NCBI GenBank assembly: GCA_950295325.1
Contig: OX485805.1
Coordinates: 12,930,501-12,994,500, forward strand
Reading direction: 5' to 3'
DNA from: Polytrichum commune
Lineage: Eukaryota > Streptophyta > Polytrichopsida > Polytrichales > Polytrichaceae
DNA length: 64,000 bases
Part shown: positions 1 through 64,000 of the stretch, piece by piece
Layout of the letters: each line of letters begins with the position of its first letter
How positions within the stretch are numbered: the stretch's first letter is position 1
Made by a program: the position numbers and the translations under genes
The notes under the pieces: model-generated
What the model was told of the DNA's origin: nothing
The model's input: only the letters and a program-made list of their open reading frames with translations
The model's database searches: none

Positions 1-660
1 CAAACAGGTTGTATACATTTTTGCTGTTTGTTTTGTATTCCCTACCAGTCCTCATCGATTTTTTGTGGATGCTACAGGTCAGCGGATAAGGGACTGAACA
101 ACCGACTCCTCTACAACAAATGCCAAGGGAGTTGCGATTATAGGTGAGCTCAACTTTCTCCACAGATATTCGATTGTGTGTGTGGGGTTTTAGCATGATA
201 TTTAGGTGTTTGACTAAGATAACTGACTGGGTTAGAATCACTTTCATTCGTGACATGTAGAATAATACATTGAGACCCGATTTAGTGTCCGAATTAGGGG
301 TCATCATTTCCCAATTTAGAAGACGTCTTTCAAAGTACAAGTTTTGAATTTTTTGAAGTATTATGAAATATTTAAACTAAAATTATAACCTTGGAGATGA
401 GAGAGTGCACAACCTTGGAGGGTGAATGGAAGTGGTGGAGAGAGGGACTGATGCCCGAAAAGAGGGAAGGACTGATGCCTGGATTCACTGAGCTGATGGA
501 GAAGTAATCGGGCCTGAAATGGAGAGAGAGTTGCCGACAAAAACCCTACTGCCAAAGAGACCCAACACCGAGATGCACAGAGGTGCCGAACTCAACCCTA
601 GGTGAAGTCAGAGGGATGGAGGAATCTGCACCAAATTTCATTTTTTCTGAAATAAAAACC
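1..660. other. Spacer, no recognisable gene
   Basis: AT-rich sequence with only short open frames lacking recognisable domains. No terminal repeats, RNA gene or transposon signature seen. Confidence 0.5.
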
Positions 661-689
661 TGGAGTGATGCTTCCCGAAACCCAACACA

Positions 690-1075
690 CTTAACCCTCA
701 CCCAGCACCCAGCACCTTAGTTTACAGCACCTGGCACCCTCACTCGGCACCCACCACCGCAGCCCTCACACAATCTGCTGCCGGAGTCAAAATTCCCTCA
801 CCCACCACCCAGCACTCAAAACCCACCACCCAGCATCCAAAACCCAGCACCCAACACCTTAAATGTAACCCAGCACCTGAACTCGGCACCCACCACCGCA
901 GCCCTCACCGAATCTGCTGCCGGAGTCAAAATTCCCTCACCCCCCACCCAACACTCAAAACCCACCACCCAACATCCAAAACCCAGCACCTTCGGCACCC
1001 AACACCTGAACTCGGCACCCACCACCCACCACCTAGCACATCTGCCACCACTCTCACTAAACCCTCTCACCCACC
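690..1075. repeat. CA-rich degenerate minisatellite
   Basis: The stretch is built from variants of CCCAGCACC / CCCACCACC. A larger unit repeats: the segment starting CTCGGCACCCACCACCGCAG at about 740 recurs at about 882 (period about 142 bp), with a partial third copy near 1013. The long minus-strand open frame here is a by-product of the repeat, with tryptophan/glycine-rich low complexity. Confidence 0.75.
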
Positions 1076-1317
1076 ACCTCACCCAGCTACCTGGTCATTT
1101 CGTGGATGCACCTCATTCGAAGCATCAGCCGAATCCTTCGAATGAGCAGGCGAATCCATAGACCCTGCTGCCGAAAATAAATTTTTTTTTCCCGAAATAC
1201 TCCCAACCTTCGCCGATCCCTAATCCCTGTCAACGAGGTAGAAGCATACCTGAATCTGATTACGCCACGTTACTTGAATCTGCTACCAGGTTGCGATATT
1301 CGGCGTGTCACAAGGTG

Positions 1318-1503
1318 GACAGATGAGGGAGGATGAGAGCGATGGTGGGAGGGAGGGCGGGGGAGGGGAGGAGGAGAGCGAGGCAGGGAGTGCGGGCGAG
1401 GGAGCGCGGGCGGGGGAGGGGAGGAGGAGGGCGAGGCAGGGAGAGAGAGCGGGCAGGGGATGGAGGGAGGGGGGGGAGGGAGGGAGGGAGGGAGAGAGAG
1501 AGT
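1318..1503. repeat. Purine-rich (GGGA)n tract
   Basis: Almost pure G/A on the plus strand with many GGGAGGGA runs and a closing (GA)n. The open frames on both strands are low complexity. The G-run spacing would permit G-quadruplex or triplex structure; that is inference. Confidence 0.8.
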
Positions 1504-1519
1504 TGGGCATAAAATAGAT

Positions 1520-3115
1520 CAGCAACTTTAATTTGCTCGTAAAACGTTGAAATTTTACATTTTTTTATAGGAGTAATTATTGGGCTATGAAAAAATCAAC
1601 AAATATTGTCATAATGGATGAGTTCATCCATCAACCAAAGCACAACATTCTCTTTACTTTTACATTCTCAACATTTGAAATTACTTTTACAAAAAAAGTA
1701 TGGGCTTCATCACACTTACGTATAACTGGGGTATATGACTCCCCTGGAATCGATTACGATATATTTACGGTATATATCATAGGATCACACTTATCCATGT
1801 GATCTTTTATACCAATATAAATTTATCTCTATCAAATGAAGAATTATCCAGTAGGTCAAATATTCATTTTTTCTAAGGGGATTCTAGCTAGCTCTTCTCC
1901 CTAATTTACTTTAAAAGGCATGAACTTGACGAGGGATTCGTGGTGTCTATGTAAACTCATCCATTATGAAGGAGGAAACGTAGTGAATTGTAGTATAACT
2001 TGTGATTGACTCCAAAAACCACATCAAAGTCCCTAAATTAATCAAATGGACTCTAGTTGGAATAAATCGACCCTCAACCTTAACGGGGACCTTTTTTAAA
2101 CTAAATCCCCTTCATCCACATTGGATGACTTGACACAGGCGCCACAGATCCCAAGCCGGGCATGAACTACACATGCCTCCAACACATCACATAATAGTGG
2201 TCAATTATTGCTTAATATAATACCTATGTGTCCTTTGAGATTGTATTTGGTACCCACTTAATATTTAAGTGTTTTGTAAACAAATGTCACCCATCTTCCA
2301 GGTCGGTGTTCACTGAGTACGTCTGCTTTGCACTTCTAGGACGAGTTTTCATTTAGAAGCGAAAAGAAATGTTGATGATGAATTGGCCCCGTGGTACCAC
2401 CTTTTCTAAGTATGTGAGGTAGATGGACTTAAGTGGCGCACTTCTTTAATCGGACCCATAGATATGATTGATAATTGGTTCGGTGAGGATCAAAAAGATA
2501 ATATCATAAAGACATATGTTTAGAAAAGATTGGAATACGTCTTCAAATTTCAAAGAACTACTCTACATTCAACAATGAACACAATTGGGAGAACCCGCGT
2601 ATTTAGTTAAGAAATAAAAAATGTTATGCATTTCTCATAACTATAATTAAATGAAATGAAAGTAATGCTTGGTGTTTGCTCGGCTTTGAAAATAGGAAAC
2701 TTTAGCTCACTATGTGTGAGCTCCCATATATAATTGTGTACACTCAATGACCAAGAAGATACATATTGTGCACAATGGTCCATAAGGTCACATTAGTGGT
2801 CACTAAGGTAAGTCGGTCTTGAATAGACCCAACTCTCTTTAAACCCTCTTCTCATAGGATGTGAAATACACAATTAGTGCAAAATGATTAGCAAATCCAA
2901 ATTGTGCCCATAGCCATTTTCCTAAGTATGCTTTACAACATGTCCCATGATCAAGGCTTTAAAAAGTGACGTGAATATCTATTGGTCGTGGTTTTTGGAC
3001 AATGAGACATCCTAATTTTCTTTCCTCGCAGCCCTTGATCTCATATTGAAAACAACCCTTATCCAACTCAAAGAGAATAAGTTACTTAGTTTATGACTTG
3101 TCGAGTCTTCTCAAC
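1520..3115. other. Spacer, no recognisable gene
   Basis: No domain-bearing frame. Short plus-strand frames (for example 1587-1802) show no family resemblance. No CACTA-type left terminus could be found here for the transposon that follows. Confidence 0.45.
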
Positions 3116-3166
3116 CAACTCAACTAGGATATTTTTATTTAAATCATACAATCATATGTCATGTCT

Positions 3167-3310
3167 TATATGACTGGCATGTGTTATATGACTCCCGCGT
3201 GTTATATGACTGCCATGTCTTATATGACACCCCTGTGTTATATGACTGTCATGTCTTATATGACTCCCCTGTGTTATATGACTGCCTTGGGTTATTTGAC
3301 TCCTCAACCG
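3167..3310. repeat. 18-bp tandem array, left subterminal repeats
   Basis: Eight consecutive 18-bp units starting TATATGAC (the last is TATTTGAC), with two alternating tails (TGCCATGTCT and TCCCCTGTGT types). The core TATGACTG is the same motif that crowds the right end at 9020-9290, which ties this array to the CACTA element. Confidence 0.9.
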
Positions 3311-3419
3311 TATTAATCCACATAGATACGTGACTACGTGCATACGAGCACTTCATCCTTGTAAGGTATTGCCGACATATCATAAATTGACCCAGCGCGT
3401 ATGCCGTGCACACCACAGG

Positions 3420-3617
3420 ATGGCAGGAGGGGAGGTCGAAAGCTTGAAGCATTTACAGTTATGGCAAGAAGAAGAGGTCCAAGCAGATGCAATGCGGCTA
3501 TCCAAGTACCCATGCCCATGCATGGAGTGTGCGGGAGGGAAAGTCCTCGATCGAGCCACAATTCGAAAGCATCTTCGCAGCAAAAAAAGGGACCCTGTGT
3601 TTACAGCCTCTATCTTG
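3420..3617 (+). CDS. CACTA transposase exon 1, Transpos_assoc-type zinc module
   Basis: ATG at 3420 opens a 66-codon exon. Residues 36-53 contain a C-P-C-x2-C cluster followed about 16 residues later by K-H-L, the pattern of the N-terminal transposase-associated domain of plant TNP2 proteins (C-x-C-x2-C...HL). The exon ends exactly before GTGAGT at 3618 in phase 0, so it can join in frame either to the exon starting at 3710 (after TTTGTAG) or to the main transposase exon at 4849 (after CTCTGCAG). The usual glycine and tryptophan downstream of HL are absent, so the domain may be shortened. The start choice is the only ATG just before the domain; a longer upstream extension has no family resemblance. 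Confidence 0.6.
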
Positions 3618-3709
3618 GTGAGTCATTCCATGAAACGACTTTTGAATGAGCGTAAGCGGGTGGTCATGCGTTGAGCGAGTTTTCATCTTTGTGTACATGA
3701 ATTTTGTAG

Positions 3710-4320
3710 GCCCGATGGAGACCTATTGTAAAAGCTGCTTGCAAGACATCCCTGAGAAAGTTTCTAGGAGGACACGAAATGCCTTCACAGTCAATGCCAA
3801 ACACAACGTCTACAAGAGTACGAGCCTTGCAGACATGGGGGTCAAACGTGTATGACGGACAGTGGTGTGACGGGCCCATCCCAAAACTTATAAAGTTTTC
3901 ATACTGGAATAGAGAATGGGAAGTAAGGGTGTCCAACTTCCCATTCATGGGTTGGGGTCTCTTTGCACTTCAACCCGCCAAAGAGGGAGAGGAACTGCTG
4001 CCATTTGTAGGACCACAATACACCTTGGGAGAATACAAATCTTTGAAGAAGGCACAACCTCGAGTGAAGTCATATGCGATGCAAGTTGAGCCGGACTTGT
4101 ACATCGATGGAGAGATGTTATGAAGGGGAATGTCGCTGGCTTCATAAATAGTTCCATAGGACGCAAAGAAATAGGAAATGTGGTGTGGGAATTTCGCATG
4201 TTGCCAAAACCCTGGAACAAACAGGAATGGGGGTATGTAATCACCATAGCCACAAAGGACATTTTGGTCGGAGAAGAGTTGTATGCACATTACTCTTTGA
4301 ACCCGCACACCGCATTGTAG
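3710..4320 (+). pseudogene. SET-domain (lysine methyltransferase-like) segment inside the CACTA element
   Basis: The first frame runs 3710-4123 and the second 4120-4320. Together they spell a SET-like fold: G-W-G-L-F-A (SAM-binding GxG motif, about 3942-3959), a central Y-I-D-G-E, then G-N-V-A-G-F-I-N-S-S (where a canonical SET has NHS) and finally D-I-x-V-G-E-E-L-Y-A-H-Y near the C terminus. Family knowledge: SET enzymes methylate lysines, mostly on histones, using S-adenosylmethionine. The histidine of the NH motif is serine here, so activity is doubtful. The two frames are offset by five bases (4115-4119, ATGTT before ATG), so the copy is frameshifted unless spliced. A plausible acceptor (TTTGTAG) precedes 3710 and keeps phase 0 with the exon ending at 3617. 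There are no pre-SET or post-SET cysteines. It could be an exon of the element's own second gene or a captured host fragment. Confidence 0.65.
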
Positions 4321-4848
4321 GCTGACACCCATTAGTCCACATTCGGGATGAGCAAAGCGAGTCATGTATTCACTAACATGACTACACGAAGTCATATTTT
4401 GTCTTGACAAAATTTTGTATACATGTCCGGACCACGGCATACATGCATACGTGGAACATGACCATTTTTTTGCATCCACTGCTTGTATTTGTATGGTGCA
4501 TGAAATTTTTGTCACCTGACACACTCTTCGAATCATAATCGATGAACATCCCCCCCCACGCATGTTACACGTTCATGTAATATTCGGCGTTTTATGATTG
4601 CCCCTCGTTAGATACAGCGCGCATTTTATGACAGAATCATGTAACACAGAAGTCACAAATTTATGACTCATCCATGTGACACAAAACTATTTGTGATTGC
4701 TCCTTGTCGTTTTTATACATTTGTATATAATATGTGCCTGTTATATACAATCCGTGTTCTGGGATTGTCATTGTTATGAGTCCTTGTCGTATGTTTATGC
4801 CAAAGCGAAAATATATAACGTGCTTACGAAATTTATCACTCTCTGCAG

Positions 4849-6402
4849 GACGAGTACAGCCCGATTGACTTGTTCTCCCATGCACCCCGGACTGGGCAAA
4901 GAAACCAGACATACCCTAACACAAACGATGGACAAGATGGAGAAGTTGAGGTGCTACGTATGGTGGCAGAGTGCTTTGGCAAGTACGATGGCCTCAAAGT
5001 TGACGGACACGAAACCGAAGCCACCATACATGAGGGACTCGGGGATGCATTGGTTGAAGACGATGAAGGGGAGGATGGTTTCACAACGAAGGACAGTGAA
5101 GGTAGCGAGGGGGAAAGGGAAGAAACGAATGACCCCATGGAAACAAGAGGGAGTACCATGAACAGTGAGGACCCCAGTGGGGTAGACCACCAGAAGCTCT
5201 TATGCGAAGCTGGAACTCCACTGTATGAGGGAAGCCCATCGAACCGTCTCACATCGACACTCTTGATACTATTGTGTTGCACCACCTTCGTTGTACCAAA
5301 CAACTTTGTGGATGAGTTGCTGAAGTTGTTGAAGGAGACAATTTTACCCAATGACAACACACTACCAAAATCATTTAACGAGGCGAAAGGCTTGTTGATG
5401 AAGTTGGGGTTGTCCTACAACTCAATACATGCGTGTAAAGATGGATGTTGTTTGTTTCGCAAAGAATTGGAGAATGCAACGGAGTGCCCAACATGCCACA
5501 AATCGCGCTTTGTAGAGAACTCCAGTACAATTCCGGTCAAAGTTTTGAGACACTTTCCTTTGATTCCTCGTTTGCGAAGGATGTACAGCTGCAAACGGAT
5601 CGCGGAGCTAATGAAGTGGCATGTAGGTGGGAAAAGTAAGGACAAGCTGATGAGGTCCGTGGTGGACTCGAAGGCTTGGGACCACGTAAATAATAGGTGG
5701 CCGTGGTTTGCGGAAGATGAACGGAACGTTAGGCTTGGCCTTGCATTGGATGGCGTAAATCCATTTAGGAACCAAAGTCTCAGCCACTCTACTTGGCCCG
5801 TGGTCATACTAAACTACAATCTCCCCCCTTGGTTAGTGACCAAAAACTTCTTCATGATGCTTGCGCTAATCATACCAGGAAAAGAGAGTGTAAGGGACAG
5901 GAACGTGGATGTGTACATGGCACCGTTGATTGAGGAGCTCCAAGAGCTTTGGAAAGGGATTGACTGCTTGGACGGATCGCAAGGAAACTCCAAAGAGAAA
6001 ACATTTAAGCTACATGGCATGCTCTTGTGGACGGTGAATGACTTCCCGGCGTACGGTTTGATTTCGGGGCAAGTAACAAAAGGACATAGGGCTTGCCCCG
6101 TGTGTGGCCCCAACGTGGCAACACGGCGTTCCAAAGCGTTGAAAAAAAATGTTTATCTTGGGCATAGACGACAACTGCCAATGACCCACCAATGGAGACG
6201 ACAGAGGTCCAATTTTGATGGGCAGCCGGAGATGAGACCACCGCCAAGAAGGATGAGTGGTCGAGAGCAATAGCGATATGCGAACGAGCGAGAAGAGTGG
6301 ACGAAAAAACACTACAGAAACCAAACTGGGCAGACGACAAACCCCGTACATGAACATGGAGTGAAGAGGAGGACATGTCTATATGACCTTCCATACTGGA
6401 AA
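4849..6402 (+). CDS. CACTA TNP2-like transposase, main exon (Transposase_21)
   Basis: This exon starts after the acceptor CTCTGCAG (AG at 4847-4848) and ends before GTACGT at 6403. Order: D-E-Y-S-P-I-D-L-F start, a long acidic E/D-rich linker, then the hallmark blocks of TNP2 transposases: Y-N-S-I-H-A-C-K-D-G-C-C-L-F-R-K-E with the following CPTC, F-P-L-I-P-R-L-R-R-M-Y, D-x3-W, N-V-R-L-G-L-A-L-D-G-x-N-P-F (first catalytic-type Asp), W-P-V-V-I-L-N-Y-N-L-P-P-W, L-I-I-P-G-K, D-V-Y-M-A-P-L-I-E-E-L, and W-T-V-N-D-F-P-A-Y-G-L-I-S-G followed by A-C-P-V-C. A single in-frame TAG (6271-6273) interrupts it; the frame is open on both sides and ends in L-P-Y-W-K, the conserved junction to the next exon. 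It acts in the nucleus, cutting and joining the element ends. Confidence 0.9.
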
Positions 6403-6578
6403 GTACGTGCATATTATTATGAGAATTAAGGGAGTGGACGTAGTAACATGATTGCATATAGTAATATTGTTTATGAGTATTATGTGAGTGGACGTAGTCA
6501 TGTATAGTCACATGATTGCACGTAGTGATATTGTGATTCGCTCCGGAAAATTTCTCACTGGGTCGAGTCATTGTGCAG

Positions 6579-7477
6579 GATCTTCTAATTCGGCACACAT
6601 TGGATGTTATGCACTGTGAGAAAAACATCGCTGAGAATGTGATGAAAACCATATTTGGAGAGAATGATACACTTGGAGTTCGTCTGGACATGAAGGAGGA
6701 GGGTATACGCCCGCATCTTTGGCCCGTAGCAGGAACAAAACCCGGTAGCGTGATTCTACCTCGATCCTCGTACGTTATGACGAAAGAAGAGCGTTCCGTC
6801 TTTGTGGAGCAAGTGCGTGCACTGCAAACCCCCACTCACTATGTGGGACAGTTGAAGAAGCGCGTAAACGTGGATGGGAGCATAAAAGGCCTGAAATTCC
6901 ATGACTACCATGTCCTCATGCAGCAAGTGTTGGCACTATGTGTGCGCTGCACAATGGAAAAGGAAGTGCGGACATCCATAATAATGTTGAGCCGTGTATT
7001 CAGGAGGATGTGTGCTAAGTCCATTGATCCGGCAACAATACAAGAGATGAGGTGTGAAGCGGCCATAGCACTATGCATGTTGGAAAAAGAATTCCCGCCA
7101 TCATTTTTTGACATCATGACCCATTTGGTCCTGCATCTTGTGGAGGAAGTGGAAATTTATGGACCTGTACATACACGGTGGATGTACCCTATCGAGAGGT
7201 ACCTGAAGACTCTAAAAGGGTATGTCCAAAACCGTACTCGACCAGAGGGTTGCATGGCTGAAGGCTACGCCATAGTAGAGGCATTGGGATTTTGTACGGA
7301 GTATATGCAAGAATATACAGTCGCCACTCGAAGAGTGTGGGACGACAAAGAAGACCCATTAATGTATGATGAGATCCTCGAAGGTGGCGGGCGGGCGCGT
7401 CATCTCCCATCCGACCTTCGACAATGGATACATGAGTTCGTGGTGAACAATGCGGCACCACTGGAGGAGTGGAGGAG
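6579..7477 (+). CDS. CACTA transposase, DUF4218-type exon
   Basis: The acceptor TTGTGCAG precedes 6579 and the exon continues in frame from L-P-Y-W-K into D-L-L-I-R-H-T-L-D-V-M-H-C-E-K-N, a signature of TNP2 transposases. Further blocks: L-x4-D-Y-H-V-L-M-Q-Q, the DUF4218 core M-T-H-L-V-L-H-L-V-E-E-V-E-I-Y-G-P-V, R-W-M-Y-P-I-E-R-Y-L-K-T-L-K-G-Y-V and R-P-E-G-C-M-A-E-G-Y. No stop interrupts it. The donor is GTGAGT at 7478, leaving two bases of a split codon that is completed at 7769. The intron before it (6403-6578, 176 bp) contains more of the ATGATTGCA / subterminal-like motifs. Confidence 0.9.
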
Positions 7478-7768
7478 GTGAGTTCACATTTTAGTGGAAG
7501 AACCTTAAATGCACCACCTTTCTGAGAACAACAGTCCAGACCATACGAACTACAACAAAACACATCTTTTGTGACCAAAATTCATGACTGCACTCAGTCA
7601 TATTTTGGGATTTATGACTGAGTACAATCACAAAATGTACTCGTAAAATATGCATTTCGTTGTAGTTATCGCGACACACTACGACTACTGTTGTATGCAA
7701 ATATGACTGCCCTTAGTGATTTCAGAAAGTCCCGGGTAATGTTGTGATATGATGTATCCAAAATGCAG

Positions 7769-8648
7769 GAAACACGAGGATGACATGTCACGGCGGGAAT
7801 GTGAGCGGCACGAATACAGGCGCAAGAAGCGGAAGACGCGGGTAATGTACCCAGCGGAGCTGCGCGACGAGGATTTCCACATTTGGTTTCCAAAAGCAGT
7901 AATGCGCGCCATAGAAGAAGGCACTGAGGAGGTACAAGAAGACGTTAGGGCCTTGATGTTACCTCCATCGGATGCAGCGAAGTCGTATCGATCCATGTAT
8001 GCGTTTGGAAACCACATCCATGTCCGAAGCGCACAGGCGCAATTGACAACGATGGACTCAGGAGTGGCCGCAACATTTCGACAATTATGTCGCTCGGGCC
8101 TAAAGGACACAAATCCAAAGGCAGCGGAGTTGGAGTATGTGGGTTGGGTGGAGGAAATCCTATCTGTGGACTATGGATTCTTCGAGGTGGTGGTCCTCTA
8201 TTGCAATTGGGTCGTTGCAAACATTAAGGGAGATGGGGCGACGATGAAGCGCGACGACTATGGTTTCACCATTGTAAACTTTGACAGATTGATTCCGTTC
8301 TCAGCACAATCATTTGCATTTCCTCTCCACATCGAACAAGTTTTTTTTGCACCTAACGTAGCGAAGTGTGGATGGGAAGTTGTTTTGCGCAAAGAACCGA
8401 GAGGGGTTCGAGTATTCTCCAAACAACAAAGAACGGATGAAGTACAATGCATAGCACTAGGTAGGACTTCTGATTTTCCCGGATTACAAGTGACGGCGTT
8501 TCATGACGATATCGTACCGAAAACACCCATATTGGGCGATGCAGTGGAAGTAGGGCCAGGAGTGGTTGCCAAGGCATTAGAATGTCTAGAGGGACCGGAT
8601 TACGCATCGGTAGATGACTCCGAGCACTGCGACTCGGACGGTGATTGA
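7769..8648 (+). CDS. CACTA transposase, C-terminal exon with DUF4216
   Basis: The exon follows the acceptor AAATGCAG and restores the arginine codon split across the 291-bp intron 7478-7768. The frame stays open to TGA at 8646-8648. A basic stretch (residues R/K-rich around 7810-7840) is followed by a helical linker with S-Y-R-S-M-Y-A-F-G-N-H-I-H-V-R-S. The DUF4216 region is V-V-V-L-Y-C-N-W, D-D-Y-G-F-T-I-V-N-F, P-L-H-I-E-Q-V-F-F-A-P-N and W-E-V-V-L. The tail is acidic (D-D-S-E-H-C-D-S-D-G-D). DUF4216 typically follows DUF4218 in plant CACTA transposases. The exon order and phases support one gene: 3420 or 4849 to 8648. Confidence 0.9.
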
Positions 8649-9014
8649 CTTCCCGTCCGAGGAAGAAGTTGTATTGGTGAAACTTAGGTGGGTATATATT
8701 TAAGTTCAATTATATACATGTTCAATTAGTCTCTTGGCAATAGCAAAAATCAAATTTCCTCCCCAATTTCCCCCCTATACTCCCTAAAACATCAATCAAT
8801 TAATTATTCGATCAAGAAATAAACATGGGCCATTTCCAATTTTCATTGCCGTTCAGACCCTAACACACAAAGTACTTAATTTTGACCATTATATGTCATT
8901 ATTAAATAAATACTCCAAACCATAATACTAGATAATGAGTCATGGGGCAAAAACACAAGAGGCCCGTCTAGGGCAGCCTGAACTATCAAGGGCTGCCCCA
9001 AAAAAGGAAAAAAA

Positions 9015-9306
9015 GGTCCTAGTCAGAATGTGACTGAAGAATATGACTCGCAGAAAAATGTGACTGCCACATATGACTGGGCGTCCACCATACACGTTCC
9101 CCGTCGTTCCCTATAAAGGCAGCCGTCGTTCCCATACGCCGTATACAGTACATTTGCCGAATACGACAGTAAAATATGACTGCGAGTCATATTTTTGAAT
9201 TTCGTACCCCCCAAAGGTCGAGGCCTGGGAAAATGTGACTGCATGTAGTCACCAGTCATCCCCAGTCATATTTCCCTAGTCACAAAATACCCAATATGTT
9301 GTAGTG
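9015..9306. repeat. Right subterminal and terminal repeat of the CACTA element
   Basis: At least seven TATGACTG, TGTGACTG or inverted CAGTCATA motifs lie between 9020 and 9290. The terminus reads ...CCCAATATGTTGTAGTG. A short GC-rich inverted repeat (GGGCAGCC...GGCTGCCC, 8972-8999) sits just upstream and could be a terminator or structural hairpin. Confidence 0.8.
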
Positions 9307-9452
9307 TGAACATCTGAAAAAATATTGGATGAAGGGTAACTGAATCAAAAGGGTATTGCAAGATAAAGGGCACCTTTCTTTGGCATTACCTCAAAGAGCT
9401 ATTACATGATATTGATGTAGATTAGGTTAAGGCACGGCAACACAACAGCGAA

Positions 9453-10427
9453 GGAAAGTAAGACATGAGCAATGAGCAGTGCACAGTACGCGGTGAGCGG
9501 TAACACGTGAGTAGTGAGTAGTACCACCTATCAAAATTAATAAATAATCATCATTTTAGGGCATGTATTTAAAAATATACAATGATGATGCACTTACAAT
9601 AATCATATGACCACACCATTGCCTACAACGGAAGTGCCAAAAGCCCAACCACTTAGAAAGCTTGAGAATGCCTTCTTTTGTGGTAGCCTTTAAATAACAA
9701 CCACCATGAACGAATGACATGACATTTAATATCAGCTTCATCCATTGTTTTTGCATCCTTATAGTCTTTGTATAAACGTTTGGGCTAAAATTGCAAAGAT
9801 GCATTGATGCACTTTTGCACGATTTTGTCCAAACTTTGCGACCAATTGAAAAAAACAAGTGCACTCACAACCCACCATTGGCAGACTTGGATTACCTTCA
9901 TCATATATCTTCCAAAACACAATCTAATTGGTTTGTGCATTGTCTGCCATGAAACCCTTGTAATTCACGTTCAACATTCAATTCTTCACCATGATAAAAT
10001 TCAAGTTTTTTTAGAAGATAGTATGAGTTGCGTCATCTTCGGATTGAATTTCACAACACACAATTGTTAGTATCTTACAATATTTGCTATCGTATACATG
10101 GCACGTTAGGGCAGTACAATCCTTCATACATTTGACATGGTCAAATATTATCCATGAATTCTTCATATATCTTCCAACATATATACGTTTAACAAGATCC
10201 ACACCAATCCTTGTAAGATCCACAGACATTTTGAAGACAAATACTTTGTCTTTCAATTGCCCCATAAATATATTGCCATGAATGTATTTGAATCTTGAAT
10301 GGTCTTTAAGCATCGTGTTTATTATATTATGAACAAAACGTTTGGAGCCCAATAGAAAATTATGAAAAATTGAAGAGGCAAGAGTACTAAATTTATCCAT
10401 GACAACCTCCAAAGATGAATCTATCAA
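9453..10427 (-). pseudogene. Mutator-like transposase fragment (copy B)
   Basis: Minus-strand frames at 10427-10011 and 9864-9556 match, block for block, the plus-strand relic at 42.5-44.4 kb. Shared blocks include S-W-I-(I/M)-F-D-H-V-K, (L/T)-x-C-H-V-Y-D-x-K-Y-C-K-x-L-T-I, the K-G-F-M-A-D-N-A-Q segment (between the two frames, frameshifted), C-T-C-F-F-x-x, Q-W-M-K and G-F-W-H-F-R-C-R-Q-W-C-G-H-M. The spacing of the Asp residues and the C...H-W block resemble MULE (Mutator superfamily) DDE transposases; the assignment is inference. At its 3' side the sequence GAAGGAAAGTAAGACATGAGCAATGAGC (from 9453, given here only by its motif AGACATGAGCAATGAGC) matches the complement of the 3' end of the other copy at 46.1 kb. 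Several stops and frameshifts; inactive. Confidence 0.6.
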
Positions 10428-10429
10428 AT

Positions 10430-11740
10430 AATGCCCCCCATCAATGATCTAGCAATAGTGGCAGTGCTGCATGTACCCATGAGTAGAAAAACCATAATGA
10501 TATCTTGGTAGGTCAAATGATATTGGCGATGCCATCATAAATCATAAGAGGAGAAATGAAAATATTTTTTGGTATTTCTAGGGGTATTGGCAGTGCCGCA
10601 AAGACATGTGAGGGGGGAAACAAAATTGCGTTTTAGTAAGGCTCTTCATCCAAAGAGACCTAGTCATCCAATATATTTTATTTGTTAATCATTGATTGTT
10701 GGTATATAAGACCATAAGTTTAAATTCTCTTTTGTCTTTGGAATACTAGGTATGAAACCCTAAGTTTAAATTATCTTTTCTCTTAGGACTTTGAAAGATG
10801 GAGATGAAAAAATATGACGTAGAAGATAGCAGATGACAATGAAGAGACAAAAACGAGCCACATAGGAGAGGCGATAATGGAGAAAAAATACAAAGTTATG
10901 GAAGTTCAGACATTGCTATGAGTTTTTTTATTATCTATATTGCTAAATGACATTGTGTATGCAGGTACCAGCGGTGTTGTCAATACCCTAGAACTAAAAT
11001 GCTTTGAATTGTAGCAAATTTTATTGGCATCGCAAAATCATAAGTTGTTGGTAAATTTGTAGTATGAGTGTATTAGGGATGTCGCCAATACCTTTCTAAA
11101 CTTGAATAATGAAGTTGGCCAAAAAATATGAATGCATTGAAGTAGTTTATAGGACAAATCCCAAGGTATTGGCAAAACCCCCAATGCCTAAATTTTAGTT
11201 GCCAACATTTTAAAGATTATGCATTGAGACTTGCAATACAAATAGACCATGAATTTGGCATGTTAATGTAGATATACACGAGTGATAAGGCTAATGAAAA
11301 ATATTTTTAAAAACATGAGATTGGTAGATTTGTTTTTGGAAGACGATTTTAAAAACAATTAGATCAAGGATCAACTTGGTTTAAATCCAATCTTTTTGAA
11401 TGAATACATCTAAAATATATACATACCATGTAGTTATGGAAATTTTGGGATTTAATGCCGTTTTTTAATTTTTAATTTATGATTTTTGTTGGGCCTTAGG
11501 TTTGTAACCTAATATATGTGCTCAATATGTTTTAGGATTCTTCTATTTTAATGTCTGCTTCATAAAAATTCATAATTTTGTGGAAATAATATGGAATACA
11601 TTGGACCATTTTCATTGATGTTTGTTTTACATCTCATTTAGATAATTTTTTTCATTTGATATTATCTTCTATGACCAAACAATTGTTAAGATTACGTATT
11701 TCATGGTTTTGTTTTTGTAAATTTGTTTGTTGTTTTTGTT
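10430..11740. other. AT-rich spacer with recurring GGTATTGGC motif
   Basis: No coding signal. The word TATTGGC or its complement GCCAATA recurs in mixed orientation at about 10514, 10578, 11088 and 11167, with looser forms at 10455 and 10965 (GTCAATACC). It may be the remains of a transposon's subterminal repeats. Confidence 0.4.
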
Positions 11741-14700
11741 GTAGATGGATACTAATGATTTTTTTGATCACTTAATTTTTTATTTGAAATTGCCGAATGA
11801 TTCATTGGAGTTTAATGTCAACTCGACTTCTTTTCAACTAAAATCAAATAGAATCTTGATTGATCATATATTTAATTTTAAACCAATAATAAAATCACTT
11901 CACTTTTAACGCTCTTCAAAGACAAGCTTCTTTATTCTTATATGTTGTTTGCTATATATGCCTTTAGTTCTACCCACTTTAATATTACATGTCATAAAAT
12001 TGGAGCAAGGTTTTAATCATAGGCATAGACATGGAAATGCATTTTTTTATGTTTCATTAAGCAACAACCACATGGAAACCTATGACATTATTTTAAAGTT
12101 GCTAGATTCTTGGAGTTTGCATTGGTAAACAATAAAGTGGAAAAATTGATGATTTTTTGAAACAAAAATGAAGATCCCAAAATCTTTGTGGGCAAGGTAA
12201 TTTGGATTGGGATGGAGGTCATTGTTTGAAACATGAAGACCAATTATTGATAAGGTTCATTTTGAGAAGGCAAATTGGAACATGTTAACAAATTCGGTAT
12301 TGTTTGATTTATTCTTCAATATTCAATTATTACTCAACATTACATGACCTTAATATGATTTATAAAAATATTACATTCTAAATTTATGTGATTTATTTCT
12401 AATTCTATAAATATAGATTTCTAAATATAGATTTTTTGTTTCCGTCATATTCAACATTTACATGTGAAAACTAATTTTTTAATCACATGTATCAGATGTA
12501 AGCTATTGGAAGTTGTTTATTAAGAACTTTAAAGATTTATTAATGTTTAACCAATACAAAATATATCACAAAAACAATTGCAACGTGGTACGTACTTACA
12601 TGGAATTTATTTTCAGATTATTTTATAATAAAAAATTATACTATACTTTCAAAGAAAATTGTATGTTATATGTTATTTTTATATTAGCAAAAAAAAGTTG
12701 AGGGTGGAGATTTCATCGAATTTTAAAATTTTGAGCTCATTTGTTTCAGATGGCTTTGAAGTCCCCAAAGATGCTTATATTTAATTAGGCTTTGATATTT
12801 GGTTATAGAAAACAATATTTTGAAATTATATATGAATTGTTTGGCACACATTTTTTTGTTTTTGTTATTTTTTGGTATTATTTTTAAAATGTATTTTCTT
12901 AATTTATATGTTTTTACGATTAGGCTAATTTCAATGTAAACATTATCATCAATGTGACCATAAATACAACTAAATATTTTTTTATTTGTACTACTTATAT
13001 TCAATCTAGTAATGTGACTTGCCGGAAAATGACTTTTTCATTGTGTTCAAGTTAAATCACGGTATTGTGAAAAACAATTAGTAGCATGGTGGACTTCAAA
13101 CTATAAGGTGGGATGTATAAAAATATCTTCTTCATATTATATTGTTCATGTTTGATACTCATATTTATTTATTTTTAAAATTTAAAATTTTGATTATATT
13201 TTTTTCAAATACATACTTTAATTGCGTTTTATTTCCTTTCAATGCTTTGAACCATCTAACATCCTTTTTTAATAATTCTAATGATATATAGTTGGAGAAT
13301 TTCATGTTCATGTTTTAAATCTACAAATATCCTCGCAAATATCGATATGAAGTCTATTTGTATGAATATGAATAGTATCCAAATTGTCAATTAATAAAAC
13401 TTCTCATTGTGACATATAATTGTATAACTATCTTGAACCCACATTTGATTCATTCACAATAGAAATTATTTTTAAATAAATTAAAATAATCATCATGTGA
13501 AGAGCTTATGAAAAAAATGAAGAAGAAATACTTAAGTCCTTGAACAATCTAGAGGCAATGACATCATAAACAATGAACTTTTTCACAAGAAGCATAAGTT
13601 CCCTCTACCGGCAACTCCATCTAATACCAATCATGTTTTTCCTACCATTTTGGAGCCTTTCTCTTCTTTGAGAATTAAGACTAGTGTTTTTCATACTACA
13701 CAATGTAATTCTTATAAGGACTCATTTGAGCTCATTTAAATGAGAAAATATTTTAAATTTGAATAATAATAATAATAATAATAATAACGTTTAAAAAATA
13801 ATAGTTGGCCTCAAAAAAATTTGACAACATCAATAAATTCTTACAAAAGTGTTTTTTGTATTGAGACTTTCAAATCATGTATTGAATTACGAAGGGAACT
13901 TGTTTTAAACTTTGTTGCTCAATGATTTATTGACCTTATATAGGTTGTATTTTTTAATCCTAGCTTGGTGAAAATTGCACATTATACTTTCAGGGTGTTT
14001 AAAAAGCAACACCAACGGTTGACTTGGTTCTTGCAAATAACCAAGAGGGACTTCTTATGCGTGGAGTTTCAATACCTTTTTGGAATTAAAAAATTGATAG
14101 ACTTCTTTTTGTTTTATTTTCATTACGGATGTAACATCTTCGTGATAATGATGCTTTGTTGGTATTTTATCTTGAAGATGCAAAGTGGACAAAAATAATC
14201 GTTAATTCATTTTTTAATTACAATTTCAAGGTAAGTCATGAACTTTGGATTTGTGAAAAGCCACTTTGTTTAGCCAATCCTTGTAATTCAAAAAAATTGG
14301 TTAGTCTCCCAATTTGTTTTATTCACTCTTTTTCCTCATTTTTACAATTTATATATATTTTTACATTATATTTTATTGATTTGTCATTTTACTTTTTCTT
14401 TTTTTTTGTAGACAGTCAAATTCACAATGCTCTTGTTTGTTTGTTCTTTTAGCAATACTTATGGATTGACATGCATGCCTTTGCCTTTGCAAATGAATAT
14501 CGACAAAGCTCTTTTAGAGAATATTGTGGATATGGACGACAATGTTTTATACAACTTCATATATGTTACTTCTCAACTTATGAGAAATAATGGTGTCACA
14601 CCTTGGAAGGGCCCACAAAAAAACCATCTATTGTTCATATATGTTTTGATTAATAATTTGTCAGAACTTAAAGGCATTGCTTTAGACCTCACTGCATCCA

Positions 14701-15000
14701 CAAGTATAACTTCTTCTTTTTTTACTTTGATTTTTTTTTTAATATTATCTCATTGATATCAACTAACATGCTCTCATTGACTGTTCTCTTCATAGTTGTG
14801 TATTGCTTCTTTGATAGGACCCTTCATACATGCTCGCCGCATTGGCATTTGAAGGTGACAAAGATGTTTTTGATTCCATCTTGAAGGCTTTGATTATATA
14901 ATCTCCTTTAGCTATCGCCAAAGACACCAATTTTGAAGACTCGGATGATTCTCCAATTCTTAATCGTGAGGCCATCAATTTATTTTGCGAATTTGTTTTC
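11741..15000 (+). pseudogene. Unidentified exon-like fragments in very AT-rich DNA
   Basis: Short plus-strand stretches look like exons with splice-type borders. 11745-11908 follows TTTTTGTTGTAG and starts M-D-T-N-D-F-F-D-H-L. A stretch near 12045-12110 reads F-Y-V-S-L-S-N-N-H-M-E-T-Y-D-I-I-L-K-L-L-D. 14413-14703 follows TTTTTTTTGTAG, contains M-N-I-D-K-A-L-L-E-N-I-V-D-M-D-D and stops at a GTATAA donor. 14817 onward (after TTTGATAG) reads D-P-S-Y-M-L-A-A-L-A-F-E-G-D-K-D-V-F-D-S-I-L-K-A-L. The helical pattern with N-H-M-E vaguely recalls ankyrin repeats, but I do not recognise the protein. In-frame stops occur, so this is at best a decayed host gene. Confidence 0.25.
13762..13787. repeat. (AAT)n microsatellite
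   Basis: Perfect AAT/ATA run of about eight units. Confidence 0.9.
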
Positions 15001-15880
15001 TTGTTTTTTCTTCTACAAATGCTTCATATGATTGGGTTTGTAGTTTGATCTTAAAGCATGTTGTATACATAATTTATTTAATACTTATGGAATAATCAAT
15101 ATTATTAAGACATGTTATCATGTGCCAACGTTGGCGCCTTTTTTTTAAGATCCAATATTTTTAGCAAGTCCATCACCCCTACAAGACTTCCCTATTTATA
15201 CACATGTTGGCAATATATGCGGCCTAAGATGCACGATCCTTGTCTTTAAACAATAGTACTCTTGAAGGGGGGGGGACCATGGATGCATGATCCAAGACAA
15301 AAACTATTTTGTTTATAATACCAAGGGCTAGTTCACATGGCGTCCCACTTGTATTAATTTAGCAAGTCCCAACATGAAGGCAAAGTTCCACCTCTTGAGC
15401 CTCAAAAAACCATCCAAATATGCTTAATTATCGGTAAAATCAGATCTTGATTATTTTTGGAAAAGCATTTACATGACTTATATTGAGAGTTGGGTCTAGG
15501 TTTTTGCTCGATCCAACTATCAACACAAGTCCTAAGTGCCACCTCAAAATGTTACCATGTAGACATCCATACCATACTTGGGACTAAGGACTTGAGATCA
15601 TGTACGAAGCAGTAATTCCCAACTTCCATGCTCTCAACGGCTAAGATTGCATGGATTGACCTCAAGCAACTTGGGACTTGAAATCCCACGTGAATTGGAG
15701 CGAACGCACACACACAAAATGGTTTGTATAAGGGTGCATTCAAGGTGGTAGAAGGGTTCAATGGACTCTCAAAATGCTTGTTGTCAGTCCATCTAACGTC
15801 TCAAAGGTTTAATTATATAGCATATTCACCTTTAGTATATGATTTTGTTTATGATCTTCAGTATATGATTGGGGCTAATG
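15000..15880. other. Spacer, no recognisable gene
   Basis: No domain-bearing frame. Contains a nine-G run at 15267-15275 followed by ACCAT. Confidence 0.45.
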
Positions 15881-15881
15881 A

Positions 15882-16523
15882 GGGCCACTTCACACATGAG
15901 CCAAGAGCCATGACAATAAAATTGTGAGAGCCCAAACGCAGTGGATGAGTGGTGGCAGGAACGGAGGAGATCAGGGGAGGAGGGTTACATCGCTCAAATC
16001 CGATGGTCAAGAAAGAACATGCAACGTGGCCTCATCATAAGCCAGAAGCTACTTTCATCGCCTATAGACTTCTTCTCGAAGAAAATGTCCAAAGGCCGTC
16101 CCAACACACCTCCAAAATTATGTAGTGTGGTCACGAACCCCCAAGTGTAGTGTGAAGTCATGTGTGACCAGACCCTCAACCAAATGCCATTTCAATGAAT
16201 TTCTATTCATGCAGGTTGTCACACATGATAAAATAGAATAAATCAACGGTTGTGAACATTTAGAGTGCCATGGTCTCATGGGTTGGTGCTAGGCCTACCT
16301 CCAAGAGGTGGTTTTTGAAAATAGTCCAAGTGACCATGAAACATGATCCATTTGATGCCATGTAGGAATCCATGTAGACTTTACAGCCATCTTGCGTTCA
16401 CGTACTCCGTTAGTCCCTCAAGCATAGTGTGAAGCAAACTTGGACCGGCTCCGCCTTTTCCACCAATGAGAGTGCTTGAAGTGTAATGGTCACGGGCTCT
16501 CAGTCTCATGTGTGAAGTGTCCC
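15882..16523. mobile_element. Inverted-repeat element, family A copy 1 (TGA target site)
   Basis: Terminal inverted repeats: GGGCCACTTCACACATGAG at 15882 and its complement with one mismatch ending at 16523. Both ends are flanked by TGA, a 3-bp target duplication. The 642-bp interior has no transposase and is shared, over most of its length, with 27424-27897, so it is a non-autonomous DNA transposon. The TSD length would suit PIF/Harbinger or CACTA relatives; the superfamily is not settled. Confidence 0.75.
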
Positions 16524-17955
16524 TGAGTCTCCAACCTCAATCATCGATCTTTAGGGGTTCGAGGTTGGGGTGGACGATTGGGCGGGCATGCATGATGGCT
16601 AGGCTAAAAAGCTAGAATGTAGGTTGCCAACATGAACTATAATGTATGCATACCTTATTTGGTTAATTATCCTAATTGGACACTTGTATTTAAGTGTTGT
16701 GTAGTTAAGTTGGATCAAGAACAAAATTGAACAATGCATGTGTTTAAAGAGAGATCATACTACATGTTCAAAATGCATGAACCATTTTAGAGTTTAGACT
16801 CTATAGTCAACACAATATAGGGGAGAGGGAGGGAGGGGGGGGGGGACCAATATACTCATTTCAATAATTAATATACATTCACTTTCGATGATCATAACCA
16901 AATCATGGGATGTCTAGTTTTTGGCGATGTTTTGTTGTAGATTTGCTATCGTAATACGAGTTTTGTTGTATAAACATAATCGGAAGAAGTTGGAGAACAT
17001 GAAAATGAACTGAATAACACAAACAAACCTTAAACTCCATTTGTTGCTTATTCAAATGGCACATAATGAAGGGAGGAAATTTAGTCTCACGGACCCTTCA
17101 CACACACAAAATACATATTTTGGGGAGAACTGCACAAAAGGTATGTGGGTGTTATCCAATTATTTGCCTTTATTAGACACATGTATCTAATAGGTATGAC
17201 CACAACTTTGAATGTCTGCAATTCTTGTTCGCTAACCACCATATTTGTGTGGTTTTGCAATCTAACATACATCATATTGGCATTTGAAATTATCCAAAAT
17301 TTATGCATACATCCAAATATACCTAAATCATAGCCGTTAACTACTCCACACCCAATTGTGAAGATCTATGTTCAGTTTAAGAACTCAAGAATCGTGCACT
17401 TTTTTTAGCCATAAGCTAACAAGGGGATCTCCATTATGTAAATCTAATCGGTAGATGGAGAACTTGCAAAACAAACCGAATAACACCCACGTACATTAAA
17501 TCCTACTTCTCCCAACACCTCCCCACACCATTTGCCAACATGGACTCCTAGTGCAACTTCCTCCTCCCAATTTCCGATCAAGTGTGTAAATAGGTGCACT
17601 TTATAACATACCTTAAAACCAATGAAAGAATTTCTATTTTTATTTTTCCTCCAACCTAGTGAAAACCTCCTTTGACAAAGTTAAATGACATAGATGGATG
17701 GATGGGTGGATCCACATTCATCCATTATGAGGATGTGGTGTCATCCTTGTCTAGGAAACTCATCCACTCGGATGGAGGAAGGGGCTCTGGTAAAGACGCT
17801 TTGCAACCACATATGGGTAGCCAAGGGAAACGATCTCGCAAATCGTGAAGATAGATAGCAATGGAAGAATCCTACACTTGGATCTCACTTAGACGTGCCT
17901 AAAACGAACACAACGATAATATGGACACCTGTATTTGAGTTGTTTGGTGTGGATC
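16524..17955. other. Spacer, no recognisable gene
   Basis: No coding signal. Contains an 11-G run at 16835-16845. It also has two minus-strand copies (near 16677 and 17921) of the dispersed word CTCAAATA-AGGTGTC that forms part of the tandem array at 59.2 kb. Confidence 0.4.
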
Positions 17956-17958
17956 TAA

Positions 17959-18454
17959 GGGGCGGTTTACACTATGGACCATGAAGTCGTCCCACGGCCG
18001 TCTAAGCGATGTGATTGGACGTTGAAGTCGTCCTGGGACGACTTGGGTTTACACCAAGGAAAAAGTGGCAGAGTGACCACGGAGGTTGAGGTCCACAAAT
18101 TTGTTTTTTTAAGCCTACTCTATCCACTGCCATGGTCCAACGGGTGTTCCGTTGGGACAAGCAAAAGAGGTGGTCTAGGAAAAATAGCAAGGGCCCATGT
18201 CAGAAAAATGCCGTTTTAAGGATTTTTTTGGATTTTTTTAATGATTTTTTTTCCAACTTAGTTAATGACTCCACTTTTTGGTGCATGGTCATCCTTCATG
18301 GTCCACATTCGGTTTACACCTAGTGAAGGGCCCACGAACCATGAAAACTAATATTTTAGTAACTCGGACCATGGAAGTCGTCCCATGAAGTCGTCCCACG
18401 CAAAATAGGCCTCTTACGTGGGACGACTTCATGGTCCATAGTGTAAACCGCCCC
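17959..18454. mobile_element. Harbinger-like MITE, family B copy 1
   Basis: Perfect 38-bp terminal inverted repeats beginning GGGGCGGTTTACACTATGG (17959-17996 and 18417-18454), flanked by TAA on both sides (17956-17958 and 18455-18457). A 3-bp TAA target site and G-rich termini are typical of PIF/Harbinger-derived Tourist MITEs. Inside, the word GAAGTCGTCCCA recurs several times, including as an inverted pair, giving the element a complex hairpin. The 496 bp have no transposase. Confidence 0.88.
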
Positions 18455-18459
18455 TAAGT

Positions 18460-21035
18460 ATTGGCATAAAAATGACATTTGTTTGAAAGACATTGGACTT
18501 CATGCACCTCGTAATATGATAACCATCATGGGTCTAGAATTTAATAAGAATGGGGTTGGGTTGGGTGGGGAGGCTAGTCTATATGACCACTTAATGAGCA
18601 CAAGAATTTTCACTTTGATATTGGATAAGAGAATGAATGTGAGCTCCAAAAATTATGAGGCAAATAGTTACATGCGTGATTTGGATGTGTTGATCATCAT
18701 GCGTTGTTGTGTGTTTCATATCCTATGAGAAGTGAGTGCAAAGAGAAGATTATCAATCTAAGGTGCATCTACCTTAAGACCCCATCCCACTGTTGGTCAA
18801 GGGTTGCACACTAATATCAAGTTAAATATCCATAAAATAACCGAGTTTAGCTAGAGCTAGCGATAGCAAAGTATACCGTAGCATTAACTAATGACAACTA
18901 TAGGTCATGGCCACACCACCAACTTAGTAACTTGTTATGTTAGTCATGTGTCTAGCTTAGGTAATTGGCAATGTGGCTTCACAAATACAAGTTGCCAATA
19001 GTTAAGCTAACACTTCTCCCTATCAATTTTTAGCATTGGTTGAAGATGATTGGCAATGCATACGTGACCTAAGGAGTGTATGTGCATTCTACCGCAAACA
19101 ATGCACATGTTCCAATGCATGCATTATAGTGCATTCTATGTACAAAAAAAAGAAAAGAAAAAGAAAAAGAAAAAAAAAGAACTCCCTTGTACTCTCCTCC
19201 TTGGAAGTATTTATGTACAAGATGACATTTGGGCTAGTGCAAGGAGCCAATGTTATTTGTCCACTATGGTTGGATAATTTATTATGATTTTCCAAAGCAT
19301 TTAGTGTTATACTCATCCATTGAGATGGGAATTTGGAGTTTTTGATCTCAAAAGTCATTGAGTGACATATATTGATTTGTCATTTTGTTGCATAACAACA
19401 ACAATGATGAGAAAATTAGACCTCTCAACGAAGAAGAAGGAAAAGAAGAAAATTATCACCTTAATCATAACCGCGAGCTTGTATGTAAACCTGGGGAAAG
19501 TTAAGTGGAGAGACAACCTTCTATGTGTAAGTTAGAAGCTTAACACGGAACCCCACCCTTGGAAGAAGAATAAAAAAAATGAAAGATCGTGACAAGTGGA
19601 ATTGAGGTGATTTTTGAAAGAGTAGATGACTAGATTTTGGTTTTTAAGACTTCAAGGGTTGAGGATTTAAATATGCTTGAAGGGTGACGTATACCTAAGT
19701 CCCATATACCATTACTCCTCTTGTGACGGGTCTAGTACCTAAGATAGGGTGGTGGTTTTCATGAGTCCAAAGTACAAGGAATTGGATGGGCACTCTTGTC
19801 AAGTGAAGTCACTCATGGAGTACCAAAGGTTTATCAAACTTATGTTTAGTTAAGATAAACCATGAGTGATATGATCATCTCATTGTGAATACCCCGGTCA
19901 AGAAAACATTATGACATGTAAATTGATATTTTTCATACACTACATACATGTCTAGAAACATCTTCAAATGCCCAACCTTCCTTGCCTCCTAGCTCCTATG
20001 CCTTCTTCTACCTCCTACCATGGCCATTGCAATAGAATATATTCATTTTACATCCCCATTTAGTAGCCTTACACAAATAGGGGTATTTTAGGCCATGGTT
20101 TTATTTGTTTTACAAAGCCAAGTTTATTTGTGATCATTCAATTTGTATGGCCAATTTTAAGTTGTAGCTTCTGAATCATATAAAAGACAAAGGCAATTTA
20201 GAAAATTTAGTTTATTAACTGCAAAGTGTCATGATTTCATCCATATCACGCTTAAGTGTTGGGTGTTTGTCCACCCCGTTATGCCACTTTATCATCGCCA
20301 TGCAACTCATTCACTACCCATCCACATCCACCAAACCATATTCACAAGAAGAAAATGAACAACCATGCCGTCATTGCAATCTAAAGTATTTTACCAATTC
20401 CACTTTTGTGTCAAATATTATTTCCCCATAAAAATAATAATAAATAAGTTGTTCGAGCATGTTGTATTACAATATGCTATAGTGTAGTGAGAATTTAAGA
20501 TGAACTATCTATATATATAGTGATATTAAACATTGATATTTAAACACACGAGTACCTCGACATGCTAGAACATGCCCGTCATACTAAGCAAAATTTCTTA
20601 CTACCATCACATGGTGAAGCTCTTATAAGATTATGATGACATGCTTTTCCCCTCATTTATATTCAATATTTCTCAATGCCCTATCACTTATCACCACAAG
20701 GCCCTCTTTTGAGAGTTATTGGCCATGTAAAGGTTCTTGTATTTGCATGGCCAATGCACTTACTACTAACACAATCAAATTATTGGTTAACAAAATGACA
20801 GTGACTTGTATATTTTGAGAAACATATATTCAAAACAATAAAACAATCAGTATCAAACTTTAAATGATATGAAGAAAACTACTATATTACAAGCTAATTT
20901 GCATGAGTAAAGGGGCAACCTATTCGCAACGAAACTTGATTGCACATAGTAGTGTCCTACTTGATTTACATCTTTATTGCTTGTGGCCTTTGAAAGCAAA
21001 GAGAAAATAACTCTTTTTTATATGAAAATCAAATA
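18460..21035. other. Spacer, no recognisable gene
   Basis: No convincing coding frame. An A/G-only tract at 19143-19180 explains the lysine-rich frame there. A (TA)-rich island lies near 20500. Confidence 0.4.
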
Positions 21036-21039
21036 AAAA

Positions 21040-21990
21040 ACTCAAAGCTTAAACTTCCTCTTTCAGATGCCAAGCCCTTCAAACTCAACTTCATTGCAAT
21101 GCAAGGGTGGATGGGTGGGAATGTTTCCTAGACTTATTCAACATCTTTGCTTGTAATAAAGTGATTGCTTGCATGATAAAGTATATTAATTCTCAAATAT
21201 AGCTAAGTATGTGCATTGGACTAAGTTGCTTTGCAAGAATGCATATCATACTTACGGGCTTTATTTCTCAATGATTCCCAACAATAAGGGTTTAAGTATG
21301 AATGTCTCATACCTTGGAAAAGTTCAAGCAAACACCCTTTGCTTCACCACAAAGCATATCTTACATCACCATAACGAACATGGAGTACTTACTAGGGGTA
21401 CAAGTTCATAATAACTTCATCCAGTAATTTTGTATAAAAACTTGTGGGCACAATACATCATTGTATGTGTTGAAAGCACAAAGGGCCTACCTGACATGTG
21501 CCCATGCAACCAACCAACAAATATTTGAGAATTTGTCACGTACAAGATGTAAATAACAACATGACCCAAATGTCATCCATGTCACACATTATTAACAATA
21601 TCAAAATGCATTATGGTATTTCAACTACTTCAATCATTGCAAGATGACAACTGAGTGTTTGTCCATGTTTCTTTGCCATGATTGGGTAACTTCAAGTAGA
21701 ATACTCCAAAAAGTTTATCCTAACCTCCCACGTGTAGCTCATATCTACTACCTTGGTAAGTATGCACAATGTGAGACGTCCTCTCACTTGCATGAATGGT
21801 AAAAAAATTAAAAAATTAAAAAAAAACCAGGGAGACTCATTTAGGGTCAAGTTTATATTAGAGACCTTAACTGTGGTAAGTTCCCATGAACCCTATATTT
21901 TAATCATGGGTTAGTGATGTTAGTTATGCATGTAACTTTGGTTATTTTACCTAGTTGTCTACCATCGTGGTACATTTTTTTGCATGGTAA
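21040..21990. repeat. Dispersed repeat family C, copy 1
   Basis: Colinear similarity with 35550-36520. Shared landmarks are the AACTTCCTCTTT...CTTCATTGCAAT block with GGGTGGGTGGGAAT-type words, the block TGTGCCCATGCAACCAACCAA near 21500, the GTACAAGATGTAAATAACA block, and the TACCTATGGTAAGTT / CATGGGTTA blocks near the end. No coding frame is shared. It is probably an old transposon or retroelement remnant. Confidence 0.7.
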
Positions 21991-22102
21991 GTATAATACT
22001 TTTCCATGTACACGTAGATTTCTAATGAGCTTATAGATTTTGTTTTCAAAGAGGCTATTGTTGAGTAGATTAATGTAATATATATTTTTACATTAAATGG
22101 AA

Positions 22103-22125
22103 ACACACACACACACACACACACA
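22103..22125. repeat. (CA)n microsatellite
   Basis: Perfect CA dinucleotide run of about eleven units. Confidence 0.95.
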
Positions 22126-22738
22126 AACCACTTAGTATTGGCATGAATGAGGGACGCTTCACCTTGATCATAGCCTTGAAGTCATATGTGAACTTGGAAT
22201 GGGTTTACGGAGCAAGACTTTCAAAACACGTATACTTCATAGCCATTGTTTCGTTGACTGTAACCACTAACTTTTCTTATGTCAACCAATAGTTGTATGT
22301 GTTTTTATATTTATTGATTAGTTCATTGCTTCTTGCATTCCGCTACTTTTTTTCCATAGAACACACAATCATAATCTTGAAACTTACTATAACTTCAATG
22401 TGTATGAAGAATTGTGCTCATTGCAACCCGATGTAATTTGGGGGGAGTGTAACATGGGCAATGGAAAGATCACGCCTAACGTTTATGGTCCAATACTCTC
22501 ATGCCCTTCATCTACATGCAAAGAGAGGTATAAATGAGCTTTAATCCCATAAAATTGGTAACCAACTCACACCCCAACAATAATAACCGGTCACCTCCCA
22601 ACTTCCAAATACAAAGAATAAAGGGGGCAATGAAAAAGAGTACTCATATCTATATCTATTCATACTACTCGTAGAAGTACACATCACAGGCCCGATAATG
22701 AACATGAGTGAAAATTAGCCTTCAAGCATTCTAGGATA

Positions 22739-23220
22739 CAGTAGCCTCCCGCCTAAGTACGCACCCGTTTAAGTACGCATCCCGGTAAAGTACGCATTAT
22801 TTTCCCGAAAAAATAGGGTTCATGTTTATTTAGTTCAACATGTCATGGATTGTCATTTGGCGCAAGTTTTGAAGATTCTTGCATTTGGCTTTCAAGGTGA
22901 CAGCCCATACCTTACTTTGAAACGATTCAAACAACTTTCTAAGATCATCGAATGTTTCCTCAGCCTCTTCTCGAACTTCGGAGGAGAGCAACTGATCCTA
23001 TATATCAACCACTTGCTTATAAAGTGACTCGAATCCGTCTTGCTCAGCTTCGCTATGATCTCACATCGTTGGGACTCATTGAGGCGTTTCCCGTTCGGTT
23101 TCTTCGACATTGTAGCCGAATCAAGCGATTAGGAACCCTAAACCCTAAAGTGCGCACCTACCGGCTAAGTACGCACAATCCTCCCAGGTTCAAGTTGCGT
23201 ACTTAGGCGGGAGGCTACTG
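22739..23220 (-). mobile_element. Pogo-like (Tc1/mariner) deletion derivative, 482 bp
   Basis: Perfect 25-bp terminal inverted repeats beginning CAGTAGCCTCCCGCCTAAGT (22739-22763 and 23196-23220), flanked by TA on both sides (22737-22738 and 23221-23222). TA targets and CAGT-type ends are characteristic of pogo/Tigger elements. The word AAGTACGCA occurs three times within the first 60 bp and recurs at the other end, which suggests repeated transposase-binding sites. The interior encodes, on the minus strand, a CENP-B/HTH-like start and a separate C-terminal-like frame, but no DDE catalytic domain. A TTTAGGG-type doublet (23134-23149) lies inside. Confidence 0.88.
22892..23110 (-). pseudogene. 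Truncated pogo-type transposase, N-terminal CENP-B/HTH
   Basis: The minus-strand ATG (23108-23110) starts M-S-K-K-P-N-G-K-R-L-N-E-S-Q-R-C-E-I-I-A-K-L-S-K. This resembles the first helix of the CENP-B N-terminal/psq-type HTH that binds pogo and Tigger ends (typical form: K-R-x-L-T-x-x-E-K-x-x-I-I-x-x-L). After about 25 residues the similarity stops. A second minus-strand frame, ending at TAA 22830-22832, reads ...Q-S-K-V-W-A-V-T-L-K-A-K-C-K-N-L then Q-M-T-I-H-D-M-L-N, loosely like a PCNA-binding box; C-terminal PIP boxes are reported for pogo transposase. The whole catalytic DDE region is missing, so mobility would need a full-length relative elsewhere. The domain identity is family knowledge; the internal-deletion model is inference. 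Confidence 0.6.
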
Positions 23221-23573
23221 TACTTCACTTGACAAAAAAATGCTTATGTATCCAACCCCTTGCACTTCATATTCTCATCAAACCCCTAGCCCTAACTCAC
23301 AATAGTCCAATGGAGAGCACTATATGAGTTGAAGGAGGGGAATGCTCCTCGGCAACGGAAATTATGAGTGATCTTTGAAGCATATATGACAAGTTCTTTT
23401 TGGTTTTACTTGTAAGTGCGGCCAAGTATCATTATTATCCAAAACCCTAAAGTCTAGTAGCCACGTGAATCATTGCATATGAGGAGACATTGAATCTCGT
23501 TTCACCCATCGAGAACATTGAGAACTACCTTTATACAAAAAAAGACTTAGGTTTGAGATGAACCTAAAACATT

Positions 23574-23810
23574 GGATGATAGTGGAGAGGTATCCATTTT
23601 TGAATGGCGAGGTTGGCGGTTCGATTCCCGCTGTGAAATCTTCTCTCTACCTGACAGGAATAAAAATTAGCTATGTAGGTAGGAAGCCAAGAGCCCATCC
23701 ACCACAAGGTAGGTAGTAAACTCCACCCTGCACCAAGAGTATTCTTGAGTAGGGTAGGGCCAATGGGCTCAGGTTCACATTGGATTGCCCGACATTGGTT
23801 ATTTATTTAA
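23574..23810 (+). mobile_element. tRNA-derived SINE, copy 1
   Basis: Pol III B box GGTTCGATTCC at 23618-23628, preceded about 30 bp upstream by an A-box-like TAGTGGAGAGG. A non-tRNA body (GTAGGAAGCCAAGAGCCC..., TTCTTGAG.AGGG) and a T/A-rich 3' tail (GGTTATTTATTTA) follow. The whole unit recurs at 48608-48847 with about 80 percent identity by eye. It has no coding capacity; it would need a LINE partner for movement. Confidence 0.8.
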
Positions 23811-24024
23811 AAACAATTGTGATTTAGATGATTTGATAGACTTCAAAAGGGTATGAATCCGTCTAGATTGATTTCTTTGGGTTGAATCGACCACCTTACT
23901 TACATGGGAAACAATTATAAATTTGAATGGGTGAAAGCAATGTCCGGGGAGAGTTTTGGGCATAATGAGTGGATATCCTAGTTACATGTCGACATCTTAT
24001 GTTTTTATTATAATAATAAAACTA

Positions 24025-24620
24025 AAAATTGGGGGCATATTTTATAAATTCCTCTAAAATGAATGGTAATTTGCATGAAGTCTCACGGGGAGGTCACTTC
24101 ATTGTCAAGTTGACACCACGTGCGGACAAAGTTTGCTACCCCTATATTACATGCCATATATAATTTTAAAATTTATGATATTTTTTCTACATATACATAG
24201 CCATTGATAGTATCTTTTGTATTTTTTCTGAAATTTTTAGTCATCTTTATTTTTATAGTAATTGTTTTAGTTCAATTATGTGTCATTCTAGTTAGAAATG
24301 GTATGTTTTATGAAAAAAAAATCATCAAATTTAGTTACCACTTCTGACCGTGTCATAGGTACTGTGTATATCTATTCATGAAAAAAAATTGATAAAATTT
24401 TGACCCATTTTGGTGGTGCAACTTACCAGAAGAAGATTTTTTTGGTCGCACGTGGTGTTCAACTTGACAATGGAGTGATCTACCCGTGTGAAGTCTTGAG
24501 CTTCAGCCATTTGTTTTTCAAACTCAACCAATTCATTTGTAATTTAGCAATTGCTTCTCCCCATTCATTGGGCAAAAGGTGTCCCTCTATGGAACAATTA
24601 TGCTCTATCTGAAGTTTTAG
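24025..24620. repeat. Old copy of the inverted-arm repeat (family D), interrupted
   Basis: 24025-24083 and 24489-24605 together match the right arm of the element at 58998-59190: TTTTATAAATTCCTCTAAAATGAA, TTTCTCAAACTCAACC-type words, then CTTCTCCCCATTCATTG. The two halves are separated by the 405-bp insertion described separately. Confidence 0.7.
24084..24488. mobile_element. Non-autonomous element with 8-bp target duplication (hAT-like)
   Basis: Terminal inverted repeats of about 42 bp begin CACGGGGAGGTCACTTCATT at the left and CACGGGTAGATCACTCCATT (complement) at the right, both running into ...CAAGTTGA-CACCACGTGCG. Each end is flanked by the identical octamer TGAAGTCT (24076-24083 and 24489-24496). 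An 8-bp duplication is typical of hAT elements. The 405 bp carry no transposase. The host sequence on either side is one interrupted older repeat, which independently confirms the insertion. Confidence 0.9.
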
Positions 24621-24624
24621 ATAT

Positions 24625-26385
24625 TACTTCCCAACCTTGGGGGGTGGACTCTTCATACAATGTACGAACTACCGTGACTGTAAGAAGGGGTATTGTGTGA
24701 GGCATTTGTGTGCATAGTATACATATGGGAGAGGTGTTGTTTTTCTTCGGTGTGTACATTTAGAAAGGTTGTTAAGAGTTTTGAAGTAAACGTAAACATA
24801 CAAAAGGGGGCCCAAAGCTTTAGAGAAAAAAATTGAAAATAGATGTGTTAGTTTCAACCGATCCTCATTTCAATCCATTGTTGTCATATGGTAGTAGTCC
24901 TCAATGACTACATTGTTCATTCTTGTCAAGGTTTGCATTTGGGTTATAGGTCTAACGAACATGAGGCTCTCGAAGCACTCATGGGCTCCCTTGGGTTTTC
25001 TTGTTTAAATTGTGTCTAAGTTATTCTGCTAGTGTATTTGTTTGTTTGATGCAATCGTTGAGTTACATGCTACGGATGAAAAAACATTCAAAGATTTTCT
25101 CATTGGAAGTGTAAGTAGATTTTATAAATAAAAAACGATTCTTTAATTCACGATCAATAGTTTGTATATGTAGTGGAAGTGTTTATCACATTAAATTGAA
25201 AAAATATATTATAAATACGTGAATAACTCTATTTAGTAATCATATATTTTTCATGGTTTTGAGACTATTTCAAGGACATGGTTTACAAATAAAGAACAAG
25301 AAAACCACAAAAACATATTCAATGAGATTAAATTTAGGTGAAATCAAATGATTTGCAAGGGTGGCACTAACCAATTTGGCACAAACACGTGTCAACACAA
25401 CAAGAACCAAATATTAAACCATTTGCATTTATTTTGAGAATCTCTAAAGTCCTTGATTAACGAATACAATGATACAAGTCTATTTTCTAACTTGCCGTCA
25501 GTGCGTATACCTTTTTTTTTTGGTAAGCTTCTCGTATAGAGGGGCTTTACTTTTATAGTGACCCGTGCACGTCATTTAGGTATCCAATAAAGAGTCCACC
25601 CCCAGGTTCCCAACCCACACATTTTTTCATCCATGATGGATGAGCTTACACGACCAATGGGAAAGTTGTAGCCTAGTTATAGGTTCATGGTATCCATGTT
25701 AACTTATGCATTTGAAAGAATGAAATACACATTTTACTATTTACTATTTTACAATTCGCGCATATGTAAAGGTAGTTTGGTCCCATTAGTAGCATAAAAC
25801 CCCATTCAAATTTATTGTATTGAGATCCAATTTGATTGAATTAAGTATGGGCCTATCGGAATCTATTCATTTTTACCACAATTCCTTCAACGCCAAGTGG
25901 TTCATTACAAATTCACCTTACTTGAATTCTATGAGCTTGTATTTAGTAGTAGTGCATTAGACCATGCATATATGTCATCACATGCGCATACCCACACAAG
26001 TAACCACATTTTATGTAACTTAATCTTGCCATGTATTTCTAGAACACAATGTAGTTTGAACACCATGTACATGGCATGTGCCACCAAATCTTTTAACACA
26101 CTAAAAGAAATGATTCACATCGACTTTTAAGTTTTAGGCAAAAACATGGCTAGATTACCAAATTTGACTATTTAAATATAACGTTTTCCCCATTTTTTCA
26201 TCCCAAAATGATCCTCAAAAACCATACAATTTATATGAAATCGCCATAATATGGATGAAAAGCAATATTATCATCCATATGTGGCTTCATCACCTCAATG
26301 ATTTTTGTCATTCAACTTTGTTAACATTTTCGGGAAAAGGTTGATTCACACCTTACAACAATGTCAAAAGGTTTTTCCATGACAA
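24625..26385. other. Spacer, no recognisable gene
   Basis: AT-rich, no domain-bearing frames, no terminal repeats detected. Confidence 0.4.
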
Positions 26386-26391
26386 CAACAA

Positions 26392-26606
26392 CACTAAATA
26401 TTGTATTTAGTATCACTGGTTATTTGGAATCACGCAATGCAATATCTATGTATTATATATCTCATATTTTACCAAACATTAAATTGGTTGTTTGAAAATT
26501 GTAAAACATTAATAATGTTACTTGATAACAAATTACATCACTAGACGAACGATGTAGCATTGTGTAACTCCAAATAGGAAGTGAGACTTAAATATCATAT
26601 TTAGCG
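26392..26606. mobile_element. CACTAAATAT-type MITE, family E copy 1
   Basis: About 50-bp imperfect inverted ends starting CACTAAATATTGTATTTAG and, on the complement of the right end, CGCTAAATATGATATTT, followed on both sides by TTTGGA(A/G)T and AC(A/G)CAATGC blocks. The size (215 bp) and the ends match the copy at 37241-37454 (214 bp). Non-coding. Confidence 0.8.
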
Positions 26607-26619
26607 AAGTGGTGGGCTT

Positions 26620-27420
26620 TGGAGGGTGGAATTATACCTAGTACTATGCACTCTATCACAGCCTTTCCATAAAGACGGCCCTTGAGCTTGTGGCTCCATG
26701 AGTTCCATGCTCCTTATAATTATGTCTTTTGTAAAATTCTCGTATATTTTGGAATATAGACCTGCTTTTGGTGCACATTTACGGGGGTCAAACCCACAAT
26801 CTAGGCTTTATAGTGGCTAAGTTATAAGTGCAAACAAAACACCAAAATGTGTTGCTTGAATGGATTGACTTCGGCCAACATAGGGGGTGGGTATCTTCCA
26901 TTTTTGAGATGTGTTTGAACTTTGGGACATCCAACTAACTATCAATAGCTTGATCATTCTTTAAGGGTTACTTTGCACACCGACCAAAAGCCGTGACCAT
27001 GACAATCATGCAAACTTGCAAAGGCCGTACCATGCGAAATCTCGGGGGGGGGGGGGTCAGTGTGTTAAAAAGTTAAGGATATAGGTGCGAACAACCACTA
27101 TTTTATAAGGGGATATTACTTTCAATTTTTTTTTTTCACATGCTATCATTATGTAATTTTCTACTTTGGGTTAATAAAAAAATGGCTTGCATTACTTATA
27201 ATTCCAAATTACCTATTATTCCATACCCTATAGTACTTTAAAGATCTCCAGTGCCATTTTTGATACCCTATATTACTCTTAAGTCCATTTATAATTTTTT
27301 GTCCCCATGTTTTTAAAATACGCTATCATTTGTTCGCACGTATATTGATACTCCAACAAATCACTTACCCCCCAGAGTGCGAAATAGATGTCCAATTTCA
27401 CAATTGATTGGCCCTCAAGC
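26620..27420. other. Spacer with G13 run
   Basis: No coding signal. A run of thirteen G (27044-27056) is present, and a degenerate piece of family A (CCAAAAGCCGTGACCATGACAAT, about 26981-27003). Confidence 0.45.
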
Positions 27421-27423
27421 TTA

Positions 27424-27897
27424 GAGCCACCTCATACACGAGCCAAGAGCCGTGACCATGAAATTGTGAGAGCCCAAAATAAAGTGTCCAAATGTCGTCC
27501 CAAGACACCTCCAAAATCATGTAGTGTGAAGTCTTATGTGACCGGGGTCATCAACCAAATGCTATTTCAATGAATTTCTATTCATGCAGGTCTTCACACG
27601 CGATGAATTAGAAGAAATCAATGGTTGTGAGCATTTGGAGTGCCATGGTCTCCCGGTTCTGTGTTGGCCCTACTTCCAAGAGGTGATTTTTGAAAATAGT
27701 CCAAGTGACCATGAAACATGATTTATTTGATGCCATTTAGGAATCCATGTAGACTTTACATCCATCTAGCATTCACATACTCCGTTGGTCATCAAGCGTG
27801 GTGTGAAGCGAACTTGGACCAACTCCGCCTTTTCCACCAACAAGAGTGCTTGAGGTGTAATGGTCATGGGTTCTCAGTCTCGTGTGTGAAGTGGTCC
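27424..27897. mobile_element. Inverted-repeat element, family A copy 2
   Basis: The left end GAGCCACCTCATACACGAG and the complement of the right end GGACCACTTCACACACGAG match the termini of the 15882-16523 copy, and the interiors align almost throughout (shared blocks such as GAATTTCTATTCATGCAGGT and TCCAAGTGACCATGAAACAT). Flanking triplets are TTA and TCA. The 474 bp are shorter at the left than copy 1. Non-coding. Confidence 0.8.
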
Positions 27898-27899
27898 TC

Positions 27900-29180
27900 A
27901 ATGCAAAGTGAAAATGGACCATATTGAGAGCATGAATACCATGATATTAAGGTTTTTTTTAATGCCAAATGTCCCTTTGCATTCCATTTATAGCCACACT
28001 ATTATAACTTTATGGAATATATTCTTAAAACAAAAACTTCTATCTCGTGTTATTGCTCATTGCTCACATGCTAGCTTCCCTTGGTCCGATCGAAAGAACA
28101 CAAATGATACTTTCTTATTAGTCAATTGTAGATAGGGTCATTTTTACATTAGCACTACAAATAACAACAATTGACCCTAAACACCTCACTTAAATGCCTT
28201 GAGGCTCAACATAGGCCTTGGGAACCTTGAACCCCTACCTACTTACCGCGATTGTTTTTGTCATATATATATGTGTGTGTGTGTAATATGGCCTTAATAA
28301 GTTGTAGGTTTGAGCTATCCCGATATGTTAGGTTAGAACCCAACCATCATAGAATGTAAGGTACGAAGGCCTTAAACTAATACCATCCCTTTGTTGACAC
28401 CTTTTTTAAATCCTTATACGGTATAAGCCATCAGCAAGTAAGAGCAATGGTGCCATCAAGTAAGCCATCTTTTAAAGTAATTAATCATTTGCGGCATGAA
28501 GTATAAAATAACACCACTTCGGCCATCCATAATAACAGTGTGAGAAGGATGCTATAATTCTTTTAGAAGAGCATCAATTTTGGTCAATCACAATGGCAAA
28601 TAAGGGATATATCCGCTCAATGAGGCAATATAAGAAGTGATCCTTGAAAGGGGGAAAACACCTTCACCTACAATAAGATTGATTTTGTGGTGATTCTCAC
28701 TTAGCAATCCAACATCAATACCCCCCCCCCCCAATTGACAACTCTTTCCTTGAGACGACTTTGAATATTTATCTAGGTTTCACATAAATTTTTTTAATTT
28801 CTGAAAAATGGTTTTGTAGATTATGTGGAGATTTGCTAATCCTATGGAATATTTTTGAAAATTCTCCAAGCTACTTAACCTTCATAAAATAGCAATATTT
28901 CTCAAGTGTCATTTTAAGGCCTCATTACCTTAGAGTTGAACCACTCCAACCATAAACACACGTATGAAGGTACACAACCATTATGCAGCCATGGTCGAGC
29001 CATAGTTGAAACTATGACCCTCATGATCAATGTGTATCCAAGTAGTAATTCTATATGCTTAACCCAAGATTTATATTGTGAGATGTTAATCCTTACATGT
29101 TAAAACGGCCCTCTCAAGGTTGTGTTAACCCAGTTATGGTCACGATTCCTTCACCTACCAGTTATCATAAGAATTTTGAC
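27900..29180. other. Spacer, no recognisable gene
   Basis: No domain-bearing frame. Contains a (GT)n stretch near 28272 and a C12 run at 28721-28732. Around 28044 there is a solitary TTGCTCATTGCTCACATG word, matching the ends of the Mutator-like copies. Confidence 0.4.
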
Positions 29181-29183
29181 CAT

Positions 29184-29187
<4 letters not shown>

Positions 29188-29217
<30 letters not shown>
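29188..29217. repeat. (GA)n microsatellite
   Basis: Perfect GA run; the R-E repeat in the overlapping frame comes from it. Confidence 0.95.
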
Positions 29218-29222
<5 letters not shown>

Positions 29223-29577
29223 TGGCGAAGGACCCTATGATGATCCGAAGTGGTGGAGAGTCATCAAGGATGACAATTTCCTTGGCATCCTTTGTGCTCA
29301 AGCATGCTCATGCTTCAATGTGGACAATTATGCGAAGTCACTTCATTTGCCATTCCTCTTTCAAAATTCATATGGTGGTTTGATTTAGGCTTGATAGATT
29401 TTGCAAGGTCAAGATTAGCATGTAAACGTTGAGAAAGGTGGATTCAATTGACATGCAAGCTCTTCCTCCCAAACCGCATTCTTCACTGCCATTTGGGTTT
29501 CTTTCAATTAATTTAGCGTCCACAAAGAACCAAGATGCAATCTCAAGAAGAATTTCAGGTGGTTGCAAAGTGAGGTA

Positions 29578-30609
29578 GGGCCGGTTTACACTATGGACCA
29601 TGAAGTTGGACCAAGGCTCTACAAGGCAGTTGATTGGCTGTTGAAGTTGTCTCGGTACAACTTCGGTTTGCACTAAGGAAAAATTATCAAATGGACCATG
29701 AAGGTCGAGGTCCTCAAAATATAAAATTCAATGACTAATAAATGCATTGACATGGTCCAACATGTTTTGCGGTGAGAGAGGCAAGAGAGGTGGTCTAGTG
29801 GGAAAAGGCAAGGGCCCATGGTAAAGAAGTGCCTTTCTAATTAAATTTTAATGGATCTACCCTCTATATGCTTTTATGTGTTTGACCAAACAATGTGGGA
29901 CATCTAAAATTCAAGAATTTGAGTGCAGATTTGTTTTCTTGCTCTACCAACTACAATGTTTGGAATTTGTGGGGCTTGTAGTATATATTGGAAATTTCTT
30001 GAAAATACCTTTCCAATGGTATATTACACACCCCCAAAAAAATTTAAATTACAGTTGCAAAACAATAAAGAAAAAGTTGTAGTCGTTTAGTGAGTGTAGA
30101 TCAGGGTGGTCAAAAGAACCGCAATGGGAAATATTCTAACATTAATTATCAAAGAATTGAACTTTAGTGTTGAGCAAGGTAGCATGGTAACAACATTAAA
30201 TATAATAATACACTAAATATCCTATTTAGTGTAGTGACAACACAAGGTACATGTCACACTTAATTTACAGTGAACATGCACAAATTAAATCGCTCAATTT
30301 TAATAAAAATTGTTGTGAGAAGATTTGCAAGCCACATCTTCAACACATTTAACAAGAAGTGAAGACAAGTGAAGCCCAAGAGAAGATAGTAAAATGATCA
30401 AACTTGATTTGTTTTCAAAATTGCCCTTTTTGGGCATGTATTAAAAAAATCAGCACCTTCACTTTTTGGTGCATGGTCATTCTTCTTGGTCCGAGGGGCC
30501 CAAGGCTCTCAAAACTAATTTTTTAAGGAAGTTGGACCATGGAAGTCAGACCATTGACAAAGGCCATCTTCCGTGGTCTGACTTCATGGTCCATAGTGTA
30601 AACCAACCC
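29578..30609. mobile_element. Harbinger-like MITE, family B copy 2, with nested insertions
   Basis: The ends GGGCCGGTTTACACTATGG (29578) and CCATAGTGTAAACCAACCC (to 30609) match the family B termini. The flanks are GTA and TTA (decayed TAA/TTA target site). The interior aligns with copy 1 on both sides (GCAAGGGCCCATG; CTTTTTGGTGCATGGTCATTCTT), but about 560 bp are inserted between 29870 and 30430. That insertion includes 29930-30110, which matches the CACTA-type MITE at 57844-58179, and 30130-30240, which matches the right half of the family E copy at 31176-31454. Confidence 0.8.
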
Positions 30610-31175
30610 TTACTGGATGTTAGGTTGGGGGATCATAAGCAGAGGATTTAAGTGGGAAAAAACGTTATGAGAGGGATGTGATCATTTGACACCATTTATG
30701 CAGGGACTCATGTGACGCCGGGGGAGTACAAGTGAACAAATGTGTCTATTCTCTACATCGACCAATTTGGTTCGTATTAAATGGATGTAATGTATAAGCA
30801 ATTAACGTTGTTTGCATCTTGCAAGTATTTTTGTGTGTGCTCCACAAACTACCAGAGGAGAACTCACTCTATCCTCTTCCTTTTCCACCATCTAGAGGTG
30901 GGGACTCAACCTTAATTGATTTAAATAGCATGATATATGTGTTTTTGGCGTTATGTGAAGTGAACATTGCGCAGTTGGGAGATTGATCTTCGAGTTAAAA
31001 TTCAATGTTGCAAGTAATTTGGTCCATATGAAGTAGATGTAACGTTGCATTTAAGGTTGATTGCAAGTTGCACGTCTTTCAGCCCAAACTTCTTGCTATG
31101 TATCACTTGTTGAACATAGTGATTAGGTACTTTGGAAATGGTCGGTAATAAGCAAGAAGTCTTGAACATCAACTA

Positions 31176-31454
31176 CACTAAATATGATGTTTACGAACGC
31201 ACACACTAAATGTCAATAACCCTATGGAAGTAAGTAACATTAAATGTAAACTCAAACACTTTAATGTGTGGAAGTTACATGTTTGAATTTTATGTTAGTA
31301 AAGATACGAAAAAAATTTAACAATGACAAAAGGAGAATTCCAGCATAACTTCTAGGAAATCCTCTAACACTAATTGTCAAAGAATTAAAAATTAGTGTTG
31401 AATAGGGTGGTGAGAACATTAAATATAATCAAACACTAAATATCATATTTAGTG
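31176..31454. mobile_element. CACTAAATAT-type MITE, family E copy 2
   Basis: The left end CACTAAATATGATGTTTA and the right end AAATATCATATTTAGTG are both flanked by TA (31174-31175 and 31455-31456). The right half recurs at 30130-30240. A TA dinucleotide target suggests Tc1/mariner-type mobilisation; the palindromic ends are unusual. 279 bp, non-coding. Confidence 0.7.
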
Positions 31455-31499
31455 TAGTTATTGGCTCTGTCTGTAGGACATAGATTATGCATCAACTTC

Positions 31500-32262
31500 T
31501 TCGTTTCAAGAGCAAATTTCCTAACCACTTTGTGTTCACACTTGGACGTTACTTGTTCTTGTTATTTTTTATCCACTTTATTCAATGTGGATGTTAACTA
31601 TAATTAACTATATAATTAACTATATATATATATATAAACTATAATTGCTCCCTAAAATGCATTGAAAGAAATCTAGTTAACTATAGTTATTTCGGTAGTT
31701 CTTGATTATTTATTTTAAAAAATTTGGGTGATAAATCAGTAGCTTCAATCCTTGACCTACATTTGAGAAGAAGGTGCACAAAATCCAAGAAAGGTTTGAT
31801 ATAGTAAATAGCCATGGATTGGCATGAGCAAAGTGGACAACTATAATTGTAGTCTTTCATAATAAAGGACAGAGCCCCACGGTTCAACCGTTTTCTTGTT
31901 TCAAGAGCAAATTTCCTAACCACTTTGTGTTCACACTTGGACGTTACTTGTTCTTGTTATTTTTGGTCCACTTTATGTCATGTGGATGTTAACTATAGTT
32001 TATATATAAGTGCTCCCTAAAATGCATTGAAAGAAATCTAGTTAACTATTGTTATTTCGGCAGTTCTGGATTATTTATTTTAAAAGTTTCGGGTTATAAA
32101 TGAGTAGCTTCAATCCTTGACCTGTATTTGAGAAGAAGGTGCACAAAATCTAAGAAAGGTTTGGTATAGTGAATAGCCATGAATTGACATGAGCAAAGTG
32201 GACAACTACAATTATAGTCTTTCATAATAAAGAACAAAGCCTCACGGTTCTACCATTTTCTT
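31500..32262. repeat. 396-bp direct tandem duplication
   Basis: The block starting TTTCAAGAGCAAATTTCCTA at 31504 starts again at 31900 (offset 396 bp) and is followed by the same sequence for about 370 bp, including GGACGTTACTTGTTCTTGTTA and AGAAGAAGGTGCACAAAATC. Copies differ by point changes and by the (TA)n stretch 31622-31636, which is longer in the first. No coding function seen. Confidence 0.9.
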
Positions 32263-32264
32263 GG

Positions 32265-33715
32265 TTTTTAAACTCAACCTGTTCATCTGTAACTAGCCGT
32301 CGATTCTCTCCATTCATTGATGCCTAATATGCTTTTTGTGACTCTTGTTTAGTCTTCAATAAGCACTTGGAGTAAAGGCATTGGTAGGTCACAGAAAAAG
32401 CCGGAGATCGAACCTTGGAAAGAGGTCACTAAGTTATGAGGATGAGTTCGGGCAGTAGCTGGGTCCCAAGGATGAACACAAAAATGGTTTTTTTTAAGAG
32501 ACGGGCAGCCCATTTGTTGACCGGATCTTCCAATTGTAGAAATAAGAAGAAATAAATGAAAGTCAATGCACTTTGACCCCTCCTTGAAACTGCAATTGGA
32601 AACCAAATGCCATTTTATAAAATCCACATTAGTGAAAACATAAACGAATTCAAGATTCAAAACCTTGGCCTTATTTATGGCCATCCCACCATCCAAATAT
32701 AGAGGGGGGAAAAAATCAAATTTTCATATCCTACCCCCATGTCTTTGCCCTAAACTATTGTACCGTAAGATAGTGTAAAAAAGTATTGAAATTGCAACTT
32801 TGTTTTCTGAAAGTGTATATCTCAAAATTCCGTATCCAAATATGTATGTCAATTGCACTAAAAACATTTACAAGAAAGTCTAAAATGGGATGAACATAGG
32901 TTGATGGGAGAGTCAACTCAACCCTGTCAACGTCCCCCCCCCCCCCTTTGACCTTCAATAGTTAAAGGTCAAGGGTTTGGGTTTCGTGGAACTGAACATT
33001 CTCTTTCCAAACACGTAGTAGAATATTCAAGCTTAACAAATGTTGAACCTACCCTACATTTGTCTCCACCAATGCCCATGGTGTCAGGTGGAGGGTAAGG
33101 GTGAGGGTGAGGGTGATGGGGACGGGGTGTCCATGTTGGGCCATCACACATAGTAGATATGGAAACCTTGGCCTCTAATTAGGCTTCGCCATGCAACCAC
33201 ATGTCAATCACTCATTTTAATTGAATCAATCCACAAGCATGTGATAGATTTAATTTTTATTGAGCTTCCCAATTCAATGTTAAGTATAGGAAATGGATGA
33301 TAACACATAGTAATGTTTGCATCTTTCCCAACTCATCCTTGGACTTGTGATCATTTGCATGGAGGGGTTAACATAAAGGGTGCTAAAAGCAACACCCCGC
33401 CCAAAACCAATACCTGAAAATATTACACAATAGATGCATATTCATGGTGAGAATTTTCATCACCTCAACATCATGCTCCCCTAACAATTTTGGGTAATAT
33501 ACCATTAAAACTTCGCACCTGATAACTTTTGCATATTGATTCCAAAGAAGGTATACTTTGGTGCGTTAAAATCCCATTGTAATTGCTCAAGAGAAATATA
33601 AAAATTCTTCAATAACAATAGTTGGTATATTCATCGCTTAGAGTGACGATTTTGGCATAACATTACTACATCGACAATGATTTATTTTCGAAGAAAGAGG
33701 CTACGTTTTATTTTA
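32265..33715. other. Spacer with repeat fragments
   Basis: 32270-32330 matches the family D arm (CTCAACCTGTTCATCTGTAACTA). A C13 run lies at 32934-32946. The proline/histidine-rich minus-strand frame near 33060 comes from a short GGGTGA repeat. No gene recognised. Confidence 0.45.
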
Positions 33716-33719
33716 AAAA

Positions 33720-34460
33720 CCTTACAATTTATAGTTGCTTGTCAAAAACTTCACTGTACACAACCTTAATGCTCCTCATAAAGGCTTGCCCACCTATCTC
33801 CTCTTGGTCAATTAGTAAAGTAGCCTCATTTTCCCAACACCTAGATAAACAAGGATTTAACACGTGGCACATACCAACAACAATGTGGAAGACATCATGG
33901 GGTCTATCTCACTGGGAACCATTGACAATCCAACCACATCAGAATCCACATTCCATGATGTCAAGGAGGCTATTCTTGCTAAAGTGTGGAACTCTTTTAA
34001 TCTCTTAGGGAAGAAACTAGATTACGTCCACCTCAAGGATATTCTCAAATATGAATGTGAATGATACTTGAAGCAACCATTGACACCGCCCCAACGAAAA
34101 ATCAAAAAGCCTCCCGCACCCCGAACCACAAACTGGCCATTGAAATTGGATGATGGTTGACTATCCCTACCTCTAGAGATCATAAACTATACCACTTTTG
34201 CTCCTAAAATAAAGCTAAAAATGAGGCACATTTTGTGTTGGAATGTCCCCTCTATAACCCCATTAGAGATAATTTTTTTATCACTTTTGAGAATGTAGTT
34301 CTAGGGAGCCTCAAGTCTTTCTTTCAATTTTACCATCGAGTTGACATTGGCCTCTATCTCACAAAGGCTTCTACACTCCGCCACTCTAGGAAACCAGTTG
34401 GTTTAAAACCATCATGCTGCACTTTCAATCCCATTAGCCTTTGTAGCTTCCTGTAACTTA
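33720..34460 (+). pseudogene. LINE ORF2 C-terminal fragment (zf-RVT-like)
   Basis: Plus-strand frames 33864-34064 and about 34120-34456 read in sequence: an A-K-V-W-N-S-F-N-L-L-G-K-K-L helix, a P-P-Q-R-K-I-K linker, L-A-I-E-I-G-W-W-L-T-I-P-x-S-R-D, and then F-C-S-x5-N-E-A-H-F-V-L-E-C-P-L-Y-N-P-I-R-D. The C...H-F-x-L-x-C-P-x-Y pattern is the zinc-knuckle found after the reverse transcriptase in LINE-type ORF2 proteins. The first cysteine of the knuckle appears as tyrosine and frames shift at about 34070 and 34150. Only the 3' part of the element is present and no poly(A) tail is evident. Confidence 0.6.
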
Positions 34461-34464
34461 AAAC

Positions 34465-35150
34465 CAATTTCATTCCATTTCATAAAGAAGAAATTTTAAA
34501 GGAGAAATTTCACGTGCCCGGGACCTGCTCTCATGGAATGCAATCAAGGAGCTGAGTATTGTTATTGAAGGAGGGGTGTGGGGGGCCCTAGCTTAGCATT
34601 ATTGTGTAGTTTTACAATATCGATGGATTTGTTTTCAACTTGGCGTACCTTATTATTTCCCCTGCCCGTAGTTGGTGCAGTGACGATCATGACGTTTAAG
34701 CTGTCCTATAATTGTAAGTTTTTCGTCACAATTGACTCAAATGATTGTCCCAAGTCTTTGAATGAGCCGTGAACAGAAATGCCAGGTACAAAGAGATGTC
34801 TAAAATGTACGTTCCACCAACATTTGACATTTCTTAGATAAATAGATACATAGATAGACAGATAGGGGTGCTGCTATTTCGCAGTTACTCTTTCCCTTGG
34901 TCAGTTCCAATTAATAAATTTGCAGGACTGGTCAGACTGCCGTCACCCATGGGGTTCTTTTATGTTCTCATTTTTCAAATTTTTTAATTATTATTTGTTC
35001 CCTATGAAACAAAATCTCGGACAACACTGAAACTCACAAGTATGTAACTTAGTAGTCCGAAGGATATAACACGGTTCTGTTTATAATAACATAATGAGAC
35101 TGCAGTTCGTTCACACCCCATCATGGCTGTGTTCAGAGCATGAAATCATT
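34465..35150. other. Spacer, no recognisable gene
   Basis: Short frames without family resemblance. A (GATA)-type stretch lies at about 34842-34865. Confidence 0.4.
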
Positions 35151-35154
35151 GAGA

Positions 35155-35421
35155 CCTAGATGGGTGGCGGAGAGAGGGAATTATTAAACATGAGTGTACC
35201 TCTCATTCATCCAACATACAGCTCTGAAAGAGTCCTGCAGTTCGGAGGTTAATTTTTACTTGGTTTGACACCGGAAATAGTTTCCCAAGACCATGAAATG
35301 AAATAGTCTGCGTTGTTTTGAGATTGACCGGTAACAAACCTAGAGGGGGTCAAGTGTTTATGTTGGATGTATGAGAGGTACACGTGTATACGATAATTTT
35401 CTCTTCCCATCGGTGACTAGG
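35155..35421. mobile_element. MITE with inverted ends, family F
   Basis: An inverted pair of 24 bp, TGTACCTCTCATTCATCCAA... at 35192 and its near-complement at about 35362-35385, is embedded in longer, weaker inverted arms that start CCTAG at both ends. A right-half relative lies at 55370-55440 (GTTGGATGCATGAGAGGTGT). Target duplication not resolved. Confidence 0.55.
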
Positions 35422-35502
35422 TGCATTGCACTTGCAATACTCACTCTCCAGGGTGATAAGTTAGGGCACCTTTAAGGTAAGGTAGAGGGTGGCTATGTGG
35501 TT

Positions 35503-35504
35503 CA

Positions 35505-35533
<29 letters not shown>
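35503..35533. repeat. (CATA)n microsatellite
   Basis: Perfect tetranucleotide run of about seven units. Confidence 0.95.
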
Positions 35534-35538
<5 letters not shown>

Positions 35539-35549
35539 GATGACTTTTC

Positions 35550-36520
35550 AAAACTTTTACAAAGTTTGAACTTCCTCTTTTTAGAGGCCAAATCCTTCAA
35601 TAACTTCTTCATTGCAATACAAGGGTGGGTGGGTGGGAATTTCCACAAGACTCTTTCTATTTTCATGGTGTCTTCCTACTTGGTAACACAATAGCATTTT
35701 GCATAGTGTAGTTGTTTGCAATCATGCTCACCTATGTGTTGTATAACCTGGATCTTTTGTGTTATAACTCACTTTGCTTTGCAAGACTATGTACCTTACT
35801 TAGGGTTTCCGTAATAACATGGTAGCCAACAACAAATGCTTAAGTTTGATTGCCTCATACCTTTGAGGTTTAATCACCTATCTTCTTGCTTCACTACAAA
35901 GTACACATATCTATTCCACCACATGTATGGAGTGCTGACAAAGGAAAAGTCCCTAGTAACATCAACCCATAGAAATGCTTAAAATGTCATAATCACAATA
36001 CATCCTCGTATTGAGAGTGTGAAGGGCATGCCTCACATGTGCCCATGCAACCAACCAACAAACATTTGAGGATAAGTTACGTACACGAGGTAAATAACAG
36101 CAGGACCCAGTTGTTATCCATGTCGCACACATATAAACAACATCAAATGCATTGCAGTATTTCAAATTATAACACTCATTGCCAAATGACATATGGGTGT
36201 TCAAACTTGATCCTTGGCCATGACTAGGTTACTCCAAGTAGAATACTCCTCTTGGTGATTCGTCCTTGTTCTCTCACTTTCCACACGTATCAACTATTCT
36301 AGTGAGTATGCACAAAGTCACCTCACCTTGCGCTTGCATGAATGGTAAGAAAAAGGGGGCTTCTTTTTGGGTTAGGGGTTTATATTGGAGTTCTTACCTA
36401 TGGTAAGTTTTTCCAAACCCTATTTTTTATCATGGGTTACATACGTGATTCACAGTTGTAATCATGGTTACTTTACCTCTTTCATCTACATCCTCGTTAC
36501 ATATCTGGTATGGAAAATAT
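35550..36520. repeat. Dispersed repeat family C, copy 2
   Basis: Same order of blocks as 21040-21990: the GGGTGGGTGGGAATTTCC block, the CATGTGCCCATGCAACCAAC block near 36040, the GTACACGAGGTAAATAACA block and the CTACCTTGGTAAG-like end. No shared coding frame. Confidence 0.7.
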
Positions 36521-36641
36521 GACCGTTTTCCATGAATGTATATGTAGGATCTCTTGCTTGTATTGTCATCTATTTGTAAAGAAAACAATTTTTAGTTGAC
36601 TAATGTGAAAGTTTATAATCACAAAGTGTTTAATATCATAG

Positions 36642-36643
<2 letters not shown>

Positions 36644-36682
<39 letters not shown>
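36644..36682. repeat. (GA)n microsatellite
   Basis: Perfect GA run of about nineteen units. Confidence 0.95.
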
Positions 36683-36685
<3 letters not shown>

Positions 36686-37240
36686 CAATTGAATATTTGA
36701 TGAATATTCTAGATCAGAACCACTAGCTTCCTCAAACCAATCCATAGCCCCATGTATGATGACCTTTCATATGAATAGAATCAACACAAGATTGCCTATA
36801 CCCAACACAACATAGTCGGGAATTGAGACTCAAGCTAGATCAAAGCCCAATTAGTAACGGTGAACAAAGCCACATGGCCACCTCCATGATCCCACCCGGT
36901 TCACTTGCAAAATTGTCACCTCACATAATTGACCCCCTTTGTGTTTTGTAGGCCTACCTCCTTGGCTCTGTGAATAGAGTGGCTAGAATAGGCATTGACA
37001 AGCCACCATAAACCCACCTCGAACCAATATGAAATAGAGTGCAACTCGTTACCTACCTACATGGAGGTAGTGGAGGCCACAATGAGGTGATGCCACTAAT
37101 GGCACCTAAAACCATCACTCCATGGGCCCATACACTTCTACACCATCGGGAACGGTTCAAGGGAGTAGAGTGTTGACAATTGGAGGCGTTTATTAATTTT
37201 GGTTTTAGCACCCTCTATCTTAGATGGGTCTTAAGTGCTA

Positions 37241-37454
37241 CACTAAATATTGTATTTAATGTCATTTACAACTTGGAGTTACAAAATGCTTTTTATGATT
37301 AATGTAACTTTTTTTCCCAAATAAAATTTTTGATGGTTTAAAATGTCCAAACAATTTATTTGGCTTTCATTGGAAAAAAAATGAGATAAACAATAAATAG
37401 TTGTAGCATTGTGTAATTCCAAATCGTAAGTGACACTAAATACAATATTTGATG
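37241..37454. mobile_element. CACTAAATAT-type MITE, family E copy 3
   Basis: About 50-bp inverted ends (CACTAAATATTGTATTTAAT at left; complement of the right end CATCAAATATTGTATTTAGT) with about eight mismatches, flanked by TA (37239-37240 and 37455-37456). Same size and inner blocks as 26392-26606. Non-coding. Confidence 0.85.
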
Positions 37455-37459
37455 TACTT

Positions 37460-38305
37460 TTTCTAGCTAGACCCACTTCTCCAATAACAAGAAACACACA
37501 AGTATGGTAGACAAACCCATTTTCAACAACCACTCCAATATTAATACCTAGAGTCCCATAGAGCTATGAATTTTCATACATGTAGCTGACATTCTTTGAT
37601 TTGGAATTTTGGAAATAGGTAGGGACAAGGTGAGAGAGGAATTAACTTATTGCCGTTGAGGAGTTCAATGTGATGGAACAAGTTAAAGGGACACGGATAT
37701 GAGTTCCTTGAAAAGGGCATTGATTGTACTCAAGATTGCGTCTACAATATATCATAAATAAGTCGACCTATGCTATGAATATGGGTCGGGTAAGAATCTT
37801 GCCTTTGGAAATCAATTGTAATTTCAAAACTTCAAAACTAACTATGATTCTACACTTAAATGTTGTGATATTAATTTCAAGGCTTGTAAAAAATAAATCC
37901 CTTTATCACACTTGTACCACACTTATACAAAATTGCTTAAGTTATTGGAAATGGGTATGTCTACCTTCATGAGAGATGGTTAGACTATAGCCACATTCCT
38001 CATAATTTTTGGACCTCACATGATGTCTTATTCACTATCAAAGTGAAGACTCTTGTGCTCATCAAGTGGTCATATAGAGTTAAGGTGCCCATAACCAATC
38101 ACTTAAGAGATTCTACACCAGATCTAGAGGAATATAAGGCGGTGCAAATTATTGTCGTGTAGGAAGATTGAAATAAAGAGGATTGCATAATTTTTTGTTT
38201 GAAATTACTGTGAATTTTTGAAGCTAGAAGTTGGCCTGAACATATTACCAATGTCTAGAATATGCTACAACCACTCGTGTCTCCTCACTTTAGCACTCAA
38301 AACAA
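37460..38305. other. Spacer, no recognisable gene
   Basis: No domain-bearing frame or terminal repeat seen. Confidence 0.4.
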
Positions 38306-38689
38306 GGATATGTGCTCGGGGGGTGCACTGTACTAAACATGTACGAGTATACGTGAGTGCACAGGAGGGGTATTGATTTGGACCTTGCCGTATTACGTAT
38401 ACATATGATATACATGCTATAATTTATAGTTACGTACATATATGGAAGGCCTTTAAAAATATACAATTTAATTGTACTTGTATGGTAGTGTATACTACAT
38501 ATCATAAGTTTTCATATTGGATGAAATTAGGATCAACTAGGATTAACGATTTTTGTTAGCAACCTTATAGGGCAGTATGAACCATGTATAAGGTATCAAG
38601 GTAATATCGGGGAAAGAGGTAGTATTAGGGTTCTGAAATGATTCGTTCAACTCAAAGTAACAAGGACCCTTTTCCCCTCCCATCCCTAG

Positions 38690-38785
38690 GTTTTTGTTTT
38701 CTCTTTTTGTCGGGCGTTGAAGGTTTTTGTTTTCTCTTCTAGTCGGGCGCCGGAGGTTTTTGTTTTCTCTTCTCGCATAGCCTGC
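38690..38785. repeat. 33-bp tandem repeat, three units
   Basis: Three consecutive copies of GGTTTTTGTTTTCTCTTCT followed by a GTCGGGCGCCGGA-like end, upstream of the ORF in the 1,426-bp element. It could be a pyrimidine-rich leader or promoter feature. Confidence 0.85.
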
Positions 38786-38888
38786 TTTTTTTGCCGACAA
38801 CTGCTTTACTTTTCCTTCTTTCACATGTTGTTTCTAGTGCTTCTCAGTGTCCTTGCGGTTACTGCTGCCGTGGGAATCACCGAAAGTC

Positions 38889-39497
38889 ATGACATTGTCA
38901 TGGCCTCATTCTGAAATTCCCTCTCTATCAAATGCAAAGTCAGTTGTGGCTTATGTAATGGGAGGGGAGTCTAGAATTTTTAAATGTACACTTGTTAGTC
39001 AATTGAATGGCAATCCTTCTTTGTGTAAAGATTGGTTGACTCGAATTAGAGCTGGCATATTATATATGAAGCCTAAACTCCTGAGTGTTGGAAACCATGA
39101 CACTTTGTTAAAGCTTGGTTGTGACTGTGTTGTGTGTTTTTTGAACACACCTGAAGCTAAAACTGTGAAAAAACGAGGTAGTCCAAAAAAATCTACTCGA
39201 GTTAAGGTTTGGTTTGTTGGGAGAGTTTATAGGATGCGGAGGAAGTTTGGTAATCGTGGGGTGGAGTATAGGGATCCAATTGACTTGATGGACCGTCCAT
39301 CAAACGTGGAGATTGGTTTATGTTGGTATCAAAAAGGGGCTAACAACAAGTGGACATATGATCTTACTGATCATTTGATGGTAGACTTAGAGACAATAAT
39401 TGCATTGGCTATAATGACATATATTGTTGAATCAAATGTTTATGAGTTACATCCGGGAGATGAAAAAGTTTTCAACGACTTTGCTAATGAAAGCTAG
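38889..39497 (+). CDS. Unknown ~202-aa protein of the 1,426-bp transposon
   Basis: The ATG at 38889 is the first in-frame methionine after a possible acceptor (TTCTCAG at 38841-38847), so an upstream exon is possible. The frame is intact to TAG at 39495-39497. The N-terminal half contains V-V-A-Y-V-M-G-G-E-S-R-I-F. The middle has two cysteines (L-G-C-D-C-V-V-C-F) and a K-K-R-G-S-P-K-K basic cluster that could be nuclear-targeting. Then comes a compact block V-K-V-W-F-V-G-R-V-Y-R-M-R-R-K...V-E-Y-R-D-P-I-D-L-M-D-R-P, ...C-W-Y, W-T-Y-D-L-T-D, with the feel of a BAH/Tudor-like beta domain, and an acidic end. There is no DDE transposase signature and no RNase-H fold seen by eye. I do not recognise the family. 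It may be a captured host exon, the C-terminal part of a larger transposase, or an accessory protein. Confidence 0.6.
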   Translation: MTLSWPHSEIPSLSNAKSVVAYVMGGESRIFKCTLVSQLNGNPSLCKDWLTRIRAGILYMKPKLLSVGNHDTLLKLGCDCVVCFLNTPEAKTVKKRGSPKKSTRVKVWFVGRVYRMRRKFGNRGVEYRDPIDLMDRPSNVEIGLCWYQKGANNKWTYDLTDHLMVDLETIIALAIMTYIVESNVYELHPGDEKVFNDFANES

Positions 39498-39749
39498 GAT
39501 ATTTTGTTATACATATTATAGGGGTTGATTATTGTTCAAAAATATATTTGTATACTTATGTTAATGACTATATATGAATGGATGTTTTTTTGTGTATTCA
39601 TATTGTTACTTGTATATTTATTGTTGCAATTGTATGTGTATTACTTCATTTCACAAAAAATAACTTGTATATAGGGGGTTTTTAGAGTATGCAGTGAACG
39701 CACGTGATTCTAGGTTTTAATGAAAGGTGCACCCCCCGAGGATATGTGT

Positions 39750-40265
39750 CATGGCATTATTGGTGTCAACCATATCAAAATTATGGCACCCTATAGATTC
39801 ACGATGGGTCCCAATCGGAAGTAGGTGGTTCGACTATAGGCCCTCCCAATTATGTTGACATTAGTCTAGAATGGTTATCATGTTTTGAACAATTAGCGCA
39901 ATCTCTTTTATGCACACGATTTTTTTATATTCATTATTGGATCACACCCACTGCGTACCACTTAGATATAGGTGTCTAATCAAGAAAAATACTTGAATAA
40001 GGGTTTTCTACCTTACTTTATAGTTAAGAGCATGTTCACACATTAGCAATACCAAAACCTCTAAACCCACGTTGCCAATTTCAAGGGGAATGTCAACAAT
40101 ACTTGTTCCCACACATTCTTATTATCACCAATTTTAATGGTGCTCTCTCTTGTCTAAAGTGTTTCACCCCTTCAAATATTCAACTTCTAGAAGGGTGAGT
40201 TTTGACTTAGACTCTTAAAAAAGAACCAACTATCACTACCTCATAACTTTGATCAATGACTGTTA
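39750..40265. other. Spacer, no recognisable gene
   Basis: No coding signal. Includes one dispersed GATATAGGTGTCTAATCAAG word at about 39966, of the kind amplified at 59.2 kb. Confidence 0.4.
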
Positions 40266-40266
40266 G

Positions 40267-40455
40267 CTTCGCTTATTTCTATGTAAAGCATTGTGTATTG
40301 TGAGATGTTAATATTGATCATGTTCCCATAATTTATAGAGCTCATATAAATCGAACATGTGGGACATCTAGTAGGAATATTCCCTTTAAAGTAATGTTAC
40401 CCGATTGAATACCCCTTTGTGTTAGTGTTTGGGTGTACAACTTGTGATTATGCTC
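40267..40455. repeat. Dispersed repeat family G, copy 1
   Basis: Colinear with 54780-54975: AGCTTC-x-TATTTCTATGTAAAGC, GATGTT...TTGATCATG, CATAATTTAT-GA-TCATAT, GTGTGGGACAT and GTGTACAAC-TGTGAT blocks in the same order. Confidence 0.75.
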
Positions 40456-41676
40456 TAACTATAAAGTGTGAGGATGAACTGGGGTCGGAACCCTTAATGA
40501 TACCTTGTTTGAGTGTAACTGAAAAGTTTTGGAGGGGTTTATTTGAGTTTTAGGCACTAACATATTTTATCCTGCAGACAATTGAAAATCTTCTCGTTAT
40601 TCTTGCCACCAATGTGCACATGAATTTATTTGCTCCACTCATGGGGATTGCTATCATATGAGTAGTAAGCAATGAGACATGAGCAATGAGCAATAAAATG
40701 TACATGATAATGCATTCAATAATTACCTATAATTGTGGCAACCTAACCATTAGGAAGTGAAATTAAATGAGATTGCATTGATTGATTATACAATTGCTAT
40801 AGTCATGGGCCTTGGTTTAAGGTATTTTTTTTTTACCAATCCTAACACATTGGAAATATTAAGTTTGCATATAAACATTGTGGGAGGTGGGCAAACAAAT
40901 TGAATATGTAGCAACAACATGGGCTCTAAATGCACACAAAAAACCATGTCACTTTCTGTAGTTTATTCAAAGAAACGCCAAGAACATCAAAATGGACTCA
41001 AAACCAAATCAACATTGTGTTTACAAACTGCTACGTTCACTGTCGTCTTCTTTTTATCACCTCTACCTTGTCATGTACATAAGGGTTACGAACCATCCAT
41101 TTAGACCTCCACAGTATACGTGACAAGGTGGTTAGCATAACCTTAGCAACAACCTCTGCATATAGAGGAATCTTCCAATTGGGAGGCGAGAAGCCTTTGC
41201 TATCATGTTTTTGACACCACAAAAACTATTGAGATGCACAAACCAACAAAAATCCAAATAGAAATTTCTGAACAATAAGTAAATAACTTGATTTAGGGAA
41301 TGGCATGCTTACTTATTGATGCAAGAACGCTTCACCACCTTCCAAATAGGGTCATCATCATCTGAAGGTTGGTAGTGTGAGTCACACTTTCACATGTCAC
41401 AAGGAGATTACCACTGCACATAGGAGCCAATATTGCATCGAATATGTCGATGTCACTTTCAAATGTGACAAGGTGATGGCCATTGTGATTACATGCATGT
41501 ATAGAAGTACATGTAAACCAAGATGAACACCAACCATTAGAAATTGAAAATGACAATGACAATTTTAAATTAAACGTAGTAGAAAGTAACAAATTAAACA
41601 AATTCTCAAATCATGACATTCAAGAACTCCAAAATCTCGACCATATTTGAATGGATAGCGGCCCTATTGTCCAATA

Positions 41677-42065
41677 TTGAGGTCATGGATGTGTTTTTCC
41701 CCATATTTGATGGTTCTTGAGAGCCGATGGGGGGAGAAAATTGTTGAAGAGGTTTTTCTTACATTAACAAAATGGAAAGACCTCATGTTGGATGTAAATG
41801 AGGTTAGTGAGAAGGTTGCTTTGGAGCCAATTTTGTGGTCCAAATTGAGCACGATTAAGAAAACAAATTTTAGTGACTACATTACAAAAAAAATGAGGTG
41901 AACAATTTGCTTAGTGTTCCAAATGCAAAACATTGAAGCACCTTTGGGATGTACAATCGTTCAAGACCGAGTTTTGCGTTGCACATCAATTGAACTATTT
42001 TAAACATGTGAATATGCAAAAGGCAGGTCGTAATGATTATTACACAAATAGAATGTTATCTGGGT
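41677..42065 (+). pseudogene. Mutator-like transposase, N-terminal fragment
   Basis: The plus-strand frame 41677-41901 reads S-R-W-G-E-K-I-V-E-E-V-F-L-T-L-T-K-W-K-D-L, S-E-K-V-A-L-E-P-I-L-W-S-K and N-F-S-D-Y-I-T-K-K-M-R. It continues in another frame (about 41905-42035) as L-G-C-T-I-V-Q-D-R-V-L-R-C-T-S-I-E-L-F and C-E-Y-A-K-G-R-S. The cysteine spacing (C-x-K-C-like region lost to a frameshift, then L-G-C, R-C, C-E-Y) hints at an N-terminal zinc-binding domain. Several frameshifts make it non-functional. Confidence 0.5.
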
Positions 42066-42504
42066 TGATTTTGTAAATTAATGTGAGTATCTATATGATT
42101 TAATTGATGTTACAAGGATGGTTTATTTTGAAAGTTTTAGAGTGAACTAAGATTTTGACCTTCTTTGGGAAACTTAATAAAACCTCGAAGGGTTCTTTTG
42201 ATATCAACAATTAATGATATCGGTTGATGTTACTTAGCTTAATATGATATGAATGGAAACTTTAGGAGATTGATACACCTCCAAGAGCTTGCTCTATCTT
42301 AGTTGTACTCACAATCAACAAACCTTACATGGAGAGTGGAGATAATTTAGATTGAGAGCTCTTAACTCCAAGTGATTATATTCAAATCATAAGAAGGATT
42401 TGAGGTTGACATTTATTTAAGGGCTTAACTGATTACGGTTAATGAGACATGGTAATTTTTTTCAAGTGAGTATAAATTACCATGATGTTCCATTGTGAGT
42501 TTTC

Positions 42505-42839
42505 GTAGCTCAATTGCTAGGAAAGACCTACGGCGTTCATCAAGGGGACATGGAGAAATCATGGATAATGTTTGACCATGTCAAACGGTTGAAGGATTGG
42601 AACACCTTGGCATGTCATGTGTATGACAACAAGTATTGTAAGGGCTTGACAATTCCGTGTTGTGACATGCTTTTTGAGGATTGCACAACCTAGATTTTAT
42701 TTTAGGAAAACGTGATTCATGTCATGGCGGAGAATGGAATGCCAAAGGTAAACTTCGATGGTTTCATGGTTGACATGCCCATGCAAATTGGAATGTTGTT
42801 AGGAAGATCTATGGGGACAAAGACCCAATTTTGCCCATG
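42505..42839 (+). pseudogene. Mutator-like transposase, central DDE-like domain, 5' part
   Basis: The frames give H-G-E-I-M-D-N-V / K-S-W-I-M-F-D-H-V-K-R-L-K-D-W-N, A-C-H-V-Y-D-N-K-Y-C-K-G-L-T-I-P-C-C-D, V-M-A-E-N-G-M-P-K-V-N-F-D-G-F-M-V-D, then (shifted) A-N-W-N-V-V-R-K-I-Y-G-D-K-D-P-I-L-P-M. The two aspartates (V-Y-D and F-M-V-D) sit where MULE transposases carry the first two catalytic acids. The coding stops abruptly at 42839, where the solo LTR begins, and resumes at 44138 with the matching T-M-V-G...L-L-H-W block. Confidence 0.55.
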
Positions 42840-43186
42840 TATGAGCCCAAAATGAGTGCTCATATTTGTTTTATGTTTAGAATTTATTTAGAATTGCAAT
42901 TGGAGTGTTATTAAAACAATCAAAAGTATAAAAAGAGTGAGGCTTGGTGTGGTTTATGTTTTGGGCTTTAAGCCTATTTTGTGTGGTTAAGTATAAGCTT
43001 AGTGATATTAGAGAGTGTTGTGGTTAAATGAGAAGTGCTTGATGAAGCAAGGGGAAGGGCCTTGGACTTTAAATGTTTGAATTAGAACATGCTCTTGTTG
43101 GTTTAGCGGGTGAGGGTTTAGTGGATGGGATAAGGTCCTACTAAGTAGGAGAATGTTAAGGGGTTGTGGTCTTGGGTGCCCTGCCC

Positions 43187-43262
43187 TCCTCCCCTCCTCC
43201 TCTTCTCTCTTCTTTTCTCTTCTCCCTCTCTTCTTCTTCTCCTCTCTCTCTCCCTCCTCTCT
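43187..43262. repeat. Polypyrimidine tract of the solo LTR
   Basis: About 75 bp of almost only C and T (CTCCTCCTCTTCTCTCTTCT-type). Such tracts are common in LTR promoter/leader regions of plant retroelements; the function here is inference. Confidence 0.85.
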
Positions 43263-43424
43263 AGGATTTTGAGCTCTTAGAGTTAGGATAAATGTGTGAA
43301 TTAGGAGGAGGTTATTAGGGGATTTAGGGTGATTAGGTAGGAAGATTAGTAAGAGGGTATTGTGGGAATTAGTGAGGTCAAGTAGGGGATTAGTTTGGTT
43401 AAATAAATTTGAATATTTAGCTAG

Positions 43425-43752
43425 TTTAAGGAGTTGCCGAGGCAGTGGGACTGAATTCGAAGGTAGCTTATTTAAGGAGCTGCCGAGACAAAGGACTGAA
43501 TTCGAAGGTAGCTAATTTAAGGAGTTGCCGAGGCAGTGGGACTGAATTCGAAGGTAGCTGATTTAAGGAGCTTCCGAGACAGAGGACTGAATTCGAAGGT
43601 AGCTAATTTAAGGAGCTGCCGAGGCAGTGGGACTGAATTCGAAGGTAGCTGATTTAAGGAGCTGCCGAGACAGAGGACTGAATTTGAAGGTAGTTGATTT
43701 AATGAGTTGCCGAGGCAGTGGGACTAAATTCGAAGGTAGCTGGTTTAAGGGG
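43425..43752. repeat. Alternating 46/45-bp tandem array (seven units)
   Basis: Each unit carries TTTAAGGAG-x-TGCCGAG and ACTGAATTCGAAGGTAGCT. Odd units have GAGGCAGTGGG, even units GAGACA(A/G)AGG and are one base shorter, so a roughly 91-bp dimer is repeated: a small higher-order repeat. Confidence 0.92.
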
Positions 43753-44137
43753 TAGCTGCCGGCCTTACATTGGAGTGCCGTGGTGCCACATTGGATTTAG
43801 TAATAGATAGTTAATTAGGTGGGCACTTAATATTAGCTTTAATAATTAGTTCGTTAGTGAGCTAGGAAAATAAGAAGTATGGGAGGGTAGAATTAGTGGT
43901 TGAATTTGGGTGTGAATGATATTGGGGTAGTAATAGGGGGTGTTATGATTGGGATAATAGAGAAGAGCGTTTGTCAACGCTTGTAATATTATTGTGGAAT
44001 GGATTGGTGTGCAATGATTGATGGGAGACGTAATGGATTCTCACGAGTTTGGTCAAATGGAGTTGTGGAAATATGAATGTGATATCCATTCCCTCACCCG
44101 GACTAGGACGCTTAAGGGTGGGTGGTTTGGCCTCACA

Positions 44138-44911
44138 CCATGGTCGGTTGTGTTCGCACAAGTCTTCTTCATTGGTCATTGAGCTTTGATAAGGCGACCT
44201 AAAAATATATCAAACCATCATTATGATTTTAGCACAACAAAATGTGCAAGGATTACAAAGGCGCCCAAACAATGGATGAAGCTAAGACTAGATATCACGT
44301 AATTTGGTCGTGGTGGTTCATCCCGTGCCGCGATAGAAGAAGGCACTTTTGGTCTTTATAAATGGTTGAGTTTTTAGAACTTCCGTTGTAGGTAGTGAGG
44401 TGATCATGTGTTTATTGTGATTTTATTATTAAATTTTATTATTGAATGTTAATTTATGTTGGTAAAATCTAAGAAATATACAACAATTGTGTATTGTTCA
44501 CAATATATGACAATAGATGAACATGCAAAGATGCCAACATATAACCTTGCAGACATGGTACACAACAAGTGGTTGCAACAAACTGGCAACAAAATTATTT
44601 GCTTGTACAAAGTGTCAATGGACGATTTGATTTGTGCATTCATGCAAATTGCAATTTACAATTCGTGGTTGAAAGGAGGATCTACCGGTAAAGGCCTTGT
44701 TTCGGCGTCCTTGAAAATAAAGGTTGTAGCGAGGTATAGAGATCCCAAGATTCTTACAGAGGCAATGGTGTATTTTACTAGGGCAAAAGATCTTAACACT
44801 AGGGATTGGGCCTTGAAGGGCTTGGAGCTATTTGGATCCACCAAACAAAAGCTAGACTTGCCATCCGATGTTGATTGTGACTTACATCAACCCAACAAAG
44901 TGATTACTTGA
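44138..44911 (+). pseudogene. Mutator-like transposase, 3' part of central domain and linker
   Basis: The sequence after the solo LTR resumes with T-M-V-G-C-V-R-T-S-L-L-H-W and K-Y-I-K-P, then C-K-D-Y-K-G-A-Q-T-M-D-E-A-K-T-R-Y-H-V-I-W-S-W-W and G-L-Y-K-W-L-S-F. A clean frame (44456-44911) follows with M-P-T-Y-N-L-A-D-M-V-H-N-K-W-L-Q-Q, M-D-D-L-I-C-A-F-M-Q-I-A, W-L-K-G-G-S-T-G-K-G, N-T-R-D-W-A-L-K-G-L-E-L-F-G-S-T-K. The C...H-W block corresponds to the end of the DDE-like domain seen in copy B. The long linker frame is the best-preserved part of the element. Confidence 0.5.
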
Positions 44912-45290
44912 TTACTTGCCCTAACGGTCAAACTACAAGGGCATGCATAGAGGAGTCTTTGAATTATGTAAAGCATGGTAAGGTTCATACCACATCAATA
45001 TTAGAGACACAAAACTTTGCTTCACAATGACACGTTGCTAAAATGCCCCCTAACTTATCCAAAAAATGTTGAGCAACACAAGCCAATACATGGACTTTGT
45101 GCAACGTTAAAGTTGGTATTGGCTAGCATGGTATTATTGCTCCAACTTACGAAGGGTTAAAATAAATTATGCTCCACCAACAATGTAGAGTATGGGTTTT
45201 GATTCTACCATGATGACATCAAAGCGTTGTGTGAAAGGCAACAAGAAGAAATATGTGATGGACTAGCCTATAGTACCCAACACATGGTTA

Positions 45291-45868
45291 GTGAAGATAG
45301 GTACCAATATCTCAAAGGAAGAGGTGTTGGTGCTCGAAGACGTTGGGTTCCGATTGCATCAAAGGGAGGCCCTCTCTCCATGGTGTAGGCTTTCGAAAAT
45401 TGCGACACTTCCAATCCTTCGGTCTCATTTTTGTGTACCCCAATTCCGGATGCCCACCCAATGTTTTGGTTCTCAAAGGCAGTGCGTCGCAATCCAACTG
45501 CATCCACATCATATCACAAAAACAAATGGGAGAGTGTTGGACTCATGGAGGGTTACTATGTGGATGAAGTCACTATCATCCGATATCCTGGATTTGGAGT
45601 GAGAATCAAAATTGTCTCCAAGGAGGACAACTCCTCTTGTGTCACAATTAGCAACATCCTCCATTGCACATGCCTAGACTTTATGAAAGTTTATTCTCAT
45701 GCTTTGGGAAAAAGAGGGAAATGGGTGTACTACGAACATCTATATTATGTGTTTAGATTTTTGTGCAAGATGGATTACAATAGTGACAAGTTCAATCACG
45801 CTCCAATGTTCACCTATAACAAGGTCATGCAACTACTTGAACTTGCTAGTGTTGTAGGGAGTGATTGA
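45291..45868 (+). pseudogene. Mutator-like transposase, SWIM-like C terminus
   Basis: 45291-45430 gives a frame with K-E-E-V-L-V-L-E-D-V-G-F, joined after a shift to 45431-45868: N-K-W-E-S-V-G-L-M-E-G-Y-Y-V-D-E, then I-L-H-C-T-C-L-D-F-M-K...K-W-V-Y-Y-E-H-L-Y-Y-V-F-R-F-L-C. This is the C-x-C...C-x-H layout of a SWIM zinc finger, a common C-terminal part of MULE transposases, but the third cysteine is tyrosine here (Y-Y-E-H). The stop is TGA at 45866-45868. Confidence 0.55.
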
Positions 45869-46734
45869 TGCTCCAAAAGATGTGCCAAACCGCATGTTTA
45901 TAATGTTTGTAAGTGACATGTATTGGTTTAAAATTTTATAGTAAAAATTAGCAATGGGCTGATAATTTTTTCAAGTGTCCATAGTAACAATCCTCCAACA
46001 CTCTTGTTATTTTGTAGTGTTGTAAGTTTATATTCGGAAAATGCAATCAAATGAGAACCAATTTTAGAGTGTGAACCCTAGGTTGTGCACACTCACCTAA
46101 TTTGGCTTCATTGCTCACATGTTGCCGCTCATTGCTCGTCGCTCATGTCTTAGCTTCCTTCTAAGGGAAACCAACAAGGTTGAATTGCCTTTGGGAGTGC
46201 ATACCAACTGCAAGCGCCAAATGATAATCTTTGCAAACCACCTTCAAGCATCACCAATGCGCTCCACTCTGGAACATCAAATTTGGTACCACAAATAATT
46301 AAAGTCCACTACAATCAAAAGGTGGCCCCATCAATCGACTCTACATGACCAAAGAGGCAACAAATTACAAGTTGAGAGAGCAAAAGGGTGACGACTAGAA
46401 GGGTGAAGAATGAAGGAGAAGGCAATGACTCCACTCACCCTAGTCATTTGAACCCTAGCCGATGTGAGACATTGGATGGGAGAACATGCTCCATCCCCAA
46501 CTCATATTGGAGTTCATTTGCTACTCCCAATAATGAAGCTTAGTGGCGGATCTTGATTTTTAGGCAACACCACTCCACCCATGTGAAGTTTGGCACCACC
46601 TCTTACCCACAAAGAGTGGAGGTGACACCTTACAAGGCATTAATTAAAACTTTTAACATGTGTGTGTAAATCAATTTTCTTCACCATAGCAAAGTGGCTA
46701 CTAGTAGCTAAAAAAAGGTTGGTTCATGCCTATG

Positions 46735-47312
46735 ATCAAGGTGATCTCTCTCTCTCTCTCTCTCTCTACCATGCCTTAAATTAATTGCATAGAAGGTAAA
46801 ATATAACCCCAAAGGATTTACTATTTTAGGGTTAGGTCAATTTTACCTAGCAAATATCCACCCTAGATCCAATGCTATGCATCTACGGATAAGGATAGTT
46901 ACCGAATCATATATTAAGTGAAAGGAAACAAGGGAACATCCTTTCAAAGGTTAAGCTGCATGAGTAGTTTATCCTTGATAACTTATGGGAAAAGAGTGCA
47001 AGTGTGTGAAAGTGTGGAAGGCGTAGTCTAAGTACCTCATTCTTTGATCACACAAAATGGCTAAAGAACAAGTAGAGTACTCAAGGATAGGTTGAGTATG
47101 TATTGATACAAAATGCATGATTTTGCCCTGTATAATTTTGAGACAAAGATAGCAATTAGATTTTGTTGTTATTCACCTCCTGTACGTTACTAACCCTCTC
47201 TTTGGACTTGGTTGGTGGCATTGGCACATGTGAGGCATACCCTTCATATCATTTGGAGGAGAATGGAATGGCCTTTGAACAAGATGATGTACTAAGAAGT
47301 GGCTTAGTTTGA

Positions 47313-47344
<32 letters not shown>

Positions 47345-47835
47345 CTTAACCATAAATGAACCAAACCAGTAAATTGATATAACCTCAAAGTAAGATTGCT
47401 TTAGGGTTAGGTTAGTTTTACCTAACGAATATTCACCATAGATTGAGACCTTTGCATCTATGGCCACAAATGGTTACCTAAACCTATATTGAGTGAAAGA
47501 GGCCATGAGAACCTCCTTTCGCAGGTCAAGCCACAGTGGCAAGTTACCCTAAGTAACTTATGGGATTAGTGTAAGTTGTGCAAGCTAATTAAGGTGGGAG
47601 GTGTATGTAACATGCCTCTAATTTTGGTCGCACAAGGTTCAAATGGCTAAGGAACAAGTAGAATACTCTATGGCAATATGCGTATTCAATGATACAAAAT
47701 GTATGGTTATGCCGTACATAATTGTGTGACATAGATAACAACTAGGTTATGTTATTATTCACCTCATGTACATTATTAGCCCTCTCTTTGGATTTGGTTG
47801 GTGACATGGGCACATGTGAGGCAGACCCTTCACAA
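46735..47835. repeat. ~578-bp tandem duplication with (CT)n heads
   Basis: Unit 1 starts at the (CT)n run 46746-46767, unit 2 at the (CT)n run 47320-47343. Both continue with TTAGGGTTAGGTCAATTTTACC-type sequence, AACTTATGGGA, CAAATGGCTAA-GAACAAGTAGA-TACTC and TGGCACATGTGAGGC. Units differ by scattered changes (about 75-80 percent alike by eye). Non-coding. Confidence 0.85.
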
Positions 47836-47839
47836 ACTT

Positions 47840-48600
47840 GACAACACACTTAGGTTTTGTTTATCATCTCTTTTCAAAAATAGTGTGTGCATTGTGCTTA
47901 AGTATTCCATAATGATGAGGAATGCAAAGAAATATTTTGATTTGTGATAGGACTTTGAAGTATTTTTGGGCAAGTCTTATATACTATGTTGAACTTGATT
48001 TTGTAAACTTTGGGTATGGAATGCATCATTTTACTTAAGGGTACAAAGGGTCAAACCGTATTAGTATAGATTGCTTGAAGGTTTTAACTTCTTAGATACA
48101 TACCAAGAGGAGACGATGACAATAATAAGAAGATAGTGAGGCAAACAACATAATTGAAGGAATATGTATGAGCATTTAATGTGTAACAACATCTCCACAA
48201 AGAAAATGAATAAGATATTCATACGAGCTCCCAAAATTATAAGAAAAGTGGCTACAACTTCGATTTATATTTCCACCCCATCTTGTATTAATCGCGTGTC
48301 TCATATCCTAGGAAAAGGAAAAGTACCATTTCAAACCTTAGTAGCTGTATCTGGTGTAGGGCTCACTATGTTGACTGCCAAACTCTTCAAAGTATCCACA
48401 ACGTCCATGATGTAGGTGGACGGTTGGAACTTAATAAGGGAAGGTTGGCAACACGTTAAGTTAAGCTAACACAAGTTGCAAAGTTGCCAACTCATCCAAT
48501 AGTACGGTAAGCTCCGGTCCATGCTTAAGATATCATGGACCTAATCCTATAATGAAGGAATGTGTGTATTATGTGGTTGGCTAAGGCATGAGATGGTCTT
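47840..48600. other. Spacer, no recognisable gene
   Basis: A short plus-strand frame (48164-48415) has no recognised family. No repeat structure seen. Confidence 0.4.
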
Positions 48601-48607
48601 AAATCAC

Positions 48608-48847
48608 TGGGTGATAGTGGAGGGGTACTTATTTCTGAATGGAATGGTTGGCGATTCGATTCTGGCTATGAAATCTTCTCTCTACTTGGTGGAAAAAACT
48701 TGGTAGGTAGGTAGGAAGCCAAGAGCCCACCCACCGTAAGGTATGCAGTAAACCCCACGCCGCACCAAGAGGATTCTTGAGCAAGGGAGGGCCCATGGGC
48801 TCGAATTCATGTCGGATTGCCTGACGTTGGTTATTTGTTTATTTATG
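48608..48847 (+). mobile_element. tRNA-derived SINE, copy 2
   Basis: Same structure as the copy at 23574. The B box is degenerate (GATTCGATTCT), the GTAGGAAGCCAAGAGCCC body is present, and the tail is GGTTATTTGTTTATTTATG. Upstream GTGATAGTGGAGGGG corresponds to the A-box region. Target duplication not evident. Confidence 0.8.
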
Positions 48848-48969
48848 TGGCTTGCTAGCGTGGGGTTTACCTTGTATTTTAGTAACCACACATAATTTGA
48901 TCAAATTATGATCATGTGGAAGGTAAGTATACCTAAAACCAACATAATAAGTGTTTAGTAATTTCATCT

Positions 48970-48994
48970 AGAGAGAGAGAGAGAGAGAGAGAGA
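48970..48994. repeat. (GA)n microsatellite
   Basis: Perfect GA run of about twelve units. Confidence 0.95.
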
Positions 48995-49269
48995 CGCAAC
49001 CACCCTCTAGTGGATATGGAATAAGTCTTATGCGCTATTGTCTCTCTATGAGAGGTGGTCGGCCTCATGTAGTGGACATAGTTTTTAAAGGAGGGAAGGG
49101 AATTTTGTGGGCCAAATAGTCTGCTTTTCTTTGATTGCTCATGTATTGTCCATACTCAAGGGTTTGTGTGATTTGTGCATCTATGCATTGGGTATTGATC
49201 ATAAGTAGTTGGAGATGGGGGAGTGACTAGTGGATTGTTGAACCATTTTGCTTCGCATGGATATTGGGA

Positions 49270-50600
49270 TAGTAGTTTGGTTATGAATTGATGGGCATTT
49301 TCCTTTCATATGTAGGGTTTGAGGTGCTTGATGGGTGTGCTATGGGGGTATTATGTGAGTATTCTAGAGTGCCAAAAAGGGGTGGTATGTGATGTATGCA
49401 TTAGGGGAGTGGTGCATGGTGGGGGCTTGTTAACGTTGGGTTTGACAAGTTTGGGCAGAGTCATTATCGAGAATTGCCGAGTGTGCGTGGATTTTCTAAA
49501 GGGTGAGGGGGGCAGCGTATTGCATTAGTTGTGGCATTATTGTGTGTATGAGTAGTTTGTTGGGATGGTTATGTTGGGAGGATGGTTGGAGGAGGCAGTT
49601 GTTGATAAGCTAGATAGAGTTGAGGTTGTTTGTGATTATACTTGAATGTGTTGTTTGTGGTGAGGTGGAGGCCTACAAAGATGGATGGTAATTTAAGGCA
49701 TAGGCTATTTAGGTGTCCGGGGAGTCTATAGGCATATTGAGTATTGTCAACATGATGGTAGATTCATAGTTTAGTGGTGCCTTTGTCACCTTGATGGGGC
49801 GGGTGGGGGTAGAGAAGCCCTCTATGTAGTAGTATGTGCGGTGGGGTATTTTAGTTTTGGTTGTGTGTAGAGCGATGTTGGGAGGGGGAGGGCTGGGCAG
49901 ATAATCAAAGTAATAAAAGGGAGGTGGGGTGTGTTTACATTTTCTTTGATGGGTGTTGACATTGGTGGGTGTATCCGGTGGGCAAGGCTTTTGTGTGAGG
50001 GGGAGTTTGATTTGGTCTAGTGTGGCTTTGAGGCAATGTTGAAATGGGAATAATGGAGAAGGTTTGGAATTGGTGTAGGAGGTTGTAGAAATGTTGGGGT
50101 GATATTCCTTAGAATGTTGTTGGGATATCATGCATGCTTGAGGTCATGCTATTCGTGAGTTGGCAAATGCATGTGTTGTATATTTCTTTGTTGTGTGTAC
50201 AGGCAGAAGGGGGGGGTCTCTATTTTCGAGTGTGAATCCTTTGAAATCATTATATGGGTATTGGTAGGCAATGCGCGATCAAATAAAGGGGGCATGAGTT
50301 GGGCAATGTGCATAGTGGTATTTGACGTTTGAATATGGTTGTTTATTGTCTGAAGAATTCTTGCCCAATGTCCTAGGGGTGGGTTAGGAGGGTAGTGTTG
50401 GTTGAGCGAAGGTTTTCTAGGTTAGTTAATTTAGAAGTAGCAAGTATTTGATTATGTATGAGGCAAGGTTTGGTGTCAAAGAGGTGTGGGTAGTGTTTGA
50501 TGGCTTTAGTTATATTTGTGAGTGTTTGTTTTCTAGTACTTTGTAAGCATGTTTGGCGAGCATGGCAAGGTCTTCAATTCATTGTACATGGTCTAGTGGT
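49270..50600 (-). pseudogene. Decayed LINE reverse-transcriptase ORF
   Basis: The minus strand is strongly A/C-rich and, across frameshifts, reads L-E-D-L-A-M-L-A-K-H-A-Y-K-V-L-E-N-K-H-S-Q-I, H-Y-P-H-L-F-D-T-K-P, T-T-L-L-T-H-P-W-D-I-G-Q-E-F-F, Y-P-Y-N-D-F-K-G-F-T-L-E and then I-C-Q-L-T-N-S...D-I-P-T-T-F, which corresponds to the N-x-K-A-P-G-P-D-x-I-P-N-E motif at the start of a LINE reverse transcriptase. The longest intact frame is 49709-50131 (140 codons, Pro/Thr/His-rich). The Y-x-D-D catalytic box is not visible. The assignment rests on block order and is moderate. Confidence 0.45.
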
Positions 50601-50609
50601 GGTAGTTGG

Positions 50610-51445
50610 TTGTGGATGTTAAGGTAGAATTTAGCATTGTGTTTAAGAACATAAATATCCTTAGTAAACCAACCCGTCAAAATTGACTAGTTGGTCACAA
50701 ATTGTTGAAGGGGCAAAAAATGCCAATTTACTATTTGATGTCCAATCTGTCCTTAAATACAACTAGTTGTTAGATTGTCCATTAGTTGGTCTTTTACTAT
50801 TTTATTATTTTACTACGGAACAATCTATTTAGTAGTAGTAATTATTTGGTCTTAGTAACTTAGTTGGTCAGAAAATGACACGTAGGTTCAAAGTTATTAA
50901 AATGGCATTGTGAATCTTCTACTAGTTGACTGTATTTATGCCAACCGGTCATGAACTAGACAGAGGGCAAAAACGCATAAGTGCATCTAGTTAGAATATT
51001 TTGTGAGAGTGGCAACCTACCAAGTTGACCCACCTAGTAGGTAGTTGTTTTGAAGTATATAAGGATTGTCTTAGAGCCTTTTGGTTGTCTTAGTTCACAT
51101 GTGTGAATATTGCTTAGACTTTTAGAGAAGGTGTGTATGCTAGAAAGTTCTAGATTTGGACATGTAGCAACCTCAAAATATGTGGCAATTTGGACGGATA
51201 ACAACCTTCGAAAACAAACAATAGGTGCTGAAAAAAAGATTTAAAGAGTAGACTCATTATTGGTATTCTCCTATTACTACTCTTCTTGTAAGCTAACATA
51301 GTCCTTAATGTTGACAAGATGAAGGTGTTGAGTGTGTTACTGAAAATGTGCATCGGACAATTTGTGATGTATTACCTAGGAATACATTAGGAAGTAGAGA
51401 GGGTGGGTATGCACAAACATGACGCTTAGGGGAGGACGTACGGAG
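50610..51445. other. Spacer, possibly LTR-like
   Basis: Rich in ACTAGTTGGTC-type words. TATATAAGGATTGTC at about 51056 looks like a TATA-box region. No terminal repeats defined. Confidence 0.3.
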
Positions 51446-51448
51446 CAA

Positions 51449-51850
51449 GTGATCAGAATGACCTAAAAATTGTACAACAAGTTGGTAGAATGTTGGAGAG
51501 GTTAGATCTGGACTTGGTTTGTGAAAACCACCTCCATAAGTGGGCCAATCTAACTGAAAATGCTAGCTGGTCGACAATATGAAAGTGGTCAAAATGACCC
51601 AAAAACCCTACCATAGGTTGGTAGAAGGTTAAGGAGGGCAAATTTGGACTCAATTTGCAAAAACCACCTTTGAAAGTCGGTCAATCCAACCAAAAATGTC
51701 ACTTGGTCAAAAATTATATAAGTGGTCAGAACGACCTGAAAGCTCTACTGTGGGTTGGTAGAAGGCTAGAGATGCCAAATTCAAGCTTGGTTTGTGGAGA
51801 CAACCTCTCAAAGTTGGCCGATCAGGCCAAAAGCATGAGCTGGTAGGTAG
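51449..51850. repeat. 136-137-bp tandem array, three units
   Basis: Units start GTGATCAGAATGACC (51449), GTGGTCAAAATGACC (51585) and GTGGTCAGAACGACC (51722) and share GGTTGGTAGAA-G-TT and CAAAAACCACCT-type blocks. The phase is constant and each unit ends near AGCTGGT. Confidence 0.9.
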
Positions 51851-51854
51851 TGTT

Positions 51855-54775
51855 CAAAGCATAATTTCAAGACTTAGATGGAATTTTAGGATATTATATG
51901 TTGAAGGAACATTCTAGGGATGAAGGACTAGCTTGAGAGGTGTTTTGCAAGGCTTGGACATGACTAGTGGCGAACTAGCTAATGGAGCAAGGAAGGAGTG
52001 CAAAAACCCATTAGCATGGACATAGTATGTTGGTGTTAAAAAATAAATATACTTGCTTTAAATTATGATACACACATGTGAGAATTTGATCTTTAAACAT
52101 GGAGTTCATAAAGGGTCAAGATCATTGACCAATTAGTGAGTCTCTCATATTGGGCTTGAGTACCTTGTTTGAGGCATGTTTTGTTTGGGTTGTTGCCAAA
52201 ATGTTTAAAATAAATTTGTTTTGTACTATAGGCAATGACCATGGGCAAACAAACTTGCATCTGCTCTCAAGCCTTGGTGACCTTCTACGACCCTACAAGC
52301 TCTAACCACACATTGAAAGATTGCCCTCGTTTCAAAGTCAAATTGCATGAAATTTTCATGAATCTATTGTCATAACTTAATGTGTTATACTAGCTTGGAC
52401 ATGTGCATAAAAATCAATATATTGGACAAGCCTGACCTCATACACCCATGCATATGAGTACTCGGCATATGCATGTATGCCCACGCCCATGCTCCAGGTA
52501 GTTCACTTATTTCATGTTAAAAATAATGTGCAGCATAATATAGGGAGGATTAAATTCGTTTGACATAGAATTTTTTTTAAAAATCAAATAATGAAGGTCC
52601 ATCAAAAGTGGACAATCTCATTACAATTAATGTAAATAGGTTTAAAATGTGGGCCATTCCTTTTTTGTAAAAATAATATAGGGGCTTAAAATAAGGATCC
52701 TAGGATGTATGTTTAGTAGGATCAACACCCGTGTGCATTTTGAGGGTTGGCAATCGTTGATAGCTTCGACGCCCACATGGAGTTGTTGCATAAGTGAATA
52801 ACCCGATGCCCGACCACCTTTGCACAAGATTTTTCGCATGCCTCGACATAACGGACCTCTATGCAATCTGTCTGCACCTCAAGTTAGGTTGGCCGCAAGA
52901 ATACTTTGTCCGTCATGGTGATGGTTCGGTTGACAATGTGGGAGTTTTAGTAACCCCTACTCTTAGATCTTGATTTTTTAATTTTTTAATTTAATTTTTT
53001 TTTTTGGGGGGGGGGTCATAAACCGCTTGCTTCTTTGGTGCATGATTGGACACTAAGGTATGAGACATGGTTACATAGGTTTGTTTTGTTTTGCATACCC
53101 TAAACCCACCCGCATAGACTTGTAGGGAACCACATGATTTAGCATAAGTGCAATGGTTGTGGTTTTTGGTGTTTGGGTTAGACTTTTACGAAGCGGTATG
53201 ATACCTATTGAGGTTATGGTCTTGGAATGCTATGCATCATGTTATCACACTTGTTCTTTTGTGATGTGGTTAATGACATATTTTGCACAAGTTAAGATTT
53301 GTTTTGGTAAGCACAAGACTTTCACATGTATGATAAGCTTTTTGCAGTTAGTTTTTGCAATGCTATGTATGCTTTATGTTTTTTTTGCTGCCATGTTTTT
53401 TTCCACCACTTTTGCATTGCATACACTTTTAAATTAACTTTTTGTAATTAAAAAGAATGTAGACTACAAGAAATTTCAATGACAAGGGCAATATAAGTAA
53501 TGGTAGGGTGCAAAAAAAGGTTATTTTAGAGAATTAAGTAATTATAGGGAGCTCTTAATTCGTGCCTTGGAGGTAAATAGCCCTTAAACAAATACCCCTC
53601 CGCTGCACGTGGTGCACAAAAACCCTATAGAGTGACCTACCCGAGGCCCAAGCTCATAAGCCCCCCATGACCTGCCACAATGCCTCCATGGAGTGTCAAC
53701 CAACTAAATTATCTCATTTTGTCCTATTGCCCATGCCATGTCATCACCTTAGCTCCATGCCTGCCACCTCCCCCTAGTTTCCCCCACAATGCCCATCTTT
53801 TGCACTTGTAGTCCCCCACTTGTCCACATTCGTTTCCTCTTTCTTTTGTCAGAGGTTTGTTTTAAGGAAGGGTTTTTGGAATTTGGCCCTTCCTTTTTTT
53901 GGGGAAAGCATGTTGGACATGTGTCCATATATTGTAGACTCCCACCACCATGAGCTACATTGTATGTAGATATTTCAAAAGGGGTGCGTTCTTGGCCGCA
54001 TGATGAGGCAATCAGTAAAAGAAAGATGATCCATTACGGGTCCATTACAATCATCCATTGCAACTTGTACATTGCATCTCAAAATGAAGAAATGCATAAA
54101 TAAATCACTTTGATTGTCAACCCAAATTTGTAATTGCCATTTGTTCAAAACTGCACGTGGAAAACTTCCAGTTGTCTCCTAGTGCATGAGGTGGGTGAAC
54201 CCCGGGGGGGGGGGGGGGGGCTCCATAGGAACAAAAAGGGAACAATTCCACGCTTATCTACACAAAAACCATCATAGTCACAACATCTCAACCAACACGT
54301 TGAATTATGTGGGTATTCACGGTCAACGTGGCTCATTAAATCCATGGATCACTATATTCGTTAATTTGAGACTTTCTCTTGTCTCAAATTAATATATGGA
54401 CCACAATAACATGGTCTAATGTTTGGGTCGTCCTACCTAAACCATCTTGATATGAGTTCTTAATTGGGTTCTTGATATGAACACCCGCTTCAAAGTATTT
54501 GCATCTTACAACATTCTCCAATATCTGTGTGATTTTATCCATGTTTTTATATATGTAATTGTCTCAAAATGCCAAAAAGTCCCAAATTAACGAATATAGT
54601 GATATGGGTAGCAACTACATACTGTGGGCATTTCACAATTAAAATATAGCCACAATCGGTGTAGTTGTGAAGAAGGTGGTGCAAAGCTAGGTTTTCAAAG
54701 TTCACCAAATCATGAGGAATGCTCAAGACTAAATTTTGAGCCTTATGCTTGAGTACTAATGCCACTTTAGTAATA
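51855..54775. other. Spacer, no recognisable gene
   Basis: No domain-bearing frames. The hydrophobic plus-strand frame 53153-53437 has no supporting features. Contains G10 (53006-53015) and G17 (54204-54220) runs. Confidence 0.4.
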
Positions 54776-54779
54776 AAGC

Positions 54780-54975
54780 TTCAACTATTTCTATGTAAAG
54801 CGTTGACACATGTATACTATAAGATGTTTGTTTTGATCATGGGACTCATAATTTATGAAGATCATATAGAGTGAACGTGTGGGACATTCAATGAGACCAC
54901 TACCCTTTATAATAATGTTACTTGATTTTGCACCCCTTTATGTTATTGTTTGGTGTACAACGTGTGATCAAGTAG
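54780..54975. repeat. Dispersed repeat family G, copy 2
   Basis: Counterpart of 40267-40455 with the same block order. Confidence 0.75.
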
Positions 54976-54979
54976 TAAT

Positions 54980-56575
54980 GCTGCTCTTTTGAAAAAGAGG
55001 TGACGAGAATAGTGGATTGGAAATTTGTCAACTGTCATTGAAAACTTGGTTTGTGGTTTGTATGTTTAATGTTAATCAATATGGGGTTTCGAAATTAGCC
55101 TCAAGTTTGAGCATGACCACATGTTGCACAACAAATACTAATAATTTCAAGGGGTATGAAATTTGGCGAGATGGAATTATTGCATATGAGCGTATATTTC
55201 ATCAATCTAACATAAAATTAATGTAATAGTATGTAGTCCGGAGACTACATTTTTTAGTTGATTTGACATTGGAACTAGCTATAAAGAACCCAAATCAGTT
55301 TAGTCCAAGCCATTTAACATCAATCAATCACAAACTCATAGAGGTTCATATTTTTATGTTGGATGCATGAGAGGTGTGTGAGAGGCACACTCGTATGCTA
55401 TAATTCCTTCTTGCTATGAAATCTCGTGGCTACTATTTATAGGTGGGTAGCCCCTCGGTAACTTCATATATTCACCCTATACGAGCAATCACAATCGTAG
55501 GTTCCATGCTCACAACTTATCTCTTACAATTGAAAAGCCTCTACATAGAAAATAAATAAATATATTTATGGTCAAAGGTTTTGAATATTGATAGTTGATT
55601 CTCTTAGTTCAAGGTGTAGGACTGTATGTTTAGGATAAATGAAGAGGCGAAATGGATTAACCCTCAAAGGTCTTATAGGTTCACCATGGACCTCAAATTA
55701 TCACATTATGGTGTTTCAAGTTGCCCATTGTTATTCTTAGCTTATGATGGTAAAGAGACCCCATCTAGCATGCACCCATTCATCGATTGTAGTCTTCTAG
55801 GTTAACCAATATGTACATGAGAAATCTAGATAGATTTGGGCTCATGCAAATGACCTAAACTTAAATACCATATATATCTGATGAACATGGTCACATACAA
55901 CTGTATTTTCACGTCCTCTTAGTAAGGACTTAGGCTACAATTAGTTTCATCTCATAGATTGATTGAGAATTGACTTCAATACTTGTTGGAGGCTTGTACA
56001 AAATGTCACATATATTATGCAATGATAACTTGAAACTTTTAAGGGTTAAGGGGAGAGTGCACCTCTAATCTAGTGATAGCAAAAATGCATGGGCTTGGTT
56101 AGTTTTCACCTTTATTTGGCAACACAAGTCCAAGGCATCTCCATGCAACTCCACCGCATCTCCCTCCAACATTACTTTAGAGTGAGCAGAGGCATAACTA
56201 TCACCATCACGTTGTACACCGTTGTGTATACCTACACAATGGTCAGTGAAGATTTAGATTCAACAATATAAATAATCCTCTAATTTGGTCAAACCTACCT
56301 CATGACTAACAAAAAATCCTCTGTTCATACCACTCCATACCTTGTTACTTTCAAATATCTACACATACATGTCAATATCTTACATATTATGGGATCAAAT
56401 TATCATGCTTACAATACAATAATCGATATTGTGGTGATGCTATCTTCACCACGAAAGTTTCAAAGTCCCTCCACCTAGTCATGAGCAAGCTCCTCCAAAG
56501 CTTCGAGTTTTGAAGTAGAAATTCGACTGGTGGGGATGCACTTGAGCTCAAAACATTTGGAACATCATGCTATAT
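54980..56575. other. Spacer with a family F half-copy
   Basis: 55240-55440 is related to the 35.15-35.42 kb MITE. Otherwise no coding or structural signal. Confidence 0.4.
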
Positions 56576-56581
56576 CATCCG

Positions 56582-59190
56582 ATGATCGGGGAGAACCGGC
56601 AGTTAGTTACAGATGAACCAGTTGAGTTTGAGAAATAACCGGTTAAAGCCTAAGACTGCAGGAAAATTACCGATCATTTTAGAGGAATTTGTGGAACATA
56701 CCCGAATTCAATAAAGGAAAACCGAAGGATGTCAACATGTAACCGGTTGGACTTGCAAACATTAGCTAGGATCTCAGCCGATTATGCATGCCCAAAAAGC
56801 TTCCCAATCACTGATATCATCTCTCAATGCAATTTATTTAGGTAGTTTTGTGTATGGGGAAAAATAAAATTGCCCCGCGTTTACAAGTACGTTCTGTATG
56901 TGCAGACAAAAAGTGGGCAACACTTTCAATGGCTTGTACTCCTCGACCGCGTTGAAGAAAATTGTCAAAAGAAATTGCAAAGTGATAGACTGACACAGTG
57001 GAGGGTTTCAAGGGACAGACAATGGAGGTTAATAATGTAACGCTTGCAAAGTCATCAATGTATGGTACGGACGATCTGATCTCCCGCTTTCATGTGGAAT
57101 TGCGACGAATCTCATCACAGAACTATTATAACTACTATTTTATACCTGGCCGGGGTGGCAACTAAAGTAGAAGGTGCTCAAACCTTCACTTTAAGAGCTG
57201 ACATGCATATCTCTCTTTGCAACATTGTCAAAGCTTGTTTTGTTTCTCGTTAGCAATCGAAAGCAGGTTTGGACGCACCAACGTTTGCCTCAACTGATCA
57301 ATTGTGTATGCAAGCATTACAAGGGTTCAAAGTTTGATTGGTAAATGACCAACAACCAACACCACAACATGATGCATTTACAAGTGCAAGATTTTAGGAT
57401 GTTGGTTTTAGAATGCTTTATCTTAAGATATTTGGACCTTGTGTGGTTATTTTTCTTCATCGAGTTCGCCTATGTTTCAGTGATATATATTGTGGGCACT
57501 TACAACTCCACATAGAGTTAACCGTCAGACGGGATTGGATAGAGAAGTGACTCATCCCGTTTGCAATTGCAAATCACGTAGGTAATCATCTCAAGTCTCA
57601 AAATGAGAATTGACATACAAAGATTACAAGAGGTCCAAAATGAATATTCCTTTTTCTCATTAACCGGTCATACATGCCCTTCCAATTGTGTTAAGTTTTA
57701 AACCTATAATTATGTGTGTATTTTGAACACATAGTCCAACCTCACATATCTTTTAGGTGTCCATTCTTAGCTAGAAGCCTTCCCATAAACCACTCAAATG
57801 TAGGTGTCCAATCAAAAAGAGCAACTACATAAGGCCCTACTACCACTAGTAGAAAATTATGCCCCAAAAAACTAGAGCCAAAATCGACTGCGGTTCTTTT
57901 GACCAACCTGATCTGTAGTCGCTAAACGACTACAAATTTTTCTTTTTGCAATTTGCAACTCAAATTTTAAATTTTTTGGGGCGTATAGTATACTGTTGGA
58001 AATTTATTTTCAAGACCTTTCCAACGGTACGTTACACGCCCCCAAATTCCTAAAATTTCAATCGCTAAACCCAAAAAACAAGTATGCAATCGTTTAGCAA
58101 CTGCAAATCAAGTTGGTCAAAAGAACTGCAAAAAGCCGATTTTGGTTGTGGTTCTTTTTGGCAAAGTTTTCTACTAGTGCACACCTTACTTTGCTCCACA
58201 AAAAGTCGATGATGTGGCAAAGAATTTTCTACGGCAAAGTGGGCTGTTGAAATGAAAGCCCATGCAGATATGGCACTTAGGTTGTACATATACCGGTCAA
58301 CCGTTTGGCTGCCGTGCATGTCTTCCGCATCTTTCACCAATAACGAAACTCATTTTGATGACGACTCGATCTCGATCCTTGTTCGCCAGTCTTGATGAGT
58401 TTCAATAGTTAGTTCATTGCACTTCATCGATGTTGTTGGCACTTCCCACTTCCCCCATGCCAAGTGACTAGACACTTATGATAATTGCTTCCACCTCCGA
58501 GAAGAGGTAAGGAAGATAAATCAATCAAGTTACTTGAGATGAAACAAAACAAATGCAAACAACGTGCACAAAGTGTGTGAATCAGGTTCAGCAATTTCCC
58601 ATCCCCGGTAGTGATTTTGGAACCATGTAGATTGTCATGTCAAGTTTCAGAATTGGACTTCACATGAAGAAGTAGGAGGAGGATAAAGTGAAGATCTCCT
58701 CCTCCTCTATAACCAATCTCTAATTCAAGAGAAGAGAGGTTATCAGAAACTTGTCGCAAATTTTCATCCATGGAGACATGAGATCATTCTTAATTCTCAA
58801 ACTTTGTCCACGAGCTGATTGTCGATGACTAATAACTAGTTCGAATGGTTCCCGCGGCTTGTCATCCACTCTTCTCTCATTGGTTATCAAGTCTATAATT
58901 GATCTTCACACAAGCCCTCCTAATTACATTAACTAAAGTTGTTTTATCCAAAAATCTCCCCGATCACTCCTAATTACATTAACTTAAGTTGCTTTATCTA
59001 TTTATCCTAGTGTTTGCAAGTCCAGCCGGTTACATGTTGTCATCCTCCGGTTTTCCTTTATTAAATTAGGGTATATTCTATAAATCCCTCTAGAATGAAA
59101 GGCAATTTTCTTGTGATCTTGAACTTCAACCGGTTATTTCTCAAACTCAACCGGTTCATCTGTAACTAATTGTTGGTTCTCCCCGATCAT
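56582..59190. mobile_element. 2.6-kb element with ~195-bp inverted arms, family D
   Basis: The left arm (56582-56775) and right arm (about 58998-59190) are inverted copies, each starting from the outside GATCGGGGAGAACC and continuing through AGTTACAGATGAACC-GTTGAG and TAACCGGTT to GGACTTGCAAACA. About 80-85 percent alike by eye. The interior has no transposase and contains a nested CACTA-type MITE. Long arms recall foldback or non-autonomous Mutator elements. No target duplication could be read. Arm fragments of the family occur at 24.0-24.6 and 32.3 kb. Confidence 0.75.
57844..58179. mobile_element. CACTA-type MITE, 336 bp, hairpin-forming
   Basis: The ends CACTAGTAGAAAA (57844-57856) and TTTTCTACTAGTG (58167-58179) are perfect inverted repeats starting CACTA. 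The flanking triplets TAC and CAC differ at one base. The inner halves are also inverted (GGTTCTTTTGACCAA against TTGGTCAAAAGAAC; GTCGCTAAACGAC against ATCGTTTAGCAAC), so the single strand could fold over most of its length. A degenerate relative lies at 29930-30110. Confidence 0.88.
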
Positions 59191-59612
59191 TGAATACGAG
59201 AGCCATGCCATATACCACTCAAATTTAGGTGTCTCATTAAGAAAAGTAATCACTGACCACATAAAGCCCGATCATCGAGTATGAGAGCCATGCCGTATAC
59301 CACTCAAATATAGGTGTCTGATTAAGAAAAGTAATCACAAACCACATAAAACCCGATCATTGAGTACAAGAGCCATGCCATATACCACTCAAATATAGGT
59401 GTCTGATTAAGAAAAATAATCACTGACCACATAAAGCCCGATCATTGAGTACGAGAGCCATGTCATATACCACTCAAATATAGGTGTCTGATTAAGAAGA
59501 GTAATCATTGACCACATAAAGCCCGATCATTGAGTACGAGAGCCCATGCCATATACGACTCAAATATAGGTGTCTGATTAAGAAGAGTAATCACTGACCA
59601 CATAAAGCCCAG
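59182..59612. repeat. 85-bp tandem array abutting the family D element
   Basis: Five full units start CCCGATCATTGAGTACGAG, with a constant 85-bp step (59185, 59270, 59355, 59440, 59525). Each continues CCATGCCATATACCACTCAA, ATATAGGTGTCTGATTAAGA and ACCACATAAAG. The first bases of every unit (CCCGATCAT) are the terminal bases of the neighbouring inverted-arm element. Confidence 0.93.
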
Positions 59613-59614
59613 TC

Positions 59615-60775
59615 ACAATATTTGAGTTTGAGGACCTTTTTCAGCTAAGTTAGTATCCGATCAGTTACCAATGCCGACAATATTTTTTAATGAACCGAGG
59701 GTTTTGTTGTGAAGGTGAAGGAAGCTGGGTGCAGACAGACTCAAGGTTTAGGGACAAACCGCAGTGAATGATGTTTCAAAACACTCACCAAGTCCCTTGA
59801 ATCACCGAAATATTGATGCAATGTTGATGAAAACCACTAAATGTATGTGAGCATTCTTCAGTTCGCTTTTCATGTTCTCCAGCTTCTACCAATCATATTC
59901 ACACAACGAAATTTGTGTTAGCATTAGCAACTTTGAAATGAAACATTGACAAAAATCGGATCTCCCTTTATTTAGTTGTATTTTTTGGAAATGCATGGTT
60001 GTTGATTGCTTAAGTAAATACATAAGTCCTCACTATTGAGCATGGAATCATTTGTAAAAGTTGAAGACACAGTCCAATTTCTTTTAGACATGTATCTTTA
60101 TGGTGTATGTTCTTTGATCTTCACTTAACCACACACCAATCAAATATAAAGGTCCTATTAAGAAACGTAACCAAGTAACACTCGCATACCTTAATTGCAT
60201 AATAAAAGAACATGCCTCTGGTTGTAGCGATGGTGCAAATTCACATGCAAAATACATCAGCTATCGTTGAATCGAAATCAAACACCACATGACTTTTGCA
60301 TCTTGTCTTTGATTTGCAAGAATTTGCACTCAATGAACTGAAAGCCACCCGATTTCCTTACATAAGATCCATTTGAATCAAGTTATGTGGGCCTTAATGT
60401 GCCATCCATCTAATAGGACACCTGTATATTTGAGCAGTGGATGGCAAGGCTTGTAGTTAAGAATAGATATCATGTTAGATGGGTTTACATGATTGTTTGA
60501 GGATGAGAATCTTCACTTTGACCTCTCAATATTTCAACACTTCAACTATTTAAACTTAAAATGATGATCTGTGTAGTATATAATTGTAAATTGTAAATTG
60601 GGGTGGGACAATTTCCAATTTGATTCAACCATCCAAAATCGAATATGAAGTTGTAAGTCATGAAAACAAGTTGAAAATGCTGACATTGATTGTTTTTTAA
60701 AGATGTAAAATTCAAAGATATGATTTCAAAGAAGAGTTCTCATGCTATGGTAGTTCACCAAAAAAAATAAAGAAA
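59615..60775. other. Spacer, no recognisable gene
   Basis: No domain-bearing frame. Two isolated words of the CTCAAATATA-AGGT type occur near 60133 and 60417. Confidence 0.4.
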
Positions 60776-60779
60776 TTAA

Positions 60780-61830
60780 ATATCTTGAGGAAGTATTTTA
60801 ATTGTGGGAAGAAAAGATATTGTGCAAATCATAGTAAAGTGAAAATTAGAAATAAGAAGCTCAATCTCAAAAGAACAAAAACATTCCTAAATAATCTATT
60901 TATTCTTAAAATTTTATTTATAGACTAAATGAGAGCATATGGGGATGTTAATAAAGATGTTATAAGAGACAAAAAAATTTTTTTTTTTTAAGGGATTGAT
61001 TTTTGTCTCTTCTTATGAACTAAACTTATCTCATTTGTGAAAATGATGATATGTTAATTCTTGACTTGGAAACTATGCATCACATGACTTCTCATAGCAA
61101 GCAGGTTTTTTAAATACACTTCAAATTCTAATGGAAGAGTTATTTTTCAGGATGATAATCACAAATGTAAAATAAAAAGAGTGGAAGTTATTTTTATAAG
61201 TCTTAACATTGATAAGGATAATCAAAAGCATCCTTCATGTATCACATCTTACTGTGAATCTTCTCTTAGAATCTTGCTTGCACATCTATACCAAAACCCT
61301 AAACCCTAGCCCTAAACCCTCAAAGAAAAATATGATGTTGCTGATGTTACAAGTGGGAACACTATGAATAACAAAGAAAAGATTATCACGGATGCTAGAG
61401 ATTGGTATTATCCTTGAAAAATCCATGGCTAGATGCTCAAACAATGAAGAAGAAGTTGCTTGACTATATCATGAAAAGGTAAAACACATTGGATTACAAA
61501 AGTGGCAAGATCCTTTAAACGCGAATTTCAATCATAACTTTGATAAATGAGTGTTGAAGTATTAGCCTTGTGTAAAGGATGCATATATAGAAACAAACTT
61601 AAAATAAATTCCATAGATCTATTTCAAATCAAGGAAATCACGTTAGAGTTTTCGTATTTCAATGTAGTCGGGTTGTTATAAATATCTAAGAATAATTTGG
61701 TAGAGCGAGATTTTGTTGAGGAATCAAGCGGCAATGAGCAACAAAAACTTACTCCAACAATTTTTATAGAATTTGAGCAAAGAGATGAAAAGGGAGAAAA
61801 TGGAAGAGCAACAACATCTCATATCATATA
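60780..61830 (+). pseudogene. Ty1/copia gag-pol relic
   Basis: The plus strand reads C-F-N-C-G-K-K-R-Y-C-A-N-H (degenerate CCHC zinc knuckle, about 60797), then L-I-L-D-L-E-T-M-H-H-M-T-S-H (protease-region W-I-L-D-S-G-A-x-x-H-M-T-like, active D-S-G altered to D-L-E, about 61052). G-R-V-I-F-Q-D-D-N-H follows. After a telomere-like insertion comes C-K-G-C-I-Y-R-N-K (integrase zinc region-like, about 61572), and V-E-R-D-F-V-E-E-S-S-G-N-E-Q-Q, resembling the linker between integrase and reverse transcriptase. Many stops; RT and RNase H are absent. Confidence 0.55.
61294..61320. repeat. Interstitial plant-type telomeric motif
   Basis: AAACCCT repeated with one variant (AACCCTAAACCCTAGCCCTA): about four units of the TTTAGGG type, lying inside the copia relic. 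Confidence 0.8.
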
Positions 61831-61949
61831 CTCACTCCTTATTGTCACATTTCTCTCCCTTATATCACAGGTTTTGCCATTAATGCAAACCACTAAAGAA
61901 GTCAACCCACACCCTCACATTGCACCACGTGTCCATATGTGGAGTGTCT

Positions 61950-63111
61950 TCTTATGCCACTACTTGAATTGTTGGTGCGTAGATCTGCGCCATTGCCCGG
62001 GAAGGCCAAGTGGAATCGTGGGAAATCACATTTTCCGGAGAATGTGGGATCACAAATTCCCTTGTAGGTGAAGGTGGAATGGAGCGGGCAAGTTGTGCAA
62101 GGTTTGTCAGGGTTGAGCAAAAGCTTCCTGGGCGCCAGAGAGACGAAATTTGCGTCCAAGTGCATCGTGTCTGGACCAGCCTGGAAGTCCAGAATGTGGA
62201 TCCGGTATTCATCTCCAATGTTTTGTTGCATCCATTGAATGCTAGTGTAATCCATAACCCCACTTTGTTGTGTGAAGATATCCTTACCGAAGCGCGGCCG
62301 TATCGAAGATGGGCTCAACTTCTGTTGTTGTCCGGTCACCGGGCCGATCCTTACCCTCGAACTCAGCCTCGGAGACGTAAAGCTCATCGTTCATATGACG
62401 CTTGGGAGCAGCTGTTCACTTGGCACCTTCACGGAAGTACTTCTTGATTAGCTTCCGGTGAAGCCCTGTACTCGAAGAAACGTGACCTCCCTCCCATGGG
62501 AGCCTCGATAATCTCATTGCCCACCACGATAAGCACATCACGGGGCATCGCTGCCTACAGACCCGATTGGCATTCGAAATCCGGAGTCTTGAAGCTCTTG
62601 GAGAAGTCATCGGGGTTGGGTGCACTTGGTCGTCGAACCTTCACACCCTCCTTGTACGTACACAACCTCGCCGAGGTAATCGACCTCTTCTGCTGCGTTG
62701 GCGATGAGCTCTGTGGGGAATGGTTGGCCTGCCTTGGAGTTCAAGATGTCCCAGTACTGTTTTTTTCACAACTAGCTTCTCGGCAATGTGCAGAGGGCAG
62801 AATGAAGCACCTTCCATTGTGCCCACGATCACCTCCTCCAGCAAACTCCATTCGTTTCTGTGAGTTCACTAATTGGAGTTTCTCCTTCAATTGGGTTGAC
62901 TTGGTGAGATCTTGGCTTATTGTTACCTCGGAAGCTTGGGCTTGGACTCGCAACCAACCAGGAGGAGCGGTGCTGTGGGAGGAGGAAGAAGAGCTCCAAT
63001 TTTCACTTTGGAGACAGTATTTTCAAGTGATCTGGATGATGACAAAGAGGCGGTGTCTCCTTTGACGACCACTGCACGCATACTTAGTGACGATCCACAT
63101 GCGAGCGCCAT
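61950..63111 (-). pseudogene. Glycine amidinotransferase-like pseudogene (transit-peptide start, intronless)
   Basis: Minus-strand ATG at 63109-63111. The N terminus (M-A-L-A-C-G-S-S-L-S-M-R-A-V-V-V) is A/S/R-rich and nearly free of acidic residues, like an organelle transit peptide. Then in shifting frames: N-E-W-S-L-L-E-E-V-I-V-G (about 62820-62850), [73 protein letters not shown], and D-T-M-H-L-D-A-N-F ending N-P-D-K-P-C. These match the arginine:glycine amidinotransferase family, which transfers an amidino group from arginine to an amine. Two nonsense codons (62555-62557, 62416-62418) and at least four frameshifts break it, and the C-terminal catalytic cysteine region is not recognisable below about 62090. 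No introns are seen, so a retrocopy is possible. The base composition is richer in G+C than the flanks. Confidence 0.75.
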
Positions 63112-63114
63112 CTT

Positions 63115-64000
63115 GATGATGCCAACTGCTTGTCACCGACTTATGGTTCCTGTGACACACATCGAATTAAGATTAGGGAAACTGCAGTTAGGACGGCAAA
63201 CACACAGATTTGAGAGCTTTATCCGCTTTGCTGTCACCGGATTGCGCAAATTTGACTGGTTTCATTCTAGTGTGCATCAGTCCTCTAGTCATGATCTCCA
63301 TAGCCAAGGTAAGTCTGGAGCACAGAACTGCGAGAACTTTTGAGAACTCCAACGCAAAGCGGCAAAAGTGTGTGTTGACTACAGTATGAGATAAACACTC
63401 CACATAAATTTCACAAAGGAATGAGCTTTGCATATATGTGCAACTTTGGTTTATCCATGTCCCAGTTATGAAATCATCAATTTCAACATTATAATATTGC
63501 ACCTTGTGTGATTTCATAATGTCACGCACTACACTAATTTTCTATTATCATGCATCCACGTTAATATTATGGAAACTCTGTAATATCACATGCACTTTGG
63601 TTGTCACAAGTGTGATATTATGGAGTTTAGAGTGTAGATGAACAACCAAGTAATTGGCGTTCCAGGATCTTGACCCAAAACGCCAAAAGACCACGAGTGT
63701 AATTTACATATCAATAAAGAGGCTTGGGGGGTGAGAGGAAGAATAATAATAAATAAAAGTAACATTGGAGTTTGAATTTTACTCCGATGTGAATGGGAGC
63801 CCGTTTCTCACTACCGTGTTCATGTTTAACCAAGCTTCACTGTAGGAGTACTTCCTCCCTCTCGGGAGGTGGGCTCCGATGAGAGGAAGAACATCAACTT
63901 ATGTGACTTCTTTCTCTTTGGTTGGGTGGAGAGTCATTCTCAAATTTCCTTGTTTATCTCAATTTCTATTAAGTCTTGTTAATTATGCACTTCTCCATTT
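63115..64000. other. Spacer, no recognisable gene
   Basis: No domain-bearing frame. The plus-strand frame ending at 63343 is largely antisense to the pseudogene. AT-rich to the window end. Confidence 0.4.

Follow-up and report, generated by a model that had tools for sequence, protein, structure and literature searches.

The SET exon and the CACTA element around it

In the window, which is the whole 64,000-nucleotide stretch of Polytrichum commune DNA analysed here, an exon coding for a SET domain is found on the plus strand at 3710-4320, ending in a stop codon (TAG) and carrying its PF00856 part at roughly 3950-4293. Two surplus bases near 4112 set the window copy apart from its sisters L006 and L008, and due to this 2-bp insertion the SET frame is split, so that two overlapping frames need joining by eye. 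The frame at 3710-4123 (137 codons) corresponds to the first half of PF00856 (profile positions 1-52, E 0.082, 13.8 bits), and the frame at 4090-4320 (76 codons) to the second half (profile positions 55-104, E 0.0007, 20.4 bits). Either half taken singly falls under the Pfam cut-off for this model, 22.4 bits, and three intact sister copies, L006, L009 and L012, with unbroken SET exons of 202, 198 and 200 codons, score 38.9-41.3 bits. With both frames matching PF00856 and the intact sisters exceeding its cut-off, this Pfam search confirms the SET-like domain that a first-pass annotation had proposed here from the letters of the window. The motifs it had named are also there: GWG and GEELxxxY are both present, and so is a degenerate N-S-S in place of NHS. 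Since the His of that motif is missing in all 46 intact copies, the N-S-S is not decay of the window copy. Used as a single-sequence query against solved structures, the window frame returned nothing useful.

This copy sits in a complete CACTA element of 15,893 bp, with 29-bp TIRs and the TSD TGA. About 6.6 kb of its left part lies beyond the window: the 5' TIR (29 bp, CACTACAACAGATTGGGTATTTTGTGACT, one mismatch to the 3' TIR) begins 6,587 bp to the left of window position 1, at G000:C3:12923914. The 3' TIR, placed by repeat comparison, occupies 9278-9306 and ends in GTTGTAGTG, and the TSD follows at 9307-9309, its other copy preceding the 5' TIR beyond the window. A sister copy, L007, read together with its flank pieces, spans 15,510 bp, with TIRs identical to each other and the TSD CTC; the TIRs and matching TSDs mark both copies as complete CACTA insertions. 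Transposase introns and a 3-bp TSD are described for CACTA elements in the available text of PMC4158355. Here, the TIRs have the form CACTA...TAGTG, the TSD is 3 bp long in both of the two copies read at both ends, and a TNP2 transposase is present (Transposase_21, PF02992, E 3e-73) with DUF4218 downstream. The six window frames scanned gave matches to CACTA-type transposase domains and none to a Harbinger transposase.

Upstream of the SET exon, at 3420-3617 on the plus strand, lies exon 1, the start codon of which was picked by eye. It codes for a CPCxxC...HLRxxxxDxxF domain and closes on a phase-0 donor, GTGAGT. Against PF13963 (Transpos_assoc) it scores weakly (E 0.00069, 20.2 bits, under the cut-off of 27.7), and a partial match of 29 residues to the U-box model PF04564 is barely above its cut-off in the window (E 0.00023, 21.7 bits, cut-off 21.4) and under it in L009 and L012. 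Intron 1 (3618-3709, plus strand) ends in TTTTGTAG, with an in-frame stop right before the SET frame. Further downstream on the same strand, the TNP2 exon (4849-6273, with Transposase_21 at 5641-6267) opens at a phase-0 acceptor, CTGCAG, and ends early in the window copy with a stop at 6271, the corresponding frame of L008 measuring 565 codons. Together, the frameshifted SET exon and the early TNP2 stop make the window copy a damaged member of a family that has intact members. Two open frames follow, again on the plus strand: one with DUF4218 (PF13960; 6537-7481, E 8.4e-37), taken as the C-terminal part of the CACTA transposase, and one with a DUF4216-like end (PF13952; 7740-8648, E 6.3e-05, under cut-off). 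Repeat finding places tandem 18-bp units with TATGACT at 3162-3303, which are part of the element's repeat set. Over the 15,893 bp of the element, 54 occurrences of WTATGACT were counted, where 200 shuffles gave a mean of 1.4 and a maximum of 6; most of the 54 fall within the left 5 kb, immediately ahead of exon 1 or at the right end. Subterminal repeats are thus present, but spread inward.

Several other features were observed inside the element. Between the DUF4218 and DUF4216 frames there is a MITE-like inverted repeat (7548-7667; arms CTACAACAAAAC...GTTGTAG, 75% complementary, 10-nt loop), and low-complexity tracts lie at 669-1145 and 1308-1500, one of them readable as Pro/Thr/His-rich frames, the other rich in G and A. 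In the left half of the element, further frames run divergently on the minus strand (L078:4441-4866, L078:3940-4353 and L014:127-1053). One of these frames weakly resembles an NIF/FCP1 phosphatase over a stretch (PF03031, E 0.024, below the cut-off) in which the DxD motif is, by eye, apparently lost; it has 66 matches in the own genome, and of the 44 of these places used in a placement test, 32 lie upstream of a SET exon in divergent orientation, at a distance of no more than 20 kb.

Copies, SET-less relatives and selection

When the 137-residue frame was searched against the own genome (408 Mb), 173 candidates came up, of which 150 are scored matches. The best 39 matches (family A) are mostly 88-97% identical to the query frame, the weakest 72%, with identities of 43-49% in family B and mostly about 40-45% in the C types. 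In all, the SET exon is present in four families, A, B, C1 and C2, the latter three showing 45-59% protein identity to family A. Besides the window, 8 full and 60 short stretches were read, picked mainly from the better matches, which makes 69 loci: the exon is intact in 46 of these, with 196-204 codons, and not intact in 23, the window copy being among the latter. Own-genome matches to PF00856 come to 119 listed, all above cut-off, and 90 of the 119 lie at an entered place of the CACTA SET exon, which can therefore confuse annotation of the SET gene family. A collection of viral sequences yielded 30 pattern stretches, none of them a relative.

For a placement test, 108 of the 150 SET places were entered, after weak places, and the second piece wherever a copy gave two, had been dropped, and were set beside Transposase_21 places (150 scored of 643 candidates). 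For 71 of the 108, a Transposase_21 place follows downstream in the same orientation, 1,267-3,237 bp away; in the opposite orientation there is none up to a distance of 5 kb, and random placement (1000 times) gave at most two such pairings vs the 71 observed. By match rank, pairs were found for 31 of the first 39 places (family A), 18 of the next 21 (family B) and 22 of the other 48. Seen from the transposase side, 79 of the 150 scored TNP2 places have no listed SET 0.5-5 kb upstream. The first-pass annotation had placed the segment between the N-terminal and main transposase exons on the same strand, and this is borne out by the fixed order and strand in many copies and by the purifying selection set out below. 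A random nested insertion with its own target duplication, named at that time as the contrary case, does not fit a position that is repeated in many copies. We reject it, the place and strand being the same in many copies and the phase being the same where checked. The SET exon is a genuine, conserved, many-copy exon within CACTA transposase genes.

The surroundings of two copies may be recorded here. A family B copy is immediately preceded by two large frames of 286 and 504 aa (L010:2-2430), possibly another transposon, and a family C copy at L011 lies near a matrix-metalloproteinase-like gene (7735-9693), which was named by eye from a frame with HExxHxxGxxH.

How does the exon relate to transposases that do not carry it? 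Of ten SET-less elements read upstream of TNP2, none holds a SET match of any note there, the best reaching 4.5 bits; the other ten of the 20 SET-less rows were classed by no SET being listed nearby. In L120-L122, all SET-less, the same exon 1 is followed by the TNP2 exon 203, 558 and 558 bp further on, and in the likewise SET-less L123 and L127 the CPC motif and the transposase front share one open frame. This link shows that exon 1 belongs to the transposase and that SET is an extra exon in the following intron. In a tree of the TNP2 domain from 37 sequences (17 with SET, 20 without), all SET-bearing rows fall into a set of 30 rows in which SET-less lineages are found as well, so that the tree by itself does not show a single gain. 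The SET label needs five changes on this tree, at least four of them forced by the starred branches, where shuffled labels need about 12.6. SET-less L080-L084 are sister to C2 (99/97), and with a SET-less CACTA lineage nested beside C2, the SET exon is dispensable there; for SET-less L089, L096, L097 and L099, the place relative to the SET families is not settled by the TNP2 tree. A tree of the SET sequences themselves (17 sequences) recovers the families A, B, C1 and C2 (100/98-100) and not the branching order among them, which is in line with a long joint descent. From the shared place and phase, we infer that the SET exon was acquired once.

Pairwise counts in the SET exon gave an omega of 0.15 for L009/L010 (dN 0.104, dS 0.676, Z -4.3), 0.17 for L009/L050 (dN 0.124, dS 0.711, Z -4.3) and 0.23 for L012/L069 (dN 0.105, dS 0.465, Z -3.9). 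Closer pairs, with a dS of 0.08-0.17, gave 0.32 for L006/L008 (Z -2.1), 0.32 for L010/L050 (Z -2.6) and 0.49 for L010/L047 (Z -1.8); between families dS is mostly saturated, and no pairwise omega is therefore given there. Codon models, from which SET sequences with stops were excluded, set a free omega against omega = 1 (null kappa on a grid up to 10; omegas as reported in the logs). These resulted in a 2dlnL of about 285 with omega 0.23 for 15 of the 46 intact sequences, about 66 with omega 0.28 for 7 copies of family B, about 10.7 with omega 0.45 for 9 copies of family A, and about 6.9 with omega 0.61 for 7 copies of family C1. For the transposase exon, omega was 0.21 in L009/L010 (dN 0.176, dS 0.860), 0.14 in L006/L008, 0.22 in window/L008 and 0.71 in L012/L013. 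SET is thus about as constrained as the transposase in L009/L010, and less so in L006/L008 (0.32 vs 0.14). A dN/dS comparison among copies had been proposed at the outset, and omega is below 1 in every set tested. Judged by its codon substitutions, the SET exon is under purifying selection overall (omega about 0.23), more weakly on young branches, and such looser constraint on young branches is what a transposon family would be expected to show.

The SET domain and the protein it would form

Taken together, the sequence evidence makes it probable, in our judgement, that the SET segment serves the CACTA transposase gene as a conserved alternative 3'-terminal exon, and that a second protein with a SET domain would result, whose effect would most likely be to keep the element expressible. 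What kind of SET domain would this protein carry? PF00856 matches all 13 members that were aligned, out of the 46 intact ones, with a best E of 3.7e-11. A profile of these 13 against solved structures finds ASH1L (1.1e-5) and Set1 (1.1e-5), and then the SET domains of MLL, EZH2, NSD and SETD2. All 46 intact copies share GWG, the Asn of the NHS motif and the GEELxxxY Tyr without variation; the roles of these residues, and of the NHS His, are taken to be those generally known for SET domains. Two other models were set aside: a toxin-domain model, PF15524, matched 2 of the 13 (best E 0.0009), which we take as chance, and a bacterial SET effector model, NF043024 (NCBIfam), matched 11 of the 13, the first member reaching 28.2 bits where the cut-off is 550, which we take as general SET similarity. 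Recent capture from a host SET gene was likewise rejected, no parent being present among 11 host SET stretches. The best of these against the family profile, an E(z)-like CXC-SET exon (named by eye), reaches 18.4 bits, meaning that the source gene is old or outside the 11 stretches.

With the NHS His replaced in every intact copy, and with no pre-SET or post-SET cysteine clusters in the alignment of 13, where the protein stops 3-9 residues past the last Tyr, methyltransferase activity could be lost. The SET fold would then be catalytically dead and kept as a SAM-sensing or protein-binding module, serving for instance in dimerisation, in histone-tail binding or in control of the transposase. 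We hold this to be rather unlikely, as GWG, Asn and Tyr are invariant across four families, as if cofactor and catalysis matter, and PR-type SET domains without the His are active. Membership of the PR type (PRDM) is itself not indicated, a PR-domain profile matching one of the 13 members (E 0.009).

A different question is the direction of a chromatin effect. ASH1L, Set1 and MLL are activating SETs and EZH2 is a repressive one, and the family profile matches both kinds. Furthermore, TNPA of Spm has a suppressor role, according to the available text of PMC2613891. It is conceivable on these grounds, if somewhat doubtful, that the SET protein represses or targets, either by placing a silencing mark on the element as a form of copy-number control or by steering insertion, and does not act against silencing.

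The alternative 3'-terminal exon, which is the reading we prefer, draws on the splice phases. An exon-1 end (HLR....D..F, codon end, GT) was detected by motif in 50 of the 69 loci, with a GT donor in all 50 and GTRAGT in 46, and the donor sits after a complete codon (phase 0). The SET acceptor TGTAG opens a complete codon in families A, B and C1 (by eye), and its in-frame TAG, doubling as the acceptor, sits directly before the SET frame, whose conserved part opens right after; the TNP2 acceptor GCAG is phase 0 as well (by eye; seven copies of the same three families). The SET frame closes with a stop 3-9 residues past the last SET Tyr in A, B, C1 and C2, which excludes read-through from SET into TNP2, and the matching phase 0 of the donor and both acceptors means that exon 1 can join in frame to either SET or TNP2. 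The splice phases of A, B and C1 are compatible with exon sharing of the En/Spm TnpA type, and they suggest that transcripts in these families would be alternatively spliced into exon1-SET-stop and exon1-TNP2. A separate exon1-SET protein is likely to be made by the element.

The same phases bear on whether SET could be translated from a separate gene or from its own start, without sharing exon 1. Met codons precede GWG within the SET exon in several copies, and the motif search missed an exon-1 end in 19 of the 69 loci, family C2 included, the flank perhaps being too short for some. However, an in-frame TAG/acceptor directly upstream of a conserved frame in A, B and C1, and the fit of both acceptor phases to the exon-1 donor, make such an origin improbable. 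CACTA elements do capture host fragments, and the window copy is frameshifted, but a host gene fragment picked up by a single copy or subfamily and evolving neutrally, along the lines of the passenger exon that the first-pass annotation had offered as an alternative, is hardly tenable in view of the purifying selection (omega below 1 throughout), the same place and strand in diverged families, and the lack of a close host parent among the 11 stretches.

Under the alternative-exon reading, the transcription unit would open with one exon coding for the short cysteine-rich CPCxxC...HL domain. Joined to the SET exon, this would give a protein of about 260-270 residues, followed by the stop; joined past SET to the TNP2 exon, it would give the transposase. 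The SET protein would fill the role of a second protein, TnpA-like as in En/Spm. The N-terminal domain it would have in common with the transposase may guide it to the element's own repeats, for which the TATGACT motif is the obvious candidate, and what it methylates there may be a lysine of histones or of transposition proteins, most likely with the effect that the element stays expressible. We also put forward, tentatively, a further-reaching possibility: that the CACTA lineage built a locus-aimed chromatin writer, a spliced lysine methyltransferase on a transposase recognition domain, which would mark the element's own repeats and counter or time silencing, and which would have been acquired once before the family split, lost in at least one lineage, and selected since. 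Should the SET protein prove active, the element would encode its own epigenome editor, with a recognition domain and a writing domain that can be taken apart, and escape of a transposon from histone-based silencing would become directly testable.

Comparison with known systems

SETMAR also joins a SET domain to transposon sequence, a host gene having fused to one mariner copy. It is a single host fusion gene, whereas the CACTA SET exon is a domain carried by a mobile family.

Among transposons proper, the HarbingerS and MuDR families of Phytophthora hold SET genes (Kojima and Jurka 2014, cited in PMC12730594). As with these oomycete families, we are dealing with a DNA transposon with a SET histone methyltransferase gene; unlike in these, the transposase is of the TNP2/CACTA type and the organism group is another. 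In the element described here, SET is an exon of the transposase gene itself and follows a first exon that it would share with the transposase. In Phytophthora infestans, proto-Helentron-Pi carries a SET ORF besides its transposition protein. According to the available text of PMC4067079, this is a rolling-circle element and its SET ORF is separate and intronless, with 50% similarity to that of Clr4, whereas the CACTA SET exon is without the NHS His and lies between transposase exons.

Other elements likewise bring their own factors aimed at epigenetic marks, among them Vandal MuDR elements with anti-silencing proteins and fungal transposons bearing TET/JBP. As far as these are described in PMC12730594, the Vandal factor is a silencing regulator and TET/JBP a DNA dioxygenase, neither with a SET fold, and the fungal TET carriers are in some cases EnSpm or Plavaka and in others belong to other superfamilies.

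No SET-bearing CACTA element was recognisable by title or abstract start among the open-access literature matches listed. The earlier remark that no standard CACTA architecture includes a SET domain agrees with these matches, though novelty does not extend to SET in DNA transposons as such, which has already been published for other groups (PMC12730594, PMC4067079). A parallel in terms of gene structure is found in En/Spm (TnpA/TnpD) and soybean Tgmt*, where alternatively spliced CACTA products are a transposase and a DNA-binding protein, and where TNPA binds the subterminal repeats; the available text of PMC2613891 names no SET domain for these second proteins. The anatomy of the present element is unusually readable, with a shared first exon, a cassette that has its own stop, and SET-less relatives as a natural control. 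These findings extend SET capture from the Harbinger, MuDR and Helentron elements of oomycetes to CACTA elements.
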